Source: Emticicia agri
GTDB lineage: Bacteria; Bacteroidota; Bacteroidia; Cytophagales; Spirosomataceae
DNA length: 55,109 bases
NCBI GenBank assembly: GCA_945860265.1
Contig: CAMAQF010000016.1
Location: 1 to 55,109 of the forward strand
Direction: 5' to 3'
The notes beneath the pieces are model-generated. The model was not told where the DNA came from, did no database searches, and saw nothing but the letters and a program-made list of their open reading frames with translations. Position 1 is the first letter of the stretch; each line of letters starts with the position of its first letter. Positions 1 through 55,109 of the stretch are shown piece after piece. A program made the position numbers and the translations under genes.

Positions 1-206
1 TTGATTATTGAGTTTTCTTCTTGAAATCGTATGTTTAAGACTGAAATAGTTTGATAATTCTAAGCACAAAATCTCTTTCGACGAGCAAAATACGCTGGTT
101 TTTCAATTTTTAAAACGCATATTTTTCGGCGGATAGGACAGCAGTTTGGCAATCCTTTATTAATTTTTTCCTCCCCGTTGCGAACACCTTGTTCACCATA
201 TTCCAT
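1..206. other. Non-coding window edge, nothing recognised
   Basis: No open frame with protein-like composition and no RNA motif was seen in the first 206 bases. This is AT-rich sequence beyond the terminator of the following minus-strand gene. It could be the upstream region of a gene outside the window. Confidence 0.4.
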
Positions 207-242
207 AAAAAATGCCCACTGCAAAATAGTGGGCATTTTTTG
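207..242 (-). terminator. Rho-independent terminator of the secreted repeat protein gene
   Basis: A 14-bp stem (left arm AAAAAATGCCCACT at 207-220, right arm 228-241) encloses a 7-nt loop. It lies about 20 bases past the stop codon of the minus-strand gene. A/T runs on both flanks would let it work in either direction. Confidence 0.8.
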
Positions 243-259
243 TGAACACCAATAAATTC

Positions 260-1042
260 TTAATTGGTCGTTCTGTAAAGCGTACCATTTTCAACTACAT
301 AAAGTCTTCCTCCCATTGCGGCAATCATATTCACATCTTTGAGCAGGCCTTTATCTCCAACTTGCATATAATTGCCGTTCTTATCATTTTTAAACAAGGT
401 TCCGTCTTGCTCCACACTCCATAAAAACCCACCCTCAGCCACTATCGCAATGGTTTCTTCAAAATCACCTTCTTTACCTATCTGCTCCCATCGCATAGCT
501 TTGATGCTGGTTCGGTGTAATGTACCATTTTCGATCGTCCATAAATAGCTATCCATTGCTTGGAGCATACTTACATCCTTAAACTCACCTTTATTGCCGA
601 TTGGCCTCCACGAGCCATCTTTCGAGGTTTCATAAAGCGTACCATCAGTTTCAATAGTATATAGCTTACCGTTCATTGCCGCTGCGGCTGCTGTATTTTT
701 CCATTCGCCTGATTTTCCAATCTGAACCCAGGCCAACGTGCGTGCGTCATTTCGGTATAAAGTTCCACTTTCAATCGTCCAAATCTCGCCATCAAGTGCT
801 ACGCCAAAATCAACATTAGCAAAACTGCCAGCTTCTCCGATTTGCTCATATCTGCCAGATTTATCGGTTCTATAAAGCGTCCCATTATGCTCAAGACTGT
901 ACAAATAACCATTCATTGAAACTATCCCTGCTGTATTTTTCCAGTCCCCTTCACCCCCAACTTGTTCCCAACCTTGAGCAAAAAGTTGAAGATTCAACAA
1001 TAAGCAAAAAACAAACGTAAACATAGAAATACTCTTCTTCAT
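260..1042 (-). CDS. Secreted tandem-repeat (beta-propeller-like) protein
   Basis: This 260-aa protein has a clear Sec signal peptide ending near FAQG. The mature part is six tandem repeats of about 39-40 residues. Each unit contains W-x-Q-[IV]-G-x-x-G, a central M-x-G-x-L-Y/W-[TS]-[IV]-E, and G-T-L-Y/H-R-T. Long and short units alternate: GTLY occurs in both, but every second unit has ENGTLYR instead of E-x-DGTLY. The pattern resembles tectonin/tachylectin-type propellers, which bind glycans, but no specific family can be assigned by eye. The protein is probably periplasmic or exported. It is a stand-alone gene with its own terminator; the flanking genes are unrelated. Function is unknown. 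Confidence 0.8.
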   Translation of the reverse strand: MKKSISMFTFVFCLLLNLQLFAQGWEQVGGEGDWKNTAGIVSMNGYLYSLEHNGTLYRTDKSGRYEQIGEAGSFANVDFGVALDGEIWTIESGTLYRNDARTLAWVQIGKSGEWKNTAAAAAMNGKLYTIETDGTLYETSKDGSWRPIGNKGEFKDVSMLQAMDSYLWTIENGTLHRTSIKAMRWEQIGKEGDFEETIAIVAEGGFLWSVEQDGTLFKNDKNGNYMQVGDKGLLKDVNMIAAMGGRLYVVENGTLYRTTN

Positions 1043-1204
1043 GACGCTATAATTGATTATATAATGCCTACTCTAGACGTTTTCGGCAAACCGCCCCTAC
1101 TCACTTTACAAGGCTTTTCGGGTTTCTCCTTTTACATTTAATATCAAAATTAAATAAAATATTTTTGATTTTTCAAACTTTTTATTGGTTTACCGCAATC
1201 TGCC

Positions 1205-2053
1205 TCATTTCAAACCTTCCCAACAAATCTTTGCCAAATCACCGATTATCTTTTCGGCAGTTGCTTCTTTGTCAAAACCTTCTACAAAGATAGAAATCAC
1301 AAAAGGTTGAGCAGTGAACACAACAGCAGCATCACCTCTAACATAAGTGAGCGTACCAGTTTTATGAGCAATTACCAAATCTTTCGGGATCTGACTCGGA
1401 ATCGTCGTGGTATCTTCACAATTTTTTAACATACCAATCATTTCGTCACAAAGTATTGGATTTGCTACCTTATTATTATAAACCATTCGTAGTAAAGCAT
1501 TGATTTCCAGCACATTGATATAATTTTCTCGACCTTGCTTTACAGCATCAGTATCCATCATCACTCTATTCAGTCGAGTGATTTTTGTTCCCCACTTCAT
1601 TAAGTTTTGGTTAATCTTTTCCATTCCAATTTCTCGAATCAGAATATTTGTTGCAGTATTATCGCTCGTACGAATCATTTCTTGGGCAAGCTCTCTGATT
1701 GTCAGTTTTTCACCTTCCGAAGAATTCATCAAAACTCCCGAACCGCCCGCCTTTTCGGCATTCGTCAAGAGATGGACTTTCAAAAGACTAATTTCATTGG
1801 CTTGTACTTTTTCCATCAATGACATCAGAATCGGTACTTTAATAACACTTGCCGATGGCACTTTCACATCCGTTCGATGTTCAAAAAACAGCTTCCCATA
1901 CATATTTTCCACCGCCATCGTTACCTTTATGTCTGATGGAAGTTTGGATAAGTAATTGGATACTGTGCTATTATCAAACTTTTTTTCAATACTTTGAGCC
2001 GTTGCAGTATTCAGTAAAACACTCATTATTAAAAGCTTTATTAAATTTTTCAT
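1205..2053 (-). CDS. Class A beta-lactamase-like serine hydrolase lacking Glu166
   Basis: A 282-aa exported protein (signal peptide 1-19, cleavage after TATAQ). It has the penicillin-recognising serine hydrolase signatures: S69-V-I-K72 (SxxK), S130-D-N132 (SDN) and K231-T-G233 (KTG). The omega loop aligns as R163-V-M-M-D, so the position of the general base Glu166 of classical class A enzymes is Met165, and a D-x-D follows. Loss of Glu166 normally slows or blocks deacylation. This may therefore be a related hydrolase or a penicillin-binding protein of the same fold rather than a resistance enzyme. Membership of the fold is secure; substrate and beta-lactamase activity are not. No BlaI/BlaR regulators lie nearby, but palindromic sites lie upstream. 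Confidence 0.85.
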   Translation of the reverse strand: MKNLIKLLIMSVLLNTATAQSIEKKFDNSTVSNYLSKLPSDIKVTMAVENMYGKLFFEHRTDVKVPSASVIKVPILMSLMEKVQANEISLLKVHLLTNAEKAGGSGVLMNSSEGEKLTIRELAQEMIRTSDNTATNILIREIGMEKINQNLMKWGTKITRLNRVMMDTDAVKQGRENYINVLEINALLRMVYNNKVANPILCDEMIGMLKNCEDTTTIPSQIPKDLVIAHKTGTLTYVRGDAAVVFTAQPFVISIFVEGFDKEATAEKIIGDLAKICWEGLK

Positions 2054-2107
2054 TTTTTTCTGAATTTTTAATATTTACAATATTTACACAAATTTTTATT
2101 TTTTTTG

Positions 2108-2232
2108 TTTGTATTATATATACCATCTATACAAAATATTCAATGCTTTCACATAATATGATAATTATTGATACTTTAATTAAAACAGGATATTTCATAT
2201 ATACAAAACCAACCATCTATACAATTTGTATA
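2108..2232. promoter_or_regulatory. Cluster of TTTGTATA/TATACAAA elements upstream of the beta-lactamase-like gene
   Basis: The intergenic region holds a 13-bp direct repeat (ACCATCTATACAA at 2122-2134 and 2212-2224, exactly 90 bp apart). It also holds a perfect odd palindrome TATACAATTTGTATA at 2218-2232, an inverted pair TTTGTAT (2108-2114)/ATACAAA (2129-2135), and another ATACAAA at 2201-2207. Repeated half-sites of this kind look like operator sites for a dimeric regulator. The regulator is not identifiable here. The sequence is very AT-rich, so chance is a real alternative. Confidence 0.4.
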
Positions 2233-2261
2233 AATTTAACATTATATTCAGATTTTACAGT

Positions 2262-3233
2262 TTATTTAGTACGTTCAATAGAAAACAGTACTAAGTCGTG
2301 TAATGATTGACGGAAAGCAGAGTCGGGAAATGTAAAGAGGATATCGTTGGCTTCTTTTACGAAGCGTTTCATAACTTCGGTGGTATATTGAATTCCACCT
2401 GATTTTTTCACAAAGTCAATCACTTCAGTCACTTTTTTAGGGTTTTCGGAGTGATTTTTTATTAGGCTAATAATATAACGTTTTTCAGACCAAGACGCAT
2501 GATTGAGGGCATAAATCAGTGGCAAAGTCATTTTCTTTTCTTTGATATCAATGCCTGTTGGTTTGCCAATTTCAGCATCACCATAATCAAAAAGGTCATC
2601 TTTTATCTGAAACGACATACCAATTTTTTCGCCTAAAAGCTTTGCTTTGGCTACAACTTCGGCACTTGCACCGACCGAAGCCGCCCCAACAGCACAACAT
2701 GAAGCAATTAGCGAAGCTGTTTTTTGACGAATCACTTCATAATAAACGTCTTCAGTAATATCAAGTTTACGAGCTTTTTCTATCTGCAAAAGTTCACCTT
2801 CACTCAATTCTTTGACAGCTGTTGAAACGATTTTTAGTAAATCAAAATCTCCATTATCAACGCTTAAAAGTAAGCCACGAGAAAGTAAATAATCACCTAC
2901 TAAAACTGCAATTTTGTTTTTCCAAAGTGCCTTAATTGAGAAAAATCCACGGCGATAGTTTGAATCATCAACCACATCATCATGCACGAGCGTAGCAGTA
3001 TGCAAAAGTTCGATGAGGGCAGCTCCACGATAAGTAGCTTCAGTGATTTGGCCGATTGTTCCAGCGGTCAGAAATACAAACATCGGTCGAATTTGCTTAC
3101 CTTTCCGATGAATAATATATTTCATAATTTGATCGAGTAACATCACGTCGGTCTTCATCGACTGACGAAATTTTTTCTCGAAAATTTCCAAATCTTGTTC
3201 GATTGGAGCTTGTATTTGGTTAATATCTAACAA
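2262..3233 (-). CDS. Polyprenyl diphosphate synthase (trans-isoprenyl)
   Basis: A 323-aa soluble enzyme that condenses isopentenyl diphosphate with allylic diphosphates, most likely giving the quinone side chain (octaprenyl/heptaprenyl type, IspB-like). Both aspartate-rich motifs are present: D85-D-V-V-D-D90 (first) and D212-D-L-F-D216 (second), along with the early G-K-x-x-R-P segment at 45-50 that binds IPP. Length is normal for long-chain synthases. The ATG start gives a full N-terminus. Chain length cannot be read reliably from the sequence. Single gene; no other isoprenoid gene is adjacent. Confidence 0.92.
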   Translation of the reverse strand: MLDINQIQAPIEQDLEIFEKKFRQSMKTDVMLLDQIMKYIIHRKGKQIRPMFVFLTAGTIGQITEATYRGAALIELLHTATLVHDDVVDDSNYRRGFFSIKALWKNKIAVLVGDYLLSRGLLLSVDNGDFDLLKIVSTAVKELSEGELLQIEKARKLDITEDVYYEVIRQKTASLIASCCAVGAASVGASAEVVAKAKLLGEKIGMSFQIKDDLFDYGDAEIGKPTGIDIKEKKMTLPLIYALNHASWSEKRYIISLIKNHSENPKKVTEVIDFVKKSGGIQYTTEVMKRFVKEANDILFTFPDSAFRQSLHDLVLFSIERTK

Positions 3234-3532
3234 TATGAAGAGGCGAGCAAAATGTTTTTTTGCCCTGCGTTTGCAATTTTACGATTGATTTCTGACTTAT
3301 TGAGCAGATTGAAGAAAAATAAATTATTTTTAATGTTTTTATTCAAATTTTTCTTGATTTATACCAATTTTTAAATCTAAATATTGACATTTTTGAGTAA
3401 AATCACTCATTTAAAATATAAATGTACTGTTAGAGAGTAAGGTTTGTTTTATAAGAATCGTATTTGCTAAACTTTTTTTCAAAATTCATTATTTTAGTCG
3501 TATTATTGAAGTGCTAAAAAAAATATTTGTTT
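3234..3532. other. Divergent intergenic region
   Basis: About 300 bases between divergently transcribed genes (polyprenyl synthase and patatin). It is very AT-rich and probably holds both promoters. No clear TAnnTTTG box with a well-spaced TTTG, and no palindrome longer than about 6 bp, was found. Confidence 0.4.
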
Positions 3533-4444
3533 ATGAAGGCATTAGTTTTAGGTGGTGGATCACTCAAAGGAGCTTGGCAAGTAGGCGTTATTCATGCAAT
3601 TTTGGATACAGGTTTCAAACCAGAAATGATTTACGGTATTTCGGCGGGAGCTTTAAATGGCTCATTTATGGTCAACGAGGCGGGTAAACAACATCTAGAA
3701 AAAGGTAAAATCAACTGGGATTTGGTCAACAAGAAACTACTTCAATTTTGGCTCGAAAATATCACGCAGCCTTCCGATATTGGCGTACTAAAATCAAAGT
3801 TTTCGTTAGGAATTGATACAATTTTAAGCCGTTTTGATGGCTTGATTGATACTGACCCATTACACGAAAAACTTAAAAAATACTTGGATGTAACCACCAT
3901 GCGGAAAAGTCCAATAAAGCTGAAAGTTGGGGCTGTAAACATCAATACTGGTGAAATGCACTATACTGATCCACTCGAACAGCATTTTTTAGATTATTTG
4001 AGAGCAAGTAGTTCGCTGCCTTTTATTATGCCAGCAATTCAAATTGGTGGCGACCATCGACAAGCGTATATGGATGGTGGTTTGCGTGAAGTTGTGCCGC
4101 TAAGAAAAGCTATTGAAGATGGAGCTACCGAGATTTATTGCGTGGCTACTCACCCAAAAAATAAATCTTTAGAACATTTTAATTATCGTAGTTTTTTTAG
4201 CTTGATTGAACGTATAAAAGATATTACGGTTAATCAGTTTGAAAATAGCGACATTGAATGGGCCGAAAATTATGCTGAAAACTATGGAAGCATCGGACCA
4301 TTCAGCCTTACAAAAAAAATCAAACTAACAGTTATTCGCCCAAAAGAACCTCTTCATATCGAATTAACTGATTTTACGACCAAAGACATAAAAGAAATAA
4401 TCAAAAAAGGCTACGAATATGGGCACGAGGCTTTATTTTCTTAG
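3533..4444 (+). CDS. Patatin-like phospholipase
   Basis: A 303-aa lipid acyl hydrolase with the patatin catalytic layout: oxyanion loop G7-G-G-S-L-K-G at the N-terminus, nucleophile elbow G-I-S37-A-G, and catalytic aspartate in D181-G-G. No signal peptide is seen, so it is probably cytoplasmic or membrane-peripheral. A TTG two codons upstream is also in frame, but the ATG at 3533 (MKALVLGGG) is the natural start, because the oxyanion loop sits right at the N-terminus in this family. It converges with the hydroxylase gene across a shared terminator. Substrate is unknown. Confidence 0.9.
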   Translation: MKALVLGGGSLKGAWQVGVIHAILDTGFKPEMIYGISAGALNGSFMVNEAGKQHLEKGKINWDLVNKKLLQFWLENITQPSDIGVLKSKFSLGIDTILSRFDGLIDTDPLHEKLKKYLDVTTMRKSPIKLKVGAVNINTGEMHYTDPLEQHFLDYLRASSSLPFIMPAIQIGGDHRQAYMDGGLREVVPLRKAIEDGATEIYCVATHPKNKSLEHFNYRSFFSLIERIKDITVNQFENSDIEWAENYAENYGSIGPFSLTKKIKLTVIRPKEPLHIELTDFTTKDIKEIIKKGYEYGHEALFS

Positions 4445-4546
4445 GTTTAGACACGAGATTTGAGATATGGGATACGAGAAAAATTATTTCTTTAATATGC
4501 TATACAATAATCTTCATATCGAATCCCGTATGATTCTTGATAACAA

Positions 4547-4575
4547 ATGAGGCACATCTCAAAGATGTGCCTCAT
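4547..4575. terminator. Bidirectional terminator between convergent genes
   Basis: A perfect 13-bp stem (ATGAGGCACATCT at 4547-4559, complement at 4563-4575) with a 3-nt loop lies between the stop of the patatin gene and the stop of the converging hydroxylase gene. No long T-run follows on either side, so it may act as a strong hairpin or belong to an intergenic palindrome family. Confidence 0.65.
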
Positions 4576-4604
4576 ATTATCTCCAAACTAAGATAAGCAA
4601 TTCC

Positions 4605-5876
4605 TTATGCCAAAGTCATTTTTTCTTTTTCTTCTTTAATTTCAAACCAAACAAAATAGGTTGTAATAACTGTGGAAGCTACAAAATAAGCCATCAAAAC
4701 GGCAGTTGACCACGAGTATTGCGAGCTACTGCCAAACCAATCACCCATTTGATATATTAAGGCAAAACCAATGATATTTTTGATAATTTCCCAAATAATT
4801 GCGTAGGGATTTCTATCCATTAATTCGGTGTATGCAAATACCGTTAGGTAGATAAATCCTCCGTAAACAAACATATTTGGAATGCCTAATTTGGCGATGT
4901 TTCCATAGAAATAAAACAACATTCCGAAAGTAAAGATAAACTGAAACCATATCCAAATGAGCATCGGTTTAGATATTATGGGAGCATATTTCTCGAAATT
5001 ATACGGATTTTCTATTTTTTTATCAGGAAAACGAGCCTCTACATCGGCTGGTCTCCAGCCAGTTGGCATAAACCAAATTCTAAATTTATCTTTCAAACTA
5101 TTCGTATGATAAGCATCTTTTATCAAAAACCACAAATGCTGAAAATTAATCTTTATGGGGTTCCAAGTGCTTGCGGGGCGTGTGATGCCATAAACTGGCG
5201 GAACGTTGGGTAATTCTTCTTGAAAGGTACCAAAAATTTTATCCCAAATTATAAATATCTGTCCGTGGTTTTTATCCAAATATTCTGGATTAATGGCATG
5301 ATGCACTCGGTGGTGTGAGGGCGTAACGATGATTTTTTCAAGTATTCCCATCTTGCCAATGTAAACCGTATGGTACCAAAATTGTGCAAAAAGATGCAGC
5401 GGGGCAACTATGGCAATAACTTTAGCATCTACACCCAATAACGCGGCAGGTAGCAAAAATATCGTAAATAAACTCACAAACGAAGAAATACTTTGTCGTA
5501 AAGCACAGGCCAAATTAAACTCTTCACTACTGTGGTGGATAGCATGTTTATTCCAGAAAAAATTGATTGAATGAGCCATACGATGCACCAAATAGCCAGT
5601 CAAATCGAGAGAAACGAAAGCTATGATATACACCCAAATCGATGACTCAATTTTGTAGAAAGTCCAATGATTTACCATCCATTCGTAAGAAAGAATCGAA
5701 ACACTTAAGCCCAAAACATCTTTCACCGAATTGGTATAACCTGAAGTTAAGCTCGAAATCATGTCCATTCCCTTGAATGAATCTTTTCGGGTAAAGTAGC
5801 CATAGGCCTTTTCGATAAGCACTAACAATAAAAATAGCGGACTAGCAATTGTAAGAATTTTACCGTAGGTTTCCAT
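4605..5876 (-). CDS. Membrane fatty acid hydroxylase/sterol desaturase family protein, AGMO-like
   Basis: A 423-aa multi-pass membrane protein with the di-iron histidine boxes of the fatty-acid-hydroxylase superfamily: H98-R-M-A-H102, H111-A-I-H-H115 and H188-H-R-V-H-H193. The segment after box 2 (N-L-A-C-A-L-R-Q-S) and I-I-W-D-K-I-F-G-T-F near 210-218 match the alkylglycerol monooxygenase (TMEM195) branch more closely than true sterol desaturases. Extra hydrophobic segments fill residues about 305-415. The likely role is oxygen-dependent hydroxylation of an ether lipid or similar lipid. The precise substrate is inferred only by resemblance. Upstream lie a TATTTTTG box and a large palindrome. 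Confidence 0.85.
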   Translation of the reverse strand: METYGKILTIASPLFLLLVLIEKAYGYFTRKDSFKGMDMISSLTSGYTNSVKDVLGLSVSILSYEWMVNHWTFYKIESSIWVYIIAFVSLDLTGYLVHRMAHSINFFWNKHAIHHSSEEFNLACALRQSISSFVSLFTIFLLPAALLGVDAKVIAIVAPLHLFAQFWYHTVYIGKMGILEKIIVTPSHHRVHHAINPEYLDKNHGQIFIIWDKIFGTFQEELPNVPPVYGITRPASTWNPIKINFQHLWFLIKDAYHTNSLKDKFRIWFMPTGWRPADVEARFPDKKIENPYNFEKYAPIISKPMLIWIWFQFIFTFGMLFYFYGNIAKLGIPNMFVYGGFIYLTVFAYTELMDRNPYAIIWEIIKNIIGFALIYQMGDWFGSSSQYSWSTAVLMAYFVASTVITTYFVWFEIKEEKEKMTLA

Positions 5877-5940
5877 TTTTCAGTTATTAAGTATCAATAA
5901 ACAATTATTTTTAGCTGTTATCGCAGTTCTTTTGTGTCAA

Positions 5941-5987
5941 CAAAAATACTGACTATCCTTCATATTATTATGCAAGCATAATAATAT
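5941..5987 (-). promoter_or_regulatory. Candidate promoter and operator palindrome of the AGMO-like gene
   Basis: On the minus strand TATTTTTG (5948-5941) matches the Bacteroidota -7 consensus TAnnTTTG, about 65 bases before the ATG. Just upstream is a perfect palindrome with 12-bp arms (ATATTATTATGC at 5962-5973, GCATAATAATAT at 5976-5987, 2-nt centre). Its central TTG is the nearest -33-like element, although the spacing of about 24 is long. A repressor or activator binding there could control the gene. Confidence 0.4.
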
Positions 5988-6541
5988 TTTTGTACAAATT
6001 TAGGAAAAAGTATTTTGATTTTTTTAAAAGATATAAATTTAGATAAAAAACTTCCGAGATTCTGATAAGATTTTTTCGTTGGTCGCGGTCATTTCAAAAG
6101 AGATAGTGCATACGACAATTGAGATTATAGTCTATTACATCGCTGACGAGCTTCTTACTACATATTCAAAACTATCAATCTGAAAATCAAAATTTATTTT
6201 GGGCAGATTATTTTTATCCTAAAAAACTTTTGTCTGTTTTAACGGAAAAATATCGAAAATTAAATGATTTATAGTAACATTAAGCCGAAATTGTGGCTAA
6301 AAGTAACCGCAAATACCTACATATTCATATTTTTTGAGCGTTAATAATTGACGTTTTACTTTAAGAGTATCGGTACCATCAATGAACCTTATTACTGACC
6401 AAAACTATCTTAAAAAACAGAAAATGAGAATAAGAAAATGGGGAGGAATCTTGCAAGTTTGAATGCAAGATTACTATTCATATTGGTGTTAAAATCTTTT
6501 GAATAGCAAATTTAGACTTTTTAGAGAATTTTAAAAACAAA
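5988..6541. other. Intergenic stretch without a recognised gene
   Basis: About 550 AT-rich bases separate the AGMO-like gene from the phosphate permease gene. One plus-strand frame is open from 6131 to the stop at 6272-6274 (about 47 codons) with fairly protein-like composition, but it lacks an ATG and resembles nothing recognised. It could be a remnant or chance. No RNA gene was seen. Confidence 0.4.
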
Positions 6542-6582
6542 AAACGACAACGATTTATCTATAATTTCTATCGTTGTCGTTT
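6542..6582 (-). terminator. Rho-independent terminator of the phosphate permease gene
   Basis: A perfect 13-bp stem (AAACGACAACGAT at 6542-6554, complement 6570-6582) with a 15-nt loop lies 26 bases past the stop codon. A T-rich run follows on the minus strand. Confidence 0.8.
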
Positions 6583-6607
6583 ATTTTAATGATATTTCAG
6601 TCTGAAA

Positions 6608-8023
6608 TTAAAATAACCATCGGAAAAATACGAATAATGAAGCTGATAATATAATAGCAACTGGTAAGGTTAATACCCATGCTAAAAGTATATTTTTGAT
6701 TGTTCCGGCTTGAAGGTTTTTGATACCTTTACTGGCTACCATCGTACCCGCAATACCCGAAGATAATGCATGTGTGGTACTAACTGGAAGTTTAAACCAA
6801 GAAGCCAAACCTATTGTGGTAGCGGCCACAAGTTCTGCCGAAGCACCTTGGGCATAAGTAAGATGAGATTTACCGATTTTTTCTCCAACTGTCACCACAA
6901 TACGTTTCCAACCAATCATTGTTCCGAGACCGAGTGATAGAGAAATCATCAAAATAACCCACATTGGAGCGTGGTCAGTGAAACGACGAATACCTTTCTC
7001 TTCTTTGGCGGCAAGATTTGCCAAGATTGTTTTGCTATTTTCGCTCAAAACGATTTCTTCATTTTCTACCAATTTTTTTGTATTACTGCTGATAGTCAAT
7101 AGTGCTTTGCGTACTTCTAAAGCATTGGCCTTTTCAACCTTTCCACTATCTGAGATACTATTCAAAAAGCCAATATTTGTAATGACTTTGGCAATTTTTT
7201 CTTTTTCGGCAGTTGATGCGTTAGTAGTATCAATTAAGGAAATTTGTTGAGAAATTATGGCGAGCTCAGGTTTTATAGTCTTAAAATCAATGCTTTTGTT
7301 GATTGCAAAGTAAGTTGGCAAAACTCCAATAAGAATCAACATTACAAGACCAATACCTTTTTGACCATCGTTACGGCCGTGAAAAAAACTCACAAGAGTA
7401 CAGGTTGTGATCAAGATGGCACGAATCCAAACTGGTGGAACCTCGTCTTTCTTTGGCTCGTCGAATACCTGTTTTCTAATATCTTTACTCAATAATCTGC
7501 GAAGAGCAAACATCAAGAATACTGCCAATGCAAAACCAACCATGGGAGAGAGTAATAAAGCAGAAAAAATCTCTTTAGCCTTATCCCAATTTACCGCTGC
7601 AATTCCTGTCTTATTTTCAGGGAGTAAAGCATAGCCCAAACCAACGCCTAAAATAGCACCAATCAAAGTATGAGAGCTTGATGCAGGAATACCAAAATAC
7701 CATGTACCGAAATTCCAGATAATAGCACTAAATAACAATGCAAGTACCATTGCGATGCTATGATAAACATTTTGGTCGATAAGTAGTTCTACTGGAAGAA
7801 GGTTTACGATACTCATTCCGACCCCTACTCCACCTGTAACAACTCCAATAAAGTTGACAATACCCGACCACACAACTGCTTGAGTTGGTTTGAGAGAGTT
7901 GGTATAAATTACGGTTGCAACAGCGTTTGCTGTATCGTGAAAGCCGTTAATAAATTCAAATGCACAAGCAGCCAAAAGGCAGAATGACAATAAGAGGAAA
8001 ATGTCGGTTTCTAAGCCAAACAT
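6608..8023 (-). CDS. Inorganic phosphate transporter, PiT family
   Basis: A 471-aa inner-membrane permease of the PiT/Pho4 family (phosphate with H+ or Na+). It shows the two homologous halves: the N-terminal signature G-F-H-D-T-A-N-A-V-A-T near residues 27-37 and the C-terminal counterpart (Q-G-A-S-A-E-L-V-A-A-T, then P-V-S-T-T-H-A). A second P-A-S-S-S-H-T motif lies in the first half. A soluble loop of about 100 residues, rich in Lys/Glu, separates the halves, as is usual in this family. No PhoU-like companion gene (DUF47) lies beside it, although many bacteria pair the two. Confidence 0.93.
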   Translation of the reverse strand: MFGLETDIFLLLSFCLLAACAFEFINGFHDTANAVATVIYTNSLKPTQAVVWSGIVNFIGVVTGGVGVGMSIVNLLPVELLIDQNVYHSIAMVLALLFSAIIWNFGTWYFGIPASSSHTLIGAILGVGLGYALLPENKTGIAAVNWDKAKEIFSALLLSPMVGFALAVFLMFALRRLLSKDIRKQVFDEPKKDEVPPVWIRAILITTCTLVSFFHGRNDGQKGIGLVMLILIGVLPTYFAINKSIDFKTIKPELAIISQQISLIDTTNASTAEKEKIAKVITNIGFLNSISDSGKVEKANALEVRKALLTISSNTKKLVENEEIVLSENSKTILANLAAKEEKGIRRFTDHAPMWVILMISLSLGLGTMIGWKRIVVTVGEKIGKSHLTYAQGASAELVAATTIGLASWFKLPVSTTHALSSGIAGTMVASKGIKNLQAGTIKNILLAWVLTLPVAIILSASLFVFFRWLF

Positions 8024-8193
8024 AGTTTCGGGGGTTTAGATTAGTTTAAATTTGATAATGGTTGCCTTATTAATATACGTACAAAAGTCAGTATTTTTGA
8101 TTAGTACGAGAAAAATCTAATGTTATGAAATTATTAACACTTATTCAATAACTAAGTTATTTGTATAATTACAACTAAAATTTATATTAAAAA

Positions 8194-8709
8194 ATGACAA
8201 AACAAACAATTATTTCATTAATTGCTGCCATGAGCAAAAATCGAGTGATTGGCTTAAACAACGCTTTACCATGGAGTCCAATTCCTGCTGATTGGGATAA
8301 TTTAAAGGAAGTTACGAAAAATAGGAAGATGATAATGGGTCGAAAAAGCTATGACAATCCTCATAGAATTTGGTCAGAAGTAGGTAATTACGTAATTACT
8401 CGACAAACTGATTACATAGTAGATGAAGGTTTTGAAGTAGTAAGTAGTTTGGAAGAAGCCTTTGAAAAGTGTAAATCTGATGATGAAGTCTTTGTTTTGG
8501 GTGGAGAAGAAATTTTCAGATTATCGATTCCAGTTGCAGATAAGATTTATCTCACGCTTGTTCACGAAACTATAGAAGGGGATGCTTTTTTTCCAGCATT
8601 TAACGAATACGAATTTAATTTAACTGAACGAAAAGAGTTTTTGACAGGACAAAATACACCTTATGATATTTCGATTTTGACTTATGAGCGAAAGAATTCA
8701 TCCTCCTAA
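8194..8709 (+). CDS. folA: Dihydrofolate reductase
   Basis: A 171-aa cytoplasmic enzyme reducing dihydrofolate to tetrahydrofolate with NADPH. Family features are visible: A-A-M-S-K-N-R-V-I-G near the start, the L-P-W loop, the substrate-binding acid in I-P-A-D-W-D, the NADPH-binding M-G-R-K-S-Y, and V-L-G-G-E-E-I-F. Length is typical. No thymidylate synthase gene adjoins it, unlike many genomes. The start ATG agrees with the family N-terminus. It is followed closely by an unrelated amidohydrolase gene on the same strand. Confidence 0.93.
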   Translation: MTKQTIISLIAAMSKNRVIGLNNALPWSPIPADWDNLKEVTKNRKMIMGRKSYDNPHRIWSEVGNYVITRQTDYIVDEGFEVVSSLEEAFEKCKSDDEVFVLGGEEIFRLSIPVADKIYLTLVHETIEGDAFFPAFNEYEFNLTERKEFLTGQNTPYDISILTYERKNSSS

Positions 8710-8776
8710 TCTTTAAACTAATGATTTAATACTTAGTTATTTTGTATATTTTTAAGCAAAATTGATTGAAACCTAT

Positions 8777-10453
8777 ATGAAATCCCTAAGACTATTATTT
8801 TTTAGCAGTTTTTTGCTACTAATTTCCTGTAATCAAAGTAAATACAACATCATCATCAAAAACGGGCTTATATTTGATGGCAATGGCACAAGTCCAATTT
8901 TAGCCGACATTGCCTTAAAAAATGATACGATTGCTTTTATTGGCAACCTAAGTTTTTACTCCGATGCCAAAGAAGTAATTGATGCCAAAGGCATGGCGGT
9001 TGCCCCAGGTTTTGTAAATATGTTGAGCTGGAGTACAGAAAGTTTGATAGAAGATGGTCGTTCGATGGGTGAAATAATGCAAGGTGTAACACTCGAAGTG
9101 ATGGGCGAAGGGAATTCGATGGGGCCTATAAGAGAGGAAATGAAGGCAGATGCTACAAAATCTCAAGGCAATATTAAATACGACATTCCGTGGAAAACAC
9201 TGGGCGAATATCTTTCATATTTAGAAAAACGAGGGGTTTCGACCAATGTGGCTTCGTTTGTTGGGGCTTCGACAGTTAGAGCAATGGAACTAGGCTACGC
9301 TAAGCGTCCGCCAAAGCCAGACGAACTCGCACGTATGAAAAAGCACGTAAAACTGGCTATGGAAGAAGGTGCAATGGGTGTGGCTTCGGCGTTGATTTAT
9401 ACGCCTGGCACTTACGCCAACACACACGAACTCATTGAATTATCGAAAGTAGCTTCCGAATATGGTGGTACCTATATTTCACATTTAAGAAGTGAAGGAA
9501 ATCGCCTCGAAGAAGCTGTTAATGAGTTAATTACGATTGCCAAAGAAGCCAATATTCACGCCGAAATTTATCATTTGAAGGCAGCAGGTAAAGACAATTG
9601 GTATAAAATAAATAAAGTAATAACCAAGATAGATAGTGCCATAAAAGTAGGCATTAATATTACAGCAGATATGTACAACTATATTGCTGGAGCAACTGGA
9701 CTTGATGCTGCCATGCCACCGTGGGTCCAAGAAGGGGGCTTCGATCAATGGAGAAGAAGGCTAAAATCTTGCACAATCAGAGAGCAAGTCGGGCGTGAAA
9801 TGAATTCAGCCCAAAATGACTGGGAAAATTTATGTTTAGCTGCGGGGGCAGATAAAACACTTCTGATTGGTTTTAAACAAGATTCGCTCAGAAAGTATAT
9901 TGGCAAGACATTGGCAGAAGTTGCAGAAATCAAGAAAAAAACTTGGTATGAAACCGCAATGGATCTTGTAGTTTCGGATGGCTCGCGAGTTGATGTAGTT
10001 TATTTATTGATGAGCGAAGAAAATGTAAAAAAACAAATTCAATTACCTTATATGAGTTTTTGCTCTGATGCAGCCTCGATGAACCCTTCGGGAGTCTTTT
10101 TGAAAGCAAGCAATCATCCAAGAGCTTATGGAAACTTTGCACGACTTTTGGGTAAATACGTTCGTGAAGAAAAAGTAATTACGTTACAAGAGGCAATTAG
10201 AAAACTCACATCGTTGCCTTGTGATAACCTCAAGATACAGAAACGTGGCCGTTTGGCAGTTGGTAATTTTGCCGATATTGTGATTTTTGACCCTAATAAA
10301 ATTCAAGATAAAGCAACTTTCGAGAAACCACATCAGCTTTCAGAAGGAATGCTTCATGTGTTTGTCAATGGAAAGCAAGTTGTGAAAAACGGCCAACATA
10401 CTGGCGTAAAATCAGGTAAATTTGTAAAAGGACCAGGCTGGAAAATTGAATAA
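8777..10453 (+). CDS. Amidohydrolase lipoprotein, N-acyl-D-amino-acid deacylase family, altered metal site
   Basis: A 558-aa predicted lipoprotein: the signal peptide ends in L-L-L-I-S-C. The in-frame TTG at 8762 is rejected in favour of the ATG because the lipoprotein signal begins there. The body matches D-aminoacylase-type amidohydrolases: I-I-K-N-G-L-I-F-D-G-x-G, I-D-A-K-G-M, P-G-F, I-S-H-L-R-S-E-G, Y-H-L-K-A-A-G and S-D-A near 430. The first metal motif differs. The usual P-G-F-I-D-x-H-x-H reads P-G-F-V-N-M-L-S-W, and the usual G-N-C-G zinc-cysteine segment reads G-E-G-N. Two His and the late Asp are kept. It may be a mononuclear enzyme of changed specificity, or inactive. Confidence 0.85.
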   Translation: MKSLRLLFFSSFLLLISCNQSKYNIIIKNGLIFDGNGTSPILADIALKNDTIAFIGNLSFYSDAKEVIDAKGMAVAPGFVNMLSWSTESLIEDGRSMGEIMQGVTLEVMGEGNSMGPIREEMKADATKSQGNIKYDIPWKTLGEYLSYLEKRGVSTNVASFVGASTVRAMELGYAKRPPKPDELARMKKHVKLAMEEGAMGVASALIYTPGTYANTHELIELSKVASEYGGTYISHLRSEGNRLEEAVNELITIAKEANIHAEIYHLKAAGKDNWYKINKVITKIDSAIKVGINITADMYNYIAGATGLDAAMPPWVQEGGFDQWRRRLKSCTIREQVGREMNSAQNDWENLCLAAGADKTLLIGFKQDSLRKYIGKTLAEVAEIKKKTWYETAMDLVVSDGSRVDVVYLLMSEENVKKQIQLPYMSFCSDAASMNPSGVFLKASNHPRAYGNFARLLGKYVREEKVITLQEAIRKLTSLPCDNLKIQKRGRLAVGNFADIVIFDPNKIQDKATFEKPHQLSEGMLHVFVNGKQVVKNGQHTGVKSGKFVKGPGWKIE

Positions 10454-10470
10454 AAAAATAGTTTTTGTAC

Positions 10471-10508
10471 AAAAAAAGATGAACCTGCAAGCAGATTCAT
10501 CTTTTTTT
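10471..10508. terminator. Bidirectional terminator between convergent genes
   Basis: A 13-bp A/T-flanked stem (AAAAAAAGATGAA at 10471-10483 against 10496-10508) with a short inner TGC/GCA pair lies between the amidohydrolase stop and the stop of the LEA-like gene. A T-run follows on both strands. Confidence 0.8.
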
Positions 10509-10521
10509 TGTGATTTTGATA

Positions 10522-11028
10522 TTATTTACCACCAAATAGATTACTCCAAAAACCTTTAGCTTTTTGAGTAACTTCGGCCATTGTTTCACTTGCTTCATTG
10601 GCTAATTCTTGGGCTTTTGCTTTGGCTGCATCTACTGCTTCGGACGCATCGGTTTTTAAGTCTTCGAATTTTTCGGCTGCTTCTGCTTTCATAGCATCAA
10701 CATTTTCACTTTTCATAAATTCCGTTGCTTTTGCTTTCAAGTTATCAACCGTAGCTGAGGCTTCTGCTGCAAATTCTTGTGCTTTTGCTTTTGCGGCTTC
10801 TACTGCTTCTGTTGCCTCTTCTTTCAAATCAGCAATTTTTTCAGTCGCTTGTGCTTTTACTTCATTAATTTTCTCTTCACTAATTAGCTCCGATGCTTTT
10901 GCTTTCAAATCATCAATTGCCTCGGTAGCCTCAGCTTTCAAATCTGTTAATTTATCAGTAACTGCATGTACTGCTTGTTCAGCTATTTCGGTTGCTTTAT
11001 CGGTTACACTTTTTTCGTTCTCTGCCAT
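10522..11028 (-). CDS. LEA-like/apolipoprotein-like amphipathic helical protein
   Basis: A 168-aa protein made almost wholly of Ala, Lys, Glu, Asp and Thr, with 11-residue periodicity (for example D-L-K-A-E-A-T-E-A-I-D and A-A-K-A-K-A-Q-E-L-A). There are no cysteines and no signal peptide. Two blocks of about 60 residues are near copies: E-A-V-E-A-A-K-A-K-A-Q-E-F-A and E-A-V-D-A-A-K-A-K-A-Q-E-L-A. The C-terminus ends G-F-W-S-N-L-F-G-G-K, a short hydrophobic anchor-like tail. This resembles group 3 LEA or YtxH-type stress proteins that coat membranes or protect proteins during drying or cold. The role is inferred from composition only. Confidence 0.75.
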   Translation of the reverse strand: MAENEKSVTDKATEIAEQAVHAVTDKLTDLKAEATEAIDDLKAKASELISEEKINEVKAQATEKIADLKEEATEAVEAAKAKAQEFAAEASATVDNLKAKATEFMKSENVDAMKAEAAEKFEDLKTDASEAVDAAKAKAQELANEASETMAEVTQKAKGFWSNLFGGK

Positions 11029-11069
11029 AATAATTTTAAGATTAAAGATAAGACTTTTTAGTATTTATG

Positions 11070-11096
11070 CAAAAATACAATTTTTGTTCATACAAA
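11070..11096 (-). promoter_or_regulatory. Candidate promoter of the LEA-like gene
   Basis: Minus-strand TATTTTTG (11077-11070) matches the Bacteroidota -7 box, about 40 bases before the ATG. A TTTG (11096-11093) lies 15 bases further upstream, shorter than the usual spacing of about 19. Confidence 0.35.
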
Positions 11097-11242
11097 TAAA
11101 ATCTAAACAAACTAAATTTAAGCTTTTGCAGTGTTTTTTTATTGTTAATCTTCTTAAAATACGATGATTTTTATTTTTTTTAGACTTAGACAACTTTTAC
11201 AGGTACTTTTTCGTAGTAATATAATAGAACAATTTGGCACTC

Positions 11243-13684
11243 ATGATAAAAAAAAGAGACTTACTTTTGGTATTCTTAGTTGTTTTAAGTCAAACGACTT
11301 TTGCCCAGCGAACATTTACAATCAGTGGCTACGTGCGTGAAAAAGGTAGTCAAGAGCAACTCAACGGTGTAAACGTTTATGTGCCGAATAGCACTTTAGG
11401 AACTAGCAGCAATAACTACGGTTTTTATTCGATAACACTACCTGCCGACGAAGCCACTACTTTGGTCTTTTCATTTGTAGGTTATGAACGTATCGATAAA
11501 ATATTCGTTCTTAATAAAAATTTGGAAATGAATATTGAGTTGGTGTCGGCCAATCAACTCAGTGAAGTTGTGGTATCATCAAAACGCCAAGCAGAACGAG
11601 TGAGTGAATCGGTTGAGATGAGTAAGATTGATATTCCAATAAATCAAATAAAGAAAATTCCTGCTTTTATGGGCGAAAAAGATGTCTTGAAGGTGCTTCA
11701 ACTCATGCCAGGCGTACAAAAAGGCTCGGAGGGACAATCAGGAATTTATGTGCGTGGTGGAGGCCCTGACCAAAATCTAATAATTTTAGATGATGCAGTA
11801 GTTTATAACGCCAGTCATCTTTTTGGGTTTTTCTCTGTTTTTAATGGTGATGCCCTCAAAAGTGTTGAACTCACCAAAGGCGGTTTTCCTGCTCGATTTG
11901 GTGGACGACTTTCATCAGTTATTGAAATGAACATGAAAGAAGGAAACAAAGAAAAACTGCACGGAGAAGGCGGAATCGGACTAATTTCTTCAAGATTAAC
12001 TCTCGAAGGACCGATTAAATCAAAAAAACAAAAGACTACTAAATCATCATTTATTGTTTCAGCTCGACGAACTTATCTTGATATTGTGGCGGCTCCGTTC
12101 ATTAAAGTCTCGCAAAAAGACGATATCGAAAAAACTACTGGCGGTTATTATTTTTATGATTTGAACGCTAAAATAAATTATGATTTCGGACAAAAAGATA
12201 AGCTGTATTTGAGTGGCTATTTTGGCAAAGATAAATTTAGTACCAATACAGTCAGTCCCGAAAGCACTTCATCAAACGGACTGAATTGGGGCAACGAAAC
12301 TGCCACTTTGCGTTGGAATCACCTATTTTCTCAGAAACTTTTTGGTAACTTATCGCTCATTTATAGTCGTTATCGATTCAATATAAATTCGGTAGTTAAT
12401 TCTCTTGACCTTAATAACAATACAAATTCGACATATAATTTAGATTATAAATCGGGTATCAGAGACTATGCCATCAAATATGATTTCGATTTTTTTCCAG
12501 CCCCAAAACACGCCCTAAAATTTGGTATGCAGTCAACTTTTCATCGGTTTACCCCGAGTGCAGTTGTGCTACAAGACTCAGATGTTAATCGTTTTGAAAA
12601 CAGAATTGACAATATCGACGTCGTAGAATCGGGTATTTATGCCGAAGACGTTTGGCAAGCAAGCAGTCGACTAAAAATGAATGCAGGCCTCCGACTCAGC
12701 AATTATCAAGTTTCGGGAGTAAGTTATATACGTCCAGAACCTCGTTTGGCGGCGGCTTACAAACTGAGCAACGATTTGGCTTTCAAGGCGTCCTACGCTT
12801 TGATGAACCAATATGTCCATTTACTTACCAATACGGGCATTGGTTTACCAACAGACCTTTGGGTGCCAACCACCGAGAATGTTGCTCCACAACAATCGCA
12901 ACAAGTGGCGGCAGGTTTTGCCAAAGATTTTGATAAAAAAGGCTTAACGCTGACCATCGAAGGCTATTATAAAAAAATGAATAACCTCATTAATTATAAA
13001 GAAGGTGCGAGTTTTTTGCTTTTGAATGACCCAACTTCAAACAACCGAGTACGTTGGGAAGATAACGTAACGGTTGGTGGTGGATACTCTTACGGAGCGG
13101 AGTTTTTATTGCAGAAAAAAGTCGGAAAGTTTTCGGGCTGGGCGGGCTACACGCTTTCGTGGACTAAATGGCAATTTGACGAACTAAATTTTGGCAAAGA
13201 GTTTTTTCCTCGATACGACCGCCGAAACGATATTTCATTAGTAGGAATTTATGATATAAAACCGAATATTACGATTTCTGCCGTTTGGGTTTTCGGTACG
13301 GGAAACGCTCTTACTTTACCGCTTTCGAGGTATAACGGTTATAGCAATTTCAATACGCGTTTCGGGGCAAATAATGCTGTCAATAACACTTCAACGCCAG
13401 TGAGTCCACTTTTTGCGGGAAGAGCCGTGCAGGAGTATGGCGAGAAAAACACCTTCCGTGCCGAGCCATATCATCGACTTGATTTAGGCGTTCAGTTCAG
13501 CAAAAAGAAACGCTATCACGAACGCACTTGGGAAATTAGCATTTATAATGCCTACAATCGAAAAAATCCGTTTTTCTATCAACTTAACACGAAAACTGAT
13601 GCTAATAACCAAATTATCAATATCTTACAACGATATTCAATCTTTCCGATTATTCCATCGTTTAGTTATAATTTTAAGTTTTAA
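11243..13684 (+). CDS. TonB-dependent receptor with carboxypeptidase-regulatory-like domain
   Basis: An outer-membrane transporter of 813 aa. It has a signal peptide (cleavage near T-T-F-A-Q), an N-terminal Ig-like carboxypeptidase-regulatory domain (about 22-105, I-S-G-Y-V-R-E-K-G-S-Q-E-Q-L-N-G), a plug domain (L-Q-L-M-P-G-V-Q-K-G then Y-V-R-G-G-G-P-D-Q-N) and a C-terminal beta-barrel rich in alternating aromatic strands. The last residue is Phe in K-F, typical of BAM substrates. The ATG is preferred over an in-frame TTG three codons earlier. The DUF4249 lipoprotein gene 56 bases downstream is its usual partner in Bacteroidota. The ligand is unknown; no SusD is present, so polysaccharide import by a Sus system is not supported. 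Confidence 0.92.
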   Translation: MIKKRDLLLVFLVVLSQTTFAQRTFTISGYVREKGSQEQLNGVNVYVPNSTLGTSSNNYGFYSITLPADEATTLVFSFVGYERIDKIFVLNKNLEMNIELVSANQLSEVVVSSKRQAERVSESVEMSKIDIPINQIKKIPAFMGEKDVLKVLQLMPGVQKGSEGQSGIYVRGGGPDQNLIILDDAVVYNASHLFGFFSVFNGDALKSVELTKGGFPARFGGRLSSVIEMNMKEGNKEKLHGEGGIGLISSRLTLEGPIKSKKQKTTKSSFIVSARRTYLDIVAAPFIKVSQKDDIEKTTGGYYFYDLNAKINYDFGQKDKLYLSGYFGKDKFSTNTVSPESTSSNGLNWGNETATLRWNHLFSQKLFGNLSLIYSRYRFNINSVVNSLDLNNNTNSTYNLDYKSGIRDYAIKYDFDFFPAPKHALKFGMQSTFHRFTPSAVVLQDSDVNRFENRIDNIDVVESGIYAEDVWQASSRLKMNAGLRLSNYQVSGVSYIRPEPRLAAAYKLSNDLAFKASYALMNQYVHLLTNTGIGLPTDLWVPTTENVAPQQSQQVAAGFAKDFDKKGLTLTIEGYYKKMNNLINYKEGASFLLLNDPTSNNRVRWEDNVTVGGGYSYGAEFLLQKKVGKFSGWAGYTLSWTKWQFDELNFGKEFFPRYDRRNDISLVGIYDIKPNITISAVWVFGTGNALTLPLSRYNGYSNFNTRFGANNAVNNTSTPVSPLFAGRAVQEYGEKNTFRAEPYHRLDLGVQFSKKKRYHERTWEISIYNAYNRKNPFFYQLNTKTDANNQIINILQRYSIFPIIPSFSYNFKF

Positions 13685-13690
13685 GCCACA

Positions 13691-13725
13691 ACCAGCCCCA
13701 TCCCTAGCCCATATAGGGGAGTTAA
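13691..13725. repeat. Short intergenic palindromic element
   Basis: The gap between the TonB receptor and DUF4249 genes holds CCCTA (13702-13706) and TAGGG (13714-13718) as inverted arms within a C-rich then G-rich stretch. This is unlike the AT-rich surroundings. It may be one of the short repeated palindromes scattered in this genome; copy number cannot be judged here. Confidence 0.35.
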
Positions 13726-13740
13726 TAAATTTTTGTAAAT

Positions 13741-14670
13741 ATGAAAAAAATATTTTTATATAGTTCCATTATAATTAGTCAATTATACCTGTTTTCTTGT
13801 GAAAGTTTAGTAGAAGAAATAGACCCTTCTTTTTTGCCCGAAACTGATTCTAAACTTGTGGTAGCTTGCTTCATTTCTCCTCAGGATACTGTTTTGGCAG
13901 CCAAAGTCACCGAAACAAAATTGCTCATCGGCAGCACCGGTGATATAAAAGACGACATTTTGAATGCATCCGTAAGTTTATCTGATGGAAGTAAAACAAT
14001 TCAGTTGATTTATAATGTGAAGTTGGGGTATTACCGTGCTTTGCCTGCGGCTTTACCGATTTTGGTAGGGAAAACTTATACCGTTTCTGTAAGCACTCCT
14101 GATGGTAGAAAAGTAGATGCAACAACTACAATTCCGAAGTCAATAGACATTAAAGAAGTAAAAATAGATTCAACAAAGGTGAATGATTTTCAGCAAGGAA
14201 ACTCAGTGACAAACACAGAATATGATGTAAAAGTGATTTGGCAAGATAAAGCGGCCGAAACAAATTATTATCGAGCTCTTGGTGAATTTATTGTTATTTA
14301 TGGAATTCCTGACCCAAAGAATGTGAAAAATATCATTTATACACCAATTTCTACAATCGTTGATTTACGTACTATTGATGACAAGAATATGGATGGTCAG
14401 CTACTTTCATTGAATAGGAACTATTTAGCAACTAATATTGGAGCAAATAATCAAGGTCAACAAATAGACAGAAGTAAAAGCCTAAATAAAATAAAAGTTG
14501 GCTTATTTCAGACCGATATTCATTATTACAATTATCATACATCGCTCCGCCGTCAACGAGAAAACAATAATCCATTTGCTGAGCCTGTACTACTTTACAC
14601 CAATATCAAAGGAGGCTTTGGCTGTTTTGGTTCTTATAATGCTACTTGGCAGGAGTTTAAATCGAAATAA
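13741..14670 (+). CDS. DUF4249 family lipoprotein
   Basis: A 309-aa predicted lipoprotein: signal peptide with lipobox L-F-S-C-E near residue 20. The sequence following it (L-V-V-A-C-F-I-S-P-Q-D-T) and the later V-G-K-T-Y-T-V-S-V-S-T-P-D-G-R-K match DUF4249, a family of Ig/Sus-like surface lipoproteins found beside TonB-dependent receptors in Bacteroidota. It sits 56 bases after such a receptor and is almost certainly co-transcribed with it. The likely role is a surface-exposed accessory or ligand-capturing subunit, inferred from context. Confidence 0.88.
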   Translation: MKKIFLYSSIIISQLYLFSCESLVEEIDPSFLPETDSKLVVACFISPQDTVLAAKVTETKLLIGSTGDIKDDILNASVSLSDGSKTIQLIYNVKLGYYRALPAALPILVGKTYTVSVSTPDGRKVDATTTIPKSIDIKEVKIDSTKVNDFQQGNSVTNTEYDVKVIWQDKAAETNYYRALGEFIVIYGIPDPKNVKNIIYTPISTIVDLRTIDDKNMDGQLLSLNRNYLATNIGANNQGQQIDRSKSLNKIKVGLFQTDIHYYNYHTSLRRQRENNNPFAEPVLLYTNIKGGFGCFGSYNATWQEFKSK

Positions 14671-14777
14671 AAAGAGCTGCCAAAATAGTCTTGTCGCTTA
14701 TTTACTGTTGAATGTTTGCAGTACATAAAATTATTAAAAAAGCATTTATCATTAAGCATAGAACATTAATAATTACA

Positions 14778-16998
14778 TTAAAACTGCTTTAAATAGCTAA
14801 TTTTTGCAATTATATGGTTTTCTTTTTCGTAACGAATATCACTTGGCTCGCTTACATTATTAAATCCTCGATTATTGAAAACCACATAGACATAAGACAA
14901 TGGTTGATACTCCCATGATAAACGAATATTATAGTTTTTAGAGTAGTTCTCCGAATTTTGCTGATAAAATCCAATCAATTGTACTCTTGGATTTAAGGCA
15001 AATCGACCTTCGATTGAGTATAAATCAACATTTACTTTGTCTATACCCGTACCAACACTTTTGAAACCATTGCGATTATAACGTCCAACGACCGAAATAT
15101 GCGGAATTGGTGCGAATTGTAATTTTATATCAGTTGAACTGAGTTTTCCGTCGAAATACGTTCCCCAACTGTGGTCAACTATTACATTTACGATTTTTGA
15201 AGGGTCGGAACTTGTAAAAATTTGGTGGCGAACATAATTATAATCTCCCATAGGAATTGACACTCCAAGTGGCTCGAAAGGCTCAGTTAAACGTTGAAAA
15301 GTTGGATTAACCAAATACCCAAAAAAGCCGCCATTCTGAAAGTTAAACCAAATAGGATTGATATTAATTTGGCGTTCAATCAACTGCCCTGTTGAGGCTT
15401 GGTGATAAAACTCCGTCATAATTCCAGGCTCAAATGCTCTTACGTATTTTTTCGGAAGCCATTTTCCACGACTATAGATAAAAACCCCTGGCGTAGTGCC
15501 AATCACATCGGTACGAGAAACAAAACCCATTTCTGGATTGAAATTCTTCGTAACAACCGACTGCGTCCACCATACTTTAAATTGATTATTAGTGAAAAAA
15601 TACTGAGCCATACCCGAAAATCCCTGCTGACCAGTATTCGTTGTTTTTGAATAAGAGGCCATTGTATTGACCGAATGCGACTGATTTAAACGAAAAAACC
15701 CATCAACTGTTCCTACGATATTTGAACCATCCAGGCGATTTTTAACGGTTAAAAGACCACCTATGCGACTTTGTTCACCGAAGTTTTCGGAAAAACGTCC
15801 TACAAAAAAGTTTGTAGCGGGTGTATTTCCTACTCCACGCTGACGCATTGCAATTAGACCAAAATTTCTCTTCAATGAACGATATACAAAACGCCCACCT
15901 GCATCAATCGGAATAGGCCGATTATTATCATCTAAGCCAATTCTTCTACTAAAAAATGGTTGTACACGCATTGTTCCGCCCGAAAAGTCTTGATTTGGCC
16001 CTACTCCTACGCCAAAAAGTGAAGCATTTTCAAGAAAAAACTGACGTCGTTCAGGAAAAAACACCGAAAACCGAGTAACATTATTTACTTGTCGGTCGGC
16101 ATCGGCTTGGGCAAAATCAGTGTTTGTAGTAAGGTCTAAAACAGCATTTGAGTTGATTGCCCATTTAAGCTCTCCACCTAATTTAAAATTTGTTTCGGTA
16201 GGTTTCGGCACTTTTTGACCACTAAATTGGTCATAAGAAGTCAAAAAATAAGGTTGAATTCGAACATTGGGCGATGGCGAAGGAGGTTGAAGGTTTTTCA
16301 ATTCACCCGCATAAGTCATACGTAAACTAGAAAAAATACGAGGATACGGCGAAAATGCCGTCTGTTCATTGCTCATTCGGCGACTACGAAAAACATTGAA
16401 TCCCCACGTATGTAAGCTATCAGTTGTTTTTGGATAACGCAGTGTTTGCCACGGAATTGCCATTTCTGCTACCCAACCAGAATCGGTTCGAGAAGTACGT
16501 ACACGCCAAAGCCCATCCCAATCCACATCATAGTAAAGATCATCGAGCGAAAGTAAATCTCGCTGTACGCCATAAGGATTTGTTACTAAAACCATCGCAT
16601 TGCGTTTATCATTAAAGCCCATCGAACGATAATGCCACCATATCATGCTGACGAAAGCTAAAATCACGCTTAAAATCAGTAGCACGAATGGCTTTTTTGC
16701 CCAAAGAATCTTTAGCAAAAATGCCAAAATACAAATATTGTTTATTGTAAAGCACCTTGACTTCGGTATCTTGCGTAGGTTTTTTACCTTGAAATGGTTC
16801 GATTTGAGTAAACCCTGAGGTTGGTTTTACTTTTCGCCATTCGGCATCATTCATAATCCCATCAATGCGAAGAGAAGACCTAATCTGTAAGGCTTCAATT
16901 TTTTTCTTGATTGAATCTGGTTCAAAAATATTAGCATCTTGAGCAAAGGTTACGGAAGTGCTGGCTATTAAAGAAAAGAGGAGTAATTTTTTTATCAT
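14778..16998 (-). pseudogene. DUF5916/CBM9-like outer-membrane protein gene, interrupted by a +1 frameshift
   Basis: The first frame (16998 to the TAA at 16614-16612) encodes a signal peptide and a CBM9-like domain ending M-V-A-L-S-F-D-G-L-stop. The second frame continues from the same point with G-F-N-D-K-R-N-A-M-V-L and runs about 613 residues to 14778 through a DUF5916 beta-barrel region. Joined, the product is about 739 aa, the usual length of the family. The junction reads GAT GGG CTT TAA; removing one G restores S-F-D-G-F-N-D-K-R. It is therefore a single-base insertion, a sequencing error, or possibly +1 recoding at CTT-TAA. The rest of the gene is not degraded, so any inactivation is recent. 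The family is thought to sit in the outer membrane; substrate unknown. Confidence 0.85.
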
Positions 16999-17019
16999 TT
17001 GTGGTGAGCTTTTTCAATA

Positions 17020-17027
17020 CAAAACTA
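17020..17027 (-). promoter_or_regulatory. Possible -7 box of the DUF5916 gene
   Basis: Minus-strand TAGTTTTG at 17027-17020 fits TAnnTTTG and lies 22 bases before the ATG at 16998. No well-placed TTTG was found upstream, so this is weak. Confidence 0.3.
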
Positions 17028-17065
17028 ATTAAAAAATTTAATCTGAATTTTATTGTTGTAGCAAA

Positions 17066-17095
17066 TGTTTCTCATTAAGCAATTTTATAATTTTG
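17066..17095 (+). promoter_or_regulatory. Candidate promoter of the panD gene cluster
   Basis: TAATTTTG at 17088-17095 matches the -7 consensus and lies about 85 bases before the panD ATG. A partial -33 element (TGTTT at 17066-17070) is 17 bases upstream. Confidence 0.4.
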
Positions 17096-17180
17096 CATAC
17101 AGTTTGAAGATTTAAAATCTAGTCATCGCCCAGGCGAACCCGTCGTAAATCGTAATTCATTTAATCGTTAATTAATACAA

Positions 17181-17531
17181 ATGTTAGTCAATATTTTCAA
17201 ATCAAAAATCCACCGAGTGAAGGTAACTCAAGCCGAACTCAATTACGTAGGAAGTATCACAATCGACGAAGATTTGCTTGATGCAGCAGGAATTGTAGAA
17301 AATGAGCGAGTGCAAGTAGTAAACAATAATAACGGTGAGCGTTTGGAAACTTACGCTATCAAAGGTAAACGTGGCTCTGGTATTATCTGCCTCAATGGAG
17401 CAGCGGCTCGTAAAGCCGAAGTGGGCGACATCGTGATTATTATTTCATACGGCTGGATGACCCAAGAAGAAGTAAAAGTCCACAAACCTATGATTGTTTT
17501 TCCAGACGAGAATAACCAAGTAGTGAAGTAA
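17181..17531 (+). CDS. panD: Aspartate 1-decarboxylase
   Basis: A 116-aa proenzyme converting L-aspartate to beta-alanine for pantothenate and coenzyme A. The self-processing site G24-S25 (Y-V-G-S-I-T-I-D) that yields the pyruvoyl group is intact. Other family segments are K-S-K-I-H-R near the start, the active-site region E-N-E-R-V-Q-V-V-N, and N-G-A-A-A-R. Length is typical. It heads a plus-strand cluster with a flippase-like gene, heptose-phosphate adenylyltransferase and YugP; the functional link to those genes is unclear. Confidence 0.95.
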
Positions 17532-17539
17532 TTTGTGGA

Positions 17540-17557
17540 GCGATTCTACAGAATCGC
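17540..17557. repeat. Short perfect palindrome between panD and the next gene
   Basis: GCGATTCT (17540-17547) and AGAATCGC (17550-17557) are perfect 8-bp arms around a 2-nt centre, 8 bases after the panD stop. It is GC-richer than its surroundings and has no T-run, so it looks more like a REP-type palindrome than a terminator. Confidence 0.5.
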
Positions 17558-17582
17558 AGTAGTAAAACAAAACCTCTTTTTA

Positions 17583-18827
17583 ATGAAAAAAACTCTTCAG
17601 TACCTTATTTCTCTAACAGTTGCCGTTGTTTTAGTATGGTTTACCTTTAAAGACATCGACCTAAACACGCTTTGGGGAAAAATAAAACAAGCCGATTATC
17701 GTTGGGTTGCACTCTCAGCCGTGATGGCTTTAGTGGCACATTGGAGTCGGGCGTATCGTTGGGTTTTGATGCTTGAACCGATGGGCTATAAACCCTCGGT
17801 TTTTCGTACAACATTGGCGGTTTTGGTTGGTTACGGAGCTAATTTAATTTTTCCAAGAGCAGGTGAAGTCGCTCGTTGCGGAACACTCAATAAATTAGAA
17901 AATATTCCATTTGAAAAATCATTTGGGGCGGTAATCGCCGAACGTTTAATTGATGTTATAGTGCTTTTATTGTTAATTTTCTTGAATTTTATTCTCGAAT
18001 TCGACCGTCTAAAAGATGTTTTCTTTAACTTTTTTGGCGAAAAATTCAAAAACCCACTCTTACTCGGCAGTTATGCTTTAGTTGGAATTGGTTTGCTTGT
18101 AGCGGCTTATTTTATATTCAAGAAAAATCAAGATAAAATCGCACAAAATGCTCTTTATCAGAAAGTTGCTAAATCAATCGGTGGTTTTGCGAGTGGTTTT
18201 ATGAGTGTTCGAAATCTTAAGAACCCTTCGGCATTCATTTTTCATACTATTCTGATTTGGACAATGTATTTCATAATGACTTATGTTCTTTGTTTTGCAT
18301 TGCCCGAAACCGCTAATCTTTCGCCATTGGCAGCACTTTCTATCTTTGTGATGGGTTCAATCGGCATGGCTGCACCAACACAAGGCGGTATTGGCAGTTA
18401 TCACTTTTTGGTAGGAAGTATCGTTGTTCTTTATGGGCTTTCAGAGCAAGATGGCATCACACTCGCTACGTTCCTTCATGCTATGCAAGGAATGGTTTTT
18501 GTAGCAGTTTTTGGTATTATTGCTTTTTTATTGACATTGGTTTTGCCGAAAAGAGAAAGTATAAATTCAAAATACTCTAAGAGCGATGAGTTCAGAAGCA
18601 ATAAGCTTCATTCACTAAAAGGTGAATCACAAATACCTTCTCATATCAATAAAAATAAAGAAACTGAACAATTAGACAGTAATACTTCAGACAATAACCT
18701 AATAGACAAATCCAGTTTTATTTCTAGCGATGGAGAGGAAGAAGAGATTATCAAACAAAAATCTCTAAATATTAATTTTAAATGGGATTCATCTAAATAC
18801 ATCAAACGAAAGAAAAAGAAAAGCTAA
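17583..18827 (+). CDS. Flippase-like integral membrane protein (lysylphosphatidylglycerol synthase TM family, UPF0104)
   Basis: A 414-aa inner-membrane protein with about eight hydrophobic segments between residues 6 and 325. It includes the family segments S-R-A-Y-R-W (about 50-60), G-Y-G-A-N-L-I-F-P-R-A-G-E-V-A-R and A-P-T-Q-G-G-I-G-S-Y-H. This domain occurs in MprF and in many stand-alone proteins of unknown substrate, generally thought to move lipids or lipid-linked molecules. The C-terminal tail of about 80 residues is polar and charged, ending I-K-R-K-K-K-K-S. An in-frame GTG at 17535 was rejected because it runs through the palindrome and lacks a membrane-protein N-terminus. Confidence 0.85.
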   Translation: MKKTLQYLISLTVAVVLVWFTFKDIDLNTLWGKIKQADYRWVALSAVMALVAHWSRAYRWVLMLEPMGYKPSVFRTTLAVLVGYGANLIFPRAGEVARCGTLNKLENIPFEKSFGAVIAERLIDVIVLLLLIFLNFILEFDRLKDVFFNFFGEKFKNPLLLGSYALVGIGLLVAAYFIFKKNQDKIAQNALYQKVAKSIGGFASGFMSVRNLKNPSAFIFHTILIWTMYFIMTYVLCFALPETANLSPLAALSIFVMGSIGMAAPTQGGIGSYHFLVGSIVVLYGLSEQDGITLATFLHAMQGMVFVAVFGIIAFLLTLVLPKRESINSKYSKSDEFRSNKLHSLKGESQIPSHINKNKETEQLDSNTSDNNLIDKSSFISSDGEEEEIIKQKSLNINFKWDSSKYIKRKKKKS

Positions 18828-18842
18828 ATTTTCCACAAAAAA

Positions 18843-19322
18843 ATGACCGAATCAAAAATATTAAGTTTAATAAAGGCCAAACAAAAAATCGAGCAATGGC
18901 AATCTGAAGGTAAAAAAATCGTTTTTACTAACGGATGCTTCGATATTGTTCATCTCGGACACATTGATTACCTTGAAAAAGCTAGAAACTTAGGCGATAA
19001 ACTAGTGCTCGGTTTAAACACCGACGCTTCGGTGAGGCGTTTGAAAGGTGAAAGTCGGCCAGTAATAAACGAGTACGCTCGTTCACGCATGATGGCAACG
19101 ATGAGTTTTATTGATGCTGTCATTTTGTTCGATGAACCAACGCCAAAAGAACTAATTGAGACACTTTGTCCGAATATTTTGGTCAAAGGTGATGATTATT
19201 CGGTTGAAAACATCGTTGGTGCAGATTTTGTTATGGCAAATGGAGGTGAGGTAAAAACTATTTCATTAGTAAAAGGTTATTCAACTAGCTCAATTATTCA
19301 GAAAATAAAAGAAAGTTATTAG
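18843..19322 (+). CDS. rfaE2: D-glycero-beta-D-manno-heptose 1-phosphate adenylyltransferase
   Basis: A 159-aa nucleotidyltransferase corresponding to the C-terminal half of HldE. It makes ADP-activated heptose for the lipopolysaccharide core. The signature [13 protein letters not shown] (28-40, with the H-x-G-H motif) is intact, and Y-S-T-S-S-I-I near the C-terminus is the second nucleotide-binding motif. No kinase half (HldE1) is fused or adjacent, so that activity must be encoded elsewhere. It is separated from the flippase-like gene by 15 bases and is likely co-transcribed. Confidence 0.92.
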
Positions 19323-19376
19323 TCGACAGTTCACTATCGACAGCCAATAGATTTACAACTAAAAAAAACAAAAACT

Positions 19377-20075
19377 ATGATTTTCGTTATCAGTATTGTC
19401 TTTATGCTACTTGGTTTATGGGTATCAAGACGTTTAAAGAGTAAATTTGAAAAATATTCACAGATTCGTTTGAGTAACGGAATGACCGGAGCAGAAATTG
19501 CACAGCGGATGCTCCACGACAACGGAATTTATGACGTAAGAATCATACAAGTAGAAGGTCAATTAACCGACCATTACGACCCGTTGAGCAAAACTGTAAA
19601 CCTCAGCTATGACGTTTATACTGGTTCAAGTGCAGCTTCGGCAGCAGTAGCAGCCCACGAATGTGGACATGCTGTACAACACGCAATGGCTTATGCACCG
19701 CTAAAAATGCGTTCGTCGCTTGTGCCAATTGTCAATGTTGCTACTAAAGGCATGAATCTTTTCTACATGTTTGGATTTATGTTTATGGGTTATATTTTTT
19801 CACGAAATACACCAATGGCTCAATCGGTTTTGTTGGCTTTGATAGTGGCCAATGCCGCAATTGCATTATTTTCGATCATTACATTACCAGTAGAATATGA
19901 TGCAAGTAACCGTGCATTGAAATGGATGGAAATGAAAGCCATTGTAACCAACGGCGAACATGATATGGCCAAAGACGCATTAAAATGGGCTGCTTTGACT
20001 TATGTTGTAGCGGCCGCAGGTGCAGTAGCTAACTTGCTTTATTATTTAAGTATGTTTTTGGGCAGAAGAGATTAA
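19377..20075 (+). CDS. yugP: YugP-type membrane zinc metallopeptidase
   Basis: A 232-aa membrane protein with an N-terminal membrane segment (1-18), a zinc motif H94-E-C-G-H98 in A-A-H-E-C-G-H-A-V-Q-H-A, and hydrophobic segments around 125-170 and the C-terminus. This matches the neutral zinc metallopeptidase family of B. subtilis YugP, whose natural substrate is not well established. The ATG start fits the membrane segment. It ends the cluster starting at panD; a terminator follows. Confidence 0.9.
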   Translation: MIFVISIVFMLLGLWVSRRLKSKFEKYSQIRLSNGMTGAEIAQRMLHDNGIYDVRIIQVEGQLTDHYDPLSKTVNLSYDVYTGSSAASAAVAAHECGHAVQHAMAYAPLKMRSSLVPIVNVATKGMNLFYMFGFMFMGYIFSRNTPMAQSVLLALIVANAAIALFSIITLPVEYDASNRALKWMEMKAIVTNGEHDMAKDALKWAALTYVVAAAGAVANLLYYLSMFLGRRD

Positions 20076-20111
20076 TGATAGGACGATTTCCTAAATTACT
20101 TTCAATGAAAG

Positions 20112-20157
20112 AACCACGAATTTAACGATTATTTTTTGTTGAATTCGTGGTTTTTTG
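20112..20157 (+). terminator. Rho-independent terminator after yugP
   Basis: An 11-bp stem (AACCACGAATT at 20112-20122, complement 20142-20152) with an AT-rich loop is followed by a run of T on the plus strand, 37 bases past the yugP stop. Confidence 0.8.
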
Positions 20158-20198
20158 TTGTATATTCGTATCCATAATTTTCTAATAAATTTAAAATA

Positions 20199-20378
20199 AT
20201 GACCGCTCCAACTACCAAAATACAGCGTATGAGAGGCTTAAATTTAGCAAAAAAGCTAGTTGAAAGCCAAAGAGAAAGCCATGAAGAGAGTCTTCAATCA
20301 ATGAGAGATCCTAATTCAGATTTAAGTAAGGCTATCGAAAAACTCAAACGTAATAATGCAAAACCTGCCAAGTTATAA
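20199..20378 (+). CDS. Small basic helical protein overlapping the DUF6169-like gene
   Basis: A 59-aa predicted protein starting M-T-A-P-T-T-K-I-Q-R-M-R-G-L-N-L and ending N-A-K-P-A-K-L. It is rich in Lys, Arg, Glu and Ser and is probably one long helix, with no signal peptide. It overlaps the next gene by 23 bases in another frame, which supports translational coupling and a real gene. The short charged upstream protein plus a larger downstream protein is an arrangement typical of toxin-antitoxin pairs, but no known antitoxin fold is visible. Function unknown. Confidence 0.65.
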   Translation: MTAPTTKIQRMRGLNLAKKLVESQRESHEESLQSMRDPNSDLSKAIEKLKRNNAKPAKL

Positions 20379-20856
20379 TTTCATTTTTGTTGGAGGTAAA
20401 GAAAACTCTTATGTTTTTGAAACAGAAATTGGCGTCATTAACGAAGTAAAATTTAAACCCTCAAAGTATATTTTTGAATCTGGTTTTTCATATTCTGACT
20501 TTACTTTTGAGTTTTTTATCAAGGTTTTAGAGAATCCTATCCATAAATCACCTCCACTTGATATAAAAGTATCGGCAACTACCGTTGTAATTTTCATTGA
20601 TTTTTTTAAGAATGAGCAAAATATAATTGTCTATACTTGCGAAACTAATGACTCTAAAGAGTATGCAAGATTCCGAAAATTTAATCATTGGTTTCAATCT
20701 TTCAATGATGGGACGTTTACGAAAGAAGATTATAAACTAAAAGATAAACTCAATAATACCATTTATTACAGCTCAATAATCCTAAAAAATAATAATCCAA
20801 ACAAACATGAGATTTTCGCAGAATTTGCAGAAGTCATGGAGCAATATTTAAAATAA
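20356..20856 (+). CDS. DUF6169-like protein
   Basis: A 166-aa soluble protein. The features G-G-K-E-N-S-Y-V-F-E-T-E near the start, V-K-F-K-P-S-K-Y-I-F-E, and the distinctive C-E-T-N-D-S-K-E-Y-A-R-F-R-K-F-N-H-W-F (about 95-113) resemble the DUF6169 family, seen mainly in Bacteroidota. The assignment is from memory of that pattern and is moderate. It begins inside the preceding 59-aa gene, and its stop is 4 bases before the alcohol dehydrogenase start, so the three may share a transcript. Function unknown. Confidence 0.75.
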   Translation: MQNLPSYNFIFVGGKENSYVFETEIGVINEVKFKPSKYIFESGFSYSDFTFEFFIKVLENPIHKSPPLDIKVSATTVVIFIDFFKNEQNIIVYTCETNDSKEYARFRKFNHWFQSFNDGTFTKEDYKLKDKLNNTIYYSSIILKNNNPNKHEIFAEFAEVMEQYLK

Positions 20857-20860
20857 AACT

Positions 20861-22024
20861 ATGAATTTCAACAACATTTCTCAATTCAATTTTCCTACTA
20901 AAATCCGTTTCGGTGCGGGCGTAGTTTCCGAACTTCCTGCCTATCTGAAAGACAATAATCTTTCAAAACCTTTGGTTGTGACTGACCCAAACGTGGCCAA
21001 TTTGCCATTTTTCAAGCAAATTGTTCAAGATTTATCATCGAAAGGTATTAGCGTTGAGGTTTTCAGCGATATTCATAAAAACCCTGTAAAATCAGATGTA
21101 TATAAAGGTGACAAAGCCTATTATGGCACTGACCGAGATAGCATCATTGGTATCGGTGGCGGTGCAGCGATTGATGTGGCAAGAGCGATTTTATTGAGAA
21201 TCAACCATCGAGAAGATTTATTTAAATACGACGATTTGATTGGTGGCGATGTTTACGTGACGAACGATGTTCCGCATTTTATTACGATTCCGACAACCGC
21301 CGGAACGGGCAGTGAAGTAGGTAGAAGTGCCATCATTGCCGACGATGAAACGCACCAGAAAAAAATCCTTTTCTCGCCAAAATTGCTCGCCAAAATCATA
21401 TTTGCAGACCCTATGCTTACCATGGATTTACCGCCATTTATCACCGCTGCAACGGGAATGGATGCCCTCACACATAATATGGAGGCATTTTTGGCAAAAA
21501 ACTGGCATCCATTGTGCGATGGTATTGCCTTGGAAGGCATAAGACTGATACATGAGTCTTTGGAAAAGGCAGTAAATAAACTTATGAGCGACGGTCAGCA
21601 TTTAGAGTCTCGCAGCAAAATGTTGATGGCTTCCTTGATGGGTGCGGTGGCTTTTCAGAAAGGTTTGGGCGTAGTGCATTCTTTGGCACATCCGCTTTCT
21701 TCTTTGCTTGATACACATCATGGCTTGGCCAATGCCGTAAATATTCCCTACGGAATGAAGTTTAATATTGTAGGTTTTGAAGATAAATTCCGCCGAATTG
21801 CTCGCACACTTGATTTAAAATATGAATCTGGCGAAGCGGTTGTTAAATATTTGTTTGAATTAAATACTAAAATAAATATTCCGCACCGTTTGCGAGATAT
21901 TGGTGTAAAATCGGAGCATATCGAAACGCTGGCCGATTTGGCAATTGCCGATTTTGCTCACCCAAATAATCCAAAACCTGTTTCGAGAGAAGATTTTAAG
22001 AATCTTTATCTTGAAGCATTATAA
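20861..22024 (+). CDS. Iron-containing alcohol dehydrogenase
   Basis: A 387-aa NAD(P)-dependent dehydrogenase of the group III (Fe-ADH) family. The nucleotide-binding G-I-G-G-G-A-A-I-D is at 97-105 and P-T-T-A-G-T-G-S-E at 144-152. The metal ligands are recognisable as D201, H205, H273 and H287 (M-D-A-L-T-H-N-M-E-A-F and H-S-L-A-H-P-L-S-S-L-L-D-T-H-H-G). All are intact, so an active enzyme is expected. Substrate cannot be set by sequence; broad aldehydes/alcohols are usual. It starts 4 bases after the DUF6169-like gene. Confidence 0.92.
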   Translation: MNFNNISQFNFPTKIRFGAGVVSELPAYLKDNNLSKPLVVTDPNVANLPFFKQIVQDLSSKGISVEVFSDIHKNPVKSDVYKGDKAYYGTDRDSIIGIGGGAAIDVARAILLRINHREDLFKYDDLIGGDVYVTNDVPHFITIPTTAGTGSEVGRSAIIADDETHQKKILFSPKLLAKIIFADPMLTMDLPPFITAATGMDALTHNMEAFLAKNWHPLCDGIALEGIRLIHESLEKAVNKLMSDGQHLESRSKMLMASLMGAVAFQKGLGVVHSLAHPLSSLLDTHHGLANAVNIPYGMKFNIVGFEDKFRRIARTLDLKYESGEAVVKYLFELNTKINIPHRLRDIGVKSEHIETLADLAIADFAHPNNPKPVSREDFKNLYLEAL

Positions 22025-22233
22025 CTTATCAAAAAACTATACATTTGTTTCAAAAGATACTAATTAACAACAAATACATGAAAAAGTGGTGTTTTGGTAG
22101 TTAACTCTATTTTGTAAAACCCCTATTAAGCAGTTGAGTATATTTAATCGACAAATTTGTTTTTCATAAAAAACTGATAGACAATATTTTAGGCAAGCAC
22201 AACTTATTTATGTTATTCTAAATTTTTACTATC

Positions 22234-22977
22234 ATGAAATTCTCTTTGACTATTACTCTCTTGATCTTATTTTCCGACCAAATTTTTGGACAAATAACCA
22301 ATAATAAATACGATTATTTTTTGAGGAAAATACAAATTGCAGGAAGTAGCGACAGTAAAATAGTTGTAAATAAAAACAATGGTGACACAACCTTTCAAGC
22401 GTACTATAATTCGAGAGATGTGGTGAATAACACCCATCAAGAATTTACAAAAACCTATAAAGGCACGCCTTTTTTTAAGAATGGCTGGTATAAAGGAAAA
22501 ATAAGCACCGAAAGTGGAAAAGAAATGGAGTTTTTTTTGGCTTTCAACATACAAAAAAACGAACTTCATATTGTAGAAGATGTAAAGAAAGATGCTATCG
22601 CAATCAAACCAGAATCATTTACGATTCTCGGGCATCATTTTAGTAAGTTTGAAAATGCTTATTATGAGATTATTCATATCAGTAAAAATACGCTTCTTAA
22701 GGAATATGCATGTGTTTTGCATAGCTCAAATACCGAAAAAACTGGATATGATTCTTCGGGTGAATACGAAGGTGAATTTGTGAAGTCTTCCAAATTTTTT
22801 ATACTTAAAGATGAATCGGTAGTTAAACTTCCAAGAGGGAAAAGCTTCTTTAATCTTTTTGGCGATAAAAAAAATTTAGTTGAGCAATATGCAAGGGCTA
22901 ATAATATTAATCTTAAAACAGAAAACGGACTCGTTAGTGCTTTCAAATACTTCGATACGCTAGAAAATCCTCAATGA
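22234..22977 (+). CDS. Secreted protein of unknown function
   Basis: A 247-aa protein with a Sec signal peptide (cleavage near Q-I-F-G-Q). The mature region is rich in Lys, Asn and aromatic residues with no recognised domain. Its stop overlaps the start of the next gene by 4 bases (ATGA), so it is translationally coupled to the GATase gene. Orphan periplasmic protein; no function proposed. Confidence 0.75.
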   Translation: MKFSLTITLLILFSDQIFGQITNNKYDYFLRKIQIAGSSDSKIVVNKNNGDTTFQAYYNSRDVVNNTHQEFTKTYKGTPFFKNGWYKGKISTESGKEMEFFLAFNIQKNELHIVEDVKKDAIAIKPESFTILGHHFSKFENAYYEIIHISKNTLLKEYACVLHSSNTEKTGYDSSGEYEGEFVKSSKFFILKDESVVKLPRGKSFFNLFGDKKNLVEQYARANNINLKTENGLVSAFKYFDTLENPQ

Positions 22978-23756
22978 AAATAGGTATTACAGATTGTGGA
23001 GATAAATATCAAATCTATGAAAAATGGATTTTATCACAAAATTCTTTGGTTGGCACTCATCACATTGAAGTGATTAAGCTTGGCTATAAATTTAATAACC
23101 TGCACGAAATAGAAAAGTGCGATGGGATTGTTTTGACTGGTGGCGAAGATGTGCATCCAAGTTTATATAATCGGCCTGAGTTTTTGAACTTGTGCAATCC
23201 AAATTTTATGGATGATCGCCGTGATGAATTTGAATGGAAAGTATGTGAGCATATCTTCAAGAATCAAACGCCAGTTTTAGGCATTTGTCGAGGTTTACAA
23301 CTGGTAAATGTATTCCTTGGTGGCACACTGATTCCGGATATACTGACTGCTGGAAAAGAAAACCACTCGAAATATTATGAAGGACAAGACCGCTATCATT
23401 CCATTGAGATTTTGCATGATTCTGAACTGTCAAAAATTACAAATATTGTATATGGAGACGTAAATTCGGCACATCATCAATCCGCTAATATTATTGCCAA
23501 ACCTCTAAAAATTAATGCCTTATCTGATGATAGAGTTGTGGAGGGATTGGAGTTCGACTTCGCTGATTCTATTGGGTTCGGCTCAGCTCACCCAACAGAA
23601 CCCTATTCGGTGGCTGAGCGAAGTCGAAGCCAGCGAAACCACTATTTGATGCTCGTACAATGGCACCCCGAACGTATTATTAATACCGAGCAAAATAATT
23701 TTTCTTATAAAATTCGACAAAATTTTGTCGAACATATTCAATCAAAAATTCAATAA
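22974..23756 (+). CDS. Class I glutamine amidotransferase-like peptidase C26 (gamma-glutamyl hydrolase family)
   Basis: A 260-aa cytoplasmic hydrolase. The catalytic triad is recognisable as C105 (G-I-C-R-G-L-Q), H231 and E233 (W-H-P-E). It belongs to the PuuD/gamma-Glu-GABA hydrolase type. Residues about 193-222 are not family-like: they are the in-frame translation of a GC-rich palindromic insertion (23553-23628) carrying perfect 12-bp inverted arms. This falls just before the conserved L-V-Q-W-H-P-E strand and must form an extra loop. It overlaps its neighbours by 4 bases (upstream) and 1 base (downstream). The substrate is probably a gamma-glutamyl compound; activity with the insertion is uncertain. 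Confidence 0.88.
   Translation: MKIGITDCGDKYQIYEKWILSQNSLVGTHHIEVIKLGYKFNNLHEIEKCDGIVLTGGEDVHPSLYNRPEFLNLCNPNFMDDRRDEFEWKVCEHIFKNQTPVLGICRGLQLVNVFLGGTLIPDILTAGKENHSKYYEGQDRYHSIEILHDSELSKITNIVYGDVNSAHHQSANIIAKPLKINALSDDRVVEGLEFDFADSIGFGSAHPTEPYSVAERSRSQRNHYLMLVQWHPERIINTEQNNFSYKIRQNFVEHIQSKIQ
23553..23628. repeat. REP-like palindromic insertion inside a coding sequence
   Basis: TTCGACTTCGCT (23553-23564) and its exact complement AGCGAAGTCGAA (23617-23628) flank an inner inverted pair GGGTTC (23574-23579)/GAACCC (23598-23603). A near-complementary GCTCAGC/GCTGAGC pair also lies in between. The element is much GC-richer than the surrounding gene and keeps the reading frame open. Confidence 0.75.
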
Positions 23757-24103
23757 TGACACTCGAATCTTTTCTAAAAAAACTCAACGAAAACCCTCAA
23801 GAAGTAGCATTTTCAGATACTATGGCCGTTGTAGAAGAACTCTATAATTTTACACCAACGGCTTTCCAAAATGGAGATTTAAACAACGAAGCTGGACAAA
23901 ACTCTGGCTCATGCAAATTATTTTCATTCGCGAAACTCCAAAATTTTTCGATCGAACAAACCCTTACTTGCTTTGGCGATTTTTACCGCAAAGATGTACT
24001 CGAAAACCCCGAGGCAACAAACCACCAAAACATCAGAAACTTTATAAAAACTGGTTGGCATGCCATTTCTTTTGAAGGTCAAGCACTTGTTGAGAAAAAA
24101 TAA
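23756..24103 (+). CDS. HopJ type III effector-like protein
   Basis: A 115-aa protein with the HopJ family pattern: F-S-D-T-M-A-V-V-E-E-L-Y-N-F-T-P-T-A-F-Q-N-G near 19-40, then N-E-A-G-Q-N-S-G-S-C-K-L-F-S-F-A and C-F-G-D-F-Y-R-K-D-V-L. The name comes from a Pseudomonas effector, but the family is widespread in free-living bacteria without type III secretion, so a housekeeping role is likelier. Its start overlaps the preceding GATase stop by one base, so it is the last gene of a three-gene operon. Confidence 0.9.
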   Translation: MTLESFLKKLNENPQEVAFSDTMAVVEELYNFTPTAFQNGDLNNEAGQNSGSCKLFSFAKLQNFSIEQTLTCFGDFYRKDVLENPEATNHQNIRNFIKTGWHAISFEGQALVEKK

Positions 24104-24111
24104 ATTTACTA

Positions 24112-24143
24112 TATGTGGCACACCTTCGTAGGTATGCCACATA
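24112..24143. terminator. Bidirectional terminator-like hairpin between convergent genes
   Basis: TATGTGGCA (24112-24120) pairs with TGCCACATA (24135-24143), with a few more imperfect pairs inside. It sits 8 bases past the HopJ-like stop and just before the converging MutS-like stop. The sequence resembles the hairpin at 4547-4575. Confidence 0.7.
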
Positions 24144-24156
24144 ATATCTTACAACT

Positions 24157-25965
24157 TTAAAGGTTCTCTCCAATTGGCAAGCCAATAGATTTCAATAAAA
24201 GTGAAGCATTGAAACTCTTACAAACACCTTCTTTTATCAAATAATCAAATAATAATTCGCCATTTTCGGTGGCATACTCGAAATAATAATTTTTAACTTC
24301 TTTGGGGTACTGCTCTGAAATTTCGGTCATACGCAAATCATGCGTAGACACCATTGCATAAGCATTTGAATTTACGATTTTCTCCAATAATGCCATCGAA
24401 CCAGCCAATTTATCCTCCGAATTTGTTCCTCTAAGCATTTCATCAATCAAAAACAAAGCATTTTCATTGTTGTTAATGGCGGCCAAAACTAACTTTATTC
24501 GTTCGATTTCAGCCTTAAAAGTAGAAGCGTTTTGTTGAATAGAATCTTTGATTCGCATATAGCAAATCAATTTTATACCGAGACTAATATCCATTTTTTT
24601 TGCAAAAACTGGGCAACCCGCATATGCCAAAATAATATTTAGACCAACTGTTCGCAAAAATGTGCTTTTGCCTGACATATTTGAGCCAGTGATTAGCGTA
24701 AGTCGATTTTTTTCATCAAAATCAAAACTATTACAAACTACATTTTTGGTATTGATGAGCGGATGTCCCAAATTTTTCCCATGTAATTTGAATGTTTTAC
24801 TATCATTCATCTCTGGGAAACACCAATCTGGTTTATTGAAATATAGATTTCCTATACTTGCATAGAGTTCAAAAACTCCAATTACATCAAAAATTTTCTC
24901 AAAAAAATCAGGATTATCTTTCAGCCAAACCCTAAGTTTGATTAATTGAACTGGCTGAAAGGGTGTAGCCAAAGTCAAGAAAAGCGAAGCCAACATATTG
25001 CGTCGCATATCCAGTTTTTTCAGAATAATCACAAAATCGTCAATCGGATTCTTGGTATTTAGTTTTGAAATGGGCAATCGTCCGTGAGCCGTTTTTAAGA
25101 TTTCCGAATGCCAATTTTCTTGAGCGATAAGCCTAGTTGCGACACCAAATTTTTCCATCAAACGACCTGCTCCTGCCACCGTTTCAAAATATTCTTCGGT
25201 ATGATTGCGGTTGATGCCAGTCAATCTAAAATTTATCAAAGCCAAAACTACCACACCATAACCAGCAAACGAAGGTGACACAAAATAAGCAGATGAAAAG
25301 ATAGCTACCCATAAAAAAGGCAATATTTTAGTATAAATCGCAATAAATTTCTCCAATTTTAGCACTGGCGGATGCTCAATTTGATTCAATACTTTACTCA
25401 CTCCACGCTCTTCGTTTGAAATCTTAAACATCGAAGCAAAAAAACTCAATCGCCAATCGGTTTTAACAGCCATTTCTTTAGCTGCTTCTTGTTTTTGATT
25501 GACTGAAAAAGTCTGATTTTCGCCCAAAAGTTGATGAGCAAAATAATCGCTTCCCGACTTACTTTTTGTTCTATTTATCAAATGAAATAGCGTTCCATTG
25601 CCAAAAATATCCAAATCTTCACTAAAATTATGCGTTGGTCGGCCGTATTCTTGACCGTTATAATACATTCCCGAAATTCCCTCCAAGCAAGTCAACTCAT
25701 TTTTAATCACGGCGAGCGTTGTTTCTTTTAAATCAATTTCGGAATCAATTTTTTCGTGAAATTTTACTATATAATAAAATCCTAAAATGCCGCCAATGAT
25801 TGAAAATCCACCAACGATTTCGTTGAGTATGAAAAGCTGATAGACCACCACCAACAACACAATAAGCAGCAATAATCGGAACATCGAAATTTGGTCACTT
25901 TTCTTTTTTAAGTTGGCAATTTCAGTAAGTAATATTGTTATTTTTTCTTGATAAGTCTTTTCCAT
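24157..25965 (-). CDS. Membrane-anchored MutS-family ATPase
   Basis: A 602-aa protein with a MutS-type ATPase at the C-terminus: Walker A G427-S-N-M-S-G-K-S434, Walker B F-L-I-D508-E509, and the switch T-H-D-L. The N-terminus has two hydrophobic segments (about 31-47 and 50-67), with further hydrophobic stretches near 215-255. The DNA mismatch-binding domain of MutS is absent. It resembles MutS-related proteins of Bacteroidota annotated only as mismatch-repair-like; role unknown. The ATG (M-E-K-T-Y-Q-E-K) is chosen over an in-frame TTG 12 codons upstream. Confidence 0.87.
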   Translation of the reverse strand: MEKTYQEKITILLTEIANLKKKSDQISMFRLLLLIVLLVVVYQLFILNEIVGGFSIIGGILGFYYIVKFHEKIDSEIDLKETTLAVIKNELTCLEGISGMYYNGQEYGRPTHNFSEDLDIFGNGTLFHLINRTKSKSGSDYFAHQLLGENQTFSVNQKQEAAKEMAVKTDWRLSFFASMFKISNEERGVSKVLNQIEHPPVLKLEKFIAIYTKILPFLWVAIFSSAYFVSPSFAGYGVVVLALINFRLTGINRNHTEEYFETVAGAGRLMEKFGVATRLIAQENWHSEILKTAHGRLPISKLNTKNPIDDFVIILKKLDMRRNMLASLFLTLATPFQPVQLIKLRVWLKDNPDFFEKIFDVIGVFELYASIGNLYFNKPDWCFPEMNDSKTFKLHGKNLGHPLINTKNVVCNSFDFDEKNRLTLITGSNMSGKSTFLRTVGLNIILAYAGCPVFAKKMDISLGIKLICYMRIKDSIQQNASTFKAEIERIKLVLAAINNNENALFLIDEMLRGTNSEDKLAGSMALLEKIVNSNAYAMVSTHDLRMTEISEQYPKEVKNYYFEYATENGELLFDYLIKEGVCKSFNASLLLKSIGLPIGENL

Positions 25966-26135
25966 TTGAGCATTTTTTGTATACTTCGCAAAAATAGGCA
26001 ACTATGTTGGAGTTTTAGGTGAAATATAAAAGTTTATCCACTTGAATCCTTATTTTTGTACAATAAAAGCAAACGTTGGCAAGGCTCAAAGCTTTGCCGA
26101 CGTTATTAAATTGATAATAAACGTAAAATACTATT

Positions 26136-27500
26136 ATGCAAATCATCAATCCAGCTACCGAAGAAATCATTACCACTTTACAAGAAGATTCGGCCGAAAG
26201 CTTAAAAAACAAACTTAAAACCTTACAAAAAGGACAAAAATCTTGGGCGAAAGTTAATCTAAAAAAACGCATAGCTGTCATCGAAAAATTCTCTGAATTA
26301 TTGACTGAGAATATTGAAGAATTGGCTGCAACGCTAACTTCTGAAATGGGCAAACCCCTCCAACAAGCCCGTAATGAAGTAAACGGAGCAAAAGGAAGAA
26401 TCAAGTTTTTTGTTGAAAATTCACAGAAGTACTTGAAAGATGAAGTAATGACCAAGCAAGAAGGACTTACCGAACGCATTTCTTATGAACCTTTGGGAGT
26501 AATCTGTAATATTTCGGCGTGGAATTATCCTTTTTTGGTGGGCGTGAATGTTTTTATTCCTGCTTTGATTGGTGGAAATGCAGTATTCTATAAACCTTCG
26601 GAGTTTTCGACATTGACAGGCTTAAAAATTGAAAAGTTTTTGAAAGCTGCTGGCGTTCCCGAAGATGTTTTTGCAGTAGCTGTCGGTGCAAAAGAAGTAG
26701 GTGAACAACTTTTGGCGATGCCACTCGATGGTTATTTTTTCACAGGTTCTTATCGTACTGGACTCTATATTTATGAAAAAGTAGCTCCAAAAATGGTGCC
26801 TTGCCAACTCGAATTAGGAGGAAAAGACCCTCTTTATATTGCGGATGATATAGCTGATATTCAGGTAGTTGCGGCTGGAACTGCCGATGGTGCCTTCTAT
26901 AATAATGGGCAAAGCTGTTGTGCAGTTGAGCGTATTTATGTACACGAAAAAGTATATGACCGCTACCTTGAGGAATTTGTTAAGGAAGTAAAAAGCTATA
27001 AAATTGGTCAGCCAACCGATGATGGTGTTTATATCGGTGCTTTGAGCCGAAAATCTCAATTAGATTTTCTCGAAAAACAAGTGCAAGATGCCGTTAAAAA
27101 AGGTGCAAAGTTACTGACCGGCGGAAAAAGAATTGAAGGGCAAGGCTATTTCTTCGAGCCAACTGTTTTGACCAACGTTAACCACAAAATGGATATCATG
27201 CAGGCCGAATCTTTCGGGCCAATCATTGGTATTATGAAAGTTAAAGATGATAAAGAAGCCACAAAATTGATGCAAGATACGGAATATGGCCTCACAGCAG
27301 CAGTTTTTACGCTTGATAAAAAACGTGCGGAAAGAATATTGAGACAAGTGGATTCTGGAACGAGTTATTGGAATTGTTGCGACCGTGTTTCGGCTCCGCT
27401 TCCGTGGAGTGGACGCAAAAATTCGGGTTTTGGAGCTACACTTTCGCACGCAGGTATTCGTGCATTCGTAAAGCCAAAGGCATGGCATTTGAGAGGCTGA
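26136..27500 (+). CDS. NAD(P)-dependent aldehyde dehydrogenase (succinate-semialdehyde dehydrogenase-like)
   Basis: A 454-aa cytoplasmic enzyme of the ALDH superfamily. The conserved N130 (S-A-W-N-Y-P), catalytic E226 (E-L-G-G-K) and nucleophile C261 (G-Q-S-C) are all present, with F-T-G-S at 202-205 for cofactor binding. A short N-terminus and overall sequence suit the succinate-semialdehyde/short-chain branch, but the substrate is an inference. Single gene between divergent and convergent neighbours; a repeat-rich gap follows. Confidence 0.92.
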   Translation: MQIINPATEEIITTLQEDSAESLKNKLKTLQKGQKSWAKVNLKKRIAVIEKFSELLTENIEELAATLTSEMGKPLQQARNEVNGAKGRIKFFVENSQKYLKDEVMTKQEGLTERISYEPLGVICNISAWNYPFLVGVNVFIPALIGGNAVFYKPSEFSTLTGLKIEKFLKAAGVPEDVFAVAVGAKEVGEQLLAMPLDGYFFTGSYRTGLYIYEKVAPKMVPCQLELGGKDPLYIADDIADIQVVAAGTADGAFYNNGQSCCAVERIYVHEKVYDRYLEEFVKEVKSYKIGQPTDDGVYIGALSRKSQLDFLEKQVQDAVKKGAKLLTGGKRIEGQGYFFEPTVLTNVNHKMDIMQAESFGPIIGIMKVKDDKEATKLMQDTEYGLTAAVFTLDKKRAERILRQVDSGTSYWNCCDRVSAPLPWSGRKNSGFGATLSHAGIRAFVKPKAWHLRG

Positions 27501-27920
27501 TTTTGATTGACGAATCAAGATTTAAAATCCTAAAAGGATTAAACACGAATATATGTAGGCAACGCCTACGGAAACGAAAGATTAAAAAGAAGTTTATCAT
27601 AAAAAAATCCTGAAAGGATTAAACACCAGTATCCGTATGCAACGCCTACGGAAACAAGAAACGAAAATAGTTCATAACCCTGAAGGGGTTAAACAAATAA
27701 CGCAATAGCAAGTTCAACTCCTTCAGAGTTGCTTGTTCCATTGCTATATAACTATTCCATGGGTTTCACCCACGGCTATTCAAGTTTAAGCCTTTCAGGC
27801 TTTTTCAGAAAACAACTAGCGTAAAACACAAATTTACCATTAACCGATTCACTAATAGCCAATTTCACCAGTTTTCCGATAACTATTCAACCATTTCACT
27901 AACCAACAAATAACCAAAGT
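27501..27920. repeat. Mosaic of short palindromic repeats (intergenic)
   Basis: This 420-base gap holds several related palindromes. AATCCTRAAAGGATT lies at 27526-27540 and 27606-27620, each followed by TAAAC-like sequence. AACCCTGAAGGGGTT lies at 27676-27690, where the changes are compensated on both arms. A reverse-orientation relative (AAGCCTTTCAGGCTT) lies at 27788-27802. GTAGGCAACGCCTAC at 27555-27569 recurs with one arm mismatch at 27635-27649. The first two units are direct repeats with an 80-bp period. Nested hairpins (27715-27731, 27757-27775) lie between. This resembles REP/RAYT-type non-autonomous elements; no transposase gene is present. Confidence 0.8.
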
Positions 27921-29900
27921 ATGAAAAAAATAGGACTATTTGCCCTTTTAGCGGTCAGTTCGGGTGTTTTTGCACAAACAACTTCCGCCAAGAGGCAACT
28001 CAAACCCTCTGATGTTTATCGTTTACAAAGCTTGAGTGACCCACAAATTTCGCCCGAAGGAAATTGGGTGGCTTACTCACTAACAAGTGTTGATTCGATG
28101 AAAAATAAGCGAAATTCTGACATTTGGATGCAATCCTGGGATGGAAAAGAATCAATCCAACTTACTTTTTCACCCGATGGGGAATCAAAACCTCGTTGGA
28201 GTCCTGATGGAAAATATTTGTCATTTACTTCTTCAAGAAATGGGCTAACGAATAGTCAAATCTGGCTTATGGACCGTCGTGGTGGAGAAGCAAAACAATT
28301 AACCGATATAAAAAAAGGTGATTTATCGGACTATGCATGGTCCCCTGATGGTAAAAAAATCGCTTTGGTAATTACTAATGATGCCGATACCACAAAATCC
28401 AAATCGCCAAAACCGATTGTCATCGACCGTTTTCATTTCAAGCAGGATGGTGAAGGTTATCTAATGAAAAAAACTACGCATTTATACCTTTATAACCTAG
28501 AAACCAAGAAAATCGACACGCTTACGAAGGGAATTTACGATGAAACTTCTCCAAAATGGTCGCCCGATGGCACCCAAATCGCTTTTATCAGTAACCGAAC
28601 CGAAGACCCAGACCGAAATGAAAATACCAATATTTGGGTAATTGATGCCAAAGCAAACGCCAATATGAAGCAAATCACCACCTTTAGTGGTAGAGATTTT
28701 GCCCATGAATGGAGTCCGGACGGCAAACAAATTGCTTATTTACGCACTACTTCTGCCGAAAGTTATATTATGTATGACCAATCGATTTTGTGTACAGTAT
28801 CAAAAGATGGCGGCGAACCAAAATTACTCAGCAAAACCTTAGACCGGCCAGTTGCTAGCCCAAGATGGAGCAAAGACGGTACTTCGATTTATGCCATCGT
28901 TTCCGACGACCGTACAAGATACATCGCTAATTTTTCGGCATTTGATGGCAAAATGACCAAGTTTGTTAGCGGAAACAGAAGTTTTTCGGGTATAGAAAAA
29001 CACACTTCGGGCAATTTACTTGCAAGCATGAGCGATTCACAAACACCTAATGAACTTTATGTAATCGAAGCAGCAGTTGTAAGAAAACTCACCAAACATC
29101 AAGATGCGTTTTTAGCACCTTTAGCATTGGCAACGGTTGAAGGCTTTACCTCAAAAAGCAAAGATGGAGCGTCGGTTTCAAACTTACTCTATCTGCCTGC
29201 TACTGCACAAAAAAGACAAAAATTGCCAACTTTGCTATTTATTCATGGCGGGCCAGTAGCACAGGACGAGTTTAGTTATGATATGTCTCGTCAAATGTTG
29301 GCAGCCGCAGGATATGCCGTTGTGGCAGTAAATTATCGTGGTTCGAATGGCCGAGGCTTAGATTTCTGCAAGATCATTTCGGCAGATTGGGGAAATAAAG
29401 AGGTCTTGGACATTCTGGGAGCAACTGATTATGTGGTGCAAAATGGCATTGCTGACCCCGAAAAATTAGGCATTGGTGGCTGGAGTTATGGCGGAATCTT
29501 GACAAATTACACGATTGCAACTGATACTCGTTTCAAAGTAGCTTCGAGCGGTGCGGGAGTTTCGTTGGTTTCTTCGTTGTATGGTGTTGACCAATATATT
29601 TTGCAGTATGAGCATGAATTAGGTTCACCATGGAAGAATTTCGATAAATATATTGCACTTTCATATCCATTCTTAAAAGCCGACCGTATCAAAACTCCTA
29701 CCCAGTTTATGGTTGGCCAAAGCGATTTCAACGTTCCTTCTGTGGGTAGTGAGCAAATGTATCAAGCTTTTCGCTCGTTGGGAATTCCAACTGAGTTGAT
29801 TATTTATCCTGACCAGTTTCACGGTATTACAAATCCGAGTTATCAAAAAGACCGTTTTGAGCGATACATTGCTTGGTTTGATAAATATTTGAAGAAATAA
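27921..29900 (+). CDS. S9 family peptidase (prolyl oligopeptidase/acylaminoacyl-peptidase type), exported
   Basis: A 659-aa protein with a Sec signal peptide (cleavage near V-F-A-Q). Residues about 35-390 form a beta-propeller with W-S-P-D-G repeats. The C-terminal alpha/beta hydrolase carries S522 (G-G-W-S-Y-G-G), D602 (G-Q-S-D) and H634 (F-H-G). All triad residues are intact. It likely degrades oligopeptides in the periplasm. A terminator follows at 29908-29949. The second S9 enzyme in this window (33060-35228) is a DPP IV-type paralogue. Confidence 0.93.
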   Translation: MKKIGLFALLAVSSGVFAQTTSAKRQLKPSDVYRLQSLSDPQISPEGNWVAYSLTSVDSMKNKRNSDIWMQSWDGKESIQLTFSPDGESKPRWSPDGKYLSFTSSRNGLTNSQIWLMDRRGGEAKQLTDIKKGDLSDYAWSPDGKKIALVITNDADTTKSKSPKPIVIDRFHFKQDGEGYLMKKTTHLYLYNLETKKIDTLTKGIYDETSPKWSPDGTQIAFISNRTEDPDRNENTNIWVIDAKANANMKQITTFSGRDFAHEWSPDGKQIAYLRTTSAESYIMYDQSILCTVSKDGGEPKLLSKTLDRPVASPRWSKDGTSIYAIVSDDRTRYIANFSAFDGKMTKFVSGNRSFSGIEKHTSGNLLASMSDSQTPNELYVIEAAVVRKLTKHQDAFLAPLALATVEGFTSKSKDGASVSNLLYLPATAQKRQKLPTLLFIHGGPVAQDEFSYDMSRQMLAAAGYAVVAVNYRGSNGRGLDFCKIISADWGNKEVLDILGATDYVVQNGIADPEKLGIGGWSYGGILTNYTIATDTRFKVASSGAGVSLVSSLYGVDQYILQYEHELGSPWKNFDKYIALSYPFLKADRIKTPTQFMVGQSDFNVPSVGSEQMYQAFRSLGIPTELIIYPDQFHGITNPSYQKDRFERYIAWFDKYLKK

Positions 29901-29907
29901 TTATAAT

Positions 29908-29949
29908 AAAAGACTTCGCTAAGTGATGTTTCCTTTGGCGAGGTCTTTT
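29908..29949 (+). terminator. Rho-independent terminator after the S9 peptidase
   Basis: AAAAGACTTCGC (29908-29919) pairs with GCGAGGTCTTTT (29938-29949) with one G-T wobble, followed by T residues. It lies just past the stop codon. Confidence 0.75.
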
Positions 29950-30042
29950 TTATGTACAAAACTTTTTTTAGTCAGTTAAAAAAACCTTTTTTAACTCAAA
30001 AATCTTTTATCGTCCTATTTTTTCGCTTCTATATCTATATAA

Positions 30043-30074
30043 TTTGTCATTGTTCAAATAATAAAATATCTTTG
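30043..30074 (+). promoter_or_regulatory. Bacteroidota-type promoter of the oxidoreductase-sulfatase unit
   Basis: TTTG at 30043-30046, a 20-base spacer and TATCTTTG at 30067-30074 match the -33/-7 consensus well. The ATG is 45 bases downstream. Confidence 0.6.
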
Positions 30075-30118
30075 GATAATACAATTCGTATCATATTCAA
30101 TCCTCTATAAAAAAACAA

Positions 30119-31486
30119 ATGGAAACCCTTAATCTCAACCGTCGAAAATTCATTCAAGGAGTTTCGGCAACGATTGCCTTATCTACACTTGGCACGAAGG
30201 CCAACCCTGTTTTTACTCCTGTCAAAACCTATAAAGTAGCCTTAATCGGTACAGGTTGGTACGGAAAAAGTGACCTTTTCCGCCTCATTCAAGTAGCCTC
30301 TATTGATGTAGTTGCTCTCTGCGACCCCGACCAAAATATGCTAAAAGCAGCGGGCGATTTGGTAGCAAAAAGACAAGAATCGAAGCAAATACCAAAACTT
30401 TATGGCGATTATAGAAAACTATTGGCCGAAAACAAACTCGATATTGTGTTAATAGGTTCGCCCGACCATTGGCACGCTCTTCATGCCATTGAGGCCTTGA
30501 AATCAGGAGCAAATGTTTATGTGCAGAAACCTATCAGCACCGATATTATTGAGGGAGAAGCAATGGTAGCTGCTGCCCGAAAATATAATAAAGTGGTACA
30601 AGTAGGCACACAACGCAAAAGCACGCCTCACTTAATAGAAGCCAAGAAAAATATCGTTGATGCTGGACTTTTGGGCAAAGTATCGCACGTAGAAATGTGT
30701 TGCTATTTTCACATGAGAAACAACGGAAACCCGCCAGTTGAGCCAGTTCCTGCATTCTTCGACTATGAAATGTGGACTGGGCCAGCACCGATGCGTCCTT
30801 ATGATGGTTTACCCCACATTCGTTGGTGGAGAACTTTTAATGAATACGGCAACGGAATCATGGGCGATATGTGTATCCACATGTTTGATACCGTAAGATG
30901 GATGCTGAAACTCGGTTGGCCAAAACGTGTGAGTTCACAAGGTGGAATTTATGTGCAAAAGGAAGGAAAATCGAATATTTCTGATACACAATCGGCGGTT
31001 TTTGAATATGATGAACTGAACTGTGTTTGGCAACATCGCTCTTGGGGAACGCCTGCCAACACTGATTATCCTTGGGCGTTTATTTTGTATGGCGATAAAG
31101 GCACGCTTTATGCAAGCACTATGAAATATACTTTTGTTCCGCAAGGCAAAGGAGCAAAAATAGACAAAGATGTGGTTTATGAAAAAGAAAAATATCCAGA
31201 AGATTTGACCGAAGAACGAATCGAATTGAATGCTGCCCCAGCCACTCGTCTGCACATGCTCGATTTCTTGAATGCCATTGAAAACAATACTCGCCCAGTC
31301 GCCGATATTGAAGAAGGACATATTTCAACGGCTAGTTGTATTTTGGCAAATATGTCGATGAAAGTCGGCCGGCCGTTAGTTTATGACCCGAAAAAACGAG
31401 AAGTTGTAAATGATAAAGAGGCCAATGCACTACTTAGAAGACCGTACCGTGGCACATGGAAACACCCCGAAGTTGGTACAGTTTAG
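30119..31486 (+). CDS. Gfo/Idh/MocA family oxidoreductase with Tat-type signal
   Basis: A 455-aa protein. The N-terminus L-N-R-R-K-F-I-Q-G followed by a hydrophobic stretch and T-K-A is a twin-arginine signal, so folded export with bound NAD(P) is likely. The Rossmann domain starts A-L-I-G-T-G-W-Y-G. The catalytic-lysine motif reads Y-V-Q-K-P-I-S, with Q in place of the usual E of E-K-P. A C-terminal alpha/beta domain follows. Such Tat-exported family members often act on sugars or sugar acids. The sulfatase gene 77 bases downstream suggests a shared job on a sulfated or modified glycan, by inference. Confidence 0.9.
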   Translation: METLNLNRRKFIQGVSATIALSTLGTKANPVFTPVKTYKVALIGTGWYGKSDLFRLIQVASIDVVALCDPDQNMLKAAGDLVAKRQESKQIPKLYGDYRKLLAENKLDIVLIGSPDHWHALHAIEALKSGANVYVQKPISTDIIEGEAMVAAARKYNKVVQVGTQRKSTPHLIEAKKNIVDAGLLGKVSHVEMCCYFHMRNNGNPPVEPVPAFFDYEMWTGPAPMRPYDGLPHIRWWRTFNEYGNGIMGDMCIHMFDTVRWMLKLGWPKRVSSQGGIYVQKEGKSNISDTQSAVFEYDELNCVWQHRSWGTPANTDYPWAFILYGDKGTLYASTMKYTFVPQGKGAKIDKDVVYEKEKYPEDLTEERIELNAAPATRLHMLDFLNAIENNTRPVADIEEGHISTASCILANMSMKVGRPLVYDPKKREVVNDKEANALLRRPYRGTWKHPEVGTV

Positions 31487-31563
31487 TATTATGATTTGCT
31501 TTAGCTTTCTGAAGCTTACCGCTTTCTGGAAACTTTTTTTTACACTTTAAAGTAAAATAATTT

Positions 31564-33003
31564 ATGAAAAAAATCTTCTTTTCGTTGCTCACAATTATAG
31601 TATTACAAAGTAGTAGTCCTAAAAAAGAACTTTCGCCCAACATTATTTTGATTTTCATGGACGATATGGGATACGGCGATTTGAGCTGCTACGGTGCAGT
31701 CAATTATCGAACACCTAATATCGACAAAATGGCATCCGAAGGTATCAGATTTACTAATTTTTTGGCCGCCCAAGCAGTTTGTAGTGCTTCTCGAGCAGCT
31801 TTGCTCACGGGTTGTTACCCAAATCGGATTGGTATTTCGGGAGCTTTGATGCCAAACAGCAAAAATGGCATCAATTCAAGCGAAACCACCATTGCCGAAA
31901 TGCTCAAACAAAAAGGTTATGCCACAGGTATTTTTGGCAAGTGGCATTTGGGTTATCAAAAGCAGTTTTTACCATTGCAACATGGTTTTGACGAATACAT
32001 TGGGCTTCCCTATTCAAACGATATGTGGCCTGTGAATTTTGACGGTACTCCTGCACAACCGAACCAAAATAAATTTGTTTATCCTGTGCTACCACTGATT
32101 CAGAATAATGATAAAAAAGAAGAAATAAAAACTTTTGACGACCAAGCAAAACTAACAACTCTTTATACCGAAAAAGCAGTAGAATTTATTAGAAAGAATA
32201 AAAAAAGTCCGTTTTTCTTGTATTTACCTCATTCGATGCCGCACGTACCAATTGCAGTTTCTGATAAATTTAAAGGTAAAAGTAAACAAGGACTGTACGC
32301 CGATTTGATGATGGAAATTGATTGGTCAATAGGCGAAATAATGAAAACTTTGAAAGAAAATGGCTTGGACAAAAACACTTTGGTGATTTTTACAAGCGAT
32401 AATGGGCCGTGGTTAAATTTTGGCAATCATGCGGGTTCGTCTGGCGGCTTACGAGAAGGAAAAGGAACAAGTTTTGAGGGTGGGCAACGAGTGCCGTGCA
32501 TTATGAGATGGAAAGGTACAACACCCGAAGGTGTAGTCTGCAATCAGCTTGCCTCAACGATTGATATGCTACCAACAATTGCTCGTATTTCTGGATCTGA
32601 ATTGCCCAAAAACAAAATTGATGGCGTTGATATTTTATCATTAATTAAGGGAAATTTAGGTGAAAGTCCACGAAAAACATTTTTGTATTATTACCGTAAA
32701 AATTCGTTAGAAGCAGTAAGAATGGGAAATTGGAAATTAGTTTTTGAGCATAAAGGTCGCTCGTACATGAATCAATTGCCAGGAAATGATGGTTTTGCAG
32801 GAAAAACCCCAGAAGATATTCTAACACCAATGGCACTTTACGACCTCCGCCGTGACCCATCAGAGCAATATGACGTTCAGAAACTTTATCCAGAAATTGT
32901 GGCTGAATTACAAAAAATTGCTGAAGAAGCCAGAGAAGACCTAGGCGATGATTTGACCAGCAGAAAGGGTAAAAACGTAAGAGTGAGTGGTTTGGTTGAG
33001 TAA
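31564..33003 (+). CDS. Sulfatase (arylsulfatase/N-acetylgalactosamine-6-sulfatase-like)
   Basis: A 479-aa type I sulfatase. The formylglycine site is C73-S-A-S-R77 (C-x-A-S-R) followed by L-T-G, the aerobic/anaerobic Cys-type motif. The metal-binding D33-D34 lies in I-F-M-D-D-M-G-Y-G-D. The N-terminal hydrophobic stretch (3-14) looks like a signal sequence but has no clear cleavage site or lipobox. A formylglycine-generating or radical-SAM maturase must be encoded elsewhere. It follows the exported oxidoreductase and probably shares its transcript. The sulfated substrate is unknown. Confidence 0.92.
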   Translation: MKKIFFSLLTIIVLQSSSPKKELSPNIILIFMDDMGYGDLSCYGAVNYRTPNIDKMASEGIRFTNFLAAQAVCSASRAALLTGCYPNRIGISGALMPNSKNGINSSETTIAEMLKQKGYATGIFGKWHLGYQKQFLPLQHGFDEYIGLPYSNDMWPVNFDGTPAQPNQNKFVYPVLPLIQNNDKKEEIKTFDDQAKLTTLYTEKAVEFIRKNKKSPFFLYLPHSMPHVPIAVSDKFKGKSKQGLYADLMMEIDWSIGEIMKTLKENGLDKNTLVIFTSDNGPWLNFGNHAGSSGGLREGKGTSFEGGQRVPCIMRWKGTTPEGVVCNQLASTIDMLPTIARISGSELPKNKIDGVDILSLIKGNLGESPRKTFLYYYRKNSLEAVRMGNWKLVFEHKGRSYMNQLPGNDGFAGKTPEDILTPMALYDLRRDPSEQYDVQKLYPEIVAELQKIAEEAREDLGDDLTSRKGKNVRVSGLVE

Positions 33004-33017
33004 ATCTATAAAACAAC

Positions 33018-33044
33018 GCTGGCAGAGTTTTGAACCCTGCCAGC
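33018..33044. terminator. Hairpin between convergent sulfatase and DPP IV genes
   Basis: GCTGGCAG (33018-33025) pairs with CTGCCAGC (33037-33044) around an 11-nt loop. It is GC-rich and has no T-run, so it may be an intergenic repeat that also ends transcription. Confidence 0.55.
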
Positions 33045-33059
33045 ATTTAAAACATTTAT

Positions 33060-35228
33060 TTATTTTGCTCCAGGAGGGCAATTTTGCTTTAAAAAATTAG
33101 TGAAAAGCGTATTTAGGTGCTTACGAGTACCTTCTCCTTCATAAATTCCGTGACTACGATTTGGGTAAGGCATAAACTGAAACTGACGGTTATGTTTAAT
33201 TAGCTCATTGACAAGCATTTCAGCATTTTGGTAATGCACATTATCGTCGCCCGTTCCGTGAATATACAATAAATTTCCAACCAAATTTTTGGCATGTGTA
33301 ATGGGCGAACCATTCACAAAATCTTCACGATTTTCCTGCGGAAGTCCCATATAACGTTCTTGATAAATATTATCATAACAAAGCTGATTTCCAACTGCCG
33401 CCACCGAAATACCCGTTTGATAAAACTGAGGATATTGGAAAAGTAAATTCAGAGTCGAAGAACCTCCCCCACTCCAGCCATGCACTGCTAGACGAGTCGT
33501 ATCGACGTATTTCCATTTTCTAATTTCCTTCACGGCCATAGCTTGGTCACGGATATTCACGACACCGATTTTGCGGTAAATGGCTTTTCTCCAAGCACGT
33601 CCACGAGGTAGTGGTGTTCCACGGTTATCAACCGAAGCGTAAATATATCCATCTTTTGCCATATCGCCATTATAAAGGTTATTAGAGCCAGTGCCATAAG
33701 TATCTTTTACAGTAGCAGAAGCTGGCTCACCATAAACATTAAATACAATTGGATAACGCTTAGTCGAATCAAAGTTTGCTGGCTTCACCATCCAACCTTC
33801 AATATCAATTCCATCTTCGGTTTTTAGTTTAAAAAATTCTACTCGCTTATTTATTTTCAGATTAGCCAATTTTGTTAAAATACTTTCTTTTTCACTTAAA
33901 GGCGAATGGTCGGCTAAATTAATCCACTCAGTCATTGGCTGAATATTGGCACTTGAAAATGTATGTCGAGCAAACTTTCCGTTGGGCGTAAGTACATAAT
34001 TATGCGTTCCTGCTGGAGCATTTGGCAAAACTGGCTGCATTTCGGCACTGCCATCTAATTTTATTCGGAAAAGATAATTTTGAAGTGCATTCTGTGGCGA
34101 ACCTGTGAAATAAACATAACCGTTTGCCTCATCAATCAACGGGATGTGAACAATATCATAATTGCCTTTGGTTAGCAGAGTTTCTTTGCCATTCAAATCA
34201 ATTTTATAGATATGTCTCCAGCCATCTTTTTCGCTTACCCACAAAAACTCTTTGCCACCTTTGAGCCATTCCCAGCCTTCTTGTTCGTCGGCCCAACGCT
34301 CTTTTGTATCAATCCAAGCCTCATCTGATTCGGTAAAAATTGTTCTCATTTTACCCGTAATCGCTTGACAGACAATGACTTTGCTCTGATTTTGCTTACG
34401 ATTCAATTGTTGAATAATAATATCATTCGTATTCGGCACCCATTCCATGCGTGGCACATAGGTTTGTTGCGGGTCGCCTTCGATGTTCATTTGTAAAGTT
34501 TTTCCAGAAGCTACATTTGCCACTAAAATCTTGTAAGGCGATGGACTTTCACCTACTTTTGGGTACTCAACTGGCACGTTATACGAATAAATAGAGTCCG
34601 TATTATTTATCATCAAGAAATCACGAATCTTGGTTGCATCAATTTGCCAATAAGCAATACTTTTCCCGTCTGGACTCCAACGGAATCCATCACGACAAGC
34701 AAATTCTTCTTCATATACCCAATCGAAAGTGCCGTTTATCATTCGGCGAGTACCATTGGTAGTCAAGGCTTTGATTTTTTTCGTTGCCAAATCTTCCACA
34801 AATAAATTATGCTCGCTCAAATAAGCTACTTTCGAGCCATCGGGCGAAAACTTGGCAAACATCAACGAAGATGCAGGTTTGCCTTGTCCGAGTTTATATA
34901 AAGTATTGGTTTTGAGGTCTAAAACCCAATAATCGCCACGAGTATCGTATCGCCAAACTTGTTTTGTATTGGTATAAATCAGTGCCTTTGAATCATCGTT
35001 GCTGAGAGTATAGCTTCTTACATTCAAAGGTTTTTCGGCACCTTTGGGCGTGAGTTGAGCTTTATTGATTAAAGTAGTTTTTTGTTGAGCAGGCAAAGTA
35101 TAAGCCACCACTTCGCCACCTTCGGTGCGAGTGTAAGCATTGCCATCTTTCGTCCATCTAATTTGTTGAGCTTGGGCGAAGGTTGTTAGAATTAGGAAAG
35201 AGAATAATAAAAGTGGTTTGTTTTTCAT
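33060..35228 (-). CDS. S9 family peptidase, dipeptidyl peptidase IV-type, exported
   Basis: A 722-aa protein with a Sec signal peptide (cleavage after A-Q-A-Q). It has an N-terminal DPP IV beta-propeller, including the E-E motif V-Y-E-E-E-F that binds the substrate amino end, and a C-terminal hydrolase. The serine motif is G-W-S586-G-G-G, where DPP IV usually has G-W-S-Y-G-G; D661/D662 (G-D-D-N) and H693 (S-H-G) complete the triad. It probably removes Xaa-Pro dipeptides in the periplasm. It is divergent from the ADP-ribosyltransferase gene with overlapping promoters. Confidence 0.93.
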   Translation of the reverse strand: MKNKPLLLFSFLILTTFAQAQQIRWTKDGNAYTRTEGGEVVAYTLPAQQKTTLINKAQLTPKGAEKPLNVRSYTLSNDDSKALIYTNTKQVWRYDTRGDYWVLDLKTNTLYKLGQGKPASSLMFAKFSPDGSKVAYLSEHNLFVEDLATKKIKALTTNGTRRMINGTFDWVYEEEFACRDGFRWSPDGKSIAYWQIDATKIRDFLMINNTDSIYSYNVPVEYPKVGESPSPYKILVANVASGKTLQMNIEGDPQQTYVPRMEWVPNTNDIIIQQLNRKQNQSKVIVCQAITGKMRTIFTESDEAWIDTKERWADEQEGWEWLKGGKEFLWVSEKDGWRHIYKIDLNGKETLLTKGNYDIVHIPLIDEANGYVYFTGSPQNALQNYLFRIKLDGSAEMQPVLPNAPAGTHNYVLTPNGKFARHTFSSANIQPMTEWINLADHSPLSEKESILTKLANLKINKRVEFFKLKTEDGIDIEGWMVKPANFDSTKRYPIVFNVYGEPASATVKDTYGTGSNNLYNGDMAKDGYIYASVDNRGTPLPRGRAWRKAIYRKIGVVNIRDQAMAVKEIRKWKYVDTTRLAVHGWSGGGSSTLNLLFQYPQFYQTGISVAAVGNQLCYDNIYQERYMGLPQENREDFVNGSPITHAKNLVGNLLYIHGTGDDNVHYQNAEMLVNELIKHNRQFQFMPYPNRSHGIYEGEGTRKHLNTLFTNFLKQNCPPGAK

Positions 35229-35272
35229 GTTATTGTTTTGGGGAGAAGAAATCGAGAATGATAAATATTTCC

Positions 35273-35309
35273 CAAATTTAACTTTAGAAAAATGATTTCA
35301 TTATATTTG
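35273..35309. promoter_or_regulatory. Overlapping divergent promoters, DPP IV gene and ADP-ribosyltransferase gene
   Basis: On the plus strand TATATTTG (35302-35309) matches the -7 box of the ADP-ribosyltransferase gene, 28 bases before its ATG, with a partial -33 (TTTA at 35277-35280). On the minus strand TAAATTTG (35280-35273) matches a -7 box for the DPP IV gene. The two overlap, so the promoters may interfere. Confidence 0.4.
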
Positions 35310-35337
35310 TTTAGAAAATATCTTCAAAGGATGAAAA

Positions 35338-35862
35338 ATGACGGTAGAAGAATACGCCACAACTTATTTAGAAAATGAAATCCGAATTATAGAAAATTCT
35401 TATAGAAAGAATGTTTTAACTCAATTAAACGTTTTTGAGAAAGCTATCATCTATAAATATACTGATGATGGCTTTGATGACTTGAATGAATCATTAAGGA
35501 TAAGTAAAGGTGAGAAAATTAATCTTTTTGGCAAGTTACTTGCTGAATGTTTAGATAAATTACCCGATTTTGACGAAATAGCTTACCGAGGTGTAAATTT
35601 AACATCTATAGAATTTCAAAGATATAATGATGCTTTTGAAAACGGTACAATTATTATAGAACCCTTTTTTATATCATCAAGCAGTAGTATCCATGTTGGA
35701 AATTCATATGGAACCGACTTATTCAAAATATTTTCACAAAGAGGAAAATTAGTTGATAAAGTTTCTAAATATCCGAACGAAAAAGAAGTTATTTTTCGTT
35801 TTAACAGCAAGTTTAAAGTTTTCGCAATTGAAAAGAATTACATCAGTCTAATTGAAGTTTAG
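35338..35862 (+). CDS. ADP-ribosyltransferase of the Arg-specific R-S-E type
   Basis: A 174-aa protein. It carries the three motifs of R-S-E ADP-ribosyltransferases: Y-R84-G near the NAD site, the serine run F-F-I-S-S-S-S-S (110-117), and the catalytic E148-K-E150 (E-x-E, the arginine-specific pattern) in Y-P-N-E-K-E-V-I-F. The spacing and the G-K-L-V-D-K-V-S lead-in match VIP2/ADPrib_exo_Tox domains. It has no signal peptide, so it acts in the cytoplasm or is delivered by another route. A second gene follows after one base. This looks like a toxin of a two-gene module, but no target can be named. Confidence 0.85.
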   Translation: MTVEEYATTYLENEIRIIENSYRKNVLTQLNVFEKAIIYKYTDDGFDDLNESLRISKGEKINLFGKLLAECLDKLPDFDEIAYRGVNLTSIEFQRYNDAFENGTIIIEPFFISSSSSIHVGNSYGTDLFKIFSQRGKLVDKVSKYPNEKEVIFRFNSKFKVFAIEKNYISLIEV

Positions 35863-35863
35863 T

Positions 35864-36205
35864 ATGAGATACGCAAAGAAAATGGTTGAAAAAAAAACAC
35901 ACGTCATAACAAGAAATACCATTGACGTACTGACCGATTATCAATTTGATCAGCAAGATAAGGACATGGAAGTAGAACTTATTGAAAACAATATTAAACT
36001 AATCAAGCAGAAATTAAAATCGGGAGCAACCACGCTTAAAAACAGTACTATTTCTCAATTAATGACGATACTTGAAAAACTTATCTTGAAGAAAGATTTT
36101 CTCGAGAATGGTCTTATTCTGCATCAATCAGATGAAGCTGCTGCTTGGCATTTGCATCAAAAAGCTCAATCTGGATTTGAGTTAAAGACAAACATTTCGA
36201 AATAA
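35864..36205 (+). CDS. Helical partner of the ADP-ribosyltransferase, unknown
   Basis: A 113-aa soluble protein, mostly charged helix (N-T-I-D-V-L-T-D-Y-Q, then two Lys/Leu-rich helices about 30-80), with no recognised domain. Its ATG is one base past the ADP-ribosyltransferase stop, so it is co-translated. An in-frame TTG upstream inside the neighbour was rejected. Position and size fit an antitoxin/immunity protein or an accessory or substrate, none proven. Its stop codon lies at the left edge of the 31-bp direct repeat, so its C-terminal boundary may have been shaped by integration. Confidence 0.7.
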   Translation: MRYAKKMVEKKTHVITRNTIDVLTDYQFDQQDKDMEVELIENNIKLIKQKLKSGATTLKNSTISQLMTILEKLILKKDFLENGLILHQSDEAAAWHLHQKAQSGFELKTNISK

Positions 36206-36235
36206 TCAAACCCTATTCTTAGAATCAATAATAAT
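36205..36235. repeat. Left copy of a 31-bp direct repeat (duplicate of the dtd 3' end)
   Basis: Positions 36205-36235 are identical to 40196-40226. Read on the minus strand they spell the last nine codons and stop of dtd (I-I-I-D-S-K-N-R-V). A short inverted pair ATTCT/AGAAT lies inside at 36215-36225. This copy has no dtd gene attached, as expected for an att site left by integration into the 3' end of dtd. Confidence 0.88.
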
Positions 36236-36242
36236 CTGCCAA

Positions 36243-37616
36243 TCAAGCCAACCGGTTTTGTATTTGTGTTTCTAAATCTTCTTTTACTCTCAACAAAGCA
36301 GATTTAGTTTCAGAAAAGTAAACATTTAGGTCTTGTATATGGCTTATTTTTAAATACGCTTCACTATTTTTCAAGGATAGAAGAATTTCCTCTAATTGCT
36401 GTCTTTTTTGTGATAAAATAGATAAATGAGACACTAATTTTTCTTTTTTTGTTAAAACCACAGAATTTGAAGCAAAAATATGCTTCTCTAAATCGCTCAA
36501 AATTCGATTGACTGTTGCTAAATCATTGGCTTCGTAAGCAGTTTTTAGCTCAATAAATGTCTGTTCAGCCAGTTTTTTCTGCTCATCAGGCACTTTATCA
36601 GGGTGACATAATTTAGACGCCTGACGAAATTTATTTTTCAGTTCTTTTTGTTCAGCCTCCGATAGTTCCTTTAATTCTTTAGTTTTCGATTCTTCAAAAC
36701 TCTGCTCATATTCTGCATAATCTTGGCTTGCTTCTGCTATTTTTTCTTCGTCATTTTCAAATTCAGCTATTTGTTTTTTTAGCTTTAAAATGCTGATTAT
36801 CAACTCTCCAAGTTCTAAATTATGCTTGATTTCAAAAACATAAATTTGCTTTTCAATATCTAATTTTTCATCTTCCAAACTTGATAATTGCCATTCTAAA
36901 GAACGAATTTCTAATTGCAAAGCTGGAATTTCAGGGTCTTGCCAAGTCGTAATTTGTCGAAGTTTTTGTAATAAAGCCGTTAATTGAATAACGGACTCTT
37001 GGTATTTTTGCTTGGCAATTAACTCCAAAATAGTTATTATTTCTGACGGTGGGGCATCAAGCAGTAATGTCTTTATTTTTTTAGTTTGATACAAAATATC
37101 ATCTTCATCTTCAAGCCGAATCACATTTAGCAACGTTTCAAGCCTGATTACAAATTTGCCCCAATCTATGCTTGTTTCTTGTGTTCTTCCTCTGATTTTC
37201 TCAAATTCTTGGTTAAAATCTATAATTAAATCTCTGTTGCCTTCTATAATCGTAATACTTTCGTGGTTCGACTGTGCCTTACGAGTCCAATTATAAGAGC
37301 CAAAAACCAAGATTTCATCATCAATGATACAAAACTTGTTGTGCATCAAAGGAGCTTTTTCGGAATCATTGCCAATAAACGTTACACTACCACCAAACTG
37401 ATTCAGTTGCCCATAATTGATACTCGATTCGTGGTTAATAAAATTATTGGCCAACAAAAGTTCTATTTTTACTCCTTTTTTTGCTTTTGATAATAGAATA
37501 TCAAACAATTGGCTATCGGTAAACCACGCCACTGCTATTCGGATTTGATATTGAGCAGATTGAAGAACCTCAATGATTTCGGATTGGATATTTTCAAAGT
37601 ATGCGTGGGTTTTCAT
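36243..37616 (-). CDS. PLD-like nuclease with coiled coil and C-terminal J-domain
   Basis: A 457-aa fusion. Residues 1-145 form a phospholipase D-like domain with one HKD motif, H92-N-K94-F-C-I-I-D99, followed by G-S-Y-N-W; single-HKD proteins of this type usually act as dimeric phosphodiesterases or nucleases. Residues about 160-320 are strongly helical and charged (coiled coil). Residues about 321-380 form a J-domain with H338-P-D340 and the helix preceding Y-E-A-N-D-L, so a Hsp70 partner could be recruited. A helical tail of about 75 residues follows. The gene lies just inside the direct repeat. A J-domain on a PLD nuclease is unusual; a defence or phage-related role is inferred. Confidence 0.85.
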   Translation of the reverse strand: MKTHAYFENIQSEIIEVLQSAQYQIRIAVAWFTDSQLFDILLSKAKKGVKIELLLANNFINHESSINYGQLNQFGGSVTFIGNDSEKAPLMHNKFCIIDDEILVFGSYNWTRKAQSNHESITIIEGNRDLIIDFNQEFEKIRGRTQETSIDWGKFVIRLETLLNVIRLEDEDDILYQTKKIKTLLLDAPPSEIITILELIAKQKYQESVIQLTALLQKLRQITTWQDPEIPALQLEIRSLEWQLSSLEDEKLDIEKQIYVFEIKHNLELGELIISILKLKKQIAEFENDEEKIAEASQDYAEYEQSFEESKTKELKELSEAEQKELKNKFRQASKLCHPDKVPDEQKKLAEQTFIELKTAYEANDLATVNRILSDLEKHIFASNSVVLTKKEKLVSHLSILSQKRQQLEEILLSLKNSEAYLKISHIQDLNVYFSETKSALLRVKEDLETQIQNRLA

Positions 37617-37741
37617 GCAGGAATTTGACGTTTTTATTGATGATGCAATTTAGAAAAAGTTATAGAAAAAAACGCTTTTTTTTGTACTCAATTTGCTACA
37701 AAAGTGCGATATAAGTAGGGGGAAAGTTTCTTACATTTATC

Positions 37742-37773
37742 TTGCATTGCACTTGGCAATTACTTTAACTTTG
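37742..37773 (+). promoter_or_regulatory. Candidate promoter of the 65-aa/DUF2971 genes
   Basis: TTG at 37742-37744, a 21-base spacer and TAACTTTG at 37766-37773 fit the Bacteroidota pattern. The first ATG is about 104 bases downstream, leaving a long leader. Confidence 0.45.
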
Positions 37774-37876
37774 GATAAAAATAATTTTAAAAACCGATTA
37801 AAGCACAACTATTATAGCATTAGACCCCAACATTTTATTCTCAATTTACAATGAATTAAAAGATAAAATTCTTCTT

Positions 37877-38074
37877 ATGGATTGGATAATATTTAACCAA
37901 AGATTATTCAATTACAAGGATAGAGTACAAAGTAAATTTGATAGTGAAAACCCTGAAAACCAGGGGGATTTTAAAATTTATTCCCTAACAGAATTATTTG
38001 AGCTACAAGAAAATGTTAAAAATTCCAAAACTATTCGAGTAGTAAAGGATGGTTTTAGAATCGCCCAAAAGTAA
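37877..38074 (+). CDS. Small protein of unknown function, upstream of DUF2971 gene
   Basis: A 65-aa protein beginning M-D-W-I-I-F-N-Q-R-L-F-N-Y and ending V-V-K-D-G-F-R-I-A-Q-K. It has aromatic residues in the N-terminus and a charged middle, with no signal peptide or known domain. It is in the same direction as the DUF2971 gene, separated from it by about 90 bases containing a hairpin. It could be an antitoxin-sized partner. A chance frame is possible, but the protein-like composition and the promoter argue otherwise. Confidence 0.55.
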   Translation: MDWIIFNQRLFNYKDRVQSKFDSENPENQGDFKIYSLTELFELQENVKNSKTIRVVKDGFRIAQK

Positions 38075-38098
38075 AGTATTTTCAAGTTCTAAATCTTA

Positions 38099-38125
38099 CC
38101 TCTCTCGTATATTGTGCGAGAGAGG
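38099..38125 (+). terminator. Hairpin between the 65-aa gene and the DUF2971 gene
   Basis: CCTCTCTCG (38099-38107) pairs perfectly with CGAGAGAGG (38117-38125) around a 9-nt loop. No T-run follows, so it may be an attenuator that lowers expression of the downstream gene or an RNA-processing site. Confidence 0.45.
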
Positions 38126-38164
38126 ATAATTAACTTTTTGTAATTATCTCTTTCATCAAAAACT

Positions 38165-39040
38165 ATGAATAATAAACAATCTTTTAATGCAATTAGCTAT
38201 TCTAAACATTATACAGGTATCAACCCCATTTTGCATACTTATATGCCAATAAATATACTCAGTTTAAAGAGTTTGATGAATGGTGATTTGTTTTTCAACC
38301 AACCTGCAAATTTTAATGACCCTTATGACTGTTACCCTTTCGATGAAATAAGGCTGAGTAAAACAGATATTCAAAATTATAGAAATAGCTGTGAAGAAAC
38401 CCTAATAAACAGTAATTTATTAGATAAGTTCAATAAAAATCCTTCTAATTATATTAAAAATGAGCTAAATAAAGTTCTAAAAAATATCGGAGTGAAATGT
38501 TTTTCTAAAAATGACAATCAGATGCTTATGTGGAGCCATTATGCTGAAAAACATCAAGGAATATGCCTTACATTTGTTGCATTAAAGGATAAAGAGTTCT
38601 TCAATGGTACAAGTGTAACTTTTAAAGGAGAAAGGATTGAAAAATGCTCAGCAGGATATTTAGAAAACAATATTTATGAAGTTGAATACCCTGAAGAGTT
38701 TGTACCATTCGATTATGCACAAGAAACAAAATTTGGTTTAGACTTAGAGATTAGGAAAATACAATACGCACTTGGAGTTAAATCAGAGAACTGGAAATAC
38801 GAAGAAGAAATCCGTATTGTTAGCTCTTTGCATAAAACTAATGGAAAATTTGAACAAAATATCAAATACAAAAAAGAAGCCCTAACTGCAATAAAATTTG
38901 GTTTAAAATGCAATGAAAATGACATTAATATGGTTAAGAAAATTGTAGAAAATAGTGAATATCATCATATTGAGTTTTTAAAAGCTCAGCTTGTTCATCC
39001 TAAAAATAAAGGCTATGGAATAGAATTTAAGCCTATTTAG
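38165..39040 (+). CDS. DUF2971 family protein
   Basis: A 291-aa soluble protein. The characteristic segment C-F-S-K-N-D-N-Q-M-L-M-W-S-H-Y-A-E-K-H-Q-G-I-C-L-T-F (about 117-142) and the early F-F-N-Q-P-A-N-F-N-D-P-Y-D are typical of DUF2971. That family is often found with mobile elements and defence genes; its biochemical function is not established. The gene is inside the repeat-bounded element. No signal peptide or membrane segment. Confidence 0.85.
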   Translation: MNNKQSFNAISYSKHYTGINPILHTYMPINILSLKSLMNGDLFFNQPANFNDPYDCYPFDEIRLSKTDIQNYRNSCEETLINSNLLDKFNKNPSNYIKNELNKVLKNIGVKCFSKNDNQMLMWSHYAEKHQGICLTFVALKDKEFFNGTSVTFKGERIEKCSAGYLENNIYEVEYPEEFVPFDYAQETKFGLDLEIRKIQYALGVKSENWKYEEEIRIVSSLHKTNGKFEQNIKYKKEALTAIKFGLKCNENDINMVKKIVENSEYHHIEFLKAQLVHPKNKGYGIEFKPI

Positions 39041-39044
39041 GTAT

Positions 39045-40175
39045 TTACTCTTCGTAATACTCTGTTCCTTTTTTGTCGATATAAAAGAATTTGTGATTCT
39101 TTTTAACTTTTACTAAACCTTCTGAAAAGGAACCATGCACAAAGCCAAAGTATTCAGAAATATCATAAATAAATGATATGACTTCATTCCCTTTTTTATC
39201 AATAAATCCCCATTTGTTGTTTTTCCTAACAGCTGCAAAACCTTCTGAGAAACTTTCACAATAGTCATAAATTATCGGAATTACTTCATTCCCTTTTTTA
39301 TCAATAAATCCCCATTTATTGTTTTTCTTAGCAGCTGCAAAACCTTCTGAGAAACTTCCACAATAGTCATAAATTATCGGAATTACTTCATTCCCTCGTT
39401 TATCTATAAACCCATATTTTTCATTTTTGTAAACATTGGCTAAACCTTCCGAAAAATCATACGCATAATCATAAATAAATGGTATGACCATATTTTCTTC
39501 TCGATCAAGAAAACCATATTTACCATTTTTCTTAACTTTTCCTAAGCCATAATAAAACATCCTTCCTGGTAGTGGTGCAATTTCATTTCCTGTTTTATCA
39601 ATTTCTACCCATTTATCATTTATTTTAACTTGGGCTAAACCTCCTGCAACTAAAGTGGCATCATAAATAAATGGAATAACTACAGTTCCTGTTTTATCAA
39701 TACCCCCCCATTTATCATTTATTTTAACTAGGGCCCAACCTTCTTTAAAGTCATGGAAATCATCATAAATAAATGGAATAACTACATTTCCTATTTTGTC
39801 AATAAAACCATATTTACCTTCTTTTCCAACGCCCTTTAATCCTTGAGAAAAACCAATTTCTTGATCAAAGTTCAAAATTGATTGATAAATAAGAGGTATA
39901 ACTTTATTCCCTTCCATATCAATAAAGCCAAACAAACCATACTTTACTTCTACTCTTGCTAAGTTCTCTTTAAAAAGTTCAACCTCACTATACTCACACT
40001 CGATAACAATCTCTTTCTTCCGATTACAAAAGCCCCATTTATCCCCTTTGCGATAAGGTATCAATTCAGGCAAACCAAGTGGATTGTCATCTTCGAGTAA
40101 CTTATCGGTAATCGCTAAAGCCCTACAAAGTTTTTGTAGGCTTTGTGGGGTGGTTTTTATGAGGGCATTTTGCAT
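39045..40175 (-). CDS. WG-repeat protein
   Basis: A 376-aa protein made of about nine tandem WG repeats of 22-34 residues with core K-W-G-F-I-D-K-x-G-N-E-V-I-P-x-I-Y-D. The nucleotide sequence of the C-terminal half repeats at a 102-bp period (34 codons), with copies starting near 39186, 39288 and 39390 nearly identical, so they duplicated recently. WG repeats are thought to form extended or propeller-like binding surfaces. No signal peptide was seen, unlike many exported WG proteins. It is the last gene before the right repeat and converges with the DUF2971 gene with only 4 bases between stops. Confidence 0.85.
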   Translation of the reverse strand: MQNALIKTTPQSLQKLCRALAITDKLLEDDNPLGLPELIPYRKGDKWGFCNRKKEIVIECEYSEVELFKENLARVEVKYGLFGFIDMEGNKVIPLIYQSILNFDQEIGFSQGLKGVGKEGKYGFIDKIGNVVIPFIYDDFHDFKEGWALVKINDKWGGIDKTGTVVIPFIYDATLVAGGLAQVKINDKWVEIDKTGNEIAPLPGRMFYYGLGKVKKNGKYGFLDREENMVIPFIYDYAYDFSEGLANVYKNEKYGFIDKRGNEVIPIIYDYCGSFSEGFAAAKKNNKWGFIDKKGNEVIPIIYDYCESFSEGFAAVRKNNKWGFIDKKGNEVISFIYDISEYFGFVHGSFSEGLVKVKKNHKFFYIDKKGTEYYEE

Positions 40176-40195
40176 AGTTTTAATGTTTTGTGGCT

Positions 40196-40226
40196 ATCAA
40201 ACCCTATTCTTAGAATCAATAATAAT
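40196..40226. repeat. Right copy of the 31-bp direct repeat, at the dtd 3' end
   Basis: Identical to 36205-36235. This copy is functional coding sequence: it encodes the last nine residues and stop of D-aminoacyl-tRNA deacylase. It marks the right border of a 3.99-kb integrated segment. Confidence 0.88.
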
Positions 40227-40649
40227 AGTTACGGGGCCATCATTGAGCAGCGAAACTTTCATATCTGCACCAAAAGTGCCAGTTTCGATGGGTTTTCCTA
40301 AATCAAACTCTATTTGAGTAATCATTTTTTCGTAAAGTGGAATGGCTATTTCGGGGCGAGCAGCTTCAATAAACGAAGGTCTATTTCCTTTTTTTGTACT
40401 TGCGTGAAGCGTGAATTGGCTAATCAAAAGAATATTTCCATCAACTGATTTTAGGTCGAGATTCATTCGTCCTTCTTCATCGCCAAAAACTCGTAAGCCT
40501 ACGATTTTCTTAGAAAGCCATTCAATATCTTCTTGGGTATCGGTATGGGTAATGCCTAATAACACCATAAATCCTAAGTCAATTTGACCTTTTATTTCAT
40601 CCTCAATCGTTACTGAGGCTTGAGAAACTCTTTGTATAATTGCAATCAT
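40197..40649 (-). CDS. dtd: D-aminoacyl-tRNA deacylase
   Basis: A 150-aa enzyme that hydrolyses D-amino acids wrongly attached to tRNA. The family signatures S-Q-F-T-L (in I-S-Q-F-T-L-H-A) and the Gly-cisPro loop G-N-R-P-S-F are intact. The start is the ATG giving M-I-A-I-I-Q-R-V; a longer frame begins in an intergenic repeat. The C-terminus ends S-K-N-R-V and is duplicated at 36205-36235, showing that the gene served as an integration target without being damaged. Confidence 0.95.
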   Translation of the reverse strand: MIAIIQRVSQASVTIEDEIKGQIDLGFMVLLGITHTDTQEDIEWLSKKIVGLRVFGDEEGRMNLDLKSVDGNILLISQFTLHASTKKGNRPSFIEAARPEIAIPLYEKMITQIEFDLGKPIETGTFGADMKVSLLNDGPVTIIIDSKNRV

Positions 40650-40659
40650 AATTTTTTTT

Positions 40660-40738
40660 ACCACAAAGACACAAGGAGCACAAAGGTACACTGAGAAGAT
40701 GCTAAGTGAATCTTAGTGTACTTAGTGTCTTCGTGGTT
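40660..40738. repeat. Imperfect inverted repeat between dtd and mgtE
   Basis: ACCACAAAGACAC (40660-40672) faces GTGTCTTCGTGGT (about 40726-40738) with one mismatch; the middle also contains repeated TTAGTG/CTAAG-like pairs. It could act as a hairpin past mgtE, but its length and composition suggest a dispersed repeat. Confidence 0.5.
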
Positions 40739-40744
40739 AGTTTT

Positions 40745-42100
40745 TTATAAATGTAACAACAAATCGGCAATCATTAAATATGTACCGATACCAATAATAT
40801 CGTTGGCAGTTGTGATGAATGGCCCCGATGCAATGGCAGGATTTATGCCCAATCTATCGAGCAAAAGTGGCGTTACTGTTCCTGTAAAAGAAGCTAAAAT
40901 CACGACCGAAAGTAATGATAAACAAACCACAAAAAACAGTTGAGTTTCGCCACTGACGTAAATATAAAGTCCTGCTAATGAGCCAATTATCAAACCATTA
41001 ACGAGAGCAACCAAGATAATTTTGAATAAACGTTGACCTAAACTTGTAGTAATACCTGACTTTTCAGCGAGACTTTGCACAATCAAAGAAGAAGTCTGAA
41101 TGCCCACATTTCCGCCCGTCGAACCCATGATTGGAATAAAAGCTGCCAATGCCGCTACTTTTTTGAATTCATCTTCAAAACTTCCGATAACCGTTGCGGC
41201 CAATAAACTACCAATTACGCCCACAATCAACCATGGCAAACGAGCTTTTGCTAAATCCCAAACGCTATCATCTTCCTCCGCCTCGCCCGTAATACCCGCC
41301 ATTACCTGAATATCCTCTTCAGCTTTATCGGTTATAAAATCGACCACGTCATCAATCGTGATTCGCCCCAACAAACGCCCTAAAGTATTCACAACTGGAA
41401 TCGCATCAAGGTCATAACGCTGCATGATTTCGGCTACTTCCTCAGCTGGACGAGTTGTTTCTACATAAACTATATCTTCATCTAAAATATTCTCAATTTT
41501 GGTGTTTTTACGAGCCAAAATAATGCGTTTCAACGAAACAATTCCTTTCAGTTTTTGCTCATCATCAACCACATAAACGGCATAAACTTTCTCTACATCT
41601 TCGGCCTGACGACGAATTTCTTCTACACATTCGCTAACAGTCCAATTGGCGTTTACTTTTATCAACTCTTTTTGCATCAAACCGCCTGCTACGTCTTCTG
41701 GATAATGTAACATATCCAAAATAAATCGTGCTTGCTCTCGGTCTTCAATGAGAGCAATTACTTTTTCACGTACCTCAATTGTTTGCTCATTGAGTAAATC
41801 GACGGCATCATCTGAATCAAAAAGATTGACGTATTTAGCAATTTCTTCTACCGTAAAACGCTCTTTTATGAAACGTTTGCGGTCGTCAGGCTCAATATGC
41901 GACAAGATTTCAGCCCCCATCTCAGTATCGACGAGTGTCATCAAATAATGAGCGGGTTCACCATCAAGTTCGAGCAAAATACTGGCAATATCGGCCGGGT
42001 ATAACTCTTCCATCTCAGTCTTGAGCAAGTTTTCGTCTTTTTGCTCAATAGCTGTTTCTAATTTCTCTAAATACTCTTTGGTTAGCTCGAAAGTTGTCAT
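40745..42100 (-). CDS. mgtE: Magnesium transporter MgtE
   Basis: A 451-aa inner-membrane Mg2+ channel. It has the MgtE N-terminal helical domain (about 1-130), two CBS domains (about 130-255) that sense Mg2+, and a five-segment membrane domain with P-I-M-G-S-T-G-G-N-V-G near 325-335 and a C-terminal pore segment. Length is standard. The ATG (M-T-T-F-E-L) is preferred over a TTG three codons upstream. No Mg2+-sensing leader was recognised upstream. Confidence 0.94.
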   Translation of the reverse strand: MTTFELTKEYLEKLETAIEQKDENLLKTEMEELYPADIASILLELDGEPAHYLMTLVDTEMGAEILSHIEPDDRKRFIKERFTVEEIAKYVNLFDSDDAVDLLNEQTIEVREKVIALIEDREQARFILDMLHYPEDVAGGLMQKELIKVNANWTVSECVEEIRRQAEDVEKVYAVYVVDDEQKLKGIVSLKRIILARKNTKIENILDEDIVYVETTRPAEEVAEIMQRYDLDAIPVVNTLGRLLGRITIDDVVDFITDKAEEDIQVMAGITGEAEEDDSVWDLAKARLPWLIVGVIGSLLAATVIGSFEDEFKKVAALAAFIPIMGSTGGNVGIQTSSLIVQSLAEKSGITTSLGQRLFKIILVALVNGLIIGSLAGLYIYVSGETQLFFVVCLSLLSVVILASFTGTVTPLLLDRLGINPAIASGPFITTANDIIGIGTYLMIADLLLHL

Positions 42101-42114
42101 TTTTTTCAATTATT

Positions 42115-42225
42115 AATGAACAATTATCAATTAGTATCGTGCGAGGTTCCGCTTATCAATGAACAATTATCAACGAATAAAGAATCGTTGAATGATAAAA
42201 TTGTTAATTGATAATTGGTAATTGA
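42115..42225. repeat. AT-rich short direct and inverted repeats
   Basis: ATGAACAATTATCAA-type units occur twice (near 42115-42130 and 42159-42173), and the complementary TTGATAATTGGTAATTG lies near 42207-42225. Such AT-rich repeats between genes may be recombination debris; no coding content. Confidence 0.4.
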
Positions 42226-42998
42226 GTGAAATTTTCCTCAAACAAATTTGTCAATAATACAAAATCAGCCACGCCCAATTGCTCGGCTCTTTTATTAAGT
42301 AGTTCATGCTCAAAATTCAATCCGATTGGTTTTAGTGCATTGCGAAGCGTTTTTCGGCGTTGATTGAAACCCGCTTTCACGACCTGCTTGAATTTCTTTT
42401 CGTTGCAATCTAGTTTTGCAACATTATTTCTTCTTAAACGAATAATTCCCGAATCAACTTTTGGCGGTGGAATAAATGCTTCGGGATAAACCGTAAAACT
42501 ATATTCAATATCATAATAAGCCTGTAAAAACACACTCAAAATGCCATAATCTTTCTTTCCAGGCCCAGAAGCGATGCGTTGAGCGACTTCTTTTTGGAGC
42601 ATACAAACAATTTCCTGCACCAAATCTTTGTAGTCCAAAACCTTGAAAAATATCTGCGAAGAAATATTATAGGGCAAATTTCCAATGATACCAAAAGGTT
42701 CATTTTTGAAAAGTTCGGCAAGATTCATCTGCAAAAAATCTTCAGAGAAAACACGACCTTTGAGCATCGGAAAATGTTCGTTTAGATAAGTCACCGATTC
42801 ACTGTCAATTTCTACCACGAAAGTTTCGCAGTCTGTTCTTTCAAGTAAATATTGAGTCAAAACACCCATTCCCGGGCCAATTTCCAATACTTTATTATAA
42901 CTATTATGCAACGATTGCAGATTGACTATTTTTTGAGCGGCATCCAAATCTTTCAAGAAATGTTGGCCGAGATGCTTTTTTGCTTTTACTTTTTCCAT
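42204..42998 (-). CDS. rsmA: 16S rRNA (adenine(1518)-N6/adenine(1519)-N6)-dimethyltransferase
   Basis: A 264-aa methyltransferase that modifies two adjacent adenosines near the 3' end of 16S rRNA. Family motifs are K-K-H-L-G-Q-H-F-L at 7-15, S-adenosylmethionine motif L-E-I-G-P-G-M-G-V-L, and the catalytic N-L-P-Y-N-I-S-S. Length is normal. Start M-E-K-V-K-A-K-K-H fits the family. Its stop codon overlaps the AT-rich repeats upstream of mgtE. Confidence 0.95.
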   Translation of the reverse strand: MEKVKAKKHLGQHFLKDLDAAQKIVNLQSLHNSYNKVLEIGPGMGVLTQYLLERTDCETFVVEIDSESVTYLNEHFPMLKGRVFSEDFLQMNLAELFKNEPFGIIGNLPYNISSQIFFKVLDYKDLVQEIVCMLQKEVAQRIASGPGKKDYGILSVFLQAYYDIEYSFTVYPEAFIPPPKVDSGIIRLRRNNVAKLDCNEKKFKQVVKAGFNQRRKTLRNALKPIGLNFEHELLNKRAEQLGVADFVLLTNLFEENFTQLPIIN

Positions 42999-43017
42999 AG
43001 GTCAAAATTACGACTTT

Positions 43018-43125
43018 TTTTTCGAGATACGAGACATGAGACAAAAGACAAGAGATTAAAAAAACAATATGTTGTTCATTTGACTTCTTCTCTTGTCTTT
43101 TGTCTATTATCGCTCGTCTCAATAA
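43018..43125. repeat. Long inverted repeat upstream of the second TonB receptor
   Basis: AGACAAAAGACAAGAGA (43039-43055) has a perfect 17-bp complement at 43089-43105, with a 33-nt loop. Outer GAGAC/GTCTC pairs also occur. The gap is divergent (rsmA and TonB receptor), so it is not a normal terminator. GAGA-rich sequence at 4443-4545 looks related. Confidence 0.55.
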
Positions 43126-43242
43126 TTGTCGAGTAAAAATGCTCATTTATAGGCTTCTACGTCTTAGATGTATATTTATTGATAAAATCTCACTTTTGAT
43201 GATTTACTTTGTATTACCATATCTATTCAAAACTCAATCTTA

Positions 43243-45663
43243 ATGAAATCTTTTTTACTCGCTTTTAGCCTATTTATTTTTTCTCAAAATCTACTTTTTG
43301 CTCAATCAGGCATTAAAGCCCAAGTAAAAGGAAAAATAGTTGATGCCACCACCAACGAACCCCTCAGTTTTGCAAGTATCAGAATCTCGAATAGTGTTGA
43401 TAATAAACTTGTTACAGGAAACATCACAAACGACAAAGGCGAATTTTCGATTCCTGCACCGTTCGGAAATTATGTAGTTGAGGTTGAATATATGGGCTAT
43501 AAAAACACCAAAACTTCCAGTTTTTCGGTAACAAAAGAAAATCCAATGTATGATTTTGGAATCATAAAATTAACTTCTTCTGCCAATGCTTTGAAAGAAG
43601 TAGTGGTTCAAGCCGAAAAGAGCTCGATGGAAATGAAACTCGATAAAAGAGTCTTTAATGTCGGGAAAGATTTAGCCAATGCGGGCGGTTCGGCTTCGGA
43701 TATTTTGACAAATATTCCATCAGTTTCGGTTGACCCCGACGGTGGCGTAAAACTCCGTGGTAGCGATAACGTCAGGATTTTGATTGATGGAAAACCGTCT
43801 GGTTTGGTGAGTTTCAAAGGTGGTGCAGGTTTACAATCGCTGCAAGCCAGTATGATTGAGAGAGTGGAAGTTATCACCAATCCATCGGCAAGATACGAGG
43901 CTGAAGGCATGGCGGGGATTATCAATATTGTACTAAAAAAAGATCAAAAACAAGGATTTAATGGCTCTTTTGATATTATTACGGGGCAACCTGTCAATTA
44001 TGGTGGAGCGGCTAACATTAATTATCGCCGTCGCAAAGTCAATTTTTTTGTCAATTACAGCATTGCATATAATATCCGCCCGAATATTTCTTCGGTTAAT
44101 CAAGTACGCCAAAGTAATGATACCACGTTCTTTTTAAAGCAAAAGAATAATGGTACACTCACAGGTTTTAATACCAATATTAGAGGTGGACTTGATTATT
44201 TTTTCAACGATAAAAATACATTTACGGCTTCGTATCTTTATCGCAGAAGCAAAGCTCGACGAATCACCAATTTACGCTACGAAGATTATGTTTTGAGAGA
44301 CAATAATCTTACTGGAATAAGCAAACGTAAACAAGACGAAAAAGAAACCGAACCAAACTCCGAATACGTTTTAAGCTACAAGAAAACTTATGTCAAAAAA
44401 GGTCAAGAGTTAAATGCCGAAGTGCGTTTCTTAGATAATTGGGAAAGTTCCAACCAACTTTTCACCCAAGAATTTTTCACACCAAGCGAAACACCGATAA
44501 ATTCAAAATCTTTGATTCAAAACTCACTCAACGATGAATATGAAAAGCAATATTTACTTCAAATTGACTATGTGCAGCCAATCGGTAAAGAAGGTAAATT
44601 TGAAACAGGTGCAAGAAGTAGTTTTAGAGATATGGTAAATGATTATGTAGTAAATCAGAAAAATGAAGCTGGGCAGTTTGTGGTTGTGCCTGGACTAAAG
44701 AACTATTTCATTTACAAAGAAGATATTCATGCCGCCTATGCTATTTTGGGAAATAAAACCAAACAGTTTTCGTACCAAGCTGGGCTAAGGGCTGAGTGGA
44801 CAAATGTAAAAACAACGCTCCGGGAAACCAATGAGGTAAACCCAAGAAAATACTCAAATTTGTTTCCAAGTGTGCATTTAACTTATGCTTTGCCAAAAGA
44901 CAACTCACTTCAAGTGAGTTATAGCCGTCGAGTTCGCAGACCTTTTTATAATGATTTAAGTCCATTTTCTACTTTTTCGGATAGCCGAAATTTCTTTAGC
45001 GGAAACCCCAATCTAAACCCAGAGTTTAGTAATGTTTATGAGATTGGTCACATCAAATATTTTGAAAAAGGCTCATTGGGTTCGTCCGTTTATTATCGTG
45101 ACACAGATGGAAAAATTGAACGTATTCGAAGAGTAAACTCCACAGGTTTTGCAACTACTCGTCCCGAAAACCTATTAGCTGAGCAAGCTTACGGAGTTGA
45201 ATTTACTAGTCAATTTACGCCCATAAAATGGTGGAAACTTGATTTTAATTTTAATCTTTTTCATGCCGAAATTGATGGTAGCAATATCGACAAAAGCTAT
45301 TTTCGTGAAACCAACAGTTGGTTTGTTCGACAAAGCTCAAGGTTTTCATTACCAAAAGGCTTAGACGTACAATTAAGAGCTAATTACGAAGCCAAACAAA
45401 AGACTGTTCAAGGCACTCGTCTCCCACTTTATTATTTCGATTTATCGGCCAGTAAAGATATTCTGAAAGGCAACGGAACGCTTAATTTCAGTGTGCTTGA
45501 TGTATTTAATACCCGAAAATTTAGAAGTATCACTGAAGGCACAAATTTTAGCACCGAAAGCAGCGGACAATCTAGAAGACGTCAGTTTAACCTAACACTT
45601 AACTACCGCATAAAGCAGACAAAAGGTGCTGGAAAAGGTAAAAAGTTGGAGTTGGAGGGTTGA
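43243..45663 (+). CDS. TonB-dependent receptor, outer-membrane beta-barrel family
   Basis: An 806-aa outer-membrane protein with a Sec signal peptide (cleavage near L-L-F-A-Q), a carboxypeptidase-regulatory domain (about 28-110, G-K-I-V-D-A-T-T-N-E-P-L), a plug (R-G-S-D-N-V-R-I-L-I-D-G-K-P-S) and a barrel of the outer-membrane beta-barrel type. No SusD or DUF4249 partner follows. Ligand unknown; such receptors often take iron complexes or peptides. Confidence 0.9.
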   Translation: MKSFLLAFSLFIFSQNLLFAQSGIKAQVKGKIVDATTNEPLSFASIRISNSVDNKLVTGNITNDKGEFSIPAPFGNYVVEVEYMGYKNTKTSSFSVTKENPMYDFGIIKLTSSANALKEVVVQAEKSSMEMKLDKRVFNVGKDLANAGGSASDILTNIPSVSVDPDGGVKLRGSDNVRILIDGKPSGLVSFKGGAGLQSLQASMIERVEVITNPSARYEAEGMAGIINIVLKKDQKQGFNGSFDIITGQPVNYGGAANINYRRRKVNFFVNYSIAYNIRPNISSVNQVRQSNDTTFFLKQKNNGTLTGFNTNIRGGLDYFFNDKNTFTASYLYRRSKARRITNLRYEDYVLRDNNLTGISKRKQDEKETEPNSEYVLSYKKTYVKKGQELNAEVRFLDNWESSNQLFTQEFFTPSETPINSKSLIQNSLNDEYEKQYLLQIDYVQPIGKEGKFETGARSSFRDMVNDYVVNQKNEAGQFVVVPGLKNYFIYKEDIHAAYAILGNKTKQFSYQAGLRAEWTNVKTTLRETNEVNPRKYSNLFPSVHLTYALPKDNSLQVSYSRRVRRPFYNDLSPFSTFSDSRNFFSGNPNLNPEFSNVYEIGHIKYFEKGSLGSSVYYRDTDGKIERIRRVNSTGFATTRPENLLAEQAYGVEFTSQFTPIKWWKLDFNFNLFHAEIDGSNIDKSYFRETNSWFVRQSSRFSLPKGLDVQLRANYEAKQKTVQGTRLPLYYFDLSASKDILKGNGTLNFSVLDVFNTRKFRSITEGTNFSTESSGQSRRRQFNLTLNYRIKQTKGAGKGKKLELEG

Positions 45664-45771
45664 TGATTCCAAGATTTGACAACTTTTGAACGGTAAGGCG
45701 TTTCATAAGCTGTAAAATCTAATCAAAATCTTCTTATATTTACTGAATCATTTATTCTATTTTTTTAGGGT

Positions 45772-48700
45772 ATGCTCACAGAAAAATCCAACGAAGAACT
45801 TTTGTACGAAATCGAAAAGTTAAAAGTACAACTTTCACAAACTGAACACCAACAAAGCATCGATCAGCTACAAGATTTGGTAGATAATACCTCTGAAATC
45901 ATTATGCTGCTTTCGCTGAGTGGGCGTTTTTTGTTTGTTAATACTGCTTTTCGTGATACATTTGGGTATTCTGATGTCGAACTTTCGCAACTTACCTTAC
46001 GTGAATTACTTCACCCACAATTTGCCGATGAAACCCTCGAAACCCTCCAAAGAATTAAAGATGGAGACGAGCAAGTAGTTGATTTTCAGACAGTTATTAG
46101 AAATAAAGAAGGGAAAAGAGTCTATCTACTGGGCGATATTAGTTGTAGATTCGAGAATGGTAAACCTACGGCTTTTCGGTGCCTGTTTCGGGATATTACC
46201 CAACGCAGACGTGCCGAAAAAGCTCAACAGCTTTATTATACCATCGCTCAACTCAACCTCAACACGCCAAATTTACAAGAGTTTTTGACGCAAGTTCATG
46301 CCGAATTGCAGAAAAATATACAGGCCAACAACTTTTTTGTGGCTCTTTTTGAACCAGAGGAAGGCACAATTCATTTTCCCTATTTTATTGATGAATATTC
46401 CGAAACCGAAGAAAATTATCACAGACGAAAACTCGGAAATGGCATTGTCGAATATTCAATGGTACAAAATAAACCATTATTTTTATCAAATGAAGACATC
46501 AAAAAACTTGTCGAAATTGATAAGATTTATTTCTACGGTTCGTCACTTCCCGAAGTCATGCTTTGTGTGCCGCTTCATGTTGGTGACCGCACTACAGGCG
46601 TAATTGGAGTAAAATCTTACAGTGACCGTAATAAGTTCAATATCAGAGACTTAGAGTTACTCGAGTTCGTTTCTGGGCAGGTGGCTGTTGCACTTGTTCG
46701 TAAACAAAAAGAAGAAGATTTAGTTCGCCAAACCTCTCGTTTAAACGCCATCTTTGATAGCAGTTCTCATGTAATCTGGACGGTAAATCAAAAACGCCAG
46801 TTGAGTTCTTTTAATAAAAATTACATCAATCTGATTCAACGAAATTTAGGTACGCTTCCCGAAATCAATATGGGCATCGAAAAGCTTGGTTGGAAACTTA
46901 TTTCACCAGAAGACCGTCCTATTTTGCGGGAAAAATATAACGATGCTTTCACAGGAATACCGCAATATTTCGAAATGCATTGGGGAAACATTGACGGCGG
47001 AGATGATTGGTATGAATTTTACCTAAACCCCATTCTTTCATCCGAAAATGGTCAGGTTAAAGAGGTTTCGGGAATTGCACAAAACATTACGGATAAGAAG
47101 AATTCAACAATTACTCTTCAAAAAAGCGAGCAGAAATTTAGGGATACCATTGAATCATTCATAGATATTTATTACCGAACCGATTTGGCAGGAAATATCA
47201 CCATGATTTCGCCTTCAGTATTGACCCACACGGGCTATTCACTGGAAGAAGTGATGGGTAATAAAGTTGATAAATTCTTTGAGAATGCCGTTGATAGTTC
47301 AAAAAATATCAAGAGATTACTTAAAGCAGGAAGCATTACAAATTTTGATGTAATTGTGAAGCGTAAAAATGGCGAACTCCGCCAATTTATGCTCAATATC
47401 CGAATGATTAAAGATGCCAAAGGGATTCCAGTTGAGGTAGAAGGTGTGGCTCGTGATATTTCAGAATTGAAAAAAACTGCTGAGGAGCTGCTGATTGCAA
47501 AGGATGAAGCAGAACGCTCGCTAAAAGTAAAAGAACGTTTTTTGGCAAACATGAGTCACGAAATTCGTACCCCGATGAATGGCGTAATAGGAATGATTGA
47601 TTTGATGTACGAAACTCCACTTAACCCCGAGCAAAAAGATTATGTACAGACCATCAAAAAATCGTCGGAAACTTTACTGACGATTTTGAATGATATTCTT
47701 GATCTATCGAAAATCGAAGCGGGTAAAATGGATTTGCATAATGCTCCACTTGATATTAATGAAATCTTGGAGCGATTGGTGGCACTTTTCCGCCAACGAG
47801 CCATCGAGAAAAACAATAAATTGGTTTACAAAATTGCAGAAGATGTTCCCGCTTATTTAATTGCCGACCAAACCCGTTTGTTACAAATTTTCTCGAATCT
47901 TACATCAAATGCCCTCAAATTTACCGAAAACGGCGATGTAACTATCTCATTATCAAGAATTTCCTCGAATGGAAAAATCCATGTTTTGAAAGGAGAAATA
48001 AGCGATTCAGGAATCGGAATATCGGAAAAAGACCAAAAATTATTATTTGGAGCCTTCCAACAAGTTGATAATTCGACAAAAAAATCTTTCGGTGGAACTG
48101 GACTCGGCTTAGCAATCTCTCGTGAGCTTTGTAAATTGATGAAAGGCGATATGGGGGTGGTTTCGGCACATGGAAAAGGTAGTACATTCTGGTTTACTAT
48201 CGAAGTACGCTCAACAACAATAAGCCCGACCTTAAGCGAGAATAACGAGAATGAAATCAAATTAACTAATTTTTTCAAGGGATATTCACCGAAAATCTTG
48301 TTAGTTGACGATAACCAAGTAAACCGAAAAGTAGCTTCTGAGATTCTATTAAAATCTGGTTGTGAAGTAATTACGGCAGATAGCGGAGCAAAAGCTATTG
48401 CAATTTTTGGTGAAAAATATGGCTTCGACGTCATTTTCATGGACATTCAGATGCCCGAAATGGATGGTATCGAAACCACAAAAAAAATGCGACAATTATA
48501 TGGAAATGCACTCCCAAAAATAGTTGCTATGACCGCCTACTCAATGCAACACGACCGCGAAAGATTTTTGAGCGAAGGTATGGACGATTACGTTCCGAAG
48601 CCAATCCGTGCATCTATTTTGATTCAAAAAGTAAATGAACTTGTACCAAACAGTAAAGCAAAAGTTGAAGTTTTAGAGGTAGTTACATCTACTAAAACTA

Positions 48701-49074
48701 TAAGAGAAACAGTCATTTCAAACAGTCCAATAAACCCTGAATTTCAAGTTTTTGATATGCAAATTGTCAACCAATTAAAAGAAATGGTGGGTGAAGAAAT
48801 GCTGATTTCGGTCTTTGAAGATTTTGAACGTGAAGCCGAAGAACAAATTCAGAACGCCAAAAATGCTTATCCCAATGATGTAAAAATCATTCAACAAGAA
48901 CTACATACCCTAAAAGGAAATTCGGGAACGATTGGACTTGCTCGCATCCATGACATTACCCAAATCATTGAAGTCCCTTCAAAAACAGGTGATTTAACTC
49001 ATTTTCAAGCAAATTTGGTATTTTTGGAGGGAGAGTTTAAGGTTTTTAGAGAAAAGTATAAGACTTTATTTTAA
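45772..49074 (+). CDS. Hybrid sensor histidine kinase (PAS-GAF-PAS-PAS-HisKA-HATPase-REC-Hpt)
   Basis: A 1100-aa cytoplasmic phosphorelay protein without obvious membrane segments. By position: N-terminal coiled coil (1-30), PAS (about 33-145), GAF (about 160-310), PAS (about 320-445), PAS (about 455-570), HisKA with H596 in M-S-H-E-I-R-T-P, HATPase (about 700-812), receiver with D846-D847 and phospho-acceptor D891 (F-M-D-I-Q-M-P), and Hpt with H1045 (L-H-T-L-K-G-N). All phosphorelay residues are intact. The partner regulator is not nearby. It is an orphan kinase, probably sensing small molecules or redox through PAS/GAF domains. Confidence 0.92.
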   Translation: MLTEKSNEELLYEIEKLKVQLSQTEHQQSIDQLQDLVDNTSEIIMLLSLSGRFLFVNTAFRDTFGYSDVELSQLTLRELLHPQFADETLETLQRIKDGDEQVVDFQTVIRNKEGKRVYLLGDISCRFENGKPTAFRCLFRDITQRRRAEKAQQLYYTIAQLNLNTPNLQEFLTQVHAELQKNIQANNFFVALFEPEEGTIHFPYFIDEYSETEENYHRRKLGNGIVEYSMVQNKPLFLSNEDIKKLVEIDKIYFYGSSLPEVMLCVPLHVGDRTTGVIGVKSYSDRNKFNIRDLELLEFVSGQVAVALVRKQKEEDLVRQTSRLNAIFDSSSHVIWTVNQKRQLSSFNKNYINLIQRNLGTLPEINMGIEKLGWKLISPEDRPILREKYNDAFTGIPQYFEMHWGNIDGGDDWYEFYLNPILSSENGQVKEVSGIAQNITDKKNSTITLQKSEQKFRDTIESFIDIYYRTDLAGNITMISPSVLTHTGYSLEEVMGNKVDKFFENAVDSSKNIKRLLKAGSITNFDVIVKRKNGELRQFMLNIRMIKDAKGIPVEVEGVARDISELKKTAEELLIAKDEAERSLKVKERFLANMSHEIRTPMNGVIGMIDLMYETPLNPEQKDYVQTIKKSSETLLTILNDILDLSKIEAGKMDLHNAPLDINEILERLVALFRQRAIEKNNKLVYKIAEDVPAYLIADQTRLLQIFSNLTSNALKFTENGDVTISLSRISSNGKIHVLKGEISDSGIGISEKDQKLLFGAFQQVDNSTKKSFGGTGLGLAISRELCKLMKGDMGVVSAHGKGSTFWFTIEVRSTTISPTLSENNENEIKLTNFFKGYSPKILLVDDNQVNRKVASEILLKSGCEVITADSGAKAIAIFGEKYGFDVIFMDIQMPEMDGIETTKKMRQLYGNALPKIVAMTAYSMQHDRERFLSEGMDDYVPKPIRASILIQKVNELVPNSKAKVEVLEVVTSTKTIRETVISNSPINPEFQVFDMQIVNQLKEMVGEEMLISVFEDFEREAEEQIQNAKNAYPNDVKIIQQELHTLKGNSGTIGLARIHDITQIIEVPSKTGDLTHFQANLVFLEGEFKVFREKYKTLF

Positions 49075-49226
49075 GTAATCAGAAAGAGTTAAAGCAAATA
49101 TTTGGCACTAAGAACTGAGACAAAATACGGTTCGCCACAGCGATAAAAGCTTGATTACCAACAAAATACTCAACATCTTAATATCCTTTATTTTCGTTTC
49201 GGTACATACGGCTACAGATATAAAAT

Positions 49227-49267
49227 AGAAAAAGCCTATCCTGCAATTTGCTAGATAAGCTTTTTCT
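49227..49267 (-). terminator. Rho-independent terminator of the Kbp-like gene
   Basis: AGAAAAAGCCTATC (49227-49240) pairs with GATAAGCTTTTTCT (49254-49267) with one mismatch, about 20 bases past the Kbp-like stop on the minus strand. Confidence 0.75.
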
Positions 49268-49286
49268 GTGATTTCTCTCAGATTAA

Positions 49287-49745
49287 TTAAAGAGCTGGAA
49301 TTCTCAATACTTGACCTGGATAAATTTTATCTGGGTGAGAAAGCATAGGCTTGTTTGCTTCAAAAATCACAGGATATTTCATCATATCGCCGTAGTATTC
49401 TTTCGCAATTTTAGATAGAGAATCGCCACTTACAACTGTATGAAATTGAGCTTCTGGCTCTGGATTAGCTACTACTATTTGGTTATCAACTACATGTACA
49501 CCTTCAACGTTTCCAACTGCTAATGCAATTTTCTCTGCATCTTCTTGGCTATCTACTTCACCATCTAAGGTTACAGTATCACCAGCAATTTTAATAGTAA
49601 GAGCGTTGAACGGCAAAGCAAGTTTTTGAACGTGAGCCAACAAAGCACTTGCTTTCAACACTTCTTTTTCTGCTACTGGAGCTGCCTCTTCTTTGTGTCC
49701 GAAAATTTTTTCGCCCACACCTTTAAAAAATGACATTAATCCCAT
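49287..49745 (-). CDS. kbp: Kbp/YgaU-like BON-LysM protein
   Basis: A 152-aa cytoplasmic protein with a BON domain (about 40-100) and a C-terminal LysM domain (about 103-150). M-G-L-M-S-F-F-K-G-V-G-E-K at the start and the ending F-E-A-N-K-P-M-L-S-H-P-D-K-I-Y-P-G-Q-V-L-R-I-P closely match E. coli Kbp (YgaU), a potassium-binding protein. There is no signal peptide, so it does not bind periplasmic peptidoglycan. The function as a K+ sensor in this organism is an inference from similarity. Confidence 0.92.
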   Translation of the reverse strand: MGLMSFFKGVGEKIFGHKEEAAPVAEKEVLKASALLAHVQKLALPFNALTIKIAGDTVTLDGEVDSQEDAEKIALAVGNVEGVHVVDNQIVVANPEPEAQFHTVVSGDSLSKIAKEYYGDMMKYPVIFEANKPMLSHPDKIYPGQVLRIPAL

Positions 49746-49788
49746 TTTGTGTAATTTTTGTTTTGGAGTAAATAAAATTTAATTATCA

Positions 49789-49818
49789 CAAATGTATTAA
49801 AAACTTAGTTTCCGCAAA
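49789..49818 (-). promoter_or_regulatory. Promoter of the Kbp-like gene
   Basis: On the minus strand TTTG (49818-49815), an 18-base spacer and TACATTTG (49796-49789) closely match the Bacteroidota consensus. The ATG is 44 bases downstream. Confidence 0.55.
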
Positions 49819-50168
49819 ATAAAAAATATTTTTTTGACGAATTTATTTGCTTTTCACTAACAAACTCAGCTACCTTTTACATTTTCAAATATACTGACGA
49901 AAGTTATTGCGAAAGTAACAATATAAGTATTCCACGGTCAATAGTCGACAGTTCACACTAACATAAAACACTATCTATCAATTTTTTATGAAAAACAAAT
50001 TTATCGATTAAATATTTCAACTGCTAATATATTTTTTCGCTGAAAAATAATTACTTTTATCACAAATAAAAATATTTAAAATTTTGATAGTATGAATTTT
50101 GCATTGTTTTTTTCACATAAAATCATAAAAAATTCCATTGAAATAAGTGAAAAAGAATTTAGCTATTG
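49819..50168. other. Intergenic stretch without a gene
   Basis: About 350 AT-rich bases with no convincing open frame. A short stretch near 49947-49960 (AGTCGACAGTTCAC) also occurs at 19322-19335, so this is another dispersed repeat fragment. Confidence 0.4.
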
Positions 50169-50339
50169 ATGAAAATTATCCTTGCATTAACTGCAGTATC
50201 GCTCGTAATTATGACGATAGCCTGTAAAACTTCAGACGAAAATATTACCCCAACTACTAATGCAACTAATAACTCGACTAATACAACAATACAAGTAAAA
50301 CTATATAGCCAAGGAAATATGATACGTTTGCACGGTTAA
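50169..50339 (+). CDS. Short lipoprotein-like ORF, possibly truncated
   Basis: A 56-aa frame starting M-K-I-I-L-A-L-T-A-V-S-L-V-I-M-T-I-A-C gives a signal peptide with a lipobox-like ending at Cys19, followed by a Thr/Asn-rich linker. It stops after G-N-M-I-R-L-H-G. Another frame stays open across the stop, reading Y-V-C-T-V-N-A-K-K-F-G-R-Y-S-S to about 50456. It could be a decayed lipoprotein gene with a frameshift. No family was recognised. Confidence 0.4.
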   Translation: MKIILALTAVSLVIMTIACKTSDENITPTTNATNNSTNTTIQVKLYSQGNMIRLHG

Positions 50340-50886
50340 CGCAAAAAAATTCGGCAGGTATAGTAGTCAAGACCATTGGAAAATGGCTTCCGACCAAAAC
50401 ACAAATAAAAGCATATTGAGACGGACTCTAAACAACAACTTTATTGCGTGCTTTTAATAAAATCATGGCCGATATAAACACATTGAATAATTGTAACAGA
50501 ATAATGACAACCGAAGTTATAGCCGAAGCAGTATTTGGTTTTAGGCCACGAACTTTAACACGAATTGGTCATTGGTCATGTTGAAAATAAAAAGTCGATA
50601 ATGATACCAGTGATGAATAGCAATTATTACGATTTTAATAGTTTTTCGATTCTGGATAAACGAATTATACAAATTTTGTCTTAAAATTGAGTAAAACAAG
50701 GAAACACCGAAGCAAATAATAGTGCTGTGATAAAGGAATAAACAGCAGAGTAAAATGACAAATACCTGACTATCAATGATATAAATAAAATATAAGGGCA
50801 ATATTAAAATTTAGAATTTATATAATAACAATAGTCAAAAAATATTTTCGTTAATTTACTACTAAATTACAAACATATTTAAAATT
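50340..50886. other. Probable decayed coding region, unresolved
   Basis: After the short lipoprotein frame, fragments such as 50341-50456 (open, ending F-I-A-C-F) and one from the ATG at 50510 (M-T-T-E-V-I-A-E-A-V-F-G-F-R-P-R-T-L) are open but short and in different frames. No intact gene or RNA was found. The region may be a pseudogene remnant. Confidence 0.35.
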
Positions 50887-51435
50887 ATGAAATTCAATCT
50901 ATCATTATTTGCACTTGTTGCCTTTTTAGGTATTTCGATAAGCAGCTTTGCACAATCGGAAGATGAAGCGATTAAAGAGACACTCAATAACTACCTAGAT
51001 GGCGGTGCTGTGGGCGATACTGCTCGCTTAAATCGTGCTTTTTTTAATTTTGCCAACTTGCGAAATTTGAGTAAGGAGGGTAAAGTTTCAGAAATGGCTG
51101 TTAAAAAATTCATTGCGTCTGTGCCTGCGGGTGGAGCAAAATGGACAAGTAAAATTGTAAATTATAGCTATGCCGGCACAGCCGCTACTGCTGTAACTGA
51201 AGAGGAATTGCCAACTTTCAAATTCGTTGATTTCTTGAATCTCTTGAAAATCAATGGCGAGTGGAAAATCGTAAGCCGTGTGTATTCAAGAGTTGAGAAA
51301 AACGTTGCAGTTATTTCTTCAAGCCCAAGGGTTGGTAGTTTATCCACTGCACAATCGGTCGCACCTGGAAAAGGTAATTCAACAACAAAAAAACCAACTA
51401 CAAAGCCAAAGCCTTCGGATGATGGATGGAAGTAA
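50887..51435 (+). CDS. Secreted NTF2-like (Lumazine_bd_2) protein
   Basis: A 182-aa protein with a Sec signal peptide (cleavage near S-S-F-A-Q). The body (about 25-140) fits the NTF2-like/putative lumazine-binding pattern: I-K-E-T-L-N-N-Y-L-D-G at the start, D-T-A-R-L-N-R-A-F and a final F-L-N-L-L-K-I-N-G-E-W-K-I-V-S-R. The last 40 residues are a Ser/Thr/Lys/Pro-rich tail ending D-D-G-W-K. Ligand unknown. Confidence 0.85.
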   Translation: MKFNLSLFALVAFLGISISSFAQSEDEAIKETLNNYLDGGAVGDTARLNRAFFNFANLRNLSKEGKVSEMAVKKFIASVPAGGAKWTSKIVNYSYAGTAATAVTEEELPTFKFVDFLNLLKINGEWKIVSRVYSRVEKNVAVISSSPRVGSLSTAQSVAPGKGNSTTKKPTTKPKPSDDGWK

Positions 51436-51519
51436 TATTTGTAAACTGTTGATCATCCGTAAGTCAATAAAAAGCATAGAATTCAGTAGAAATGTTGGCT
51501 TTTGTGCTTTTTTTTCACT

Positions 51520-52236
51520 CTAAATTTTTGATAAAAACGCTGTTACCACTTTCGCACTTTCGGTTGGATTTTCAAACATTCCTGCGTGAGCTACGCCATC
51601 CAAAATCTCACTTTGGCTATTTTTCAATAAAGAAATTTGCTCTAAAGCAGCAATTTTTGGCACAAAATTGTCTTTTTCTCCTGCTAAAATCATAATTGGA
51701 TAATCGGCTTCTTTTAAAACAGCGGTCTTATCCACTCGCCCACGCATCGCATTTTGGGCATTCATCAATGCTTCTTTTGGCAAATATGAATACCTTTCAA
51801 TTTGCTTTTCGATAAAATCGGCGTTTTTCTTCTTAAATTTTTCAGTAAACATATTCGGGTAGAAACTTTTAATAAATTTAGCCGTGCCTAGTTGTTCAAT
51901 CACACGGGAGGTTTTGAATCTGATTTCTTTTCGCTCATCGTTATCTGCATAAGCTGATGAATGAAATAGCCCCAAACCCAAAACTTCTTTCGAGAATTTT
52001 TCTGCAAAAGCTAAAGCAATATATCCGCCCATCGAGTGCCCAATCAATACGCATTTGTCTATTTTATTTTCTACTATAAAAGTATCTAACCATAATGTAT
52101 AAGCTTCCATGCTTTCACAATCAGTTATTAATGCGTAGTCAGGACAAAAATAAGTATGTTCACTGGGAAGAAGTTGCAGAAAATCGACCCAAACAGTAGA
52201 ATCTTCACCAAAACCATGTAAGAAAATAACATTCAT
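51520..52236 (-). CDS. Alpha/beta-fold hydrolase
   Basis: A 238-aa hydrolase starting M-N-V-I-F-L-H-G-F-G-E-D (the oxyanion motif H-G). The nucleophile elbow is G-H-S-M-G-G-Y, and the histidine is in D-G-V-A-H-A-G-M near the C-terminus with an Asp in G-E-K-D-N-F. It is cytoplasmic, with no signal peptide. This is the BioH/ester hydrolase branch; substrate unknown. Confidence 0.88.
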   Translation of the reverse strand: MNVIFLHGFGEDSTVWVDFLQLLPSEHTYFCPDYALITDCESMEAYTLWLDTFIVENKIDKCVLIGHSMGGYIALAFAEKFSKEVLGLGLFHSSAYADNDERKEIRFKTSRVIEQLGTAKFIKSFYPNMFTEKFKKKNADFIEKQIERYSYLPKEALMNAQNAMRGRVDKTAVLKEADYPIMILAGEKDNFVPKIAALEQISLLKNSQSEILDGVAHAGMFENPTESAKVVTAFLSKI

Positions 52237-52267
52237 TTTTAAAAGATTTTTTACAGAAATCTACAAA

Positions 52268-52303
52268 AAAAAGTCTCATTTTGTAAACAAAATGAGACTT
52301 TTT
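52268..52303 (-). terminator. Rho-independent terminator of clpX
   Basis: A 17-bp perfect stem (AAAAAGTCTCATTTTGT at 52268-52284, complement 52287-52303, 2-nt loop) lies 20 bases past the clpX stop. Long T/A runs suit termination of clpX and separate it from the hydrolase gene. Confidence 0.85.
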
Positions 52304-52322
52304 CAAATAAATAGGTTTAAAA

Positions 52323-53585
52323 TTAAGCAACCAATTTTAACTGATAAAACGCCGAACGCTCAAACATACTTTGGGCATAATCAAGCGTAAGTGTAAATTT
52401 CTTTATTGATTTGTCTGAAGGAATTTCATACATAATATCGGTCATTATTGCCTCACAAACCGAGCGTAAACCTCTTGCACCAAGTTTATACTCCATTGCT
52501 TGGTCAACGATAAACTCTAATGCTTCATCCGAAAAGTCGAGTTTTACATCTTCCATCGCAAAAAGTTTTTGGTATTGTTTCACCAAAGCATTTTTAGGCT
52601 CAGTCAAGATTCTGCGAAGAGCCGAGCGGTCGAGCGGATAGAGGTAAGTCAATAAAGGCAAACGGCCAATCAACTCAGGAATCAATCCAAATGATTTCAA
52701 ATCTTGTTGGGACACAAAACGCAACAAACTCGTATCACTCGAAAGGTCAATTGTTTTACCGTTGTTCGAGAAACCAATCGGACGATTATTCATTCGTTTT
52801 CCGATGTGGCGGTCGATACCATCAAATGCTCCTCCACAAATAAAAAGAATATTTTCGGTGTTTATCTGAATCAGCTTTTGCTCAGGGTGCTTACGTCCGC
52901 CTTGCGGTGGCACACTCACAATTGAGCCTTCCAATAATTTCAAAAGTCCTTGTTGGACACCTTCGCCACTCACATCGCGAGTAATAGAAGGGTTATCTCC
53001 TTTTCGAGCAATTTTGTCGATTTCATCAATATAAACAATGCCACGCTCAGCTAATTCTACGTTAAAATCGGCTGCTTGTAACAAACGGCTCAAGATACTT
53101 TCAACGTCTTCACCAACATATCCGGCTTCGGTAAGTACCGTTGCATCGGCAATTGCAAATGGCACTTGAAGCACCTTTGCAATCGTGCGAGCCAAGTATG
53201 TTTTGCCAGTCCCAGTTTCGCCAACCATAATAATATTAGACTTTTCAATCATAACATCATCTTCACGTTTTGGTTGTGTTAAGCGTTTATAATGGTTATA
53301 TACAGCCACACTCAATACCTTTTTGGCCTCATCTTGCCCGATAATAAATTGGTCAAGGTGGTTTTTGAGTTCCACTGGTGGTCTTAAATCAAACTTTGGC
53401 AACTCTGATTTCTTTTTCTTTTCTTTTTTCGGCGGAGTTACTCCCCCATTCAATTCTTGTTGTACTAATTGAAAACCCTGTTCGACACAAAAATTACAGA
53501 TATTCGCTTCTGACCCAGATATTAATAATTCAACTTCGTTTTTACGTCTGCCACAAAAAGAGCAATAGGCTTGTCCAGCATTCAT
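52323..53585 (-). CDS. clpX: ATP-dependent Clp protease ATP-binding subunit ClpX
   Basis: A 420-aa AAA+ unfoldase that feeds substrates to ClpP. The N-terminal zinc-binding domain has C8-x-x-C11 and C30-x-x-C33. Walker A is G122-E-T-G-T-G-K-T129; Walker B reads [10 protein letters not shown]. The pore-loop segment G-Y-V-G-E-D-V-E is present. Normal length. No clpP is adjacent in this window, so it must lie elsewhere. A TATTTTTG box on the minus strand (53620-53613) lies 28 bases before the start. Confidence 0.95.
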
Positions 53586-53612
53586 TCGAGCGTATTTTTT
53601 TTATTTATCTCA

Positions 53613-53620
53613 CAAAAATA
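53613..53620 (-). promoter_or_regulatory. Possible -7 box of clpX
   Basis: Minus-strand TATTTTTG at 53620-53613, 28 bases before the clpX ATG. No matching -33 element was seen. Confidence 0.35.
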
Positions 53621-53779
53621 CGAAAAAACTTTGGGTTTAGGTACTAATGTATAATGAAGAATGTAGAATTAAGAATGCAACACAATACAATTTAAAGGAG
53701 TCTTAAAAAATTCATCAAAAAAAGTTGCTCGAATATCAAGGGGCGTTTCAAATCTAAGCCCTAACAACTTAAAAATCAG

Positions 53780-54550
53780 TCAATAATAATCAATAATCAT
53801 TCTGTCCAAAGCCAAAATTCGCTTGGCGTACTCTGGTGGTAAAAGGGCTTGTTTTAAGAATTTATCGCAGTTAATTTTTTGTGTGAATTTATAAAGTAGC
53901 AGAAAAGGCTTCAAAACCGAAAAACGAGACATTGATAATAAATTTCTTGCCCGAAATGGCACTACAAGTTTTTGCCCTTCCCGTAAAATCAAATATCGGA
54001 ATAAGCCTAAATGTTTGCGGTATTGCTGGTATAAATCATCGGTTAACGCACTTTTAAGTAAGTTTTCTTTCAAATGCTGTTCACGAACATCCAGCCAATC
54101 GATATGATTACGGGGTAAATCTTTTAAGCCCATTCGCTCTCCTACACTATTGAAAACATCGAATATTTCTTCTTTTTCGACATCAGTCAGTTTTCTTTCG
54201 AGCAATTCAAAGGCCGAAATTGAGTAATGAATGAGCATAAAAAGTACATCACGATACGCCCAATCGGGAATCTTCATTCCCCTACTTTGTTCAACTGATT
54301 GATGAATCGCAGTGATTTTATCAATGGCTGCAAGAGCAGTTTTTTCATCCGAAAAAATAATTTGTTGAGCATAAACCACCGTTGAAAATAACCTGCCAAT
54401 CGGGTCAGCGGGAAGTTTGCCAGTAAAATAGAGCCAATCTACGGCCTTATTTAATGAAAATTCGGCTGCTGCTCCACCAAAAATAAACAAAATGGTATCG
54501 GCACTGCTCCAAATTTTACGAACGATTGAGTTTTTATGTGCAAAATTCAT
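53780..54550 (-). CDS. Oxygenase MpaB-like (DUF2236) protein
   Basis: A 256-aa protein with the early G-G-A-A-A-E-F-S-L and the central W-A-Y-R-D-V-L-F-M-L-I-H-Y-S pattern of the DUF2236/MpaB oxygenase family, which includes latex-clearing and MpaB-type proteins. No signal peptide. The usual heme- or metal-binding residues could not be confirmed by eye. It lies 26 bases downstream of the DUF2809 gene on the same strand and is probably co-transcribed with it. Confidence 0.8.
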   Translation of the reverse strand: MNFAHKNSIVRKIWSSADTILFIFGGAAAEFSLNKAVDWLYFTGKLPADPIGRLFSTVVYAQQIIFSDEKTALAAIDKITAIHQSVEQSRGMKIPDWAYRDVLFMLIHYSISAFELLERKLTDVEKEEIFDVFNSVGERMGLKDLPRNHIDWLDVREQHLKENLLKSALTDDLYQQYRKHLGLFRYLILREGQKLVVPFRARNLLSMSRFSVLKPFLLLYKFTQKINCDKFLKQALLPPEYAKRILALDRMIIDYY

Positions 54551-54576
54551 GGGTTCTTTAATTATGATTTTTTAAG

Positions 54577-54957
54577 TTAAGCCTTACTCAAACCCAAGGT
54601 TTTTTTATCAAACAGAAAAACTGCAAAAATGCCTAATGTATAAGCAAAAACATCTCGCCAATCGAACGAACTACCCAAAACTATGGCTATAATTTTGTAT
54701 TTTTCTAAGCCAATAAGCTTCACAAAATTACAGTACTGCAAGAATTCAAGCAAATAGGCGATACCGAGTGAAACAAAAGCCAAGTTTAAATCAGACATAA
54801 GCAAAAAGGTTTTCAGCAGAAAAAACAAGGCTATAACGGCCAAGAAATCTCCAAAAAACGGACGAATAATGGCATCATCAATCCAAAGAGCGATTCCAAC
54901 TTCTACCAAAAAAAGTAGCAGAAAAATGACGAACGGTTTTAGTTTAAATGTAAACAT
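54577..54957 (-). CDS. DUF2809 family membrane protein
   Basis: A 126-aa integral membrane protein with four hydrophobic segments, I-A-L-W-I-D-D-A-I-I-R-P-F-F-G-D-F near the front and F-D-W-R-D-V-F-A-Y-T-L-G near the end, typical of DUF2809. The ATG (M-F-T-F-K-L-K) is used; a longer TTG frame runs into a palindrome. Function unknown. It is upstream of and probably co-transcribed with the MpaB-like gene. Confidence 0.85.
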   Translation of the reverse strand: MFTFKLKPFVIFLLLFLVEVGIALWIDDAIIRPFFGDFLAVIALFFLLKTFLLMSDLNLAFVSLGIAYLLEFLQYCNFVKLIGLEKYKIIAIVLGSSFDWRDVFAYTLGIFAVFLFDKKTLGLSKA

Positions 54958-54968
54958 AAGATTTTTTT

Positions 54969-55050
54969 GTAGAACAGGTTTGTAACCTGTCAATTTATCA
55001 GGTTCATTGAATATAAGTTCTCAGCTTTACAGGTTGCATACCTGTCCTAC
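54969..55050. repeat. Inverted pair of ACAGGT palindromes
   Basis: Two short palindromes, ACAGGTTTGTAACCTGT (54974-54990) and ACAGGTTGCATACCTGT (55029-55045), face each other. Outer GTAG (54969-54972) and CTAC (55047-55050) match when one copy is reversed, so the two units are inverted copies of one element. It lies upstream of the DUF2809 gene. Confidence 0.6.
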
Positions 55051-55109
55051 CATTTTGAAATTTCATTATAAAAACGGCAAAATCTTGTTCCATTTTAAAT
55101 AATCATTTT

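Follow-up and report, generated by a model that had tools for sequence, protein, structure and literature searches.

A 4-kb segment between two copies of the dtd 3′ end in Emticicia, probably a decayed or trans-mobilised site-specific insertion

How did a 4-kb segment of the Emticicia agri genome come to lie between two identical copies of the 3′ end of dtd, next to a dtd gene that is itself whole? The window analysed here, a contiguous stretch of 55,109 nt, carries a 31-base direct repeat whose two copies show zero differences at a spacing of 3991 bp (Table 1). As the original prediction held, the right copy is the real end of an intact dtd gene, and the left copy has the dtd end sequence without the remainder of the gene. 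The ATTCT/AGAAT inverted pair described in the core is also present, with its arms one base apart. No third site was found in the 4.43-Mb assembly from which the window comes (174 contigs, 90% complete) when up to 3 mismatches were allowed, and a reversed-sequence control of the 31-mer gave zero sites. With a direct repeat on both sides of the segment, its ends are att-like in sequence.

Table 1. Positions of the repeat copies, the genes between them and the flanking genes in the window
Feature	Position	Strand	Remarks
S9-type peptidase, conserved left neighbour	33060..35228	-	DNA similarity to G009 and G004 ends at its start codon
ADP-ribosyltransferase-fold protein, left flank outside the repeat	35338..35862	+	PF03496
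113-aa partner ORF, left flank	35864..36205	+	stop codon reaches one base into the left repeat
Left copy of the 31-bp direct repeat	36205..36235	+	duplicate of the dtd 3′ end, attL-like
PLD (single HKD) + J-domain protein, 457 aa	36243..37616	-	PLDc_2 3.5e-24, DnaJ 1.4e-07 (Pfam)
65-aa ORF	37877..38074	+	homologue in G007, 69% identity
DUF2971 protein	38165..39040	+	DUF2971 1.9e-09; PADLOC candidate defence family PDC-S31, 8.7e-40
WG-repeat protein	39045..40175	-	WG repeats 9.1e-90
Right copy of the 31-bp direct repeat	40196..40226	+	final nine codons of dtd with the stop, and one further base
dtd, D-Tyr-tRNA deacylase family, intact target	40197..40646	-	PF02580, 2.1e-57

Four ORFs lie between the repeat copies. 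Their predicted identities as a PLD/J-domain fusion, a 65-aa protein, a DUF2971 protein and a WG-repeat protein were borne out by Pfam, except that the 65-aa ORF had no Pfam match. Non-coding DNA at the ends of the segment is limited to 7 bp separating the PLD/J stop codon from the left repeat, and 20 bp separating the WG start codon from the right repeat, which leaves scant space for arm-type sites. The WG gene lies directly downstream of dtd and on the same strand. Scans of the four ORFs with Pfam, PADLOC and NCBIfam gave no match to a recombinase family, in agreement with the original prediction, and, as in a CIME, these scans found no integration or transfer genes inside the segment. A direct repeat of the 3′ end of a target gene, with the gene left intact, is a feature of integrative elements that use a tyrosine recombinase, and it is present here; an integrase gene next to the att site, which is another such feature, was not found.

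To place the repeat in context, 123 dtd loci were compared, taken from G209 and from 122 of the 137 genomes in which dtd was matched (15 were left out); at least 5 kb of downstream sequence was in reach for 115 of the 123. When the terminal 30 nt of dtd were sought again downstream of the gene on the same strand, the best match scored 29–30/30 in three loci and 15–22/30 in the other 120. Taken with the uniqueness of the pair in its own assembly, this led to the rejection of a chance repeat. A 22/30 match located 709 bp after dtd in G021 was considered as a second dtd end and treated as noise. Exact direct repeats of at least 24 bp at distances of 500–20,000 bp number 67 in the 123 locus sequences (2.19 Mb), many of them concentrated in a few repeat-rich loci, and one locus (L159) has a 32-bp exact pair 4089 bp apart; what distinguishes the three carriers among these long repeats is the match to the dtd end. 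The suggestion that dtd is an integration hotspot was not upheld, as the duplicate occurs in 3 of 123 loci, all within one genus.

The segment was then sought in relatives, in comparisons that covered 222 genomes of the family and 11 of the genus. The core (≤3 mismatches) was present in 12 of the 222 family genomes, at two places in G000, G007 and G009 and at one in each of the other nine, where it is the dtd end in eight cases and the left copy in G005. Named genomes with a core pattern match include E. aquatilis, E. aquatica and two Cytophagaceae MAGs. Every match in the family was either a dtd end or the left copy of this segment. In the E. aquatica isolate G007, the PLD/J, 65-aa, DUF2971 and WG genes all lie between the S9 peptidase gene and dtd, bounded by an exact 33-bp repeat with a spacing of 4100 bp; this recurrence of the arrangement disfavours an assembly artefact. 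In the MAG G009, the PLD/J and WG genes occupy the same interval, the DUF2971 gene is reduced to pieces, and the repeat is 30 bp with one mismatch, its copies 3038 bp apart. In G005, the PLD/J gene and only the left of the two junctions are present, near a contig end, and dtd was not found in its 81%-complete assembly.

Empty sites with a single copy of the core, as had been predicted, were found in three relatives. In G004 and G006, short genes separate dtd from the neighbouring S9 peptidase gene, the core occurs once and the segment is missing; G010 likewise has a single core without the segment, and other genes follow dtd there. Because the left flanks in G004 and G006 lack orthology to the carriers' flanks, these empty sites are not pristine. 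G001, G002, G003 and G008 also lack a PLD/J gene, and no second dtd-end copy was found downstream of their dtd (2.6 kb is visible in G008); the gene after dtd in these four genomes is, judging by eye, presumably an aldehyde dehydrogenase gene, and in G001 a single 208-aa ORF lies between the two. On these comparisons the 4-kb segment looks like a genuine inserted island. About 112 bp after the dtd stop codon in G010 (L034, 3438–3461), a run of 24 bases is 83% like an internal stretch near the dtd 3′ end; it may be a chance resemblance or an old dtd remnant.

Site-specific integrative elements leave their target gene whole, with the site duplicated at the distal end of the inserted DNA. The polymorphism between occupied and single-copy loci, with its edges at the repeat, makes an integrative element decayed to its ends, in the manner of a CIME, the best reading of the locus. 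We assign a probability of about 0.6 to site-specific integration at the dtd 3′ end that gave rise to what is now a decayed or trans-mobilised, CIME-like element. In such a process, a DNA segment would insert at a defined site of ~30 bp at the end of dtd, keeping the gene whole and duplicating the site at the segment's other end. The first insertion would have been carried out by a tyrosine recombinase that was subsequently lost or that acted in trans, and the present segment would consist of cargo only between att-like ends, having either decayed or come to depend on mobilisation in trans.

Tyrosine-recombinase integration had been proposed for this locus from the outset. The part of that proposal which concerns the DNA, namely cargo between dtd-end duplicates and relatives with occupied and single-copy loci, stands; the enzyme was found neither inside the segment nor beside the dtd 3′ ends. 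The search used a tyrosine-recombinase profile made from 24 genus seeds, the longest fitting ORFs at PF00589 places, which passed a leave-one-out control (24/24). Among 1874 ORFs in the 123 dtd loci there were two matches, in L175 and L152. The match in L175 lies 15 kb downstream of dtd, and no tyrosine recombinase was detected by the profile beside the dtd 3′ end at any of the 123 loci. The other match, in L152 (G062), is an ORF resembling tyrosine recombinases; it is encoded on the opposite strand and lies ~70 bp away from dtd, at the 5′ end of the gene. PF00589 matches occur in 11/11 genus genomes. As for a helper integrase, none of the PF00589 matches listed comes closer than 100 kb to the segment in either G007 or G009, and the 55-kb contig of the window holds none of them. 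No helper element was found next to another core copy in the genome of the window, where the core sites number two (assembly 90% complete), and no relative with both core and recombinase was found in the 222 family genomes or in IMG/VR.

A phage or plasmid source was also considered and rejected, since searches of phage and plasmid sequences for the core gave nothing stronger than weak matches. Exact core patterns gave 0 matches in IMG/VR. A query of 56 bases around the left copy matched 23 phage records (best E 0.4; the matches listed, 10 of the 23, fall in lysin genes) and 6 plasmid records, all weak, at E 4. No relative of the PLD/J protein was found in IMG/VR, where 12 stretches matched its peptide pattern and none was confirmed; partial matches to the protein occur in 32 plasmid and 3 phage records, none covering >80% of its length among the matches listed (12 of the 32 for plasmids). 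With the whole segment as query, 6 records of the plasmid collection were matched, five of them at the WG gene. The sixth, a 2.1-Mb Fusobacterium record, matches bases 40206–40274, which overlap the right copy and dtd; the stretch carries no annotation and is probably that organism's own dtd.

With respect to known systems, the segment resembles CIMEs in that direct copies of a gene 3′ end enclose cargo lacking recombinase and transfer genes, and in the occurrence of occupied and single-copy loci among relatives. It differs in that the search for an integrative, recombinase-bearing relative at the dtd site found none, in the att role of the repeat, which is putative here, and in its target, as no report of dtd as an integration target was found among the literature matches listed. 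SGI1 encodes an integrase, and in this respect it differs from the dtd segment. It is also longer, at 42.4 kb (PMC3285670), compared with 3–4 kb for the dtd segment. Genomic islands at gene 3′ ends include SGI1 at trmE and islands at dusA (PMC8409611). In these, as here, the target is a tRNA-acting gene, used at its 3′ end and kept whole. The dif modules of Acinetobacter plasmids likewise consist of small, recombinase-free cargo between short direct sites; the dtd segment differs from them in having a core that is not dif-like, in its one chromosomal site and in that no shuffling of modules was seen. The segment is probably a known type of element at a target absent from the literature matches listed.

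The junctions and the divergence of the genes around them bear on how the segment has moved. The limits of the repeat fall in the same columns within one or two bases in the three carriers, giving lengths of 30–33 bp. On the left, the repeat abuts the ADP-ribosyltransferase-fold gene and 113-aa ORF in the window, and a small ORF and PIN gene in G009, G007 and G005; the latter two genes look like a toxin-antitoxin pair, and the PIN protein of G009 matches TIGR00305. From the repeat into the segment, the sequences of the window and G009 are alike. The core is the junction of one segment with two unrelated left flanks, which implies either two insertions or a later swap of flanks at the core. Within the repeat, the left copy in G009 has the empty-site base (TCAAATCC) and the right copy reads TCAAACCC; in the window both copies have the C. 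The G009 pattern is as expected if the element had supplied a new dtd tail, and would fit a single later mutation equally well. An excess of conservation in the left copy over its flank was not clear-cut. The two-gene unit on the left in the window may, like the PIN genes, be of the toxin-antitoxin kind. It recurs at an unrelated place in another genus (G060, L232, 880–1794), where the first gene was identified by eye.

At four-fold sites, G007 and G005 differ at 14/118 positions in the PLD/J gene, compared with 126/243 in the peptidase gene and 101/166 in the oxidoreductase gene, indicating that the cargo moved between these two lineages. The low-divergence tract crosses the left repeat and runs through the PIN antitoxin gene into the PIN toxin gene. 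Its extension past the left repeat points to a recent exchange between species by homologous recombination that carried the left flank along, whatever caused the first insertion. Between the window and G009, the corresponding values are 24/125 for PLD/J, 36/284 for the peptidase, 47/198 for the oxidoreductase and 32/183 for mgtE; the WG gene, at 29/64, is more diverged than its neighbours. With PLD/J about as diverged as the neighbouring genes and WG more so, there is no sign of recent movement for that pair.

Homologous or short-homology recombination might also account for the locus by itself, if foreign DNA carrying the dtd end of another cell had been joined between dtd and the S9 peptidase gene; the 31-bp repeat would then be the overlap used in joining, and a site-specific recombinase would never have been involved. 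The reach of the exchanged tract beyond the left repeat is in keeping with such an event, as are the lack of a recombinase near the segments of the carriers and the variability of the dtd–peptidase interval in its own right: besides the PIN and ADP-ribosyltransferase pairs of the carriers, this interval holds a different PIN pair in G004 and another gene in G006. Recombination by itself, however, does not account for the presence of a dtd-end copy on the distal side of the cargo, or for the length of 30–33 bp and the near-identical limits of that copy in three carriers. We consider it rather unlikely as a full account.

It is improbable, in our estimate, that defence cassettes lacking a recombinase naturally dock at the dtd end in Emticicia, where the ~30-bp core would be exchanged by a recombinase acting in trans, with cargo 7–20 bp from the core and reuse of the site beside different left neighbours. 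Still less probable is a module resembling a cassette that a host recombinase moves in trans, as XerC/XerD do with dif modules. A core of ~30 bp, cargo free of recombinases and genes 7 and 20 bp from the cores would suit such a module, and some PF00589 genes of the genus have frames of about 300 aa, which is the size of XerC and XerD. The consensus dyad of dif is ATAA-N6-TTAT, however, and the core lacks it and does not conform to a 28-bp XerC/XerD site; each genome moreover has a single site, and neither the genome of the window nor the 222 family genomes yielded a further module with the core (≤3 mismatches). A transposon-like insertion through a staggered break would produce an insertion flanked by a duplication, but 31 bp is unusually long for a transposon target duplication, the target is a gene end, no transposase was found in the four ORFs (Pfam) and no inverted pair of at least 16 bp, the floor of the search, was found at the two ends, so that this origin is extremely improbable.

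Site-specific integration at the dtd end remains the preferred reading, and the locus offers a compact system of occupied and single-copy sites at the end of a protein gene. As the carrier E. aquatica and the non-carrier E. aquatilis are both cultured, excision and the need for a recombinase are testable in this pair. The locus is also of interest for its possible defence cargo (the PLD/J and WG-repeat proteins and PDC-S31), exchanged between species at one place. The PDC-S31 match, together with a weak match of the PLD domain to DrmC in the PADLOC scan, suggests that the cargo may consist of defence genes.

Homologues of the PLD/J protein were examined for conserved features and for their neighbours. 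Any match was found in 44 of the 222 family genomes, and the long matches gave 11 aligned sequences (including that of the window, and one that is partial), all of which keep the HKD and HPD motifs. Outside the genus, 5 of the 7 long homologues examined have a repeat protein or a short protein nearby: in G245 and G255 the neighbour is a WG protein with a similar N-terminal stretch, in G064 a short protein that shares this stretch, in G275 a WG protein, and in G021 a TPR protein, whose resemblance is judged by eye. The homologue in G270 is near a contig end. The pairing of PLD/J with a repeat protein is therefore a recurring association, and would suggest a putative nuclease-like effector with a sensing or scaffold partner. 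In G239 (L100), the PLD/J homologue comes after a gene with an Eco57I-type methylase match, and the ORFs that follow it presumably encode vWA, phosphatase and kinase proteins, as they appear by eye.

Two further repeats were noted elsewhere in the window. Positions 22140–22191 and 49964–50015 form a 52-nt inverted pair, 90% complementary and 27.8 kb apart, whose 33-base core (≤3 mismatches) has no further site in the window and did not appear in any of 100 shuffles; the pair is possibly a shared upstream element. Positions 27524–27667 hold two 64-nt copies of a sequence, 83% alike and 80 bp apart from start to start.
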